A stretch of 46,177 nucleotides of DNA from Alkalibacterium thalassium. GTDB taxonomy: Bacteria; Bacillota; Bacilli; Lactobacillales; Carnobacteriaceae_A. The notes beneath the pieces are model-generated. The model ran no database searches. It saw only the letters and a program-made list of their open reading frames with translations, and was not told the origin of the DNA. The translations under genes and the position numbers were made by a program. Where the stretch lies: NCBI RefSeq assembly GCF_900101165.1, contig NZ_FNFK01000012.1, positions 1-46,177 on the forward strand, read 5' to 3'. Shown here piece by piece: positions 1 to 46,177 of the stretch; within the stretch, counting starts at the first letter, position 1, and every line of letters begins with the position of its first letter.

Positions 1-2
1 CC

Positions 3-116
3 CGAATTGCTGTGACTCTAGCATTTCAATGCGTAGAGACAGAGTATGCGGAAGAAGAGCATCCTGCGCAATGGGTAAATTTATCTTTTTCTCGAGAGGC
101 TGGCACTTTAAGCTAG
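3..116 (+). CDS. 3' end of an unidentified CDS clipped by the window edge
   Basis: An open frame enters from the left edge and runs 37 codons to a TAG at 114-116, ending in ...REAGTLS. The stretch is mixed acidic and hydrophobic and reads like ordinary protein, but it is too short to assign a family. A weak hairpin follows, and the next gene converges on it from the opposite strand. It could be a chance open frame. Confidence 0.4.
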   Translation, partial: RIAVTLAFQCVETEYAEEEHPAQWVNLSFSREAGTLS

Positions 117-158
117 ACACGCAATTAATCTTAACCTTTACTAATTAATAAGAATAGA

Positions 159-185
159 GGCCAAGACAGCGAATCTGTCTCAGCC
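159..185 (+). terminator. Weak hairpin between convergent genes
   Basis: AGACAG at 164-169 pairs with CTGTCT at 175-180 around a CGAAT loop. A symmetrical internal loop separates this from an outer GGC/GCC pair. The following sequence has only a short T-run. It lies between the clipped plus-strand frame and the convergent minus-strand gene, so a terminator is plausible but weak. Confidence 0.3.
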
Positions 186-214
186 TGTTTCAAGAGTACA
201 GGTGAACGATCCCC

Positions 215-1570
215 TTATGACTCTTCTTCTGCTCCATTTGAATGTTGAGCATCTTCTGTTTCAGTTAATTTTTCAATGATCAGACTACTGATCCTTGATC
301 CTTCCATCTTATCTACAGTCAGACGGAGCTGCTGTACTTCGATATAAGCCGACTCTTCTTCATCTGGAATACTGCCGTACTCTGTGATGAAATATCCTGC
401 AATCGTGTCTACATCCTCAGAGTCGATGGTAGTGTCAAAGAACTCATTAAATTCATCAAGTGGAGTAGCTCCATCTACACTATAATGATTCTCGTCTATT
501 TCTTCAATTAAATTGTTTGACTCATCATACTCATCATCAATTTCTCCAACGATTTCTTCCAGCAGATCTTCAAGAGTAACAATCCCGACAACACCACCAT
601 ATTCATCGTTCAATATTGCCATCTGATTCTGTGTGCGTTTCATCTGAAAAATAAGATCGTCAATGTAAATCGTTTCAGGAACAAACAGCGGCTCGTTACT
701 GATGGACTTTAAGTCGATCGAATAGAGGGGCTGGTTTTTCGATTCCTTAAGCAGATTCTTAACGTGAACTATGCCCAATATGTTGTCTTTGTCTTTAAAG
801 TACAACGGGACCCGCGAATGAGGGGTTTCAAGCATTTCCTGAATATTCTCCTCGTTCGGATCATCATAATCAAGCATGAATGCATCCGTTCTTGGCACCA
901 TTACCTCGCGGGCGATTTTATTATCCAGTGACAGAACACCCTTCAGCATTGAAAACTCATCAATATCGATGACTTCATGCTGATGACTGTGTTCAAGAAA
1001 TGATCGGAATTCGTCTCTGGTGATAGCTTTCTCGTTCATTTTGAAGTCAATAGGCAGGAAGCGTTTAAGGCCTCTCAAGATAAGATCCATCACCCATACA
1101 ACAGGTCGCGTCACTGTACGCAGGACATAGACCATACCCGATAGTGCCATGGCTGTCTGGTCAGGATTCTGAACAGCAATCGCTTTTGGCAGCTTGTCTC
1201 CCAGAAGAATGACGATTGGAGTCATGATCAGAGAACTGAACAGGACTCCAGTAGCCAGATTCTCAGTAAATGGAAAATCTGCTGCTGTGAAAATCAGACT
1301 CACAAAGTAGACAGCTGCTCCACTGATCAGTAAAGATGAGAGCATCAGGCCCACCTGAATAGTAGTCAGAAAAGCATCCGCCTGATCCAATATTTTAAGG
1401 ACGCGATTTGCTTTTTTATTGCCTTCTAAAGAACGCTCAATCATTTTATTTGGATTGATTGAAACAATTGCTATTTCAGCTGCAGACAGTATGCCGTGAA
1501 CTGCAATCAGACTGATGATGATTATTATCGGCCCAATAAAGGGCTGTATACTCCAAGGGTCACTATTCAT
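215..1570 (-). CDS. CNNM/CorC-HlyC family membrane protein with CBS pair
   Basis: A 451-residue protein of the hemolysin C/CorC (TlyC, CNNM) family, proposed to take part in divalent cation (Mg2+) transport or homeostasis at the membrane. The N-terminal ~200 residues form a DUF21/CNNM domain with about four hydrophobic segments. A tandem CBS pair follows (about 215-340, including NDEYGGVVGIVTLEDLLEEI, a family hallmark). The C-terminal CorC_HlyC domain ends in a D/E-rich tail. I chose the ATG at 1570 because AAAGGAG lies 6 nt upstream; an in-frame extension to 1606 has no better signal. It is last in the minus-strand envelope cluster, about 105 bp after the PBP gene. Transport function is inferred from family. 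Confidence 0.88.
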   Translation of the reverse strand: MNSDPWSIQPFIGPIIIIISLIAVHGILSAAEIAIVSINPNKMIERSLEGNKKANRVLKILDQADAFLTTIQVGLMLSSLLISGAAVYFVSLIFTAADFPFTENLATGVLFSSLIMTPIVILLGDKLPKAIAVQNPDQTAMALSGMVYVLRTVTRPVVWVMDLILRGLKRFLPIDFKMNEKAITRDEFRSFLEHSHQHEVIDIDEFSMLKGVLSLDNKIAREVMVPRTDAFMLDYDDPNEENIQEMLETPHSRVPLYFKDKDNILGIVHVKNLLKESKNQPLYSIDLKSISNEPLFVPETIYIDDLIFQMKRTQNQMAILNDEYGGVVGIVTLEDLLEEIVGEIDDEYDESNNLIEEIDENHYSVDGATPLDEFNEFFDTTIDSEDVDTIAGYFITEYGSIPDEEESAYIEVQQLRLTVDKMEGSRISSLIIEKLTETEDAQHSNGAEEES

Positions 1571-1675
1571 AACTTTCTCCTTTATTATTAAAAACCTTTC
1601 ATACAAAAAACACAGTCAATATATCATATACACATCAGGGATACAACAAGTATTTCATCTTGTCACGGAACTGCC

Positions 1676-3739
1676 TTAATTGACGGCATAATCTGATATA
1701 GAGGGTTTGAGATTATCAAGGAATGTGTCAAACCGGTCAATGACATCTCCACTTCTCTGTCCTTCAAGAAAACCAACGAACGAGTAGGTCTGATCATCTG
1801 CATCAAACACATATAAAAAGCCGTTTGTATCGTTTCCTTCTTCTCCAGCGACTTCTGCTGTCCCTGTTTTTGCTCCTGTAGAGTGGCTCACATTCTGAAG
1901 TCCACGAGCTGTTCCATTAGGATGCATTACACTCTCTATCAGACCATCCCTTACAATACTGACAGATTCATCAGTGAACAGCTGATCACTATTTTCTCTC
2001 TGTTCATTTAACAGAACTGTCGGATAGGTCAGCCGCCCGTTGTTGACGACCGGTGAATAGAATACCAGCTGATGAATGAGGTTCATCAGGACTTGTCCCT
2101 GTCCATATGCTGTGTCAGCAAGAAGCGTTTCACCGTCAATGGTATCATTGTTAGCAAACTGTGCTGGTGTCATGTCAAAAGGAAGATCAAGGTTATCTCC
2201 AAAGGGGAGTTGATTTAGTGACTCAGTGAAGGCCTCTTCCCCCATATCCAGAGCTTCCATGGCAAAGTAAATGTTATCAGAATAAATTAGAGCTGTTGCG
2301 AGGTCGACATCGCTCACACTTTCACTGACTCTCGTAATGCTGTGATTTCCAAAACCTGGAAGATCAGGTGACCACTGCAGGCCTTCGATCCGGTTTGTTT
2401 CATCAGGATCGATTCCGCCGTCATCCAGAAGAATAAGAGAGGACAGGATTTTAAAGGTCGATCCGGGAGCGTATCGACTTGTATAGCGATTTACAAAAGG
2501 AGTATTTTCATCATCCATGTAGCCAGAAAATTCTTCAGCAGAAATACCTCTCGTGAAGGACTGCGGACTGTATGATGGTGCACTGACTAGAGCCAGCAGC
2601 TCACCTGTCAATGGATGCATAACCGCTCCTGCACCCGGTTCATTCTCAAATGAATCGAAGAGGTCTCTTTGAACATCACTGTCTATTGTCAGACGAACGG
2701 ACTGTCCATTTTGTCGCTCGTTTTCTATGATGACTTCTTTTACTTCGTCACTGGCATCTACTATTGAAATCTTGCCTCCAGTATGTCCTCTGAGCTGAGA
2801 GTCAAAGACGGCTTCAAGGCCGGCTTTCCCTACGATCTGTCCGGATGCCAGGGTCGGATCTTCCTGAATGTCTTCAGCCGTCACTTCACCGATATAACCA
2901 ACGAGGTGCGCAGCTGCTTCATTTAAAGGATAGACTCTTTCACTGGTACGCTGATACCTTACCCCAGTCACTTCCGGAGTCTCACCTTCCTCAACTACTG
3001 TGAACGGCACTAGACTTTCATCTGTCACCCATGCCTGATTCAGCAGGTTCTCAAGATGGTCGACACTGACATCGAATGTCTCGCTGATTATGTCGAGATT
3101 AGTCGCTCGCTGGTCCCCTTCTCCAAGAGATGCCGGATACAAGCCAGCCTGATAGACATCTCCTTCTCCAGCAAGAAGATTGCCATGCCGGTCATAGATC
3201 GATCCTCTATCAGGTTCTGTAAAGGACACACGTACGCTGTCCCCTTCTTCCATGCCGGGCAGTATAAGCGAGGGGGCCCACTCAAGTGTTATGTCGTCTT
3301 CCGTTTCCTTAATGACTGTCTCATATCTCAAGTCATCCAGACGCCCTAAGACGGTGTCCATGCGAAGCGTGTAAGTCAGTCTATACTGATCTGCTTCTTC
3401 ATCTAGGAGAATCTCCTGATCCATAACAGCCAGATCATTTGCACCGATCCCCTGAAAAATCGTTTCATAGCGCTCGGCAAGTTCTTCTTCAGTATAATCA
3501 AATTCAGATACCGATTGAATTGATAATGTGGAAACAAAAGTATCAAAGTCGGATGCTGTTTTTGCTGTCAGGTAAGAGTCGACTGCAGCCTCCACGTCTT
3601 CCTGACGCTGTATCGCCCGCTGCTCTTCTCGCCAGTTTGTATAGACGATCCATCCTCCGACAGCCATAACGGTTCCGACTGCAATCCAGATCCATCGTCT
3701 GGTATTCCTGTTCTTTGGTGTTCTTCTGCTATTATTCAA
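1676..3739 (-). CDS. Class B penicillin-binding protein, low-affinity PBP5/MecA type
   Basis: A membrane-anchored D,D-transpeptidase that cross-links peptidoglycan stems. Order: cytoplasmic basic tail, one TM helix (about 15-33), NTF2-like MecA N-terminal domain (about 45-160), PBP dimerisation domain (about 170-330), transpeptidase domain (about 360-680). All three catalytic motifs are present: STFK at 427-430, SDN at 487-489 and KTG at 624-626. The length (687 aa) and MecA-type N-domain match Enterococcus PBP5, which has low beta-lactam affinity; affinity here cannot be read from sequence. The start is TTG at 3739, with GGAG 8 nt upstream and no competing ATG. It is the third gene of the minus-strand envelope cluster, 27 bp after the TIM-barrel gene. 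Confidence 0.92.
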   Translation of the reverse strand: MNNSRRTPKNRNTRRWIWIAVGTVMAVGGWIVYTNWREEQRAIQRQEDVEAAVDSYLTAKTASDFDTFVSTLSIQSVSEFDYTEEELAERYETIFQGIGANDLAVMDQEILLDEEADQYRLTYTLRMDTVLGRLDDLRYETVIKETEDDITLEWAPSLILPGMEEGDSVRVSFTEPDRGSIYDRHGNLLAGEGDVYQAGLYPASLGEGDQRATNLDIISETFDVSVDHLENLLNQAWVTDESLVPFTVVEEGETPEVTGVRYQRTSERVYPLNEAAAHLVGYIGEVTAEDIQEDPTLASGQIVGKAGLEAVFDSQLRGHTGGKISIVDASDEVKEVIIENERQNGQSVRLTIDSDVQRDLFDSFENEPGAGAVMHPLTGELLALVSAPSYSPQSFTRGISAEEFSGYMDDENTPFVNRYTSRYAPGSTFKILSSLILLDDGGIDPDETNRIEGLQWSPDLPGFGNHSITRVSESVSDVDLATALIYSDNIYFAMEALDMGEEAFTESLNQLPFGDNLDLPFDMTPAQFANNDTIDGETLLADTAYGQGQVLMNLIHQLVFYSPVVNNGRLTYPTVLLNEQRENSDQLFTDESVSIVRDGLIESVMHPNGTARGLQNVSHSTGAKTGTAEVAGEEGNDTNGFLYVFDADDQTYSFVGFLEGQRSGDVIDRFDTFLDNLKPSISDYAVN

Positions 3740-3766
3740 CTCAGCAACTCCTTCAAATCAGATTAG

Positions 3767-4456
3767 TTATTCTTCTTCAAATCGGTCTTTTTCTCTTTCT
3801 CTGTAATCCATCATCTTGCGGCTGAACAGCTCACCATTTGATGGTGGCGTATAGGTTATTGCATTAGCTCCGGCATCGATGGTTTCGAGGATACTTTCAT
3901 TTGTCGGACCGCCTGTCGCAATGATCGGAATGTCCGGATAAGCTTCTCTTAATTTTCTTACTATCTTGCTTGTTTTTGACGCACCGGATACATTGATGAT
4001 GTCCACTCCAGCCTTGATTTTCTCTTCAATGTCCGTATACTCAGATACAACTGTAAGTATGATTGGAATGTCGATCACTTCGTTGATTTTCTCAATCGTA
4101 TCAGTCGGTGTCGGAGCATTGATGACGACCGCTTTACATCCATGAGACTCGGCAAAGAGAGCCATATTAGCTGATCGGATCCCTTGGGTAGTTCCACCGG
4201 CTATGCCTGCCATGACGGGTATGGTTGAAACAGATGTAATAGCTTCAATAATCGCCGGATGCGGTGTAAACGGATAGACTGCCATGATCGCATCAGCATC
4301 GTTGTTCATGATCAGGGCAATGTCTGTAGTGAACAGCAGAGCCTTGAATCGTTTCCCGTTGATCAGGATACCGCTCGATTTTCTGATGACTTCCGGTACT
4401 GCGATATAATCTTTGAATAAGTGCGTACGAACTTGCGGATATTTTTTGTCTGTCAT
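3767..4456 (-). CDS. TIM-barrel protein of unknown function
   Basis: A 229-residue beta/alpha-barrel protein. It shows regularly spaced hydrophobic strands and a late phosphate-binding-type loop, IIATGGPTNESI (about 188-199), as in ribulose-phosphate-binding or ThiG-like barrels. No signal peptide or TM segment, so cytosolic. Homologues in lactic acid bacteria are often labelled simply 'hydrolase'; I cannot assign a reaction. The start at 4456 is preceded by AGAGGGA. It sits between the glucosaminidase gene (25 bp upstream) and the PBP gene (27 bp downstream), so it is probably cotranscribed with envelope genes, but that does not prove an envelope role. Confidence 0.8.
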   Translation of the reverse strand: MTDKKYPQVRTHLFKDYIAVPEVIRKSSGILINGKRFKALLFTTDIALIMNNDADAIMAVYPFTPHPAIIEAITSVSTIPVMAGIAGGTTQGIRSANMALFAESHGCKAVVINAPTPTDTIEKINEVIDIPIILTVVSEYTDIEEKIKAGVDIINVSGASKTSKIVRKLREAYPDIPIIATGGPTNESILETIDAGANAITYTPPSNGELFSRKMMDYREREKDRFEEE

Positions 4457-4481
4457 AGTATTCCCTCTTTACTATATAATT

Positions 4482-5081
4482 TTAACGATCATACTGATCA
4501 AGATTGTATAATTCGACAATTTCTATCAGTTTGTCAGGATAGGTCGGATCGGTCGCATACCCTGATTTTTTCAGCGCATATGCAGCTTCTCTGTATGTGT
4601 CTGCTTCGATCACAGGCCTGTAGAGATCCGGGTTCCAGCTTGTACCCCCGGCAATAAGTTCCGCGTAATCCTCCACTGATTCCTGAAGTGAGTCGTAACT
4701 TCTGAATGAGGCCTGGATTTCTACCCAGTCATCTTCATACTCAAGTGTGGCATAAGCTGGCTGGCTTGAAGACCCTTTGATACCGAAATAATTCTGTTCG
4801 TTTAAAGCCAGTCCGCTTTGTCCCCAGTTTGATTCAACTATGGCCTGAGCAATGGTGATACTGGGCCAGATCCCGTGAGTTTCCTGCAGCGGCACAGCAT
4901 ATGCTGCCACTGTTTGAATAAACTCTGTTCTGTCTCCAGCAAATCCTTCGCTCTGTTCATCAGTCTGACTGCTCTCGATCGAAGAAGCTAGTAAAGCTAG
5001 AGTACCTGTAAAGGCCAGAATAATCAGAACCGACCGTTGAAGCAAACTGGTTCGCTTGCGTTTACTTTTTTTCTTTACCAC
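4482..5081 (-). CDS. Membrane-anchored GH73 endo-beta-N-acetylglucosaminidase
   Basis: A peptidoglycan hydrolase cutting the glycan strand. It has a very basic N-terminus, one TM or uncleaved signal helix (about 17-34) and a GH73/glucosaminidase domain filling the rest of its 199 residues. Family hallmarks are visible: AQAIVESNWGQSG with the catalytic Glu at 83, NYFGIKG at 97-103 and GYATDPTY at 174-181. There are no LysM or SH3 repeats, so it is a minimal enzyme tethered to the membrane. The start is GTG at 5081, with AAAGGAG 8 nt upstream. It appears to be first in the minus-strand cluster leading to the TIM-barrel, PBP and CNNM genes. Confidence 0.9.
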   Translation of the reverse strand: MVKKKSKRKRTSLLQRSVLIILAFTGTLALLASSIESSQTDEQSEGFAGDRTEFIQTVAAYAVPLQETHGIWPSITIAQAIVESNWGQSGLALNEQNYFGIKGSSSQPAYATLEYEDDWVEIQASFRSYDSLQESVEDYAELIAGGTSWNPDLYRPVIEADTYREAAYALKKSGYATDPTYPDKLIEIVELYNLDQYDR

Positions 5082-5278
5082 AATCGCTTCTCCTTTATCT
5101 CATTCTGCTTCCAGATCCTGTTTTTCAGCAATCGAATACATAAGTCTCCATCACGTCGTGAGTTGGGCTTGTATCAAATTTACTGCCAATACTCGTCCCC
5201 TCAATACTTCCAGTTTATTTTACCATAAGTTGTTTTAAGTCGATAGTAAGTGCAGAAGATTGTCCTCCTCATTAAATG
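5082..5278. other. Intergenic region between divergent genes
   Basis: Holds the leader of the minus-strand glucosaminidase cluster and the approach to the plus-strand oxidoreductase promoter. I see no gene and no confident promoter pair for the minus strand. Confidence 0.6.
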
Positions 5279-5294
5279 AATAGTTTGTTACACT
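5279..5294 (+). promoter_or_regulatory. Extended -10 promoter of the oxidoreductase gene
   Basis: AATAGTTTGTTA followed by CACT gives a -10 like TACACT with a TGT extension. No -35 is evident at 17 bp. The 12-mer AATAGTTTGTTA recurs exactly at 32350-32361, before the lactonase gene, also in -10 position. Confidence 0.4.
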
Positions 5295-5330
5295 ATTATC
5301 ATCAATGTGCAATCAGAAAGAAGGATAATT

Positions 5331-6299
5331 ATGACTAAGATAAAATGGGGCATGATCGGATTAGGAGACATTGCTCACCAGTTCGCCCAGTCATTCGATA
5401 CAGACAAAGCGGAACTTACGGCTGTAGCCTCGCGTACCTTACAGAAAGCCTTTGACTTTTCCAGTATGTACAAGGTCCCCAAAGCATACGGCAGCTACGA
5501 GCAGCTGGCTTATGACCCTGAAATAGATATTGTCTATCTGGCTACGCCCAACAGCCTGCACAAGGATAATATGATGATGCTTCTTAAAGCCAATAAACAT
5601 ATTTTGTGTGAGAAGGCCATCACGATGAATAAGAACGAACTCGACGATGTGCTGGCGCTGGCCGAAGAGAAGAATCTCATTGTAGCTGAGGCCATGACGA
5701 TTTATCATATGCCAATTTTCTCTCAGCTGAAGGAACGCATTACTGGAGGAGAATTCGGTCCTTTGAAAATGGTTCATGCTTTCTTCGGCAGCCTGAAACC
5801 CAATGACCCGACAAACCGCTTCTTTAATCCTGATCTAGGCGGAGGCGCACTTCTTGATATTGGCGTCTATGCTCTTTCCTTCATGAGGTATTTCCTTTCC
5901 AGCCAGCCTGATGAACGTAGGACCACTGTCTCATTACATGACAGTGGTGTGGATGAGCGCAGTTCCTTCCAGTTCAGTAATAAAGAGGGTGAAATGAGTA
6001 CAGTCTCACTCAGTTTCCGTTCCAAAATGCCAAAACAAGGTGTGATTGTATGCGAAGGAGCTTATATCACAGTCATGAATTATCCAAGAGCTGATTCAGC
6101 ACTTATCACTTATTCAGATGGTCAGACGGAGGAAGTAACGGCCGGTGAGCATGGCCGGGCATTGACTTATGAAATAGAAAACCTTTCAGACACGTTATCG
6201 ACTGGTAAAGATCTGACGTCGATCGACCTGACTAAGGATGTCAACGAACTGATGGACTGGGCAGCACGAGAATGGAAAATGGACTGGCTGATCAGCTGA
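5331..6299 (+). CDS. Gfo/Idh/MocA family NAD(P)-dependent oxidoreductase
   Basis: A 323-residue cytosolic dehydrogenase. The N-terminal Rossmann fold has the dinucleotide loop GMIGLGDIAHQFA (about 7-19). The family EK motif follows in ILCEKAIT (catalytic Lys region), then the C-terminal alpha/beta domain with the conserved DLGGGALLDIGVYAL helix. Substrates in this family are sugars, inositols or dihydrodiols; the specific substrate cannot be told. The ATG at 5331 has AAGGA 6 nt upstream; an in-frame GTG at 5307 lacks such a site. It is a single-gene unit, divergent from the glucosaminidase cluster and closed by a strong terminator. Confidence 0.88.
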   Translation: MTKIKWGMIGLGDIAHQFAQSFDTDKAELTAVASRTLQKAFDFSSMYKVPKAYGSYEQLAYDPEIDIVYLATPNSLHKDNMMMLLKANKHILCEKAITMNKNELDDVLALAEEKNLIVAEAMTIYHMPIFSQLKERITGGEFGPLKMVHAFFGSLKPNDPTNRFFNPDLGGGALLDIGVYALSFMRYFLSSQPDERRTTVSLHDSGVDERSSFQFSNKEGEMSTVSLSFRSKMPKQGVIVCEGAYITVMNYPRADSALITYSDGQTEEVTAGEHGRALTYEIENLSDTLSTGKDLTSIDLTKDVNELMDWAAREWKMDWLIS

Positions 6300-6317
6300 T
6301 CGTTAAGTAATTAAGAT

Positions 6318-6346
6318 GGGGAATTCTCTCGAGAATTCCTCTTTTT
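6318..6346 (+). terminator. Terminator of the oxidoreductase gene
   Basis: GGGGAATTCT pairs with AGAATTCCTC around a CTCG loop and is followed by TTTTT. It lies 18 nt past the stop codon. Confidence 0.9.
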
Positions 6347-6608
6347 ATGCTTTAATTCCCGCTCGATCGATTCCTTCATTCGGGCGCTCGCTTTACTAAC
6401 AGCTATTGCCTGTCCAACCATCTTTTCTAATCGAGTGGGCGATACTCTCGTGATTTATATCCTCCCACGCCTCTTTTCAATATGAGTGAGCAATAATACT
6501 TGCTTTTGTACCCGGTCACTTAGATGCTGTGGTGACTCGAGAAAACGAGTCTCTTTCTTAAATTATCTATTAATTATGGCTGCCGCTGCAGCCTTTATCT
6601 AACAAAAA
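6347..6608. other. Gene-free stretch with one small hairpin
   Basis: No convincing coding frame in either strand. A minus-strand frame (about 6318-6460) lacks a normal start codon. GACTCG at 6534-6539 pairs with CGAGTC at 6546-6551 and is followed by TCTTTCTT, a weak plus-strand terminator-like hairpin. The rest shows nothing I can name. Confidence 0.5.
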
Positions 6609-6702
6609 ACGGCGACAATACTGATCTGAAAACACATCGGAGTCTATCTGTTGAGACAGGGCAGTTATCCTCTTCCGTTTCAGAATAAAGTACTGTTGCC
6701 GT
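6603..6702 (-). terminator. Long structured terminator or small RNA, minus strand
   Basis: Read on the minus strand, ACGGCAACAGTACT (6702-6689) pairs with AGTATTGTCGCCGT (6622-6609), with one mismatch and one G-U. An inner CTGAAA/TTTCAG stem and a CTGT/ACAG mini-hairpin follow inside. The outer stem runs straight into TTTTTTGTT, a good U-tract. About 65 nt lie between the outer arms, far more than a normal terminator loop, so this may be a ~100-nt structured RNA ending in its own terminator. It follows the thioredoxin-like gene by about 70 nt. Confidence 0.55.
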
Positions 6703-6768
6703 TCGTTATAAGCTTATTTTTTTAGCATTGCAGTTTTAATCAAGAATCCTAATGACTCAATGATTCAC

Positions 6769-7098
6769 CTAAACCGATTCCAGTATCCTGTCGATCTTGT
6801 CCTTGAGCTCTTCCGTACGTATGAAACGCGCAATACGAAGCACTTCTTTTCCTTCAAGGAAAAGAAGTACAACAGGGACGGTAAAGACTATAAACTCTCC
6901 AGATAAGATGGGGAGCTTTTCTATATCGGCCTGAATAGACGTCAGGTCATTATAGCTATCGATCATCGGTCTAATCTGAGGCATCACTCCATGACAAACG
7001 GAACAATGTTCGCCGTAGAGGAAGACGAAAACCAGTTTTTCATTGTCAATCAGCTTCCTTAATTCTCCAACACTCTCGGCTTCTTTAAATCCATCCAT
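6769..7098 (-). CDS. Thioredoxin-like protein
   Basis: A 109-residue thioredoxin-fold protein with a CSVC active site (Cys32 and Cys35, CxxC) and the cis-proline loop TVP at 73-75. The dipeptide between the cysteines is SV rather than thioredoxin's GP, so redox potential and partner probably differ; it resembles the short YtpP-like thioredoxin group of Firmicutes. No signal peptide, so cytosolic. The start has GGGGAGG about 7 nt upstream. It lies 37 bp after the permease gene and may be cotranscribed with it; the long hairpin at 6603-6702 would end that transcript. Confidence 0.85.
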   Translation of the reverse strand: MDGFKEAESVGELRKLIDNEKLVFVFLYGEHCSVCHGVMPQIRPMIDSYNDLTSIQADIEKLPILSGEFIVFTVPVVLLFLEGKEVLRIARFIRTEELKDKIDRILESV

Positions 7099-7135
7099 AG
7101 CTTACCTCCCCCCACACTCAATAAACGTGTGCGCA

Positions 7136-10120
7136 TCAGTCTTGTGTTTTGAGCGCTTCTACCATATCCACTCTTTTCAGCTTAAAGTGCATGACTAGCA
7201 TGACCAAGCTTGAGAAGAAGAACATCAGCAGAAACGAGTACAGATAACTGGTTAAACTGATCTGTCTTGCGAAACGCATAATGTCGATTTCTGCAGTCTG
7301 CAGAACAAACCGGTGCATGATGAATCCTAGTCCGAAACCAGTAAGGATTCCTAAGACAGTGAGCACCAGATTCTCTCTATAGACATACATCGTCACTTCT
7401 TTATCAAAGAACCCGAGCACTTTAATGGTAGACAGTTCGCGTATCCGTTCAGAAACGTTGATGTTTGTCAGATTGTATAGGACAACAAAGGCCAGTGAAG
7501 CTGCGGAAACGATCAGGACAATGGTCACTACATCCAGACTATCCATCGAATCCTGGAACGCGTCTTCGATCGCGGCGGCGAATGCCACACCTTGAACAGC
7601 ATCTTCAGCTGTCAGCTGCTGTCCCAGCTGATCGTCGTCGACTGCCTCTGTATCATACCTCAATAAGCGTGTATCGTATTCAGCTTCTTCTCCCATGAGT
7701 TCTTCATAGGCTGAAGGTGACAGATAAACATAATGTTGAACGTAGTGTTCAACTATTTCTTCAACTTCGATATCAAACACATCTGAATCATTAGTTTTTA
7801 CAGTAATGATATCTCCGACATCAGCATTCAGCAGGTCGGCCAGTTTGTCAGTGATGATGGCTCCTTCTTCAGGTAAATCAAAGGTAACCGATTCATCATC
7901 CAGATCGCGAAGGTCAACAAACTCTTCCATCCGACCCGGTTCGCTTGGGACAAATAGATTGATATCGTGAGATTCCCCGTCTCTTTCTGCGTAGGCATTA
8001 TCTTGACTGACGTGTAGGTGCCCTTCCAGCCCTTCTAAGGATTCAAGTGTCTCTATATACTCTTCGAGCTGAATTTCACTGGCATCAGTGTTCTCTGAGA
8101 CAATAGCCTGGTACAGATTGATTTCTCCAAACTGTATCTCTCCGATATCTCCAATCGAGTCGGAAAGTCCATACCCAGTAAGAAGCAGTGCAGTTCCACC
8201 AGCCACTCCAAATAAAGTCATGAGCATGCGGCGCTTATATCTGAACAGATTTCTCGACGCAACCTTTTGAGTAAAGGTGAACCGATTCCAGATAAATGGC
8301 ATGTATTCCAAGAAGATCCGTTTCCCTTTTTTAGGTGCTTTTGGCTTCAACAAGGCAGCTGCGTTGCTCCTCAATGATAGACGAACGGATACGAGTGTCG
8401 ATAAACCTGTTGCAATGAGTGCACCTGTAATTGAAATGACGGCGTAACTCCAGTAGAACTGTGTATCTGCGGATGGCAGATTATACATTGAACTGTAGGC
8501 ATCCATTACTACAGTTGGGAAGATCCAGTAACCTAGTAGCAGACCTATAATTCCACCTACAACTGTTGCGATAAAGGCATAAACGAAATACTTCATCGCA
8601 ATAGGAAAGTTTCCATAACCTAAAGCTTTTAGTGTTCCAATCTGATTTCTTCCCTCATCGACCATTCTAGTCATTGTTGTGAGCGATATCAGTGCCGCAA
8701 GCAGGAAGAAGAAGACAGGAAAAATCTGCGCAATTGCTGTGATCCGTTCTGCATTTTCATCAAACTCTTCGTAGCCCTGAAAGGACGTCCGATCCTGTAT
8801 AAAGTATTCCGGCTCTTCCAGATCAGCAAGTTCCTCTTCGGCTTCTGCCAGGTCTGCTTCTGCTTCTGCTATCTCTTCTTCTGCACTCTCCTGTTCTTCT
8901 TCGAACTCGGCAAGCCCCTCTTCATACTCTTCCTGTGCCTCTTCAAGCTCAACGCGGGCATCTTCCAATTCAGCACTCGCTTTCTGAATTTCAGTATCAA
9001 GCTCATTTTCTGCCTGTGCCAGTTCAGCCAGACCCTGCTGGATCTGTTCTTCCTGAGCATTAAGTTCAATGGAGGTCTGTGGATCTTCTATCTGAGCTGC
9101 TTCAAGCTGTTGTCTATTTGATTCCACTTCAGCAAGAGCGGACTGCAGCTGAGCACGCTGATCTTCGATTTCGCTTCTGGCGTCTACTTCTTCCTGCTCC
9201 AGTTCAGCAAGTCCTTCTTCGTAGTCTTCAAGCCCTTCTTCAATTTCAATTCGGGCGTCTTCCAGTTCCTGCTCGGCATTCTCCAGCTCCTGTCGCGCTT
9301 CCTCGATTTCATAATAGCCGTCACTGATTTCTTCTTCGATTTCCTCAACGAGTGCCTCATAGCGTTCGGAAGGACGATCTGCCAGCAATGCTTCGACTTC
9401 TTCTGTGCGCTCATCAATATACTGATTATAGTCTTCTGAATACACCTCATACTCGCGTGCGTTTTCAAAAAGTAAATAGGCATCTGTATGTACTTCCATA
9501 TCAAACACTTCTTCAAGTACCAATGCGAATCCATCCAGAGAACCTGTCCCGACTTGGGTGTTGCCACGTTCCATCCGCTCAATATAGCGAGGATGATTGA
9601 CAAATCCCACTACTTCGAAAGTTGTTTCAGAAAAATTTTCTTCATATTCGTCCGGTGTACCTTCTTCGATCTGAACTGTATCCCCGATTTTATAGTCGCC
9701 CACATAGCTGTTCGTGTTATCCAGTGCAATTTCATTGACCGTCTCCGGCAGTCTTCCTTCCACGACGAAAGGCTGATTGACTTCCTCATAATCATCAGGG
9801 AGGCCCATAATTTTTGATGACTGCCCGGACTTTTCAAACACCACATCCATGCTGTACGTAATTTGAACACGTGTGTCTTCTAGTGTTTCCAGCAGATCGA
9901 TATCCTCATCTTCGAGCCCCATGGTTGAAAACACATGCAGATCGCTGAGCCGCTGGTCATCGAAATACTCATCGGCCGTATGGACCATGACTGGCCCCGT
10001 TGCACTCAAGCCAGCGAAAAAGGCAACGCCCAGCATAATGATGGCGAAAATAGACAGAAAGCGGGTCTTTGTCCGCCAGATTTCTCTTAAAGTGTCTTTC
10101 CAAACCGTTCTATATTTCAT
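7136..10120 (-). CDS. FtsX-like ABC permease with large coiled-coil insertion
   Basis: A 994-residue permease of an efflux or mechanotransmission-type ABC system. TM1 is at about 20-42; a large extracellular region follows; then a FtsX domain (TMs near 463-483, 510-534 and 557-580), a TM near 633-652, a second extracellular domain (about 660-860), and three C-terminal TMs ending ...VDMVEALKTQD. Residues about 250-437 are an extremely E/A-rich coiled coil. A helix-breaking patch near 345-352 suggests a folded-back hairpin stalk. The segment near 285-311 is closely repeated near 384-410 (DYEEGLAELEQ versus EYEEGLAEFEE). The start has GAGGG 6 nt upstream. Its ATPase is encoded just upstream, 30 bp away. 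Substrate unknown. Confidence 0.88.
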   Translation of the reverse strand: MKYRTVWKDTLREIWRTKTRFLSIFAIIMLGVAFFAGLSATGPVMVHTADEYFDDQRLSDLHVFSTMGLEDEDIDLLETLEDTRVQITYSMDVVFEKSGQSSKIMGLPDDYEEVNQPFVVEGRLPETVNEIALDNTNSYVGDYKIGDTVQIEEGTPDEYEENFSETTFEVVGFVNHPRYIERMERGNTQVGTGSLDGFALVLEEVFDMEVHTDAYLLFENAREYEVYSEDYNQYIDERTEEVEALLADRPSERYEALVEEIEEEISDGYYEIEEARQELENAEQELEDARIEIEEGLEDYEEGLAELEQEEVDARSEIEDQRAQLQSALAEVESNRQQLEAAQIEDPQTSIELNAQEEQIQQGLAELAQAENELDTEIQKASAELEDARVELEEAQEEYEEGLAEFEEEQESAEEEIAEAEADLAEAEEELADLEEPEYFIQDRTSFQGYEEFDENAERITAIAQIFPVFFFLLAALISLTTMTRMVDEGRNQIGTLKALGYGNFPIAMKYFVYAFIATVVGGIIGLLLGYWIFPTVVMDAYSSMYNLPSADTQFYWSYAVISITGALIATGLSTLVSVRLSLRSNAAALLKPKAPKKGKRIFLEYMPFIWNRFTFTQKVASRNLFRYKRRMLMTLFGVAGGTALLLTGYGLSDSIGDIGEIQFGEINLYQAIVSENTDASEIQLEEYIETLESLEGLEGHLHVSQDNAYAERDGESHDINLFVPSEPGRMEEFVDLRDLDDESVTFDLPEEGAIITDKLADLLNADVGDIITVKTNDSDVFDIEVEEIVEHYVQHYVYLSPSAYEELMGEEAEYDTRLLRYDTEAVDDDQLGQQLTAEDAVQGVAFAAAIEDAFQDSMDSLDVVTIVLIVSAASLAFVVLYNLTNINVSERIRELSTIKVLGFFDKEVTMYVYRENLVLTVLGILTGFGLGFIMHRFVLQTAEIDIMRFARQISLTSYLYSFLLMFFFSSLVMLVMHFKLKRVDMVEALKTQD

Positions 10121-10150
10121 CTTATACCCTCATTTCTATTCGACATCTAC

Positions 10151-10855
10151 TTACCACTCAATGCTTTCAACCGACTGAGGCTGTTCATTGATGGTGACTT
10201 CTCTGACTTTCGCATTATTGATGTCGATCACTCGATTAGCCATTGGAGCAATGGCACGATTATGAGTGATGACGACAACCGTTGCTCCATATTCTTCTTT
10301 TGAACGGCTGAGAAGGTCGAGAACTTTCTTTCCAGTTTCGTAGTCCAGTGCTCCGGTGGGTTCGTCACATAAAAGCAACTTAGGCTGCTTAGCTAGGGCC
10401 CGGGCAATAGCCACCCTCTGCTGTTCTCCTCCTGATAGCTGAGCCGGAAAGTTGTCCATCCGATGTTCCAGTCCGACACTTATGAGCACTTCCTCCGCAT
10501 CAAGAGCATCAGGTGAGATCTCAGCTGCCAATTCAACATTCTCCTTCGCAGTCAGGTTAGGAATCAGATTGTAATTCTGAAAGATGAATCCGACATCGTT
10601 GCGCCTGTATTCAGTCAGTTGTTTCTGGTCGAAGCCCACAATATCGGTTCCGTCTATAATGACTTCTCCTCCATCTGCAGCATCCATCCCACCTAGAATA
10701 TTCAGAACAGTTGTTTTTCCTGCACCACTAGGACCGACGATTACAGCAAATTCATTTTTTTCAATATCGAAAGTGATTTTGTCGTTTGCAATCACTTCTG
10801 TTTCTCCAGATTTGTATTTCTTTACTTCGTCTTTAACACTGATATAAGCGGTCAT
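10151..10855 (-). CDS. ABC transporter ATPase, LolD/MacB type
   Basis: A 234-residue ATPase powering the downstream FtsX-type permease. Walker [10 protein letters not shown] is at about 41-49, the Q-loop at FIFQNYNL, the signature [15 protein letters not shown], Walker [13 protein letters not shown] and the H-loop VVITHN. GGEQQ plus DEPTGALD is typical of the LolD/MacB/YknY class, which usually works with FtsX-fold permeases in extracting lipophilic or peptide substrates rather than in classical transport. The start is ATG at 10855, with AAGGA 8 nt upstream; a GTG directly upstream (10858) is also possible. No regulator or two-component gene of the Bce type is adjacent. Confidence 0.9.
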
Positions 10856-11029
10856 CACGATCTTCCTTTCTACATATGCCCTACTATTTTAGCATACCTA
10901 TAGAGCCCTTCAGTATAAGTTAGCTTAAAGAACATAATTTTTCATGAAAAAAATCATAACTACATGGACCGTTCATTTTACCGTTAAGCCTCGATAATCA
11001 CTTAGACTCAGCCTTTCCTGCACTACAAG

Positions 11030-11073
11030 AAAACGCCCTGCAGTTTATCCTCTCGGGTCAACCTGCAGAACGT
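11030..11073 (-). terminator. Terminator of the rRNA methyltransferase gene
   Basis: On the minus strand ACGTTCTGCAGGTT pairs with AAACTGCAGGGCGT (one mismatch, two G-U) across a 13-nt loop and is followed by TTTTCTTG. It lies about 20 nt past the stop. Confidence 0.75.
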
Positions 11074-11092
11074 CTACACTTATATAGTTAAT

Positions 11093-12271
11093 TTAGTTTG
11101 TCCGTTCAAGCACAAACACTTTAAGATAGTGGCCCTCGGGATACGCTCTGCTGACGGCAAAGTCATCTGGCAGATCATGTTCATCCATCAGATACGCGTC
11201 TACTTGAAGCTCTTCCAGTGCATCGTTGACCATTTCAAAAAAGTCATCTCTACTGACGCTCCAGGCATTTGTAGAAGTAATGAGTACACCGTTCTGAGCC
11301 AGTACCTCTACTGCATCTTTTACGAGTTCAGTATAATCCTTATCTACGCTGAACGTTCGTTTTTTAGTTCTTGCAAAAGTTGGTGGATCAAGAACAATCA
11401 GATCAAAGCGCAGTTGATGCTTCTTGGCATAGTCAAAATAATCAAAAACATCCATTACTCGGATTTCATGATCATCCGGATTCAACCCATTCAATTCAAA
11501 CTGTTCTCTAGTTCTTTCCTTACTTCTGTTTGCTACATCAACATTGACTGTTTTTGATGCACCTCCCATTGCGGCTGCGACTGAAAAGGCACCAGTATAA
11601 CTGAAGGCGTTGAGTACTTTACGGCCCATACCCAGATCTTCCATGATTTTTCTTCTGACATTTCGCTGATCCAGGAAGATCCCTGTCATCCATCCTTCAT
11701 CCAGGTAGACATTGTAGCGAACCCCATTCTCTAAAATAGTCATTGGCTCGTCTGCCTGTTTTCCGTCTACAAATTTTGACTTGAATGAAGCTGATGGGTA
11801 GCGCAGCTTTTCATAGATTCCCTTGTAGTCGGGCACAGCCATTCTGAATGCATCCAGAATCATGTCTCTATGCTGGTAAATCCCTTCGCTGTACCATGTA
11901 AAGACATAATACCCATCATAATAGTCCACCGTTATCCCACCGATTCCATCGCCTTCTCCATTAAAGAATCGGAAAGCAGTCGTCAGTTTATCTGCATAAA
12001 ATGGGGTCCGTTTCTTACGTGCAATTCTGAACTGACGATCGAAAAAAGATATGTCAAGCTTATCAGTATCGTCTAGAGACAGTACCCATCCGGCAGTTTT
12101 TTTCTCGTCTCCAATATAGCCAAGCCCGACAAACTTGCGGGAGCTGTCTACCAGTCTCACAAAGTCGCCTTCTACAACTTGGTCCTTATCTTTGAAATCA
12201 TAGTCTTCTAAAGCCGGATACCCTTTTTGTATCCGACTGGCTGCCAGTTTTTTTACTTGTAAATTCTTCAT
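11093..12271 (-). CDS. Class I SAM-dependent rRNA methyltransferase (RlmI-like)
   Basis: A 392-residue protein with an N-terminal PUA RNA-binding domain (about 1-75), a central EEHEE-type region, and a C-terminal Rossmann methyltransferase. The SAM-binding stretch VLNAFSYTGAFSVAAAMGGA and the catalytic-site motif LDPPTFARTK are present. Length and architecture match RlmI, which methylates 23S rRNA C1962 in E. coli; the exact target here is inferred. I chose ATG at 12271 (MKNLQVKKLA), preceded by AAAGGGG 7 nt away; the frame continues to 12370 without a better signal and would add an unlikely basic extension. Monocistronic, with terminators on both sides. Confidence 0.87.
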   Translation of the reverse strand: MKNLQVKKLAASRIQKGYPALEDYDFKDKDQVVEGDFVRLVDSSRKFVGLGYIGDEKKTAGWVLSLDDTDKLDISFFDRQFRIARKKRTPFYADKLTTAFRFFNGEGDGIGGITVDYYDGYYVFTWYSEGIYQHRDMILDAFRMAVPDYKGIYEKLRYPSASFKSKFVDGKQADEPMTILENGVRYNVYLDEGWMTGIFLDQRNVRRKIMEDLGMGRKVLNAFSYTGAFSVAAAMGGASKTVNVDVANRSKERTREQFELNGLNPDDHEIRVMDVFDYFDYAKKHQLRFDLIVLDPPTFARTKKRTFSVDKDYTELVKDAVEVLAQNGVLITSTNAWSVSRDDFFEMVNDALEELQVDAYLMDEHDLPDDFAVSRAYPEGHYLKVFVLERTN

Positions 12272-12350
12272 AATGTGCCCCTTTGATTTCTTTTTCATTG
12301 TTGCTTTCATTTTATAATTATACCATACATGATACTTACAGTTTAATCGA

Positions 12351-12393
12351 GAAGAAAAGAAGAGAGACAAACAGTCTGTTCATCTCTCTTCTT
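12351..12393 (-). terminator. ltaS: Terminator of ltaS
   Basis: On the minus strand AAGAAGAGAGA pairs perfectly with TCTCTCTTCTT. An inner AACAG/CTGTT stem closes the loop, and TTCTTCTC follows. It lies between ltaS and the methyltransferase gene. Confidence 0.85.
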
Positions 12394-12409
12394 ATCATTC
12401 TTCATTCTA

Positions 12410-14551
12410 TTAGTTCCTGATTCTTTCCATCAGTCCAGGTTTCGGACGATAGATATAATCCATCTTTTCTCTGATTTCAGGAGCATCTGTTTCATAAAGT
12501 TCAAGTGTGGAATGACCGTCGTTCTTCTCAATTACACTCGTATGTTTTTCTGGATGGTTCTGAAGAATGTCCATCTGATTGGAATACGTATAATCCAATG
12601 GTTCAAGTTGTGTCAGACTTTCCGGCTGATAGAATCTGAGCAAGTCCATGGACATCAGTCTGTCCGAATGATTCATTTCCATTCGAGCACGGTCTCGTTC
12701 TGCGAGAAGTTCAAGACGTTCTGCTTCAGTAAACTGCTCGGATAATTCTTCCCCAGTCTGGTTGTCGTAGATCCGGTCAGAAATGAAGGTGTAGTCAGTT
12801 GTGATCACTCGTCCATTCCTCAACGGTACGCTGCTGTCATGTCCCGGAGAGAGTAGATCCTGTCCCATAAACAGATAATCATCCGTTTCTATACCAAGAA
12901 GATGGAGCAGGGTTGGCAGCACATCAATCTGCCCGCTCGGCATGTCGAACACTTCCCCTTCATCCATTCCAGGAATGTGAAGTATAAACGGAACCTTCTG
13001 CATCTCGGCATTCTGAAATTCTCCCCACTCTTCAGGATCTTTTCCAATAAGTGGAGCCACGTGAGGGTTTCTCATATTGGAAATACCGTAGTGATCCCCA
13101 TACATGACAAAAATAGAGTTTTCATATAACCCTGTTTTTTTCAGATAAGTGAAAAATTCCTCCATCGCTTCGTCAGCATAATTAGCAGTGGCAAAGAAGT
13201 CATTCACTGTAGAATCATCTGTCTGTGCAATCGGAAACCCAGAATTCTGGTCGTCCAGAGGATACGGGAAATGGTGTGTGACTGTAAGAAACTTGGTGTA
13301 GAATGGCTGTGGAAGCTGCTCAAGATACTCAACAGAATCTCTGAAGAACAGCTTGTCTTTCAATCCATACTCAAGCGCCCGATCTCCTGACAGATCATAA
13401 AATGCGGCATCAAAAAAATAATCATAACCGAACTGCCGATAAGTATCTGAACGATTCCAGAAAGAACCGACATTGCCGTGAAAGGCTGCTGATGTATAAT
13501 TAGCTTTACTTTTCAGTATCCCCGGTGTTGCATGAAATGTATTGGATGACCCAAGAGTCTGAAATGCACTGCCCTGAGGAAGTCCATATAGAGACGTTTC
13601 AGTGAGAATTTCAGCATCTGAAGATTTTCCTTGTCCAGTCTGATGATAGAAATTACTGAAGCTGAAGGACTCTTCACTATTATAAAGACTGTTTACAAAA
13701 GGCATGACTTCGTGTGTCTCGCCGTTTTCATCTTCCAGCTCATAATCGATCAGAAACTGCTGAATACTTTCCATAGCGATCACAATGACATTACGGCCTT
13801 CTGCCATTCCAAAATATTGAGGATTGGGTTCAGCACGGTTAGCTTTTGCATAACTGACGATTTCTTCAAGATGAGATTCGTCAGCGCTGGCTTTAATATG
13901 AGAATTCTTAGCTGTTTGATAGACATCGTATCCTGTAAAAAAGTTGATTCCCAAATATTTAACAATATAATTCCGGTCAAATGTCCGTGTAAGCAGCTGC
14001 GGTCGACTGATTTCTGCCAGCAGCAGGTTCCCGACGAGCATAAGAATACCTAAGAGAAGTGTACCAGCTGCTTTCCTGCTGATATCCAGTCTGCTTCCAA
14101 TTAATGACTGGCCCTTTTTAACCTTATACATCAAAGCCAAAAAGACTATAACATCGATCCAGTACAAAACATCCCAAGGCCTCATCATGGCTATCGTGGA
14201 CGCTATCAGTGCACCGGATACGTTGTTGGATCCTACTAAAATGTTCATTGTCAGAAAGTCAGTAAACTCTCTGTAGTATAAAATATTTGAATAGAGAAGC
14301 AGCGTAGCCGCCAGCAGAATCCCCATCAGTATCCAGGTACGACGTTTCTTGTTTTTGCTGAAAAGTGCCACAGAAAAGAGAATGATACCCAGCCCTAAAG
14401 GGTTGATCAGTAAAATGACATGCTGAAGCCACCCAGTTACCCCCAGTTCAAATTCAATTAGGTAGGCAACATAAGTTTTCAGCCAGAATAGAACGATAAG
14501 TACACTGAATAGATCAGTTTGTTTCATGAAGATTTGTTTTATTTTAGACAT
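12410..14551 (-). CDS. ltaS: Lipoteichoic acid synthase family protein
   Basis: A 713-residue membrane enzyme of the LtaS family, which polymerises glycerol phosphate from phosphatidylglycerol onto the lipid anchor of lipoteichoic acid. About five N-terminal TM helices occupy 1-185 and an extracellular sulfatase-fold domain follows. Catalytic features are visible: metal-ligand Glu near 261 (VIVIAMES) and nucleophile Thr near 305 (HQTGQGKSSDAE, the LtaS T300 equivalent); MYGDHYG gives later metal ligands. The start is ATG at 14551, with GAAGGGA 6 nt upstream; a 10-codon upstream extension has no site. It is flanked by terminators, so monocistronic. It may be one of several paralogues, so primase-type (LtaP) activity cannot be excluded. 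Confidence 0.88.
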   Translation of the reverse strand: MSKIKQIFMKQTDLFSVLIVLFWLKTYVAYLIEFELGVTGWLQHVILLINPLGLGIILFSVALFSKNKKRRTWILMGILLAATLLLYSNILYYREFTDFLTMNILVGSNNVSGALIASTIAMMRPWDVLYWIDVIVFLALMYKVKKGQSLIGSRLDISRKAAGTLLLGILMLVGNLLLAEISRPQLLTRTFDRNYIVKYLGINFFTGYDVYQTAKNSHIKASADESHLEEIVSYAKANRAEPNPQYFGMAEGRNVIVIAMESIQQFLIDYELEDENGETHEVMPFVNSLYNSEESFSFSNFYHQTGQGKSSDAEILTETSLYGLPQGSAFQTLGSSNTFHATPGILKSKANYTSAAFHGNVGSFWNRSDTYRQFGYDYFFDAAFYDLSGDRALEYGLKDKLFFRDSVEYLEQLPQPFYTKFLTVTHHFPYPLDDQNSGFPIAQTDDSTVNDFFATANYADEAMEEFFTYLKKTGLYENSIFVMYGDHYGISNMRNPHVAPLIGKDPEEWGEFQNAEMQKVPFILHIPGMDEGEVFDMPSGQIDVLPTLLHLLGIETDDYLFMGQDLLSPGHDSSVPLRNGRVITTDYTFISDRIYDNQTGEELSEQFTEAERLELLAERDRARMEMNHSDRLMSMDLLRFYQPESLTQLEPLDYTYSNQMDILQNHPEKHTSVIEKNDGHSTLELYETDAPEIREKMDYIYRPKPGLMERIRN

Positions 14552-14647
14552 ATAAGTCCCTTCTTTATCTCTGTTAGACATGACGGCCCGTTAGTACAAA
14601 TTTAATTCAGTACTTAACACGCCTCTTTCAACTAATAAATATAGACC

Positions 14648-14727
14648 AAAAAATCAGACCTGTAAAGAACTTTACATGAAAATGAACGATCTTTTAACTC
14701 CATCCACCATACAAGCCCTTACAGGTC
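14648..14727 (-). terminator. Terminator of the two-component operon, with two possible folds
   Basis: On the minus strand TGTAAAG and CTTTACA form a 7-bp stem with a TT loop a few bases before TTTTTT. Alternatively GACCTGTAAG, about 60 nt upstream, pairs with CTTTACAGGTC directly before the T-run. The two folds share the CTTTACA strand and exclude each other. Confidence 0.7.
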
Positions 14728-14767
14728 AGATATTCTCAAGATTTAATGAATTTCTCAAAAGTTTTTC

Positions 14768-16198
14768 TCATTCTTCTTCACTATACCCTTCCTCTTTATC
14801 AGGAAAGTGAACTGTGAAGATGGTTCCTTCGCCTGGTTGACTTTCAACATCTATGCTAGCCTGATGAAGCTGGACAAGCTGCTGAACAATAGCAAGTCCC
14901 AGACCAGACTCTCCATACTTCGTATTGACTCTTGAAGAATCCGCTTTGAAGTACCGTTCCCAGATAAAGCGCAGCTCTTCCTCAGACATGCCTATCCCGG
15001 TATCCTCTATGCTGATACTGACTCCTTCGTCAGTTTTTGTTCCACTGACAATAATCGTTCCTTCACTAGTAAACTGCATGGCATTCTTTATGAGGTTCAC
15101 CAGTATCTGCTTCAGCCGGTCGTAGTCCGAATATACAAAAAGTCCTTCAACATCTTTTATTATCAGTGTGTTAGTTGATTCCACAACTATCTCTTTCATC
15201 TGTTCCTTAATTTCCTCAAGTATATCACCAAGAGGCACATAATGCTTATTCAGAACAATCCGATTGGAACGGATATTTTCATAATCCATGTTTTCATTGA
15301 CCAGTCTGATCAGACGGCGTGTCTCCTTGCGCATCAGCTGAATACTTCTCAGTTTCTGCTGTTCAGGAATAACCCCATACTCGAGTCCTTCCAGCAGGCC
15401 ATTGATTGTAGTCAAGGGGGTCCTCATCTCATGAGCCGCATCCTGCATAAATGTCTTCCTTCGCTCCTCCTGGCGATTCACTTCTTCCTGGGATAACTTG
15501 AGCGCGCTGACCATACGATTGAAATCTCTTGAGAGATAGTCGATTTCGTCTCTTTCCTTATGGCCCAAACGTATACTGTACTCGCCTTCAGCTACTTGAT
15601 GTGCTGCTTTTCTTAATCGGTTTACCCTCTTAACCTGATTATGAGCGAAGATAAAGCTCATCAGTACAGCTAATATTGTTGAAATCAGAAATGCCTGAAA
15701 GAGGTTCCCTTCCAGTTCTTCCATTTGTTCATCAATATGACTGACCGGTGCACTAACTGTAACAAAACCAGAATAGTCTCCCTGCTGATTGTCAAAATAA
15801 GGAAGATAGATCAGAGCCGTTTCACGTGGGTTTCCCAGCATGTCTTCCTGATTTGTAGTCAGCGACAGACGCTCACCTCTGCGCAGCCGGTCTATTTCTT
15901 CGGGAACCACTCTCGCCTCCATATCGGGAGGAAGCTCTGGAAAAATTAGAGAGCCTGTCTCGTCAAAGACAAAAAACGATACCCCCTGAGCATAAAGGAG
16001 CTCCTGAATGGTACTGAGGTCATCGCCGTCCAGCGATTCATCTGTAATCGATTCAGCATAACGAAATAAGCGAGTCTCGATGCTTTTCACCGCAGTATTC
16101 CGTCCAAAATGAACAAGTGACACTACCGTCACAGTCATTAAAATAATGATAACTGCCAGAAAACCAAGAAAAAGCTGGTAGAAGTACGGCAGTTTCAT
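14768..16198 (-). CDS. Sensor histidine kinase (HAMP-HisKA-HATPase)
   Basis: About 476 residues. Order: TM1 (about 8-31); extracellular sensor region of ~130 residues with the DETGSLIFPELP patch; TM2 (about 165-185); HAMP (about 187-240); HisKA with phospho-acceptor His near 256 (AAHEMRTPLTTI); HATPase_c with an N-box (LVNLIKNAMQF), G1 (DTGIGM) and G2 (GLGLAI). It should phosphorylate the OmpR-type regulator encoded immediately upstream; the likely ATG at 16198 begins one base after that gene's stop, implying translational coupling. The frame also has an ATG at 16222 overlapping the regulator gene. The stimulus is unknown; it lacks the PAS domain of WalK or PnpS. Confidence 0.88.
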   Translation of the reverse strand: MKLPYFYQLFLGFLAVIIILMTVTVVSLVHFGRNTAVKSIETRLFRYAESITDESLDGDDLSTIQELLYAQGVSFFVFDETGSLIFPELPPDMEARVVPEEIDRLRRGERLSLTTNQEDMLGNPRETALIYLPYFDNQQGDYSGFVTVSAPVSHIDEQMEELEGNLFQAFLISTILAVLMSFIFAHNQVKRVNRLRKAAHQVAEGEYSIRLGHKERDEIDYLSRDFNRMVSALKLSQEEVNRQEERRKTFMQDAAHEMRTPLTTINGLLEGLEYGVIPEQQKLRSIQLMRKETRRLIRLVNENMDYENIRSNRIVLNKHYVPLGDILEEIKEQMKEIVVESTNTLIIKDVEGLFVYSDYDRLKQILVNLIKNAMQFTSEGTIIVSGTKTDEGVSISIEDTGIGMSEEELRFIWERYFKADSSRVNTKYGESGLGLAIVQQLVQLHQASIDVESQPGEGTIFTVHFPDKEEGYSEEE

Positions 16199-16199
16199 C

Positions 16200-16907
16200 T
16201 TAATCGATCGATCCCGTATCATCAAATTTATATCCCACTCCCCATACAGTCTGAATTACCTGGGGACCATTCTCCGACAGTTTCTGACGTAATTTTTTTA
16301 TATGTGCATCAACTGTCCGCTCATCTCCGAAGTATTCATAATCCCATACCAGCTGAAGAAGCTGCTCACGCGAAAAAACTCGTCTTGGGCTGTTGGCTAA
16401 AGTGTAAAGCAAGTCAAATTCTTTAGGTGTCAGATTATCCAGAGCTTGATTGTATAGTAGAACTTCTCTAGTCGTCCGGTCCATTTTCAAGTGCTCTGTT
16501 TCTATTTCATATTCAGCATTGGCTGAATCGGAGGCATTCACATTGGCTCTGCGCAGAAGCGACTTAATGCGTGCGACGAGAGTAAGCGGACTGAACGGTT
16601 TAGTGACATAGTCATCCGCCCCAACTTCAAGACCGATCACTTCATCACTTTCCGAGTCCTTGGCAGTCAGCATAATTACAGGAACTGTCCTGGACTGTTT
16701 TCTTATTTCTCTGCAAATTGTTATGCCGTCCATTTCAGGCAGCATGAGATCAAGAACGACAAGATCATAGCTGTTTTCATTCTCCTGAAATAGTGAAAGT
16801 CCTTCTTTACCGTTATGAGCAAAGGTAGCCTCCCATTCTTCTTTTAGAAAAAACATTTCGATCATTTCACAGACTGATTCATTGTCTTCAACCATTAAAA
16901 TATGCAT
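16200..16907 (-). CDS. OmpR/PhoB-family response regulator
   Basis: A 235-residue transcription factor. The receiver domain has acidic pocket residues in VEDNE, phospho-acceptor Asp53 (VVLDLMLPEMDG), Thr81 (MLTAKD) and Lys103 (YVTKPF); the winged-helix DNA-binding domain occupies about 130-230 and ends VWGVGYKF. I chose ATG at 16907, with AAAGGA 5 nt upstream; the longer frame to 16979 runs through the promoter. It is paired with the downstream kinase gene. A direct repeat (ATGTAAAT twice, 10 bp apart) upstream of its -10 suggests autoregulation. Confidence 0.92.
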   Translation of the reverse strand: MHILMVEDNESVCEMIEMFFLKEEWEATFAHNGKEGLSLFQENENSYDLVVLDLMLPEMDGITICREIRKQSRTVPVIMLTAKDSESDEVIGLEVGADDYVTKPFSPLTLVARIKSLLRRANVNASDSANAEYEIETEHLKMDRTTREVLLYNQALDNLTPKEFDLLYTLANSPRRVFSREQLLQLVWDYEYFGDERTVDAHIKKLRQKLSENGPQVIQTVWGVGYKFDDTGSID

Positions 16908-16941
16908 AACAATCCTTCTTTCTATAATACGTGCTCCTGTT

Positions 16942-16986
16942 ATTATACCTACCATAGTTGAATTTTCTATGTAAATCAATGTAAAT
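16942..16986 (-). promoter_or_regulatory. Promoter and direct-repeat operator of the two-component operon
   Basis: A perfect TATAAT -10 (minus strand, 16947-16942) is present. Upstream, ATGTAAAT occurs twice on the plus strand (16969-16976 and 16979-16986), i.e. TTTACA-N4-TTTACA on the coding strand. This resembles PhoP-family boxes bound by OmpR-type dimers. No good -35 exists, as expected for an activated promoter. Confidence 0.55.
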
Positions 16987-17042
16987 AGTGAAGAATTTCC
17001 TTGTATGACATGCCCGGCGTCAAATTTGGTTCATATCACCTA

Positions 17043-17100
17043 CTGCTGTTTAGACAGCAGAAACCGGTAGGATGACTTAGTCATCCTGCCGGTTTCTTTT
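17043..17100. terminator. Tandem perfect hairpins downstream of ssb
   Basis: CTGCTGT (17043-17049) pairs with ACAGCAG around TTAG. Directly after, GAAACCGG plus AGGATGAC pairs with GTCATCCT plus CCGGTTTC (17060-17096, one T/G mismatch, TTA loop) and TTTT follows on the plus strand. It lies 8 nt beyond the ssb stop on the opposite strand, so it probably ends ssb transcription, yet the free U-tract is on the plus strand. Confidence 0.7.
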
Positions 17101-17108
17101 CAAGTGAT

Positions 17109-17453
17109 TCAGCTGGGGTTAGCAGCAACTTTGTCGGGGCTCTTTTTCTGGAGAAACTCCAGATCTTCGACAAGCATTTCAACGACATATCTCATATCTT
17201 CTGATTCTGTTTTATAAGACCTGGACTGCATCCGCCCCGTCAGTCCAATAAGATCTCCTTTTGAACAATACTCTTCAAGGAGTTCGGCTCGCTTTCCCCA
17301 GGCAACAAAAGGAATAAAGTCCGCATCACTGCTTCCATCTTTCTTGTAGGTCTTTCTTACAGCTAAGGTATTACTGGTGACAAGCCGTCCTTCCCCAATA
17401 TCTTTCAACTCTATATCCTTGGTCAGCCTTCCTATCAATGAAATGGCGTTCAT
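17109..17453 (-). CDS. ssb: Single-stranded DNA-binding protein, short SsbB-like form
   Basis: A 114-residue OB-fold protein binding ssDNA. It starts MNAISLIGRLTKDIEL and has the conserved FIPFVAWGKRAELLEEYCSKGDLIGLTGRMQ core. It lacks the long glycine/glutamine-rich linker and the acidic DDDIPF tail of the replicative SSB, ending instead ...KVAANPS, so it resembles competence-associated SsbB (YwpH) of Bacillus. The ATG at 17453 has AGAGGA 7 nt upstream. I see no ComX-type cin box upstream. It is a single-gene unit between terminators; the replicative ssb should be elsewhere in the genome. Confidence 0.88.
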   Translation of the reverse strand: MNAISLIGRLTKDIELKDIGEGRLVTSNTLAVRKTYKKDGSSDADFIPFVAWGKRAELLEEYCSKGDLIGLTGRMQSRSYKTESEDMRYVVEMLVEDLEFLQKKSPDKVAANPS

Positions 17454-17535
17454 GTTTTTTCCTCTCTTCTAATTAAAGTAGAAAGATTTCTCTTTCCCTA
17501 CTATTACATATTGTTAAAAGAATCAGAAAGTCACG

Positions 17536-17567
17536 AAAAAAAAGACGCTTATCCGAAGATAAACGTC
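17536..17567 (-). terminator. Terminator of the mbl-EpuA operon
   Basis: On the minus strand GACGTTTATC, a TTCG tetraloop and GATAAGCGTC form a stem with one G-U, followed by eight T. Textbook intrinsic terminator. Confidence 0.95.
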
Positions 17568-17581
17568 AAAACAGCTAAAAA

Positions 17582-17770
17582 TCAGAATATAAAGTCCAAT
17601 ACATGCTGCCAAAGTTCCGGATTAAAAACATCCATAGGATCCCCAGCTCCTCCAATGACGCTGTATCCTAACATTGCTCCTCCTATAAAAGCTGCTGCTA
17701 TAAGCAATAGAACAACTAGAACTTTTATTACATAAAATGCTATGTCTTTTAAGATTGTTTTCCACGTCAT
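17582..17770 (-). CDS. EpuA-like small membrane protein
   Basis: A 62-residue protein with one long TM helix (about 13-40) followed by the family-type ending GYSVIGGAGDPMDVFNPELW. It matches the EpuA family (often mislabelled 'DNA-directed RNA polymerase subunit beta' in Lactobacillales), whose molecular role is unknown. I chose ATG at 17770, with GGAG 9 nt upstream. It follows mbl by 48 bp and ends at a strong terminator, the usual place for this family in Lactobacillales. Linkage with mbl hints at a role in wall elongation, but this is inference. Confidence 0.8.
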   Translation of the reverse strand: MTWKTILKDIAFYVIKVLVVLLLIAAAFIGGAMLGYSVIGGAGDPMDVFNPELWQHVLDFIF

Positions 17771-17818
17771 CAGCGAACACTCCAATACTCACATTCCAGA
17801 CTTATCGACTTACTATAT

Positions 17819-18811
17819 TTAATACAGTTTATTTCTCTGCTTAAGGTTTTCAAGAAGTATTCCTGTTCCAAGAGCTACACTATCCAATGGATCTTCCGCC
17901 TTGAACACTGGCACTTTCAATTCTTCAGCGAAAAGCAGTTCAATGCCGTCAAGCATGGCTCCGCCACCGGTGAGAATAATGCCCCGGTCGATAATGTCAG
18001 CTGAAAGTTCAGGTGGGGTCTGTTCCAGAACAGATTTTGCCTGCTCGACAACGACGGCCATGGATTCTTTCGTAGCTTCCATAACTTCCAGTGATGATAT
18101 CGTAATCGTTCTAGGAAGACCAGTGACCATGTCACGTCCTCTGACATCCATTTCGTCATTGCGACCATGATCGAATATGACGCCTATTTCCTTCTTAACA
18201 GTCTCTGCCGTACGTTCCCCAATCAGAAGATTGTGCTTCTTCTTGATATACTGAGTAATATCGTTGTCCAGAGTATCTCCGGCAATTTTTACGGAACGGC
18301 TGGTTACTATGCCGCCCATAGAAAGGACTGCAATATCACTTGTTCCACCACCGATATCGATGACCATGTTGCCGCTCGGCTGGAAAATATCCATTCCTGC
18401 ACCAATAGCCGCAACTTTAGGCTCTTCTTCAAGATAGACATTCTTTCCGCCGCTCTTTTCCGCTACTTCGATGATCGCTTTTTGTTCAATTGCTGTAATG
18501 TTAGTTGGGCAGCAGATCAGGATATTCGGTTTTGATAGAAACCCTTTCACATTCAGTTTATCAATAAAATATGTCAGCATGGCTTCTGTTATATCGAAGT
18601 CTGCAATCACTCCACCCTGCAGGGGGCGGATTGCTCTAATGTTTCCCGGTGTACGTCCGACCATCATATAAGCGTCTTCTCCCACCGCGAGTACTTCATT
18701 CGTTTTTGTATCCAGAGCGACCACTGAGGGTTCGTTCAGGACGATTCCTTTTCCTTTAACATGCACCAGCACATTTGCTGTTCCTAAGTCGATGCCAATA
18801 TCTCTAGCCAT
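17819..18811 (-). CDS. mbl: MreB-like cell-shape protein Mbl
   Basis: A 330-residue bacterial actin that forms membrane-bound filaments directing peptidoglycan synthesis. Phosphate-1 motif IGIDLGTAN is at about 5-13, the phosphate-2 region at VIDIGGGTSD and the adenosine motif at ILTGGGAML. Lacking any TM segment, it should bind the membrane peripherally. The genomic slot (murA - mbl - EpuA) identifies it as Mbl rather than MreB, which normally precedes mreCD. The start has GAGAGGAG 6 nt upstream. It has its own promoter, so is not dependent on murA transcription. Confidence 0.95.
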   Translation of the reverse strand: MARDIGIDLGTANVLVHVKGKGIVLNEPSVVALDTKTNEVLAVGEDAYMMVGRTPGNIRAIRPLQGGVIADFDITEAMLTYFIDKLNVKGFLSKPNILICCPTNITAIEQKAIIEVAEKSGGKNVYLEEEPKVAAIGAGMDIFQPSGNMVIDIGGGTSDIAVLSMGGIVTSRSVKIAGDTLDNDITQYIKKKHNLLIGERTAETVKKEIGVIFDHGRNDEMDVRGRDMVTGLPRTITISSLEVMEATKESMAVVVEQAKSVLEQTPPELSADIIDRGIILTGGGAMLDGIELLFAEELKVPVFKAEDPLDSVALGTGILLENLKQRNKLY

Positions 18812-18883
18812 CGTTTGTCTCCTCTCAACTGTCAGTTACTGTATTACAATGCGAGATTCTTTAAAAATGTTTTCACTCTATCT

Positions 18884-18912
18884 ATGATACTTAAAGTAGA
18901 AAAAAAGAGCAA
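18884..18912 (-). promoter_or_regulatory. mbl: Promoter of mbl
   Basis: TTGCTC (18912-18907), a 17-bp spacer and TATCAT (18889-18884) on the minus strand: four and five matches to the sigma-A consensus. The start codon lies about 70 nt downstream. Confidence 0.65.
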
Positions 18913-18934
18913 CCATAAATTGGGAAAATTCTGC

Positions 18935-18962
18935 GTAGTAAATAAAAGGTAGTAAATAAAAG
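18935..18962. repeat. 14-bp tandem repeat upstream of the mbl promoter
   Basis: GTAGTAAATAAAAG occurs twice back to back (18935-18948 and 18949-18962), 22 bp upstream of the mbl -35. The 14-mer AGTAAATAAAAGGT at 18937-18950 recurs exactly at 25457-25470 in the tdk/manA divergent region. It is a candidate UP element or activator site. Confidence 0.6.
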
Positions 18963-19073
18963 TAATATAAGAAACACATTATACTTATTCATTCTGGATA
19001 AGTATTCTCCATACTGCCTGCTGGAGAAGTCGAGCAGCCTGGACAGAAAGATGTACTTCCACTTTACAGACTA

Positions 19074-19102
19074 CAAAAACGGACAGCACAATGGCTGCCC
19101 GT
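19074..19102 (-). terminator. murA: Terminator of murA
   Basis: On the minus strand ACGGGCAGC pairs with GCTGTCCGT (one G-U) around CATTGT and is followed by TTTTTG. It lies 23 nt past the murA stop and separates murA from mbl. Confidence 0.9.
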
Positions 19103-19124
19103 TTAATTATTCCACTATCATGGC

Positions 19125-20429
19125 TCAGCTTGCTGAGATTCTCTTATTTTTTTCTGAAACAGTTTCCTGATCAGATACTCTTTCCAGATCAGCACCCAGT
19201 TTCTGCATTTTAGCGTGGAAATTAGAGTACCCTCTGTCCAGATGGCTTAAGTTTGTCACTTGAGTATAGCCTTTTGCAATAAGTCCGGCAAGAACCAGGG
19301 CTGCAGAGGCTCTCAGATCACTTGAAGCCACTTCCGCTCCTTGTAGTTCTTGTCCACCGTGAATGATCAGGCTCTGGCTGTCGACTTTGAAAGATGCATT
19401 CATTTTTCTCAGTTCTTCCATGTGCATGTATCTATTCTCGAAGACTGTTTCTCTCATGATGCTTGTGCCTTCAGCTGCCAGCTGAGCAATAGTCATTGGA
19501 GACTGCAGATCCGTAGGGAAGCCAGGATGAGGCATCGTCTTGACATCAGTTGGTTTAAGCTTGTCCGGACCGATCACGCGCAAACCTTCAGATGATTCGA
19601 CAAAAGTTACACCCATTTCTTTCAATTTTGAAATAAGGGGTTTGTTGTGTTCGGAGACACAGTCTTTAATCAAGATATCTCCTTGAGTAACCGCAGCTGC
19701 CACCATAAATGTTCCGCTCTCGATTCGGTCAGGAAGGATAGAGTGCTCGATCCCTTGCAAGGAAGAGACCCCCTCGATTCTGAGCGTTTCTGTGCCTGCA
19801 CCAACTACTTTGGCTCCCATTTTGTTCAGGAAATTGGCTAAGTCAACTATCTCAGGTTCTCTTGCAACGTTTTCTATAGTAGTCGTTCCTTCAGCTAGGG
19901 TTGCAGCCATCATAATGTTCTGAGTTGCTCCCACACTCGGGAAGTCCAGATAAATATGTGCGGCTTTCAGCTTATCTACTGAAGCTTCAATGTGACCATT
20001 GCCGATATGTATATCGACACCCATTGCTTCAAAACCTTTCAAATGAAGATCGATCGGTCGTGATCCAATCGCACATCCGCCTGGCAACGCGACTTTAGCA
20101 TAACCAGTACGTGCCAGAAGAGGGCCCATTACAACAATTGATGCACGCATTTTGCTCATAAAGTCGAATGGTGTTTCACTGTTCAAATCATCTGTTGAGT
20201 CGATGATTATTTCTTTTTTATTTTCATCAAAGGATACTGGCATATTTAAATGTGTCAGTACCTGATTCATTGTATAAATGTCAGACAACAAGGGGACATT
20301 TGTCAGAACATTCTGTCCGCTTTCAGCCAGAACTGTTGCAGCGAGAATTGGTAGTGCCGCATTTTTAGCACCATCCACTTCTACTGTACCCGAGAGTTTT
20401 CGTCCTCCACTAACTATTATTTTATCCAT
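19125..20429 (-). CDS. murA: UDP-N-acetylglucosamine 1-carboxyvinyltransferase
   Basis: A 434-residue cytosolic EPSP-synthase-fold enzyme catalysing the first committed step of peptidoglycan synthesis, enolpyruvyl transfer from PEP to UDP-GlcNAc. Lys22-Asn23 is in GAKNAALP, and catalytic Cys119 in [15 protein letters not shown] (fosfomycin target, so expected sensitive at this residue). Full length, ending in a short basic tail. The start has GGAGGG close upstream. Firmicutes often carry two MurA copies; this one, next to DUF1146 and mbl, is at the MurAA position. It is 209 bp downstream of the DUF1146 gene and has its own likely promoter. Confidence 0.96.
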
Positions 20430-20536
20430 TCCATGCCCTCCATTATTTAAACCAAGCTTATTTCGAATTGTCTACTGTAATTGTAATTGTCAGATATTTA
20501 ATGCATTAAGCAATCAGAATATAAAATGCCTGATAC

Positions 20537-20545
20537 AGTATACCA
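20537..20545 (-). promoter_or_regulatory. murA: Probable extended -10 promoter of murA
   Basis: TGG followed by TATACT on the minus strand forms an extended -10. No clear -35. It is about 108 nt before the murA start. Confidence 0.4.
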
Positions 20546-20638
20546 GATACCTGTTGAAAAAGGAACCAATTGAAATCCCTTTATCCATGACAAGTTTGTG
20601 ACATATACTCCTGTTCTGTACAATTCTTATTTGAGATG

Positions 20639-20869
20639 TTATAAGAAGAAAAACAGCTGTTGTATTAAAAGAATAAATTCGAGAAAAAACTGACTGACTG
20701 TATATCCAATTGCAATGGCTGCAAGAATATATAATGTTCTGGCCTGAGGAATATGATATTTCCTGATCAGTGTGTCCGTACGTATCGCCTGCAGGGACCA
20801 GAATGCAGTTAATATAAAGAAAATATGTGAAACCAGTGCAATAAGTGACTGCAACGTCGTCAATGTCAT
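20639..20869 (-). CDS. DUF1146 (YwzB-like) small membrane protein
   Basis: A 76-residue protein with two TM helices (about 6-26 and 47-70) separated by a basic loop containing IRTDTLIRKYHIPQAR, the DUF1146 signature. Role unknown. In Firmicutes this gene commonly sits just before murA, as here. I chose ATG at 20869, with AAAGGA 8 nt upstream; ATGs further upstream overlap that site. In many relatives the ATP synthase operon precedes it; here upp lies upstream instead. Confidence 0.8.
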   Translation of the reverse strand: MTLTTLQSLIALVSHIFFILTAFWSLQAIRTDTLIRKYHIPQARTLYILAAIAIGYTVSQFFLEFILLIQQLFFFL

Positions 20870-20968
20870 ACCTTTCATCCTTTCGAAACTATAATAGCAC
20901 ACGATATGTTATATTTCATTTATTATGCTTGTAACACAATTGTAACAGTGTTAATCCTTGTATAAACA

Positions 20969-21005
20969 GAAAAAGAACTCCGATGAGTCAATCCATCAAA
21001 GTTCT
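20969..21005 (-). terminator. upp: Terminator of upp
   Basis: On the minus strand AGAACTTTGATG pairs with CATCGGAGTTCT (two G-U), followed by TTTTTCTG. It lies 23 nt past the upp stop. Confidence 0.92.
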
Positions 21006-21027
21006 TTTTACTCCTTGCTGTTGATGC

Positions 21028-21657
21028 TTATAATGTACCGAATAATCGGTCGCCTGCATCGCCCAGTCCTGGGAGAATATAGCCTTTTTCATTCAGCTTC
21101 TCATCTAATGAAGCTGTGTAGATATCCACGTCGGGATGAGCATCCTGAAGCACTTTGACCCCTTCAGGTGCAGCAACGAGGCAGACAAATTTTATATTCG
21201 TTGCGCCACGTTTTTTCAAAGCATCGATTGCAGCTACCGCAGATCCTCCAGTAGCAAGCATTGGATCGACCACCAGCAGTTCTCTTTCAGGTAAATCAGA
21301 TGGCATTTTTATAAAGTATTCAACAGGTTCCATAGTCTCGTGGTCACGATACATGCCCACATGACCTACTTTTGCGGCAGGAATCAGATCCAGCATACCA
21401 TCTACCATTCCCAGACCAGCTCTTAGAATAGGTACGATAACTACTTTTTTACCAGCCAGTCTTTTTTGAGTTGAGATAACCAGAGGTGTCTCGATTTCAA
21501 CATCTTCCAACGGCATTTCTCTTGATACTTCATATGCCAGCAGACGTGCAATTTCGTTGACGACTTCTCTAAAGTATTTAGTTCCTGTACGTTTATCTCT
21601 AATTATGGTCAATTTATGCTGAATTAGTGGATGATCGATTACTTGAAGTTTTCCCAT
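21028..21657 (-). CDS. upp: Uracil phosphoribosyltransferase
   Basis: A 209-residue cytosolic salvage enzyme converting uracil and PRPP to UMP. The PRPP-binding motif [19 protein letters not shown] and the C-terminal uracil-binding [17 protein letters not shown] are both intact, and the length is exactly that of the family. The start has AAAGGGG 7 nt upstream. It follows tsaC by about 100 bp. In many Lactobacillales glyA lies between tsaC and upp; here it does not. Confidence 0.96.
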
Positions 21658-21740
21658 ACTATTACCCCTTTGCTCTCTCCGTATTAAATTCCTATTCTAT
21701 TGTACAGAAAGCTCGGTGAATATTCCAGAAGAATAATAAT

Positions 21741-22760
21741 TTATAAGGACCTGTCGATCCATTCGGCTGCTTTTTCAAGACGATTCATATAGGCCAGACC
21801 TATACCAACAGGTTTATACGATTCTGCTAAAATGACTGTGGCCGGAGAACGGTCGAGTTCCCGCAGCCCGTCATATAGTCGGCTGGCTGCCTGCTGTGGG
21901 ACTTCTCGCTCTCCTAGTGAAAACACCACGTCTACCTTGTGGCCAAAATGTTCATTCAGCTCGTCGCTTGCAAGCAGACCGATTGTTTCTCCCTGCGTAT
22001 GAAGCTTGCTTAAAACGTCTTCTGCTGACACTTTATCTTCCGGTAGTATATACACTGGTATGTCGGGTGAATAATGCCGGTACTTCATCCCCGGAGATTT
22101 CGGAGCATGAGTCTTGTCTTTTAAATGTGTGTCGATATAGACTGTCCCTAGCACATCCGTCAGTTCTTCATATGAAATGCCTCCCGGCCGGAGAATAGTG
22201 GGTTTTTGGGGATCCGTCAAGTCCAGGACTGTCGATTCAAGTCCTACACCGGTTGCCCCCCCATCTATGATGCCGCTGATTTTTCCGTCCAGGTCATCAT
22301 GAACATGGCGAGCTGTTGTCGGACTCGGTCTGCCTGACGAGTTGGCGCTCGGTGCTGCGAGAGGGACACCTGTCGCTTCTATCAAGTTCAAAGCTACCGA
22401 ATGGTCAGGCATCCGAATCCCTACTGTACTCAGACCGCCTGTAACGGATGGAGCCAGCGCCCTTTTTTTATTAAGCACGATCGTACAAGGGCCAGGCCAG
22501 AAGTGAGCAATCACCTGTTCAGCCTCTTCAGGAAGGCTGGAAACGAACTGTTTCATCTGAGTCACGTTCGATACATGGATAATCAGAGGGTTATCGCTCG
22601 GTCTCCCTTTAGCTTCGAAAATTTTCCTTACTGCTGTTTCATTCGTGGCATCTGCTCCCAGACCATATACCGTTTCTGTCGGAAAGGCCACAACTTCTCC
22701 TGCTTTGAGTGCTTCAGCAGCTTCCTTGATATCTTCCGGCTGCCAGCGATTTGTTTTCAT
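21741..22760 (-). CDS. tsaC: L-threonylcarbamoyladenylate synthase (Sua5 type)
   Basis: Makes threonylcarbamoyl-AMP from threonine, bicarbonate and ATP, the first step of tRNA t6A37 synthesis. The N-terminal YrdC domain (about 10-200) has KAGEVVAFPTETVYGLGADA, KGRPSDNPLI and the PSANSSGRPSPT loop. A C-terminal Sua5 domain (about 225-338) makes this the long Sua5/YwlC form (339 aa) rather than short TsaC. I chose ATG at 22760; a GTG at 22769 overlapping the prmC stop would add three residues and has a poorly spaced Shine-Dalgarno. It is translationally coupled to, or closely follows, prmC. Confidence 0.93.
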   Translation of the reverse strand: MKTNRWQPEDIKEAAEALKAGEVVAFPTETVYGLGADATNETAVRKIFEAKGRPSDNPLIIHVSNVTQMKQFVSSLPEEAEQVIAHFWPGPCTIVLNKKRALAPSVTGGLSTVGIRMPDHSVALNLIEATGVPLAAPSANSSGRPSPTTARHVHDDLDGKISGIIDGGATGVGLESTVLDLTDPQKPTILRPGGISYEELTDVLGTVYIDTHLKDKTHAPKSPGMKYRHYSPDIPVYILPEDKVSAEDVLSKLHTQGETIGLLASDELNEHFGHKVDVVFSLGEREVPQQAASRLYDGLRELDRSPATVILAESYKPVGIGLAYMNRLEKAAEWIDRSL

Positions 22761-22768
22761 GGTAGTCA

Positions 22769-23638
22769 CTACCTTTCTTGATCAATATGACTGACGTGTA
22801 AAGCTCGATCGTGCCCGCTCATATCTTTCCAGATCACAACGTCTGCTTCTGGAAAAGCCTGCTCGAATATGGCTTTTACCTGTTCTCCTTGCCTGTAGCC
22901 GTATTCCAGAATAATATGCCCGTCTTTGTTCATGAGTCGAGGCAGTGCTTCCGCCATCTTTTTATAGAAGTAAAGGCCCTCATCATCAGCAAACAAGGCC
23001 AGCTGAGGTTCAAAATTCAGGACAGACTCATCCATTTCACTTCTCTCATTCTGGCTGATATATGGCGGGTTCGACAGGACCAGATCAAATGAACCAGTCA
23101 CTTTTTCAGTCACATCACTTTCCATAAAATTAACGTCGGCTCCCATGTTCCAGGCATTTTTCCGGGCAACCGCCAATGCTTCTGGACTGATGTCTACAGC
23201 TGTCACTTTATCCTGAGGCCTCTCGAGTTTATGACTGACTGCCAGCACACCAGACCCGGTCCCGATGTCCAGAACCTTTAGAGCTTTTTCTGGAAGCATC
23301 TTCAGATAGCGGTGAAACCATTCTTCCGTTTCAGGTCTGGGAATCAATGTGTCAGGAGTCACTGTGAACGGTCGGCCATAAAACCATTCATGTCCAACTA
23401 CTTGCTGAGGAGGACGTCCATCAGCACATTCTTCGATCGCCTGCTTATATGCCGTCCATTGTTCCTCAGTTAAATGAGTCTGTCGTCTGGATAAAAGATC
23501 AGTGATCGTCCAGCTGAACAGCCCTTTCATGACCCATTCTGCGATATACGGCTCTCTCCTGTTCATTTTTAAAAAAGAAGAAGCCCATTTCAGGACTTCT
23601 CCAACTGTTTTTTTAGGGTCAGTGTCATTAATACTCAT
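22769..23638 (-). CDS. prmC: Release factor glutamine N5-methyltransferase
   Basis: Methylates the glutamine of the GGQ motif in release factors. It is 289 residues: an N-terminal helical substrate-binding domain (1-90) and a SAM-dependent methyltransferase domain with motif [16 protein letters not shown] and the catalytic NPPY ([11 protein letters not shown]). It overlaps the 3' end of prfA, its substrate gene, by 11 nt, the usual Firmicute arrangement. Its stop touches a possible GTG start of tsaC. Confidence 0.95.
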
Positions 23639-24710
23639 TTTTCAGCTGCTCCATTTTCTGAGACTGTTCCCATATCAGAAGGGCATCAATGATTTCACCT
23701 AACTTACCAGACAAAATCTGATCCAGCTTCTGAATCGTCAGATTGATCCGGTGATCGGTCACTCGACTCTGCGGATAATTGTACGTACGGATACGCTCAG
23801 AACGGTCTCCAGTTCCGACTGCAGATTTTCTTTCTGCATCCACTTCAGCCTGTGCTTCTGTTGTAATTTTGTCATAGATCCTTGAACGCAGAACTTTCAT
23901 CGCCTTTTCCCTGTTTTTAAGTTGTGACCGTTCATCCTGCATCGCTACAACGATTCCGGTTGGTTCGTGGGTTAGACGTACTGCAGATGCCGTTTTGTTG
24001 ACATGCTGTCCTCCGGCTCCACTTGCATGGTAGATGTCGACTCGGATATCGTTCTCATCAATATCCACTTCCACATCCTCAGCTTCCGGCATGACAACGA
24101 CTGTAGCTGTAGACGTATGGATACGTCCCTGGGATTCTGTCTGAGGCACACGCTGTACACGGTGAGCTCCATTTTCAAATTTTAGCTTCGAGTAAACGTT
24201 TGTCCCTGTGATCATCAGGGTAATTTCTTTATACCCGCCGATCCCGTTTGAATTGGCATCAAGCACTTCTGTCTTCCAGCCTTCATTGTCCGCATACTTC
24301 TGGTACATATCGAACAAGTCACTTGCAAAAAGCTGAGCTTCGTCTCCTCCAGCCGCTCCTCGAATCTCCATGATGACATTCCGTTCGTCGTTTTCGTCTT
24401 TTGGCAGCAGCATGATTTTCAGCTGCTCTTCAAGCCTTTCTTTTTCTTGGATCAGAGATTTACGTTCTTCTTTTGCCAGTTCTTCCATTTCACTGTCCAG
24501 AGATTCTTTCAGCATCTCTTCAGTATCTTCCAGTTCAGATGTGACTTCCTGATATTTTCTGAAAGACGCAACTGTTTCTCTCAAGTCAGATTCCTCTTTA
24601 CTCAATTTCATGAAGCGATCAGTATCACTGATCACCTGAGGATCACTTAATAATTCGTTCAGTTCATCGTAGCGTATTGCTACTTCTTCCAAGCGATCGA
24701 ACATACTCAT
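23628..24710 (-). CDS. prfA: Peptide chain release factor 1
   Basis: A 360-residue RF1 recognising UAA and UAG. It has an N-terminal helical domain, a PxT-type codon-reading motif as PQT in [14 protein letters not shown], and the catalytic GGQ in [16 protein letters not shown]. The GGQ glutamine is the target of the adjacent prmC product. The ATG at 24710 has AAAGGAG 9 nt upstream. It is in an operon with tdk (35 bp upstream), prmC and tsaC. Confidence 0.96.
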
Positions 24711-24745
24711 ATGTGTCCGCTCCTTTCATCATTCATTTGATTCGG

Positions 24746-25336
24746 TTATTTTAAGTCTTCTTCCTTCATCATCGGTGGGTTATGGTAATGTTTCCGGCAG
24801 ACCGGATAATAGGATTCATTTCCCCCTATGACAATCTGTTCACCTGTATAAACGGGTTTTCCGCCATGCATGCGCATATTCATTATAGCTTTTTTATGAC
24901 AGAACCAGCAGATTGTTTTCATTTCTTCGATTTTGTCCGCAAGTATCAGCAGCTGTTGTGACCCTTCAAAAAGCTGATTCCGGAAATCATTTTTTAGGCC
25001 AAATGCCATGACCGGAATCGACAGTTCATCAACGATATGAGCCAGCTGATTCACGTGCTCTCTTTTAAGAAACTGAGCCTCATCAATCAGTACACAGGCG
25101 ATGGATTTGTCCATACTCTTCACCGTTTCAAAGATATCAGTATCGTCATTGACAGGGATTGCTTTGCGCTTGATGCCGATCCGACTCGATATTGCCCCCA
25201 CTTCATCACGGTCGTCCAAACTACTGGTAAATAATACTACCGGTTTATTCTGCTCCTCATAGTTGTGAGCAACTTTTAAGATCTCGATCGATTTGCCACT
25301 ATTCATAGCCCCGTATCGAAAAAACAGCTGCGCCAT
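24746..25336 (-). CDS. tdk: Thymidine kinase
   Basis: A 196-residue type II thymidine kinase phosphorylating thymidine in DNA-precursor salvage. Walker A GAMNSGKS is at about 9-16, with LIDEAQFL (Walker B and catalytic Glu) and a C-terminal zinc site (CWFCHKKA plus a later CRKH). The start has AGTAGG 7 nt upstream. First gene of the tdk-prfA-prmC-tsaC operon, with a TATAAT -10 just upstream; divergent from manA. Confidence 0.96.
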
Positions 25337-25355
25337 AAAAAAACCTACTTTCTCT

Positions 25356-25361
25356 ATTATA
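25356..25361 (-). promoter_or_regulatory. tdk: -10 element of the tdk operon
   Basis: A perfect TATAAT on the minus strand, 20 bp before the tdk start; no matching -35. Confidence 0.45.
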
Positions 25362-25402
25362 CTGAATTAGTCATAATTATATCGAACGAAAAGGTATCAA
25401 TC

Positions 25403-25417
25403 CTTATAAATTATAAG
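25403..25417. repeat. AT-rich 15-bp palindrome between tdk and manA
   Basis: CTTATAA-A-TTATAAG is a perfect palindrome in the divergent intergenic region. It could be an operator or simply overlapping -10 elements in both directions. Confidence 0.4.
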
Positions 25418-25456
25418 TGAATACACTAAAAAGTACAAGCGTGGTCTTAAGGTAAA

Positions 25457-25503
25457 AGTAAATAAAAGGTTTCTATTACACGGGCTCTTTTCTATGCTAA
25501 ACT
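25457..25503 (+). promoter_or_regulatory. manA: manA promoter with upstream shared 14-mer
   Basis: TTACAC (25476-25481), a 16-bp spacer and TAAACT (25498-25503) with a TGC extension. AGTAAATAAAAGGT at 25457-25470 lies just upstream of the -35 and is identical to a 14-mer before the mbl promoter. Confidence 0.45.
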
Positions 25504-25532
25504 GAATGAAATGGAACGAGAGGAGATTAACA

Positions 25533-26489
25533 ATGCAGGAACCGATTTTTTTACAAGGTGTGTTTAAAGAAAAGATATGGGGCGGGCAAAAATTGAAGGA
25601 TCTGTTTGGCTACACTATTCCCAGTGACAAGACGGGGGAACTGTGGGCAATCAGTGCCCATAAAAACGGGCCAAGTACGGTAATGAATGGAACATATAAA
25701 GGGATGACACTGGATAATCTGTGGACAGAGCATAAAGAACTATTTGGTCATCAGGGGAATTCAGTTTTTCCGCTCCTGACTAAAATCATCGATGCGCAGG
25801 ACGACTTATCAGTCCAGGTTCACCCTGACGACACGTATGGTCTTGAAAAAGAAGGGGAACTAGGAAAGACTGAATGCTGGTACATTCTAGACGCAGAAGA
25901 AGGCAGCGAAATTGTCTACGGCCACCATGCACAGACAAAAGACGAACTGGTAGACATGATTAATCATGGACAGTGGGACGATCTGCTGAGACGCATTCCA
26001 GTAAAAGCCGGAGATTTCTTCTATGTCCCGAGTGGAACGATCCACGCGATCGGTTCGGGTATCATGATTCTCGAAACTCAGCAGTCAAGCGACACTACCT
26101 ATAGAGTCTACGATTATGACAGAGTGCAGGACAACGGCGAAACACGCGATCTTCACATCATCGATTCGCTTGCTGTAACCACTGTCCCTCATCAGGATCC
26201 TGACTTGACTTTCGAATCAGCAAATACAGATGGATTCAGTCAGACTACACTTGTCAAAAATCCTTTCTTCAAAGTTGAAAACTGGAAAATCGATGGGCAC
26301 CAGACTTTTACAGCTGATGCTCCCTACTCGCTTTACAGTGTGCTCGATGGAGAAGGTGATCTGACTGTTGATGATGTATCCTATTCACTCAAAAGAGGCG
26401 ACCATTTCATCCTTCCTGAACCTGTAAAAAATTGGGAACTAAATGGACAGCTTCACATCCTTGCATCACAACCTGGTAAAGAGGCCTAG
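25533..26489 (+). CDS. manA: Mannose-6-phosphate isomerase, class I
   Basis: Interconverts mannose-6-phosphate and fructose-6-phosphate, feeding mannose into glycolysis or supplying precursors for mannosylated polymers. It is a 318-residue cupin enzyme, the short Firmicute class I form. Visible zinc-site motifs: LSVQVHPDD, TECWYILDAE and GTIHAIGSG. The ATG at 25533 has AGAGGAG 7 nt upstream; the frame continues 9 codons further upstream without a ribosome binding site. Single-gene unit. Confidence 0.95.
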   Translation: MQEPIFLQGVFKEKIWGGQKLKDLFGYTIPSDKTGELWAISAHKNGPSTVMNGTYKGMTLDNLWTEHKELFGHQGNSVFPLLTKIIDAQDDLSVQVHPDDTYGLEKEGELGKTECWYILDAEEGSEIVYGHHAQTKDELVDMINHGQWDDLLRRIPVKAGDFFYVPSGTIHAIGSGIMILETQQSSDTTYRVYDYDRVQDNGETRDLHIIDSLAVTTVPHQDPDLTFESANTDGFSQTTLVKNPFFKVENWKIDGHQTFTADAPYSLYSVLDGEGDLTVDDVSYSLKRGDHFILPEPVKNWELNGQLHILASQPGKEA

Positions 26490-26511
26490 ATCGGCTTATT
26501 TTTAAGCACGC

Positions 26512-26555
26512 AAAAAGGACGGACCACCGACATGCAGTCGTGGCTTGTCCTTTTT
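26512..26555 (+). terminator. manA: Terminator of manA
   Basis: AAAAAGGAC pairs with GTCCTTTTT, with inner CCAC/GTGG and GAC/GTC pairs. Both flanks are A/T-runs, so it may work in both directions. Confidence 0.9.
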
Positions 26556-26590
26556 AGGTTCTATGACCTAAACTATTAGACGTAGAACCT
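26556..26590. repeat. Short inverted repeat between two terminators
   Basis: AGGTTCT at 26556-26562 pairs with AGAACCT at 26584-26590. It is the middle of three consecutive hairpins between convergent genes. Confidence 0.6.
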
Positions 26591-26642
26591 AAAAAAACAA
26601 CCGTAACTTGAACCCTTACATAATGTCAGGTTCAAGTTACGG
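26591..26642 (-). terminator. Terminator of the TetR-ABC exporter operon
   Basis: On the minus strand CCGTAACTTGAACC pairs perfectly with GGTTCAAGTTACGG (14 bp, 14-nt loop), then TTG and seven T. Confidence 0.92.
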
Positions 26643-26665
26643 TCAGATAAATTATTCATTTTTCA

Positions 26666-28540
26666 TTATACAGCTTTCAGCTGCTCATCTGGAGACTGGA
26701 ACTGAGAGTTGTAAAGATCAGCATAAAAGCCGTTCTGTTCCATCAGCTCATCATGATTTCCAGTTTCAATCACATCACCATGATTCATGACAATGATCTT
26801 ATCAGCATCTCTGATTGTGGAAAGTCTATGGGCGACAACGAAACTAGTCCGGTCCTGCAGAAGATTTTCCATCGCTTTCTGTATGAGTATTTCTGTACGC
26901 GTATCGACGGATGATGTTGCCTCATCAAGAATCAGGATGTCCGGATCAGCTAGAAAAGCCCTTGCGATCGTAATCAGCTGACGTTGCCCTTGAGAGATAT
27001 TCGTTCCTTCTTCATTCAGAACGGTGTTGTATCCATCAGGAAGTCTTCTGACGAAATCATCCACATGAGCCGCTTTGGACGCCTCAAGGATCTGCTCGTC
27101 AGTCAAATTCTCTTCATCCTGACTACCGTATGCAATGTTATCCCAGATTGTTCCATTGAAGAGCCAGGTATCCTGAAGCACCATTGAAAATCGACTTCTA
27201 AGTTCTGCCCGGTCGATGTCTCTTATATCCACACCTTCATAACGGATGCTACCTCCTTTGACATCGTAGAACCGTTCAAGCAGATTGATCAGGGTCGATT
27301 TCCCTGCCCCAGTTGGGCCGACAACAGCAACCATTTCTCCCTCATTGACTGTCAGGTTGAAATCAGTCATTAGCAACTCATCTTCACTGCTGTCGCCGTA
27401 ACCGAACTGTACGTGTTCAAACTCAATTTTATAAGGAGAATCTGCTTTAGGTTCAAGTCCAGATACTGTTTCTTCCATTTCCTCTTCATCCAGGATCTCA
27501 AAGACCCTTTCACAGGAGGCAATGGTCACTTGAATCGTGTTGGCCAAGTTGGCGATCTCTCTGACGGGCTGTGAGAACTGATTGACGTACTGAATAAATG
27601 CCTGTACGTTACCGAGTGAGACTGTGCCGTTAGCTACACCGATCCCACCGACTATCGCTACACCGAAGTAGCCTAAGTCCCTTGAGAAGCTGACCAGAGG
27701 CATCATGATCCCTGAAAGAAACTGGGCTTTCCATGATGCTTCATTAAGCTTGGAACTCTGAACGACAAATTTTTCGATTTCATCTTCTTCCCGGTTGTAT
27801 GTCTTAACGATCGTATGTCCAGAAAATGTCTCTTCCACTTGGTCATTCAAAACGCCGAGTTCTCTCTGCTGACTTGCGAACTGTCTTTGCGACTTAGGTG
27901 CTACCCAGGCAATCAGAAGGAAACTGATTGGTACAGTGACGATGGTTACCAGTGTAAGACGAATATCTATGACAGTCATCACGGTCAGCACTGTTACAAA
28001 CTGGACCACACTGATGATGAACTGAGACAAAGACTGCTGAAGAGTATTCGCAATCTGGTCCATGTCATTGATCGCACGGGACATGATATCTCCATTGGAA
28101 TGTGTATCATAGTATTTGATCGGTAGAGTGGACATTTTTTCTTTCAACTCTTTACGCAAGTCATATACAGTTTTCTGTGCTATACGGGCCGTTATGAATG
28201 ACTGGAAGTACTGAAAGATTGACTGAGTAATGTAGACAATTCCTACTGTAATCAGAATATTTCTAATCAGTGTAAAGTCGATCGGGAACTGCTGAATCGA
28301 CTGGCCAGCTTCCTGAAGGGACGTTCCTTCCTGCAGGCCTCTGTATATTTCGGTTGTTGCCAGTCCTAGGATATATGGGGCAATGGTTCCCATGATTGTA
28401 GCAGCCATGACGAGAACGAATGTCAGAATCAGACCCCAGAAACGAGTGGACATGTACTTGACCAGCCTGAATGTCGTTCCCCAGAAATCCTTAGCTTTTT
28501 TAGCCTTCATATGGGCTGCGCTTTTAGTCTGGTTTTTCAT
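26666..28540 (-). CDS. Heterodimeric ABC exporter, catalytic subunit
   Basis: A 624-residue half-transporter: a six-helix exporter domain (about 35-335) and an ATPase domain (about 370-610). The ATPase is canonical: Walker A GPTGAGKSTL, signature ISQGQRQ, Walker B ILILDEATSSVD with catalytic Glu, and H-loop VVAHRLST. It should pair with the upstream gene's product, whose ATPase is degenerate, as in BmrCD, LmrCD or EfrAB multidrug exporters. The start codon overlaps the stop of the partner gene (TAATG), with GGAG and GAGG sequences within it. The ~30-residue basic N-terminal extension is longer than usual. Drug export is inferred from the family and the adjacent TetR regulator. Confidence 0.92.
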   Translation of the reverse strand: MKNQTKSAAHMKAKKAKDFWGTTFRLVKYMSTRFWGLILTFVLVMAATIMGTIAPYILGLATTEIYRGLQEGTSLQEAGQSIQQFPIDFTLIRNILITVGIVYITQSIFQYFQSFITARIAQKTVYDLRKELKEKMSTLPIKYYDTHSNGDIMSRAINDMDQIANTLQQSLSQFIISVVQFVTVLTVMTVIDIRLTLVTIVTVPISFLLIAWVAPKSQRQFASQQRELGVLNDQVEETFSGHTIVKTYNREEDEIEKFVVQSSKLNEASWKAQFLSGIMMPLVSFSRDLGYFGVAIVGGIGVANGTVSLGNVQAFIQYVNQFSQPVREIANLANTIQVTIASCERVFEILDEEEMEETVSGLEPKADSPYKIEFEHVQFGYGDSSEDELLMTDFNLTVNEGEMVAVVGPTGAGKSTLINLLERFYDVKGGSIRYEGVDIRDIDRAELRSRFSMVLQDTWLFNGTIWDNIAYGSQDEENLTDEQILEASKAAHVDDFVRRLPDGYNTVLNEEGTNISQGQRQLITIARAFLADPDILILDEATSSVDTRTEILIQKAMENLLQDRTSFVVAHRLSTIRDADKIIVMNHGDVIETGNHDELMEQNGFYADLYNSQFQSPDEQLKAV

Positions 28541-30261
28541 TAGATGTCCTCTCCTTTCATCTGAGAATCCATGATTTCCTTGTAAATCTTGTTTGAGCGC
28601 TTCAGTTCGTCATGTGTGCCTTTTCCGACTACTTTCCCTCTATCAAGCACAATGATCTGGTCAGCATCCACTACTGTACTGATGCGCTGAGCAATAATCA
28701 CGACTGCCGATTCTCTTGTTTCCGGCTTCAATGCTTCTCTCAGCTTAGCGTCTGTCTTGAAGTCGAGCGCCGAGAATGAATCATCGAATACCAGGATGTC
28801 TGCTTTAGTAACAAGTGCTCTGGCAATACTTAGACGCTGCCTTTGTCCTCCGGAGAAGTTTCCGCCGCCCTGCTCGACTCTCGAATCAAGTCCCTTAGGC
28901 AAGTTCTCAACAAAGTCTTTTCCTTGGGCAATATCCAGAGCATGCCAGATTTCTTCATCTGTAGCATCAGGCTTGCCGTACTTAAGATTGCTTCTGATCG
29001 TTCCAGAGAAAAGGAGAGCTTTCTGAGGAGCAAAACCGATCAGGCGCCTCAAGGCTCCCTGCTCGACCTCTCTGATATCGATTCCGTTGATTTCGATCGC
29101 TCCATCTTCTACATCGTAGAGACGAGGAATCAGATTGGCCAGAGTCGTTTTCCCTGACCCTGTTCCTCCAATGATCGCCAGTCTTTCCCCTTTTTTAAGG
29201 GGAAAGTCGATATCATCCAGCGCCAGTTTTTCTGCTCCAGGGTAACGATAATTGATGTGATTGAAGCGAAGAGAGACTTCTCTATCTATTGATAAGTCTT
29301 TCGGGTCATCCGGGTCTTTAATGATATTAGGTGTATCCAGTACTTCCAGCACACGCGCAGCTGCAATCTGCCCCCTTGGCAGGAAGAACAGGACGAATGA
29401 TACCATCATGATTCCAAGAAGAATCTGCATGGCGTAAGTCATGAAAGCCACAAGGTTACCTACCTGCATATTTCCTTCACTGATGAACTGTGCGCCGAAC
29501 CAGATGATCATGATGTTGGTAATGCTGACAGCAAACACCATCGACGGCATCATGAATGCCAGGATGGTCTGTGCTTTGATTGATGTCGCCGCAAAGTCCC
29601 AGTTGACTTCATCGAACCGCTCCTTTTCATAATCATCCTTATTAAAAGCCCGGATGACACGAATTCCTGTGAGTCCTTCTCTGAAGACACGGTTCAAGTT
29701 GTCTGTCTTCAGCTGCAGAGATTTAAAGATCGGACTGGTCAGTCTCAAGATAAGAAACAGCAGACCAATCAGTATCGGCATGGAGATAAGGAATACAAAA
29801 GCCAGATCTGGTTCTCTAGAATAGGCCATGATACCGGCACCGACCATTAAAAATGGAGCCAGCGTCATGATTCGAATGACCATCATCATGACAAATTGAA
29901 TCTGCATGACATCATTAGTCGTTCGGGTGATCAGAGTGGATGTCCCAAAGCGGTCCAGCTCTTCATTTGTAAAATACGTCACGATTTTATAGACTTTACG
30001 ACGTATCGTATCCCCAAGTCCCTGAGATTCTTTCGCCCCGAAATAGACATTCAGTAATGCGGAAACGATGGTTAGAAAAGTAAAGCCAAGCATCAGCAGA
30101 CCTGTTCGGGTAATGTAGCCAATGTCTCCTTCAGCAACACCAAAGTCGATGATGTTTGCAGTAATCGTCGGCATCGCCAGCATCCCAACTACTTGAAGTC
30201 CCATAAAAAACAGACTTAAAGCTACGCGCCAGGGATTCATCCATCTTGCTAGTTTTAACAT
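28540..30261 (-). CDS. Heterodimeric ABC exporter, degenerate-site subunit
   Basis: A 573-residue half-transporter with six TM helices (about 12-300) and an ATPase domain (about 330-560). Walker A GGTGSGKTT and signature FSGGQRQ are intact. After Walker B the catalytic Glu is Asp (LVFDDSFSALD) and the H-loop His is Gln (IIAQRIS). These are the usual substitutions of the degenerate-site subunit in heterodimeric exporters, so not a mutation in this strain. Its start has AGAGGA 6 nt upstream, inside the end of the regulator gene (2-bp gap). It is cotranscribed with regulator and partner. Confidence 0.93.
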   Translation of the reverse strand: MLKLARWMNPWRVALSLFFMGLQVVGMLAMPTITANIIDFGVAEGDIGYITRTGLLMLGFTFLTIVSALLNVYFGAKESQGLGDTIRRKVYKIVTYFTNEELDRFGTSTLITRTTNDVMQIQFVMMMVIRIMTLAPFLMVGAGIMAYSREPDLAFVFLISMPILIGLLFLILRLTSPIFKSLQLKTDNLNRVFREGLTGIRVIRAFNKDDYEKERFDEVNWDFAATSIKAQTILAFMMPSMVFAVSITNIMIIWFGAQFISEGNMQVGNLVAFMTYAMQILLGIMMVSFVLFFLPRGQIAAARVLEVLDTPNIIKDPDDPKDLSIDREVSLRFNHINYRYPGAEKLALDDIDFPLKKGERLAIIGGTGSGKTTLANLIPRLYDVEDGAIEINGIDIREVEQGALRRLIGFAPQKALLFSGTIRSNLKYGKPDATDEEIWHALDIAQGKDFVENLPKGLDSRVEQGGGNFSGGQRQRLSIARALVTKADILVFDDSFSALDFKTDAKLREALKPETRESAVVIIAQRISTVVDADQIIVLDRGKVVGKGTHDELKRSNKIYKEIMDSQMKGEDI

Positions 30262-30263
30262 AA

Positions 30264-30899
30264 TTAATCCTCTTCTTTATTGTTTATTTTCACACCATAC
30301 GTAATCCAGCTCAGCCGTTTAATAAACAGCTCCTGTGTGCTAGAAACGGACAATTCCTTCCAGAACCCTTCCATAATGGTGTCGTTCAGCATACTCAGAA
30401 TATATCTCAAAATATCGATCACTTCTTTTTCAGTTTCCATCTTCAACTGAGATTGGTCAACGACATCAAGTATCCGTTTCCCGTCAGGAAGTTTCTGATA
30501 GCCTGTCTTGTCAAAATCAACTCGGGCTTCCTGATTGATCTGATAATTCATGTGCATGTACATATTCTCAAAAAATCCGAACTTTTCTGATTCCATAATA
30601 TATTTGATGTATTTTTCACCAAACACTTTATATCCTTCAAAGAAGTCTCCGTCTTTTTCCTCAAAGCTTTTAAACATCAGCTGCCTGTAATTATATCTGA
30701 ACTTGCTTATCAGAAAAAAGTAAAGGTCTTTCTTATCTTCAAAATATTGATAAAAACTTCCTCGTGAGATGTTTGAGTTCTTGACAATATTTGAAATAGA
30801 GGCATCGTTCAATGATTTTTCAGAGAATTCCTTCATCGCACCGGCAATTAGCCGTTGTCTTTTTTCTTCCGACAAATTAAAAAATGTCTGGGATGGCAC
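30264..30899 (-). CDS. TetR/AcrR-family regulator of the ABC exporter operon
   Basis: A 211-residue repressor: an N-terminal HTH (about 10-55, with ISNIVKNSNISRGSFYQYFEDK as recognition region) and a C-terminal ligand/dimer domain with many aromatic residues. I chose GTG at 30899 (VPSQTFFNLSEEKRQ) because GGAAGGA lies 9 nt upstream; the ATG at 30917 has no such site. Upstream, two TGACA-N3-TGTCA palindromes bracket the -10, so the protein probably represses its own operon and is released by an exporter substrate. The ligand is unknown. Confidence 0.9.
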   Translation of the reverse strand: MPSQTFFNLSEEKRQRLIAGAMKEFSEKSLNDASISNIVKNSNISRGSFYQYFEDKKDLYFFLISKFRYNYRQLMFKSFEEKDGDFFEGYKVFGEKYIKYIMESEKFGFFENMYMHMNYQINQEARVDFDKTGYQKLPDGKRILDVVDQSQLKMETEKEVIDILRYILSMLNDTIMEGFWKELSVSSTQELFIKRLSWITYGVKINNKEED

Positions 30900-30930
30900 A
30901 CTATTCAGTCCTTCCATTGTGAAGTAAAAA

Positions 30931-30981
30931 TGACATACTGTCATAATATGGTATTATATGTGACATGGTGTCATAAATCAA
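30931..30981 (-). promoter_or_regulatory. Promoter and paired operators of the TetR-ABC operon
   Basis: On the minus strand: TTGATT (30981-30976), a 17-bp spacer and a perfect TATAAT (30958-30953). TGACA-N3-TGTCA palindromes occupy the spacer (30961-30973) and the region just downstream of the -10 (30931-30943). They are 30 bp apart, near three helical turns, so two dimers would bind the same face. Confidence 0.75.
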
Positions 30982-30985
30982 CCTG

Positions 30986-31021
30986 AAAAAGAAAGTTCAC
31001 GACTTTTTCAAGAAGTGAACT
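30986..31021 (-). terminator. Terminator of the AI-2E permease gene
   Basis: On the minus strand AGTTCAC pairs with GTGAACT across a 14-nt loop, followed by TTCTTTTTC. It lies immediately past the stop codon and just upstream of the TetR promoter. Confidence 0.8.
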
Positions 31022-31022
31022 G

Positions 31023-32231
31023 TCAGGTATCCTCTCTATTTTTTACTTTGACAAGCGCTTCCTGTGTATTGACAGGTGCTTCTTCTACGTCATACCATCC
31101 TGTAGTGGCGCGGTACCAATCAAATGCCATGGACACGATAATTTTGATGATTGCATATCCCAGTATACCGAATACGATTCCCATCAGACCGAATAGCCTT
31201 CCACCAATCAGAAGCAGAAAGATGATGTTGACCGGATGAATATTCAATGTGTTCCCGATGATCTGAGGCGAGATGATCCGATTTTCCAGAATCTGCTCTA
31301 CCCCCAAAACAATCAGAACTTTGAACAACATAGAAGGTGAATCGACGATAGCGATGATCAGTGCAGGAATGCTCGCTACAAATGACCCGAGATAAGGAAT
31401 CAGATTCAGAAACCCTGCAAAAACACCTAGTGTCAGCGCAAAATCTAGTCCCACGATGGTGAAACCGATCCAGAATATGAAACCAACTGAAATAGCTACG
31501 ATCAGCTGGCCTCTAACATAGAAGCTGACCTGCTTGTTGATTTCCGAGAACAGCTGATTGGTTTTTTCTCTAGCCTGAATTGGAATGTATTTAGATACGA
31601 AAGGCGGTATTTTTTTCCCGTCTTTCAGAAGATAATAGAGAACAAACGGCATAGTAAACAAAGTTATGAAGACTTGAGTAACTGTACCAATGAATGAACC
31701 TATGCTCCCCATTGTTGCATTCAGTAAGTTCGTCGTCTGATTAGTCACTGTTTCAAGTACCGTTGTTTCGCTCAGCTGATCCCTAAAATCAGTGAAGGCC
31801 TGAGTATTCAAAAGACTGTCAAGCTGAAGCATCAAGTTATTCCAGTAAACGGGCCAGTTGGTTATCAGAGAATTAAGCTGTTCTCTGATGATCGGTACGA
31901 TGAAGTTAATGCCCCCTACGATCAGCAGGATGAGCATGCTGAACATGAAGGCTATGGCAGTGTTTCTTGAAAATCTTTTTTTCTCCAGCCAGTCGACGAT
32001 TGGATTTAACAGGTAGTAGAAAATGACCGCAAAAATAAGCGGTGGACCTACGATTCCTAAAATGATGCCTACAGGTCTGAAGATGAAGGAGATACGGGTG
32101 AGCATATAAATATTGACAAACAGAAGAAAAGTTATGACTAAGCCTGAAACTATTTTATTGTTGATGACTCTTTTCCAGAACCAGGTCTTACTCCACTGGT
32201 TCGATTTTTTCTCATTCATATCCTTGTCCAT
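31023..32231 (-). CDS. AI-2E family (PerM/YueF-like) permease
   Basis: A 402-residue integral membrane protein with about eight TM helices (first pair near 27-75, later ones between 210 and 370) and the conserved region GFLNLIPYLGSFVASIPALIIAI. The family was named for TqsA/AI-2 export, but members also act as Na+/H+ antiporters; the substrate is undetermined. I chose ATG at 32231, with AAAGGAG 7 nt upstream; an in-frame GTG at 32237 is too close to that site. Single-gene unit, divergent from the lactonase gene. Confidence 0.86.
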   Translation of the reverse strand: MDKDMNEKKSNQWSKTWFWKRVINNKIVSGLVITFLLFVNIYMLTRISFIFRPVGIILGIVGPPLIFAVIFYYLLNPIVDWLEKKRFSRNTAIAFMFSMLILLIVGGINFIVPIIREQLNSLITNWPVYWNNLMLQLDSLLNTQAFTDFRDQLSETTVLETVTNQTTNLLNATMGSIGSFIGTVTQVFITLFTMPFVLYYLLKDGKKIPPFVSKYIPIQAREKTNQLFSEINKQVSFYVRGQLIVAISVGFIFWIGFTIVGLDFALTLGVFAGFLNLIPYLGSFVASIPALIIAIVDSPSMLFKVLIVLGVEQILENRIISPQIIGNTLNIHPVNIIFLLLIGGRLFGLMGIVFGILGYAIIKIIVSMAFDWYRATTGWYDVEEAPVNTQEALVKVKNREDT

Positions 32232-32336
32232 ACCCACGCTCCTTTCTGTCTACACTATCAGTTTAGCATATTCTATATATTTTTAGGTATCTAAATTACT
32301 GAAAAAATTCTATTCGAAGACAACATGCTCTTTTCT

Positions 32337-32365
32337 TTCACGGTCAGTAAATAGTTTGTTATACT
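32337..32365 (+). promoter_or_regulatory. Promoter of the lactonase gene
   Basis: TTCACG (32337-32342), a 17-bp spacer and TATACT (32360-32365) with a TGT extension. The -10 area shares AATAGTTTGTTA with 5279-5290. Confidence 0.55.
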
Positions 32366-32400
32366 TATTTAAGAACCTAATTTAAGAAGGAGGTCCCTGA

Positions 32401-33435
32401 ATGACTGATAAATTAATTCTGGGAACGTATACCAAAAGAGAAAGTAAAGGGATTTACAGCATAGAACTCAACTCTGAAACAAAACAGCTTGAGAACCTCA
32501 AGGATGAAGCTTCGTTAGGCAGCCCAACTTATCTTGACGGATCTGAGGATTACAGCCTGCTGTTTTCTGTTACCAAAAAGGATAACGGAACAGGGGGCAT
32601 TGCTTCATTCAAACAGTCCCAATCTGGTGAATATGAGCTTGTAGATGAATGGCTCGAAGAAGGCGCTCCTCCCTGCTACGTATCTTATGATGAAGATAAA
32701 GGGCTCCTCTATACTGCCAATTATCATAAAGGAGAAGTTGCTGTCATCAAAGTTTTTGATGAAGGCAAACTGGAACTACTGGATAAATCAGTGCATTCAG
32801 GTCAATCCGCCCATGAAAATCAGGATGGCCCTCATGCTCACTACTTCGATCTGACTCCAGACAAGAAGTATCTGGTGGCCTGTGATCTCGGAACAGACGA
32901 AGTTTACACTTATTCTCTTACAGAAAATAATAAGCTGACAGAAGTGGCAGTTTTTGAAACAGCTCCCGGCACTGGGCCGCGTCATATAGCCTTTCATCCT
33001 GACCAAGCTGTTGCCTACGTTTTTGGAGAACTTAGCAGTGAGGTTCTGACTCTGTCTTACGATTCTGAAAACGGCTCTTTCAGTCACCTTCAGACAGTTT
33101 CTTCTATTCCTGAAGACCATACAGCTTTCAACGGTGGAGCAGCGATAAGAGTTTCTTCAGACGGCCGATTCGTTTATGCATCAAACCGTGGACACGACTC
33201 CATTGCCATATTTTCTATCAATGTGGACGGTACGTTGACGCTGAATGACTATGTACCGACTGAAGGAGAGATTCCACGTGACTTTAATCTGGACCCAACG
33301 GAATCTTATGTCGTCGTCGGGCACCAGGATACTGATAACCTGACTTTATTTGAACGAGACACTTCTGATGGAAGCCTGACCTTGCTTCAAAAAGATGTCT
33401 ACGCCCCTGAAGTCATCTGCGTTCAGTTCGTATAA
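32401..33435 (+). CDS. Lactonase family beta-propeller protein (6-phosphogluconolactonase-like)
   Basis: A 344-residue seven-bladed propeller of the YkgB/Pgl lactonase family, which may hydrolyse 6-phosphogluconolactone in the oxidative pentose phosphate route. Family motifs are present: the GTYTKRESKGIYSI N-terminus, HAHYFDLTPDKKYLVACDLG, GTGPRHIAFHPD and YASNRGHDSIAIF. No signal peptide, so cytosolic. A perfect AAGGAGG lies 7 nt before the ATG. No zwf or gnd is adjacent, so the pathway assignment is from family only. Single-gene unit with its own promoter and terminator. Confidence 0.88.
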   Translation: MTDKLILGTYTKRESKGIYSIELNSETKQLENLKDEASLGSPTYLDGSEDYSLLFSVTKKDNGTGGIASFKQSQSGEYELVDEWLEEGAPPCYVSYDEDKGLLYTANYHKGEVAVIKVFDEGKLELLDKSVHSGQSAHENQDGPHAHYFDLTPDKKYLVACDLGTDEVYTYSLTENNKLTEVAVFETAPGTGPRHIAFHPDQAVAYVFGELSSEVLTLSYDSENGSFSHLQTVSSIPEDHTAFNGGAAIRVSSDGRFVYASNRGHDSIAIFSINVDGTLTLNDYVPTEGEIPRDFNLDPTESYVVVGHQDTDNLTLFERDTSDGSLTLLQKDVYAPEVICVQFV

Positions 33436-33468
33436 GTCGATTGATCCTGATACAAAACAATTCATTTG

Positions 33469-33494
33469 AAAGAGAGGGGTTCCCTCTCTTTTTT
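33469..33494 (+). terminator. Terminator of the lactonase gene
   Basis: AGAGAGGG, a GTT loop and CCCTCTCT, then six T; 34 nt past the stop. Confidence 0.95.
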
Positions 33495-33590
33495 ATTGTA
33501 TTGATTTTATTCTTCAGAATTTGATATACAAAAATCGGCTCTATCACTTCTTTCCATTTATAGATCTCAAAACTGAAGGACCGTAAAAAC

Positions 33591-33619
33591 TGGAAAGAAT
33601 CTTGAATTCAGAATATACT
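33591..33619 (+). promoter_or_regulatory. Possible promoter of the flavin reductase gene
   Basis: TGGAAA, a 17-bp spacer and TATACT, about 48 nt before the start codon. The -35 match is weak. Confidence 0.35.
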
Positions 33620-33666
33620 TAACTCAGTACCATTACATTATGACTATGAAAAGGAGTATCTCTTAC

Positions 33667-34290
33667 ATGCATCATTTTAAAACACCCGACTTATCCGCCA
33701 AACAGCAGTATAAATTTCTAACTGGCAGCGTAATTCCCAGACCAATTGCCTGGATTACATCACTTAATGAAGAAGATGACGTTGTTAATGCTGCCCCCTT
33801 CAGTTTCTTTAGTGTAGCGTCCAATCAGATCCCACTTCTTACTGTCTCTATCCTGCGCTCAAACGGAAAAGCTAAAGACACAGCTTTGAACATCATCGAT
33901 CAGAAAGAAGCTGTCGTTCATATCGTGAGTAAATCACTAACTACAGATATGAATGAGACATCTGCTCCTCTTGCCTCTGATGAGAGCGAGCTGGACCGGA
34001 CAGATCTCTCATTAGTCGACAGTTCGTCCGTTAAAGTCCCTGGAATCAGAGAAGCCCTGATCCGCTTTGAAACCACTCTGTATCAGCATATTCCCATCGT
34101 AGACGAATCTGGAGAGGTTGTAACCGACCACTTCCTTCTTAAAGTGACCGATGTGCACATCGATCCAGCCGTATATGATTCTGAGAAGGAATATATCCTC
34201 CCCGAACACCTTGAACCAGTGGCTCGATTGTCTGGAAATGCCTATTCTGAAATAGGAAAAGTATTTACCATTGTTCGGCCACAGAACTGA
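33667..34290 (+). CDS. Flavin reductase-like FMN-binding protein
   Basis: A 207-residue protein of the flavin reductase/DIM6-NTAB (flavoredoxin) family. It has a split-barrel FMN fold with the typical LTGSVIPRPIAWITSLNEEDDVVNAAPFSFF start and the VHIVSKSL and NAYSEIG elements. Likely an NAD(P)H-linked flavin reductase or flavin carrier; the partner is unknown. I chose ATG at 33667, with AAAAGGAG 10 nt upstream; ATGs nearer 33640 precede or overlap that site. Single-gene unit. Confidence 0.87.
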   Translation: MHHFKTPDLSAKQQYKFLTGSVIPRPIAWITSLNEEDDVVNAAPFSFFSVASNQIPLLTVSILRSNGKAKDTALNIIDQKEAVVHIVSKSLTTDMNETSAPLASDESELDRTDLSLVDSSSVKVPGIREALIRFETTLYQHIPIVDESGEVVTDHFLLKVTDVHIDPAVYDSEKEYILPEHLEPVARLSGNAYSEIGKVFTIVRPQN

Positions 34291-34402
34291 TTGAGCATTA
34301 GTCAGATTTATCTCGCTGATTCTGATTGTAAATTTTCCGATCAGCTGAACTGCCTGGCACAAATGTGATGAACGCTGGTATTTATACACACTAGAGATCA
34401 AA

Positions 34403-34437
34403 AAAAAGCCTCGAGAATATCCTTCCCGAGGCTTTTT
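34403..34437. terminator. Bidirectional terminator
   Basis: AAAAAGCCTCG pairs with CGAGGCTTTTT. A-run and T-run flank the stem, so it can end both the plus-strand flavin reductase gene and the minus-strand EIIA gene, which converge here. Confidence 0.92.
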
Positions 34438-34443
34438 AGTGTG

Positions 34444-34950
34444 TTATTTAGAAGAAACAGAACCGATTTCTGCGCCTTTTTGGGTTTCTCCAGTAGTTGA
34501 CAGGTCATAATCTCCTACTTGATCCATGTTGGTGAAAACGATGATGACTGTATTTTCTTTACCGGCAGCTTTCAGGCCTTCAAGGTCTACTGTAGAAATT
34601 TTAGTTTCCGGTGTAACCGTGTCGCCTTCTTTGACTAAAGTGTCAAATGGTCCGCCTTCAAGTTCTACAGTGTCGATACCAATGTGAATCAGAACTTCTA
34701 TACCGTTATCCAACTCAAGTCCAACTGCGTGCTGAGTCGGAAAGACACTAACAACCTTACCTGAACCTGGTGAATAGATGTCGCCATCGCTTGGTACAAC
34801 ACCAAACCCGTCTCCCATCATTTTCTGTGAAAAGACTGGATCATCCACTTCTTCGATTGGAATAACTTTTCCATTAACAGGGTTGCTCAATACGACTTTC
34901 GTTTCTTTAGGTTCATTTCCTTTTCCTTTTAAAAAGTCAAATACTCCCAT
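34444..34950 (-). CDS. crr: PTS glucose-type EIIA component
   Basis: A 168-residue soluble EIIA-Glc domain that relays phosphate from HPr to an EIIB domain. The phosphorylated His is His89 (EVLIHIGIDTVELEG) and the second active-site His is His74 (FPTQHAVGLEL). There are no fused EIIB or EIIC domains and no PTS permease nearby, so it must serve permeases encoded elsewhere. The start has GGGAG 6 nt upstream. It has its own promoter and the bidirectional terminator. Whether it also regulates, as Crr does in enteric bacteria, is unknown for Firmicutes. Confidence 0.92.
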   Translation of the reverse strand: MGVFDFLKGKGNEPKETKVVLSNPVNGKVIPIEEVDDPVFSQKMMGDGFGVVPSDGDIYSPGSGKVVSVFPTQHAVGLELDNGIEVLIHIGIDTVELEGGPFDTLVKEGDTVTPETKISTVDLEGLKAAGKENTVIIVFTNMDQVGDYDLSTTGETQKGAEIGSVSSK

Positions 34951-35016
34951 ATTTCTCCCTACTTTCTTAATATTTTGTGCTGACAGTATACATAATTTCC
35001 GATACTTATTCTATAA

Positions 35017-35045
35017 ATAATAGTAACACATCCTAGTGTAAACAA
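35017..35045 (-). promoter_or_regulatory. crr: Promoter of the EIIA gene
   Basis: TTGTTT (35045-35040), a 17-bp spacer and TATTAT (35022-35017) on the minus strand, about 67 nt before the start codon. Confidence 0.5.
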
Positions 35046-35105
35046 AAACTAAAAAGATTTTGTAAAGAATTCTTCATATTCTTATGGTTTTTTAACACCT
35101 GTTTT

Positions 35106-35114
35106 TGTTAAAAT
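35106..35114 (+). promoter_or_regulatory. uppP: Extended -10 promoter of uppP
   Basis: TGT followed by TAAAAT; no clear -35. It is about 35 nt before the start codon. Confidence 0.45.
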
Positions 35115-35149
35115 GGAAGAGTTGAATTTAACTAAAAGGAGATATGACT

Positions 35150-35971
35150 GTGTTATTAGAATTAGTAAAGTCCATCATACTGGGCGTAGTACAAGGAATT
35201 ACAGAATGGCTTCCTGTCAGCAGCACCGGACACATGATCCTGGTAGACGAGTTTCTCATACTTAATACTACTGACGAATTCAAGGAAATGTTCCTTGTAG
35301 TCATTCAGCTGGCTTCCATTATGGCGGTAGTTCTGCTTTATTTTAAAAAACTTAACCCCTTTGACTCAGGTAAAAATGATCTGCAGAAAAAAGAAACCTG
35401 GCATATCTGGTACAAAGTACTTATCGGTATCATTCCTGCAGGAGTATTCGGCATACTGTTTGAAGATGCCATCCATGACCTTTTCTATAACTGGATTACA
35501 GTAGCAGTAGCCCTCATCATCTATGGGGTCGCATTTATCGTAATAGAGAAACGTAATGAAGGAAAGGTTCCAACGATAGCAACTTGGGAAGATTTAAATT
35601 ATAAAGTCGCCCTCATGATTGGATTCTTTCAGGTGCTTGCTCTGATACCAGGTACATCCCGTTCAGGTGCAACTATTGTCGGGGCCATCCTTATTGGAAC
35701 AGCCCGTCCGATTGCTGCTGAATATTCTTTCTTCCTGTCCATACCCGTGATGATGGGTGCAAGTCTGATCAAACTGCTGGGATTCGGCTTTACTTTTACA
35801 TTAGAAGAATTGCTCATTCTGATCGTCGGCTGTATTGTATCTTTCCTGGTATCAATCTTTGCAATCAAATTCCTAATGAACTATATCCGTCGAAATGACT
35901 TCAGCTCATTCGGCTGGTACAGGATAGCTGTAGGTTTCGTCGTCATCGGATACTTCTGGCTGATTGGGTAA
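35150..35971 (+). CDS. uppP: Undecaprenyl-diphosphatase
   Basis: A 273-residue BacA/UppP-type membrane phosphatase recycling the undecaprenyl carrier for wall polymers. About eight TM helices; the two catalytic signatures are intact, [14 protein letters not shown] near 15-28 (the (E/Q)xxxE motif) and [11 protein letters not shown] near 168-178. I chose GTG at 35150 because AAAGGAG is 8 nt upstream; the ATG at 35144 is only 2 nt from it. Overexpression of this family confers bacitracin tolerance in other species. Single-gene unit. Confidence 0.93.
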
Positions 35972-36052
35972 ATCATTTAGTTCTGTTCCTTTTTTCTTGC
36001 GATACGAGGACACATATGCCATAATGACTTTGAAAGATAATTGAATATCTCT

Positions 36053-36139
36053 TTCACTAGGGGAGCCGCTGACGGCTGAGAAAAGCAATGCTTTGACCCT
36101 TGGAACCTGATCTGGTTAACTCCAGCGTAGGGAAGTGGA
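36053..36139 (+). promoter_or_regulatory. TPP (THI-element) riboswitch
   Basis: The conserved THI-box core is clear: ACTAGGGGAGCC, GGCTGAGA, GACCCTTGGAACCTGATC, then TGGTTAACTCCAGCGTAGGG. P1 is formed by TTCACT (36053-36058) and AGTGGA (36134-36139). It precedes a terminator and tenA, so thiamine pyrophosphate probably turns tenA transcription off. Confidence 0.95.
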
Positions 36140-36204
36140 GCTTAGATCATTATGTATGGAGTGTTTTAGATGCCTCTCCAGCGTTCATTATGACTTTTAA
36201 GTTA

Positions 36205-36237
36205 AGCCGCCCTGCAAATTAGCAGTGCGGCTTTTTT
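36205..36237 (+). terminator. Riboswitch-controlled terminator before tenA
   Basis: AGCCGC and CTGC pair with GCAG and GCGGCT (one mismatch), followed by six T. It is 66 nt past the aptamer and 217 nt before tenA, so it is the likely expression platform. Confidence 0.9.
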
Positions 36238-36454
36238 GCAGTCAGATAACTTAACTATACAACTAAGGTTAAATGCGTAGATCCATTCCCATTCTTTTCG
36301 CGCCCTTCACTTCCTGTATCAGTCCGCTTTTCTCAGTCGGTGTTCTTCTTGTTCGTCTTGTTCTTTTGGTTCGTCTGCCCGTCAGATATAGTTCTTTTAA
36401 GCAGAGACCATAAAGTCCGCAAATTGTAATTACCATACTATTGGAGGTTAACCC
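36238..36454 (+). other. Long leader between the riboswitch terminator and tenA
   Basis: No supported gene. Around 36335-36380 it is a pyrimidine-rich run of GTTC/GTCTT units. One plus-strand frame is open for about 60 codons and would encode a run of Phe/Leu/Val, but it has no start with a ribosome binding site. The tenA site GGAGG is at the end. Confidence 0.5.
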
Positions 36455-37123
36455 ATGTCATTTACCCAAGAATTGAGGCAAGACGCTGATTCAATTTTTC
36501 AAGCTATATTCAAACATCCATTCGTACAAGGAATAGGATCTGGAAAGCTTGAAGCTGAGCAGCTTATACATTATGTCAAACAGGATTTCGAATATTTAAA
36601 TACATTTAATCAAGTATACGGTATAGCTATTTCAAAAAGTGTACTTAGAGAAGATATGGCAGTTTTTAACAATCAGATCACTTTTATTCTGGATGCTGAG
36701 GTACATCCTCACACTAATTTCTGTCAGGTAGCTGGTGTCAGATATGAAGATTTACAGTATGAACCGCTGGCCCCATCTGCACATCATTATACCCGTCATA
36801 TGCTTGATGTCGCTCAACGAGGAAGTTTCGGCGAAATCCTCGCTGTGCTGCTCCCTTGTCCATGGACCTATCTGGAAATTGCCCATCACTTGAAAGAAAC
36901 ATTTTCTATAGATGATACTCATCCTTTTTCTAAATGGGTCTCCTTCTATGCAAAAAACGAAGTGGATACGATTATCAGTACATTTCGAACACGACTTGAC
37001 GCATATGCAGAGTCAGCTTCAGACGCTGAGAAAGCCCGCATGAAGGAAGCTTTTGTCAAAAGCTGTCAGCTGGAATGGATGTTCTGGAATATGGCATATG
37101 AGATTGAAAAGTGGCCGGTCTGA
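36455..37123 (+). CDS. tenA: TenA family aminopyrimidine aminohydrolase (thiaminase II)
   Basis: A 222-residue all-helical enzyme that salvages thiamine breakdown products by hydrolysing aminopyrimidines toward HMP. Key residues align with Bacillus subtilis TenA: Asp44 (KQDFEYL), Cys135 nucleophile (LLPCPWTYLEI) and Glu207 (CQLEWMFW). TPP riboswitch control supports a thiamine role. No thiMED, thiT or thiW gene adjoins it, so it acts with pathway genes elsewhere. The start has TTGGAGG about 7 nt upstream. Single-gene unit closed by a strong terminator. Confidence 0.94.
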   Translation: MSFTQELRQDADSIFQAIFKHPFVQGIGSGKLEAEQLIHYVKQDFEYLNTFNQVYGIAISKSVLREDMAVFNNQITFILDAEVHPHTNFCQVAGVRYEDLQYEPLAPSAHHYTRHMLDVAQRGSFGEILAVLLPCPWTYLEIAHHLKETFSIDDTHPFSKWVSFYAKNEVDTIISTFRTRLDAYAESASDAEKARMKEAFVKSCQLEWMFWNMAYEIEKWPV

Positions 37124-37309
37124 GTGATCGTTATTATGAGGTGTTCTGAGTGAGGAGACTGGTGGCATTGAGTCGGTCAGCTAGATACGCCTTACTCGAA
37201 GTCGAGATTGTAAGTGAGTGTGTTCTAAGACTCATCATACAGCCTACTCATCCAATCCAAAAGCTGAAATGTCCATACCCATACACTAAATTTCTAATTT
37301 GAGTATAGA
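37124..37309 (+). other. tenA 3' region without a gene
   Basis: No coding frame. It includes an imperfect hairpin (CTTACTCG/CGAG-ATT-GTAAG near 37190-37214). Nothing else I can name. Confidence 0.5.
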
Positions 37310-37359
37310 AAAAGCCGTCAAATCGAGTGGAAATTTCCTGACTCGATTTGACGGCTTTT
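37310..37359. terminator. Strong bidirectional terminator between tenA and glgP
   Basis: AAAAGCCGTCAAATCGAGT pairs perfectly with ACTCGATTTGACGGCTTTT (19 bp, 12-nt loop). A/T-runs on both sides serve convergent tenA (+) and the glycogen operon (-). Confidence 0.95.
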
Positions 37360-37426
37360 ATTTTGACTAATCAGCACATGATGAAACAAACCTAGAATTC
37401 TTCACATCACTGAATGAGGAATCCTT

Positions 37427-39865
37427 TTAATACAAGGGTTCATCCACTAGGTGGACCCCTTCATCTTCCTCAACGCAAGATCTCACTTTCCAGATATCAT
37501 CTGCATAGCGCTGAATTGTATAGTCAGCTGAAAATGGAGCTGAAGAAGCAATATTCAGCAGAGATTTGCGTGCCCACTCAGACTGATCTTTATAAAGATC
37601 ATCGACTTTATTTTGAGCTTCTACGTAAGATGCAAAATCTTTTAATACAAAGTACTCATCATTAAAGTTTACGAGTGAATCAAATAATGCGTAGCCTTCA
37701 TCCTGTAGATTCGGAATCGTTCCATTAGTCAGTGCATCTAGAACATTCTTGAGTTTCTGATCAGACTCATAAAGTTCTCTTGCCTGATAAGACTGATTTT
37801 CTTTCAATTTGTATACTTCTTTACTGGATAAACCAAAGACAAACAGATTGTCCTCTCCGACAAAGTCTCTAATTTCAATATTGGCTCCATCCAATGTAGC
37901 CAATGTTAAAGCCCCGTTAGCCATCAGTTTCATATTGCTTGTTCCTGACGCTTCCATACTTGCCAGTGAAATCTGTTCACTGATGTCTGCAGCCGGAATA
38001 ATCTTCTCCGCTAGAGACACACCGTAATTTTCAAAGAAGACAATTTTCAGCTTGTCGCCGACATCAGGATCGTTGTTCACCAGATCAGCCAGAGAGTTGA
38101 TCACTTTAATGATCTGCTTCGCATAATGGTAGCTTGGTGCAGCCTTTGCGCCGAATATGAAGACTCTAGGAACGTAGTCAACAGATGGGTTCTCTTTGAT
38201 TTCAAGATAGCGGTGCAGGATATGAAGCAGATTCAAATGCTGTCGCTTATAAGCATGCAGACGCTTGATCTGGACATCGAACAAAGCATTCGGATCGACT
38301 GTAATTCCTTTGACTTCCTTGATGTGAGCAGCCAGACGTTTTTTATTCTTGAGCTTTACATCCGTCAGCTTATTCAATGTATCCTTATCTTTCTCGAAGC
38401 CTTTAAATACTTTCAGTTCTGATGGAGTAAGCTTCCAGTTTTCCCCAATTTTTTCGTCTATAAGTTGAGTCAGATCAGGATTGGCTAAGTGAACCCATCT
38501 TCGCTGAGTAATCCCGTTAGTTTTATTGTTGAAACGTTCAGGATATAACTCAAAGAAATCTTTCAGCACATCATTCATGAGAATATCAGTATGAAGTTTA
38601 GCTACCCCATTCACACTGTGACTGCCGATCACTGCTAGGTGAGCCATGTTGACGACTCCATTCTGCAAAATGGCTGTCTGCCAGGTGATGCGCTCTCCAT
38701 ATAATGGCATAGTATTTTCAACAAAGCGATTGTTGATTTCTTCGATGATCATGTAGATTCTAGGCAGCAGTTCTTTCATCATATCGATCGGCCATTTTTC
38801 CAGTGCTTCACGAAGGATGGTATGGTTAGTATAGCTGCATGTCTTGAATGTGATTTCCCAAGCCTGTTCCCATGACAAGTGTTCTTCATCGATAAGGATA
38901 CGCATCAATTCAGGCACAACTAATGCAGGGTGAGTATCATTAATATGGATAGCCACTTTATCCGGAATGTTCTTACGCGGAACATTATATTTACGGAAGT
39001 GTCTGATAATGGACTGTACTCCCGCCGATACCATGAAGTATTCCTGTTTTAGACGAAGCAGACGGCCTTCATAGTTGGAATCATCTGGGTATAGGACTTG
39101 AGTGATTTCCTTGATTGGCTCTGTTTCTTCAATCGTATGATAGTTCGCTTCTTCCTCTACCGGGATCTCAGCTGACCATAGACGAAGATTATTAACTGTG
39201 TCGTTTCTATAGCCAACCATAGGCGTATCATAAGGCACTGCCAGTACATTCAACGTATTCTCATAATGCGGAACCAGATGGCCCTGATGGTTTTCTTCAA
39301 GCCAGACATTCCCACCAAACCTCACCATACAAGTAGATTTGTCATTTCTCGTTTCCCATACATTTCTGTATCTTAACCAGTTTTCAGGCAGTTCAACCTG
39401 ATAACCATCGACAAACTTTTGTCTGAACAAGCCGTACTGATAACGAATACCATTCCCGTTACCTGCCATACCTAAAGAAGCCAGTGAATCCATAAAGCAG
39501 GAAGCCAGACGTCCCAAGCCACCATTACCTAATGCAGGGTCGGCTTCTGCTTCTGCCAACTGATCAAATGATAAATCCAGTTCGCTCAAACCTTCTTTAA
39601 CTACATCTAAAAGCCCCAGGTTGTAAGCATTACTTTTTAATTGTCTCCCCGGAAGAAATTCCATAGAAAAATAATACACTTGCTTAACGCTATTTTTAAT
39701 ATACTTTTCTCTTGTCTCTTTCCAGTGACTTGAAATATAATTTTTTACGAGCAATCCTAAAGCATTGTAAAGCTGTTCGTTTGATCCTTCTTCGTAACTG
39801 TATGCATACATGCTTTGAAACTGCTGTTTAAATTCTTTAACAAACTGTTTAACTGTTATTTCCAT
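37427..39865 (-). CDS. glgP: Glycogen/starch/alpha-glucan phosphorylase
   Basis: An 812-residue PLP enzyme releasing glucose-1-phosphate from glycogen chain ends. Visible motifs: GNGGLGRLASCFMDSLA (substrate/phosphate region), HINDTHPAL, and EASGTSNMKLMANGAL containing the PLP-binding Lys. Full length and cytosolic. I chose ATG at 39865, with GGAGG 7 nt upstream; further in-frame upstream ATGs overlap that site. Last gene of the glycogen operon, but separated from glgA by 233 bp that hold a perfect hairpin and a promoter-like pair, so its expression may be set separately. Confidence 0.95.
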   Translation of the reverse strand: MEITVKQFVKEFKQQFQSMYAYSYEEGSNEQLYNALGLLVKNYISSHWKETREKYIKNSVKQVYYFSMEFLPGRQLKSNAYNLGLLDVVKEGLSELDLSFDQLAEAEADPALGNGGLGRLASCFMDSLASLGMAGNGNGIRYQYGLFRQKFVDGYQVELPENWLRYRNVWETRNDKSTCMVRFGGNVWLEENHQGHLVPHYENTLNVLAVPYDTPMVGYRNDTVNNLRLWSAEIPVEEEANYHTIEETEPIKEITQVLYPDDSNYEGRLLRLKQEYFMVSAGVQSIIRHFRKYNVPRKNIPDKVAIHINDTHPALVVPELMRILIDEEHLSWEQAWEITFKTCSYTNHTILREALEKWPIDMMKELLPRIYMIIEEINNRFVENTMPLYGERITWQTAILQNGVVNMAHLAVIGSHSVNGVAKLHTDILMNDVLKDFFELYPERFNNKTNGITQRRWVHLANPDLTQLIDEKIGENWKLTPSELKVFKGFEKDKDTLNKLTDVKLKNKKRLAAHIKEVKGITVDPNALFDVQIKRLHAYKRQHLNLLHILHRYLEIKENPSVDYVPRVFIFGAKAAPSYHYAKQIIKVINSLADLVNNDPDVGDKLKIVFFENYGVSLAEKIIPAADISEQISLASMEASGTSNMKLMANGALTLATLDGANIEIRDFVGEDNLFVFGLSSKEVYKLKENQSYQARELYESDQKLKNVLDALTNGTIPNLQDEGYALFDSLVNFNDEYFVLKDFASYVEAQNKVDDLYKDQSEWARKSLLNIASSAPFSADYTIQRYADDIWKVRSCVEEDEGVHLVDEPLY

Positions 39866-39892
39866 AAACATTCCTCCATCTTCTCTATCCCG

Positions 39893-39921
39893 AGTATACC
39901 CCATAGATTAAAATTTGAAAA
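39893..39921 (-). promoter_or_regulatory. glgP: Possible own promoter of glgP
   Basis: TTTTCA, a 17-bp spacer and TATACT on the minus strand, 28 nt before the glgP start. Confidence 0.45.
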
Positions 39922-39979
39922 GAAATCTCTAATCTGTTTATACAGGCATCGTCTTCATTTTACAATCTAAGTACAAATA

Positions 39980-40022
39980 AACGAAAATAGTATAACTTCA
40001 TTAAAGCCATACTATTTTCGTT
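39980..40022. terminator. Perfect hairpin between glgA and glgP
   Basis: AACGAAAATAGTAT pairs perfectly with ATACTATTTTCGTT (14 bp, 15-nt loop). On the minus strand it is followed by TATTTGTAC, a modest U-tract, so it probably stops or attenuates transcription before glgP. Confidence 0.7.
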
Positions 40023-40098
40023 TGTTAATATTTTTCTAATTGACAGAAAATCGACTCTTAAACATGATCGTTCTAATACAGTTCTAAATCAGTTACCA

Positions 40099-41538
40099 TT
40101 AATAAATCAGATAGCGGTACTGATCTAGATACTTTTGAGCCGATTGTTTCCAGCTGTTATCTGTTTCCATTGCTCTGACCTGCAATGTATTAAAACTGTC
40201 AGGTCTATCATAATAAACAGTCAGGGCACGGTCGATCGTGCTCAACATCGTCAGGACATCAAAATCATGGAAACTGAACCCTGTTCCTTCATCTGTCCAC
40301 TCATTATGTGGCTGAATCGTATCCACCAGTCCTCCGGTTTCATGGACGATCGGCAAGGTACCGTATCTAAGTGAGTTCAGCTGAGATAGTCCGCATGGTT
40401 CAAACAGTGATGGCATCAGGAACAGATCTGATCCTGCGTAGATCCACTGGGCCAGTTCACTGTCGAAATCGATAATAGCGCTGAACTTGTCCGGGTAGGT
40501 TTCAGTATAGTATCTGAACGCATCCTCAAAATACGGCTTGCCCGTTCCGACCAACACCATCTGCATATGGCGGTGCTTCATCAGTTCTTCCATGGCATCG
40601 ACGATCAGCTCCACGCCTTTCTGTTCATCCAGACGAGTAACGATTCCTACTAAAGCAACTTCTTTATCTTCCGGAAGACCCACTCTTTTCTGTAGAGCAA
40701 GCTTGCTTTTTACTTTTCCAGACAAATTGTCTTTTGAAAATGTGGCTGGTATGACTGAATCTGTCTGGGGATCATAGGTATCATAGTCGATGCCATTAAC
40801 GATCCCGACAAGCTTGTGCTGAATGTTTCTCAAGTCCCCGTCCAGCCCGTAACCGAACTCGGGTGTCTGAATTTCATTCGCATATGTCGGACTTACTGTG
40901 GTAACCAGATCTGCGTAGTAGATGCCGCCTTTCAGCCAGCACGCATTGTCACCGTACTTCAGTCCTCTCTCGTGAAAAGCAGCATATCCAATATCAAAAT
41001 GATCGGACAGTACATACTGATCATAGACACCCTGAAACAGAATATTATGAATCGTCAGGACAGTTTTTATATCTTTTAATGTATTGATCCAGCTGTACTT
41101 ATCTTTAAGCAGCACAGGCATCATCGCAGTCTGCCAGTCATTCACATGAAGGATATCCGGAATGAAGCCTATCTGTTCGAGCATTTCAATGGCCGCCTGC
41201 TGGAAAAATGCAAACCGTTCACTATCGTCTCCATAGTCATACAGATTTTCCCTGTCAAAATAAAAGAGATTATCTATAAAGTAATAGGTCACCTTATCTC
41301 TGACCAGCTGCTTGATGCCACAATGCTGGTTTCTCCACCCTACCTTGACGATAAATGAGCAGATATCTTCCAGTTCCTCATTAGTCTCATCATCCAGTTT
41401 CTGAACGAAATAAGGAAGAACGACGCGGACATCGTTCCCTTCTTTCGCCAGTTCCTTTGGAAGAGAGCCCATGACGTCTCCTAGTCCGCCAGTTTTAAAG
41501 AAAGGGGCACACTCTGAAGCAGCAAATAGTAGTTTCAT
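40099..41538 (-). CDS. glgA: Glycogen synthase
   Basis: A GT5 enzyme (about 479 residues) elongating glycogen from ADP-glucose. The ADP-glucose loop KTGGLGDVMGSL is at about 15-26; the GT-B C-terminal half has VGIVTRLDEQKGVELI and the acceptor-side EPCGLSQLNSLRYGTLPIV. I chose ATG at 41538 (MKLLFAASE); a GTG at 41550 overlaps the glgD stop as GTGA and is also possible. Cotranscribed with glgBCD. Confidence 0.95.
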   Translation of the reverse strand: MKLLFAASECAPFFKTGGLGDVMGSLPKELAKEGNDVRVVLPYFVQKLDDETNEELEDICSFIVKVGWRNQHCGIKQLVRDKVTYYFIDNLFYFDRENLYDYGDDSERFAFFQQAAIEMLEQIGFIPDILHVNDWQTAMMPVLLKDKYSWINTLKDIKTVLTIHNILFQGVYDQYVLSDHFDIGYAAFHERGLKYGDNACWLKGGIYYADLVTTVSPTYANEIQTPEFGYGLDGDLRNIQHKLVGIVNGIDYDTYDPQTDSVIPATFSKDNLSGKVKSKLALQKRVGLPEDKEVALVGIVTRLDEQKGVELIVDAMEELMKHRHMQMVLVGTGKPYFEDAFRYYTETYPDKFSAIIDFDSELAQWIYAGSDLFLMPSLFEPCGLSQLNSLRYGTLPIVHETGGLVDTIQPHNEWTDEGTGFSFHDFDVLTMLSTIDRALTVYYDRPDSFNTLQVRAMETDNSWKQSAQKYLDQYRYLIY

Positions 41539-41546
41539 TGTCTTAC

Positions 41547-42716
41547 TCACTCCTCCTTGACCTCTCCTTCTGCATAAATCACGCCGTCTTTGGCGATAAC
41601 TATAGGATTCTCGGCTGTCCCTTCCAGACGGACGCCTTTTTTCACATAAACATGCTTATCCAGAATGACGTGTTTTAAGTAGGCCCCTTCTTCAATACAG
41701 GAATCCTGCATGATTATTGAGTCTTCAATATGTGCATTTTCAGCTATCTTCACTTTACGGAAAATCAGCGAATCCTTAACTGTACCATAGACTTCGCAGT
41801 CATTAGCAAACTGTGCATTTTCTATCATTGCAGTTTGTCCATAATAAGTTGGTGCCGAATTCTTAGACCGTGTTCTGACTGGGTCAGCACGATAGAAGAG
41901 AGAATTGAAGTTGTCCTCATGAAGCATATCCATATTGGCATCATAATAACTCTTGATGTCTTCGACGACTTTAAGGTAACCAGCATACTCGTAGCCATAC
42001 ACAGAACAACCTGAATCTAAACTGAACTGGATGAAATTGTTCACATTAATATCCAGTTCCGCCAGTTTTGCTCTGTACAGGTAATCAAGGAAAGTCTTCT
42101 TGCTTAAGATCATTGTTTCCATATTTAAGTTGAAGCGGTCTTCCTTAACATCGGATATAGCTGTAACACCACTAATGTCGCAGCCTTCTTCATCGCCTAG
42201 ATCAAGTGCAGAATAGACCGTGTCACTACTCAGTTCGTCTCTGTTCACTTTCTTGTAGACAACTGTGACCTGGCTGTCTTTATCTTCATGGTAATGCATG
42301 AGCGATTCGATCTGAATATTCGAAAGGAAGGCTGAACCCATCATAACGACATAGTCTGCTTTGGCACGAGTGACGTAATTATAGTGATCTTCATAATAGA
42401 AGCGGTCGTGTTTTGATTCCGTGCTTCGGTCAGCTTTCAGTTTTACTTGAGAATGTGTAAATACTCCCCCACCGGCTAGAGAATCCAGTCCCCATGTCGA
42501 TCCGGAACGGATATGATCATATAAGGAGTGGCCTGAACCGGAAATGAATAAGGCAGCAGATTCTGCTTCGGCATTATATAAGCTGGAAAACGGAAAATCG
42601 ACTAAGCGGTACCGGCATGCGAAAGGCAGTGAGGCAACCGGTCTTCTATTAGTCAGTGGTTTCAGCTTATCTTCATACTCTACTAAATTCAGTATAGGTG
42701 CGATTCTATTTCTCAT
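41547..42716 (-). CDS. glgD: Glucose-1-phosphate adenylyltransferase regulatory subunit
   Basis: A 389-residue paralogue of GlgC found in Firmicutes. It has a nucleotidyltransferase fold and a left-handed beta-helix, but the N-terminal nucleotide loop GGxGxRL of GlgC is replaced ([13 protein letters not shown]), so it is probably poorly catalytic and tunes GlgC in a GlgCD complex. Its start overlaps the glgC end by 11 nt, with AGGAGGG 7 nt upstream inside glgC. It overlaps the alternative glgA GTG start at its own stop. Confidence 0.94.
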
Positions 42717-43851
42717 CGGAATACCCTCCTATTTCTTCTCCGTATCCAGCAACGGCAATGTCGTCTTCAGTCCCGATTAGCTCGGCATCATCAAATATAT
42801 GTGCGCCTTCACCAACAATCGCTTTTTCGATTCTGACATTCTCTCCAATCACTGCATTCGGCATGATAAAAGAATCAGTGATAACTGAGTTTTTTCCAAC
42901 CTTAACATTATGCGACAGAATGGAATGATTGATTTCGCCTGCCACATAGCACCCGTCAGTGATCATGGAATCCTTGACTTTTGCGGAGGATGTCAGAAAC
43001 TGTGGTGTCGTATTCGGACTCTTGGAGTAGACTCTCCAGTCGCGATTTCGGATATTAAGGTCGTGTTCAGGGTCCAGGAACTCCATATTGGCGCTCCACA
43101 AGCTTTCAAGTGTCCCAACATCTTTCCAGTATCCTTCAAACGAGTAAGCATAGATGGCTTCACTGTTTCTAAGATACGCCGGAATCACGTGGTGCCCGAA
43201 GTCTTCCATCTGTCTATTTTTAGACTGATTATCAACAAGGTACTGTTTCAGACGTGGCCAGCTGAAGATGTAGATCCCCATAGATGCCAGGTTTGATTTT
43301 GGATTATCCGGTTTCTCCTGGAACTCGATGATTCGATCTGTTCGGTCTGTAGCCATAACACCGAATCGTGAGGCATCTTCCCAAGGTACAGGCATGACCC
43401 CTACTGTAAGAGAAGCAGCCTGCTGCTTGTGGTAATCGAGCATTTTCTCATAGTCCATCTTATAGATGTGGTCTCCTGATAGGATTACAACATAATCGGG
43501 ATTTTTCTGATCGATAAAGTCCATATTCTGAAAGACAGCATGTGCTGTTCCTTTAAAGAATTTCTCTCCATCGACGCTTGAATACGGCTGAAGGATGGTG
43601 GCTCCTCCGTTATGTCTGTTAAGACCCCAGCTCGATCCATTTCCTACATGATCATTCAGGACAAGCGGCTGGTACTGCGTCACCACTCCTACATCATTGA
43701 TCCCTGAGTTTGCACAGTTTGATAAGGCAAAGTCGATGATGCGGTAGTTTCCGCCGAAAGGTACAGCGGGCTTGGCGATCTGCTTGGTCAGTTTACCTAG
43801 GCGCGATCCCTGTCCACCAGCTAAGATCATTGCAACTGTTTCAGTTTTCAT
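42706..43851 (-). CDS. glgC: Glucose-1-phosphate adenylyltransferase catalytic subunit
   Basis: Makes ADP-glucose from ATP and glucose-1-phosphate, the committed step of glycogen synthesis. It is 381 residues: a nucleotidyltransferase domain with [13 protein letters not shown] near 10-22, [15 protein letters not shown] and [12 protein letters not shown], then a beta-helix C-terminus. The only usable start is ATG at 43851, yet no Shine-Dalgarno lies directly before it; AAGGAGG is about 31 nt away with a stable hairpin between (see separate entry). It overlaps glgD. Confidence 0.95.
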
Positions 43852-43889
43852 ATTGTTCGGAAGTGTCAGAAGACCTTCCTTCCCTCCTT
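43852..43889 (-). promoter_or_regulatory. glgC: Shine-Dalgarno - hairpin - start arrangement of glgC
   Basis: On the minus strand AAGGAGG (43889-43883), 3 nt, then GGAAGGTC-TTCT-GAC(A)CTTCC (8 bp with one bulged A; 43879-43859), then 7 nt to the ATG. Linear spacing is ~31 nt, far too long; if the hairpin forms, effective spacing is ~10 nt. Translation of glgC may depend on this fold. Confidence 0.65.
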
Positions 43890-43909
43890 AAGGTAATGTA
43901 ATTGTGTAC

Positions 43910-45829
43910 TTATTTAGTTATTTTATTTACCCCATATACTCTCTTAGGTTTGAAAACGACAATACTTAATGCAGGGAGGATAAATTCCAGTGCGTGTGGT
44001 TGTCCATGCACTTCAGCCTCCAGTGTACGCTTGACCCCTTGAGGCTCTGTCCATGTGCCGCCTAAGTCTGCCCATTCTGTATTCCATACTTCTTCATATT
44101 GTCCTTTATAAGGAACCCCTATACGGACATTCTGTCTTTCCACTGGAACAAAATTACACATGATAATAAGAAAGTCTCTTGGATTTTTACCTTGCCGGAT
44201 GAAATAAAGCACAGATTCCGCTTTATTATCGGCATCAAGTATCTGGATGCCTTCAGAAGAATGATCAAGTTCCCACAATGCCCGGTGTTCCTGATAGAAC
44301 GCGTTCAGTTGTCTTGTGAACTCTAAATGGCGGGCATTCATATCATCATTCAGGCTGTCCCATTCCAATCCCTGATCAAACCTCCACTCGAGGAACTGTC
44401 CGAACTCCGCTCCCATGAACTGCAGCTTTTTACCCGGATGAACCATGCGATATGTTTCGATCGTTCTTAACCCCGCAAACTGATTGTAGCGGTCTCCGTG
44501 CATTTTATGCATCATAGATTTTTTCCCGTGTACCACTTCGTCGTGAGAAAAAGGAAGGATGAAGTTTTCATTAAAGGTGTACATAAAAGAGAATGTAATC
44601 AGATTAAAGTGGTCTTTTCTGTGTATTGGATCCATTTCAAAGAACTTGAGGGTGTCATTCATCCACCCCATATTCCATTTATAGTTAAAACCCAGTCCGC
44701 CTTCGTGAACCGGATGAGTAACTTTGTTCCAGGCTGTACTTTCTTCAGCCATCATCAGCACATCTGGATGACGTTCAAAGACTTTTTTGTTGAGCAGTTG
44801 AAGGAATTCGACACCTTCTTTGTTTACATTGGTCCCTTCATCGTTAGGTATCCAATCACCCAAGTCATAGTCCAGATAAAGCATATTGCTGACGGCATCC
44901 ACTCTCAGCCCATCCAGATGAAACTGTTCGATCCAGAAAAGCGCGTTGGAAATGAGAAAGCTTCTGACCTGACTTTTTCCGATATCAAAATTAAGCGTCC
45001 CCCATCTGTTATTGTCTGCACGATTCTGATCAGCATACTCAAATTGAGGTGTGCCGTCATAATAGGCCATGCCATAAGCATTGCGGTTAAAGTGTCCAGG
45101 TACCCAGTCCATCAGCACACCGAGGTTTGCCTGATGAGCTGCTTCAACGAAATCCTGAAACTCTTCCATCGTTCCGAATTTCGAAGAGAGACCAAAAAAG
45201 CCAGTAGCCTGATAACCCCAGCTTGCATCAAGAGGATGTTCCATTAATGGCATGAATTCTATATGTGTATAACCCATTTCCTTAACGTATGGAATGAGTT
45301 CATCCTGAAGTTCTCTTATCGTATACCACGATCCATCTTCATGATGTTTCCATGAACTCAGATGTACTTCGTATATGTTAAGAGGTCGACTGTAAATCTC
45401 TCGACGTCTACGATTAGCAAGCCATAATCCGTCTTTCCACTGTCTGTCTGGAAGTCCTTTTACCACAGAAGCATCTTTGGGTCTAACTTCAAAAGCCAGG
45501 GCATACGGGTCGATTTTGTAGACCGTCGTGCCGTCAGCCTGAACAATTTTGTACTTGTAATGATGTCCTTCTTGTGCTTTTGGCATATCAAGATAGAAAA
45601 CGCCCGTTTCTCCTATTTTTTCCATCTCATCCAGTTCTGCCCAGTCATTGAAATCTCCAACAAGATAAACGGTTTGAGCATTCGGAGCCCATACATTGAA
45701 GCGGAAGCCTTCAGCCTGGGCACTACAGCCCATCGTCAGATAGCTGTCAAAAAGTGTACCCTCGTTAAAGAGATAAAAAGTATCCGTCAGTTCTTTATGT
45801 GCTTCAGCTCTATTTCCTTGTTCCCCCAT
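43910..45829 (-). CDS. glgB: 1,4-alpha-glucan branching enzyme
   Basis: A GH13 enzyme of 639 residues that makes alpha-1,6 branches in glycogen. Order: CBM48 (about 38-130, RFNVWAPNAQTVYLVGDFNDW), catalytic barrel, C-terminal beta-domain. Nucleophile Asp near 311 (DGLRVDAVSNMLY), acid Glu near 362 (MMAEEST), and the third acid in FSHDEVVHG. The N-terminal duplicate CBM of longer GlgB forms is absent, as usual in Firmicutes. I chose ATG at 45829, with AAGGGGG 6 nt upstream; the ATG at 45835 abuts that site. First gene of glgBCDAP. Confidence 0.95.
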   Translation of the reverse strand: MGEQGNRAEAHKELTDTFYLFNEGTLFDSYLTMGCSAQAEGFRFNVWAPNAQTVYLVGDFNDWAELDEMEKIGETGVFYLDMPKAQEGHHYKYKIVQADGTTVYKIDPYALAFEVRPKDASVVKGLPDRQWKDGLWLANRRRREIYSRPLNIYEVHLSSWKHHEDGSWYTIRELQDELIPYVKEMGYTHIEFMPLMEHPLDASWGYQATGFFGLSSKFGTMEEFQDFVEAAHQANLGVLMDWVPGHFNRNAYGMAYYDGTPQFEYADQNRADNNRWGTLNFDIGKSQVRSFLISNALFWIEQFHLDGLRVDAVSNMLYLDYDLGDWIPNDEGTNVNKEGVEFLQLLNKKVFERHPDVLMMAEESTAWNKVTHPVHEGGLGFNYKWNMGWMNDTLKFFEMDPIHRKDHFNLITFSFMYTFNENFILPFSHDEVVHGKKSMMHKMHGDRYNQFAGLRTIETYRMVHPGKKLQFMGAEFGQFLEWRFDQGLEWDSLNDDMNARHLEFTRQLNAFYQEHRALWELDHSSEGIQILDADNKAESVLYFIRQGKNPRDFLIIMCNFVPVERQNVRIGVPYKGQYEEVWNTEWADLGGTWTEPQGVKRTLEAEVHGQPHALEFILPALSIVVFKPKRVYGVNKITK

Positions 45830-45920
45830 AGACATCCCCCTTTTTCGTTATACGTTACTGTCAAATTTTTTTGTTCTTAAAGGTCTATAACCGTTGTTCT
45901 ATCAAGGAAAAGACAAAAAA

Positions 45921-46001
45921 CACTTGCCCCTCCCTCATTTATCGGTAAAATAGTAGGTATCCGACTACCAAACTATCCCCAGAAAGAAGGAAGAGCAAGT
46001 G
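45921..46001. repeat. Inverted repeat upstream of the edge ORF
   Basis: CACTTGC (45921-45927), extended imperfectly by CCCTCC, pairs with GGAAGAGCAAGTG (ending at 46001). The right arm contains part of the ribosome binding site and the GTG start of the edge ORF. On the minus strand the left arm runs into TTTTTTG, so it could also terminate transcripts entering the glycogen operon. Confidence 0.55.
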
Positions 46002-46177
46002 CTGTATACCCCTATTATAAACTGTCAGTTTGAAATTATCTACTATTGCCTGAAAGAAAATATCAGACAACAGGAAATGCTTGAAAAATATCGTGAATTG
46101 ACCCGTTCTCTTATCGAAGAACGTAATCGTTGGACAACGCACTCCCGTGCTCCGACCGTATCTAAACCACTTGACCA
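45999..46177 (+). CDS. 5' end of an unidentified CDS, possibly a mobile-element gene
   Basis: A plus-strand frame starts with GTG at 45999, with AAGGA 7 nt upstream, and is open for 59 codons to the window edge. The protein begins VLYTPIINCQFEIIYYC and then has a charged helical region (ENIRQQEMLEKYRELTRSL, EERNRW). I do not recognise the family. The inverted repeat that would hide its start codon is a layout common at the left end of insertion sequences, which is why I suspect a transposase; this is weak. The opposite-strand frame here looks like a shadow. Confidence 0.45.
   Translation, partial: MLYTPIINCQFEIIYYCLKENIRQQEMLEKYRELTRSLIEERNRWTTHSRAPTVSKPLD

Follow-up and report, generated by a model that had tools for sequence, protein, structure and literature searches.

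The window, meaning the whole stretch of 46,177 nucleotides from Alkalibacterium thalassium that was analysed, carries four glg genes on its minus strand in the order glgB, glgC, glgD and glgA, all identified by NCBIfam models over cut-off. GlgC of the window is 99% identical to GlgC of locus L031, and the source is close to A. pelagium. The stop codon of glgB and the ATG of glgC lie 58 nt apart, and it is in this interval that the element studied here is found. The features are as follows:

43910..45835, minus strand: glgB, branching enzyme, the gene upstream of glgC
43883..43889, minus strand: Shine-Dalgarno (SD) sequence AAGGAGG of glgC, 31 nt from the ATG, −9.5 kcal/mol
43880..43882, minus strand: 5′ linker GAA, between SD and hairpin
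43872..43879, minus strand: 5′ arm GGAAGGTC of the bridging hairpin, from RNA folding
43868..43871, minus strand: loop TTCT of the bridging hairpin, from RNA folding
43859..43867, minus strand: 3′ arm GACACTTCC of the bridging hairpin with one bulged A, from RNA folding
43852..43858, minus strand: 3′ linker GAACAAT, between hairpin and ATG
43851..43849, minus strand: ATG of glgC
42706..43851, minus strand: glgC, glucose-1-phosphate adenylyltransferase, ATG start (NCBIfam TIGR02091 and NF003670)
41547..42716, minus strand: glgD, overlapping the end of glgC, with an ordinary SD at 8 nt
40099..41550, minus strand: glgA, overlapping the end of glgD

As RNA, the glgC leader reads AAGGAGG-GAA-(GGAAGGUC UUCU GACACUUCC)-GAACAAU-AUG. 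An initial annotation of this DNA had placed an AAGGAGG about 31 nt upstream of the glgC ATG, and the coordinates confirm a linear spacing of 31 nt. This SD is the strongest ungapped pairing found within 80 nt of glgC with the 3′ end of 16S rRNA, which we take to be GAUCACCUCCUUUCU. The best SD located 4–13 nt from any candidate start of glgC reaches only −3.3, compared to −9.5 at 31 nt. The 8-bp stem with a TTCT loop, proposed to cut the spacing to about 10 nt, folds as claimed: the 38-nt leader gave a one-bulge hairpin of 8 bp with a UUCU loop (−10.7 kcal/mol), and the effective spacing is 10 nt, made up of 3 nt ahead of the stem and 7 nt behind it.

The same annotation had described the SDs of all neighbouring genes as normally spaced, which is roughly right. 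It holds for glgD, whereas the starts of glgB and glgA are ambiguous, because in-frame ATGs lie 6 and 12 nt, respectively, beyond the listed starts, and strong SDs adjoin the first listed starts themselves (0 nt for glgB and 1 nt for glgA). The glgB SD AAAGGGGG adjoins the first listed ATG (45823-45835, minus strand), and the in-frame ATG 6 nt further on is the likelier start. The listed GTG of glgA lies 1 nt from an AAGGAGG (41536-41550, minus strand), and the ATG 12 nt further on may be the start. By script, an SD of −4.0 kcal/mol or better was found at 4–13 nt for 25 of the 33 window genes.

Taken singly, the fold of the window's glgC leader is unremarkable and does not prove anything, because 16 of 200 shuffles of the 38 nt were equally stable (z = −1.67). 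The same number, 16 of 200, was obtained for the 71-nt context (z = −1.38), and the spacer alone gave z = −3.1 against its shuffles. The convincing evidence is comparative.

The order to which the window belongs, presumably Lactobacillales, was sampled with 295 genomes, and a GlgC match was found in 173 of them. From the matches listed, 130 leaders were taken; the 43 genomes left out include five of genus g37 (probably Listeria) and two in which the gene contains a stop. When named loci were inspected by eye, differing hairpin sequences were seen at the same place in ten genera, namely Alkalibacterium, Marinilactibacillus, Lacticigenium, Atopostipes, Trichococcus, Tetragenococcus, Enterococcus, Vagococcus, Jeotgalibaca and Listeria. 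In 110 of the 130 leaders, the strongest pairing with the 16S 3′ end was located at least 15 nt from the ATG (mean 31.8 nt). The spacers of these 110 leaders folded with a mean z of −3.1, and for 95 of them at most 5 of 100 shuffles were equally stable. The glgC SDs are also strong, with a median of −10.8 compared to −7.1 for genes of the window and two relatives at their best ordinary SD.

By one mechanical rule for the order SD, hairpin, ATG, 102 of the 130 leaders, from 36 of 42 genera, were bridged, 23 were ordinary and 5 were neither. Three leaders counted as canonical (G086, G030 and G281) and three counted as other (G084, G106 and G121) appear bridged by eye. Conservation of the stem, on which the initial annotation had staked its reading, is borne out in most of the relatives examined. 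Bridged leaders made up 23 of 23 in family f1, 14 of 14 in f2, 28 of 30 in f3, 24 of 30 in f5, 4 of 4 in f7, 7 of 8 in f8, 2 of 8 in f9 and none of 13 in f4. Identical leaders indicate that f3 includes Enterococcus italicus, f5 Trichococcus, f7 Listeria and f8 Vagococcus, while f4 and f9 are probably Streptococcaceae and Lactobacillaceae. The bridge is dispensable, since f4 and six of the eight f9 leaders use ordinary SDs.

For the statistics on spacing and pairing, 10 of the 110 leaders were dropped by hand, as they had no convincing hairpin or their strongest SD lay inside the hairpin. In the remaining 100, the hairpin measures 12–54 nt and the linear spacing 21–62 nt, yet the effective spacing is 10.1 ± 1.9 nt, with a 3′ linker of 7.4 nt on average. 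Linear spacing follows hairpin length as 1.02 × hairpin + 9.75 (r = 0.97), and with one value per genus (34 genera) the slope is again 1.02 (r = 0.98). The mean effective spacing is uninformative, because shuffled spacers also average 10.7 nt. The spread, on the other hand, is informative: the standard deviation is 1.98 for the 92 distinct spacers, compared to a mean of 7.82 and a minimum of 6.10 in 200 shuffled sets. A combined criterion held for 88 of the 92 real spacers, and for a mean of 6.2 and a maximum of 12 in the shuffled sets.

Arms pair far better with their own partner than with a foreign one. In an arm swap with one leader per genus (34), own arms gave −10.5 kcal/mol and swapped arms −5.2 kcal/mol, and none of 2000 permutations was as good. 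With nothing dropped (102 distinct spacers from the 110 leaders) the values were −9.7 and −5.1 kcal/mol (0/2000). With one leader per family, a comparison of six rows that has little power, 6 of 2000 permutations equalled the own value and none was better. Across the 34 genera, the pair types per stem level, read from the folds, comprised GC, AU, UA, CG and GU. In 12 Alkalibacterium leaders, however, the predicted stem is nearly constant and variation is almost only seen in loops and flanks; the covariation therefore comes from between genera. The compensatory changes that had been proposed as a check are present in part: rewritten arms still pair between genera, but the stem hardly varies inside Alkalibacterium. 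In the predicted structures, the stem sequence differs between families while the pairing and the spanned distance stay fixed.

We also folded the 100 leaders in context, from 80 nt upstream to 30 nt inside the coding sequence. The median probability of the bridging pair was 0.99, and the mean unpaired fractions of the SD core and the AUG were 0.63 and 0.62, respectively. Competing folds exist, because the SD core and AUG are partly paired and the bridging pair exceeded 0.8 in only 82 of the 100 leaders.

To place glgC among other genes, a baseline was taken from the window and genomes G019 and G036 (33 + 300 + 303 genes), in which the mean ordinary SD spacing is 7.0–7.4 nt. Scans of the baseline with loose criteria gave mostly apparent false starts. 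In a stricter scan of 37 + 735 + 689 ORFs, in which the three glgC genes were deliberately included, the ATG starts returned were those of glgC, pepA, murG and one doubtful ORF. The matches to pepA (glutamyl aminopeptidase) and murG, named after NCBIfam, are both in G019; pepA of G036, which was deliberately included in the scan, was not flagged as bridged. Six TTG starts were taken for chance, two of them lying inside tRNA-like sequence. The doubtful ORF (L363 of G036, minus strand, start near 8823, 797 aa from the first start) has a leader with AGGGGG, a 5-bp UGGCA/UGCCA hairpin and an ATG, and is possibly a further bridged gene.

By a similar rule, pepA was bridged in 18 of the 29 loci located among the best 30 of 55 matching genomes (L301–L330), and murG in 20 of 30 loci, the best 30 of 41 matching genomes (L371–L400). 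The arm swap gave own values of −9.3 compared to −3.9 kcal/mol for pepA (0/2000; 24 distinct spacers from 30 loci, two with a wrongly chosen SD) and −7.2 compared to −4.9 kcal/mol for murG (0/2000; 23 preselected loci of 30, with the 7 lacking a bridge left out). In the window's own genome, murG (L376) is bridged by the rule, and pepA (L321) is bridged by eye; the automatic choice missed the latter, and its fold adds outer pairs. The layout is thus not peculiar to glycogen synthesis, because pepA and murG share it. The order SD, hairpin, ATG looks like a rare but recurrent class, which, extrapolated from two clear matches in about 1,458 non-glgC ORFs, perhaps amounts to a few genes per genome.

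The layout varies at these two genes as well. Five Alkalibacterium loci of pepA (L307, L310, L312, L313 and L318) have no bridge, and three of them have a clear ordinary SD. Many Alkalibacterium loci of murG have short GCAC/GUGC stems, and two murG loci of f8, the Vagococcus family (L396 and L397), do not have the layout.

All 45 outgroup glgC loci (L066–L110), from relatives of Paenibacillus, Exiguobacterium, Bacillus, Clostridium and others, have an ordinary SD, defined as −4.5 kcal/mol or better at 3–14 nt from an in-frame start within eight codons. A GlgC protein tree of 72 rows was rooted at midpoint and included 13 of the 45 outgroup loci; rows L031–L064 were labelled bridged by eye and L289, which is without an ORF, was omitted. 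The bridged rows fall in one clade of 59 rows (support 100/100), which also contains 12 ordinary rows (6 of f4, 5 of f9 and 1 of f5) and 2 unclear ones. On this tree the bridged label changes 6 times, compared to 22 times when shuffled. A single gain at the base of the clade followed by several losses is an interpretation that would fit this pattern.

Coupling to glgB as the reason for the bridge was dropped, because the distance to the upstream frame varies and pepA and murG have the layout without glgB. In bridged leaders, the upstream frame, picked by script and not glgB in every case, ranges from an overlap with glgC to more than 100 nt away. Bridged leaders usually have a gap to this script-chosen frame, with exceptions. 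Among 20 unbridged leaders with an ordinary SD (from f4, f9 and genus g39 of f5), 10 overlap the upstream frame and 15 lie within 25 nt of it.

We interpret the glgC element as a hairpin-bridged, or accommodated, ribosome binding site, with a probability of roughly 85%. A stably folded hairpin most likely brings SD and start codon together. It would remain folded on the mRNA, presumably held to one side, while the 30S subunit would pair with the SD beyond it. The chain actually spanned, about 10 nt (3 before and 7 after the stem), would then place the ATG in the P site. Compared to the ordinary spacing of 7 nt, the excess of about 3 nt would fit the width of the helix base that the chain must cross. 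Stem sequence, stem length and loop would be free, provided that the arms can pair and the flanks are kept short, and unfolding would be expected to lower initiation. The bridge probably acts constitutively. Since glgD and glgA each overlap the preceding gene, the bridge may determine entry into the glgC-D-A block, whose expression would then depend on it. The core of the initial annotation, a hairpin that shortens the distance from SD to ATG as in phage T4 gene 38, is strongly supported by the rewritten stems and the constant effective spacing.

How such a bridge came to be kept can be read in more than one way. In a first version of the bridged-site reading, a constructive-neutral ratchet, an inserted hairpin was once tolerated and its arms were then kept paired. 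The unpaired spacer would be too long, so that bridging is needed but brings neither benefit nor regulation. The freedom of length, sequence and loop next to fixed pairing and flank lengths, the absence of the bridge in ordinary-SD lineages and the differing loops of close relatives are all in line with this. The bridge was nevertheless kept through much of the order although an ordinary SD seems easily evolved, the SDs are unusually strong, and three unrelated genes have the same layout. We consider the ratchet a serious possibility that falls somewhat short of even odds.

In a second version, which we consider rather unlikely, the bridge is regulated: a factor or condition would open, mask or cut the hairpin, leaving the SD too far away and switching glgC off, with a helicase, an RNA-binding protein, a small RNA or RNase III as candidates. 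Such a switch between folded and unfolded states is mechanically possible, it would be placed on the committed step of glycogen synthesis, and the layout is present in 36 of the 42 genera sampled. However, families differ in both stem and loop sequence, which leaves no constant motif to be recognised, and nothing in their physiology obviously links pepA and murG, which also have the layout. The initial annotation had suggested sensitivity to temperature, to a helicase or to an RNA-binding protein. A simple temperature switch is unlikely, because the closing stems of all eight leaders tried are predicted to stay closed at 55 °C (pairing 0.94–1.00); an RNA thermometer melting within the physiological range was rejected on the same prediction. 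Elsewhere, CsrA is a known regulator of glgC. Among the 295 genomes, none had CsrA over the cut-off of Pfam PF02599 and one had a weak match below it, while the same model was positive in 3 of 14 control genomes. CsrA was thus rejected as the regulator of glgC here, and control by an RNA-binding protein found no support. Rfam covariance models gave no match at E ≤ 1 in window positions 40000-46177.

It seems improbable that bridged sites form a standing class in this order, present at least on glgC, pepA and murG, and are kept for a shared translational behaviour beyond the reach of an ordinary SD, such as responding selectively to a factor bound to the ribosome, to a helicase or to the ribosome concentration. 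It is very unlikely that the hairpin is an element of mRNA stability or processing, such as the 5′ hairpin of a processed glgC-D-A segment, rather than a translation device. Its intercistronic position after glgB in the window would suit such a role, but this leaves its placement between SD and ATG and the constant remainder of about 10 nt unexplained. A different start codon close to the SD, with the hairpin as coding sequence, was rejected and has only a slim chance of being correct. An in-frame CTG does lie inside the window's spacer, and 4–13 nt after the SD there is an in-frame ATG, GTG or TTG in 7 of 100 leaders and an in-frame CTG in 3 (an ATG, GTG or TTG in any frame occurs there in 40). 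Yet 93 of the 100 have no standard in-frame start at this place, the spacer lengths fall in all three modulo 3 classes (38/34/28), and in 54 a stop in the glgC frame lies between SD and ATG. Chance folding of a purine-rich SD region, which the single-leader values would allow (z between −1.4 and −1.7; 16 of 200 shuffles equally stable), is refuted by the arm-swap and shuffle-set tests over many genera, barring an error in these.

If the bridged-site reading is true, these leaders are natural evidence that the initiating 30S subunit routinely accepts a folded stem of up to about 54 nt between SD and AUG. The natural series, with hairpins of 12–54 nt at an effective spacing of about 10 nt, would provide a ready test of how the ribosome measures the distance from SD to AUG. 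Working SD distances differ between species, since one study gives the ordinary SD spacing in Staphylococcus aureus as 2–3 nt longer than in E. coli (PMC13009471); its main text does not contain the terms hairpin or stem-loop. Gene-start predictors restricted to an SD no more than about 15 nt away may overlook or misplace starts of this kind. One start-site prediction study describes 58 mispredicted E. coli genes that were folded and gave no convincing folding-rescued ribosome binding site (PMC1805508). In a full-text search of open-licence papers, we found no report of the order SD, hairpin, ATG in bacterial glgC, and the experimentally supported cases of this exact layout were two T4 phage genes only. 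Here it appears to be conserved on a metabolic gene of the chromosome across much of an order, and it recurs in two further genes.

RNA thermometers and SD riboswitches likewise have a leader hairpin near the SD. In contrast to these, the glgC SD lies outside the hairpin, the stems of the eight leaders tried are predicted to stay closed at 55 °C, and window positions 40000-46177 gave no Rfam match. In E. coli, CsrA controls glgC post-transcriptionally through a GGA-rich leader. The gene, the post-transcriptional level and the GGA-rich leader are the same here, but the 295 genomes contain no CsrA over cut-off and one weak match below. In E. coli thrS, the hairpin that splits the binding site lies upstream of the start region, and there is autoregulation, whereas the glgC hairpin lies between SD and ATG. 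For thrS, the ribosome is reported to hold a long hairpin that stays folded (PMC3936740).

The closest likeness is to T4 genes 25 and 38, where, as proposed for glgC, a structure shortens an extended SD-AUG spacing. The intervening structure brings the distance from 22 to 5 nt in gene 38 and from 27 to 11 nt in gene 25; it raises initiation, and destabilising it lowers initiation. The gene 25 structure is reported to be kept in close T-even phages and absent from more distant T4 relatives (PMC3014915). The accommodated, or split, site of gene 25, at the gene 26-25 junction, is intercistronic like that of glgC in the window. Unlike the phage cases, the sites described here lie on the chromosome, in genes of metabolism and the cell wall, across much of a bacterial order; they have rewritten stems and hairpins of 12–54 nt and are predicted from sequence. 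The window's glgC has a strong distant SD with none better at normal distance, and a hairpin between SD and AUG that leaves both outside at a workable effective spacing; across relatives, the structure is conserved (102 of 130 leaders; arm swap 0/2000). These are the features of the T4 type that a sequence can reveal, and they indicate that the glgC site would work like that of T4 gene 25.
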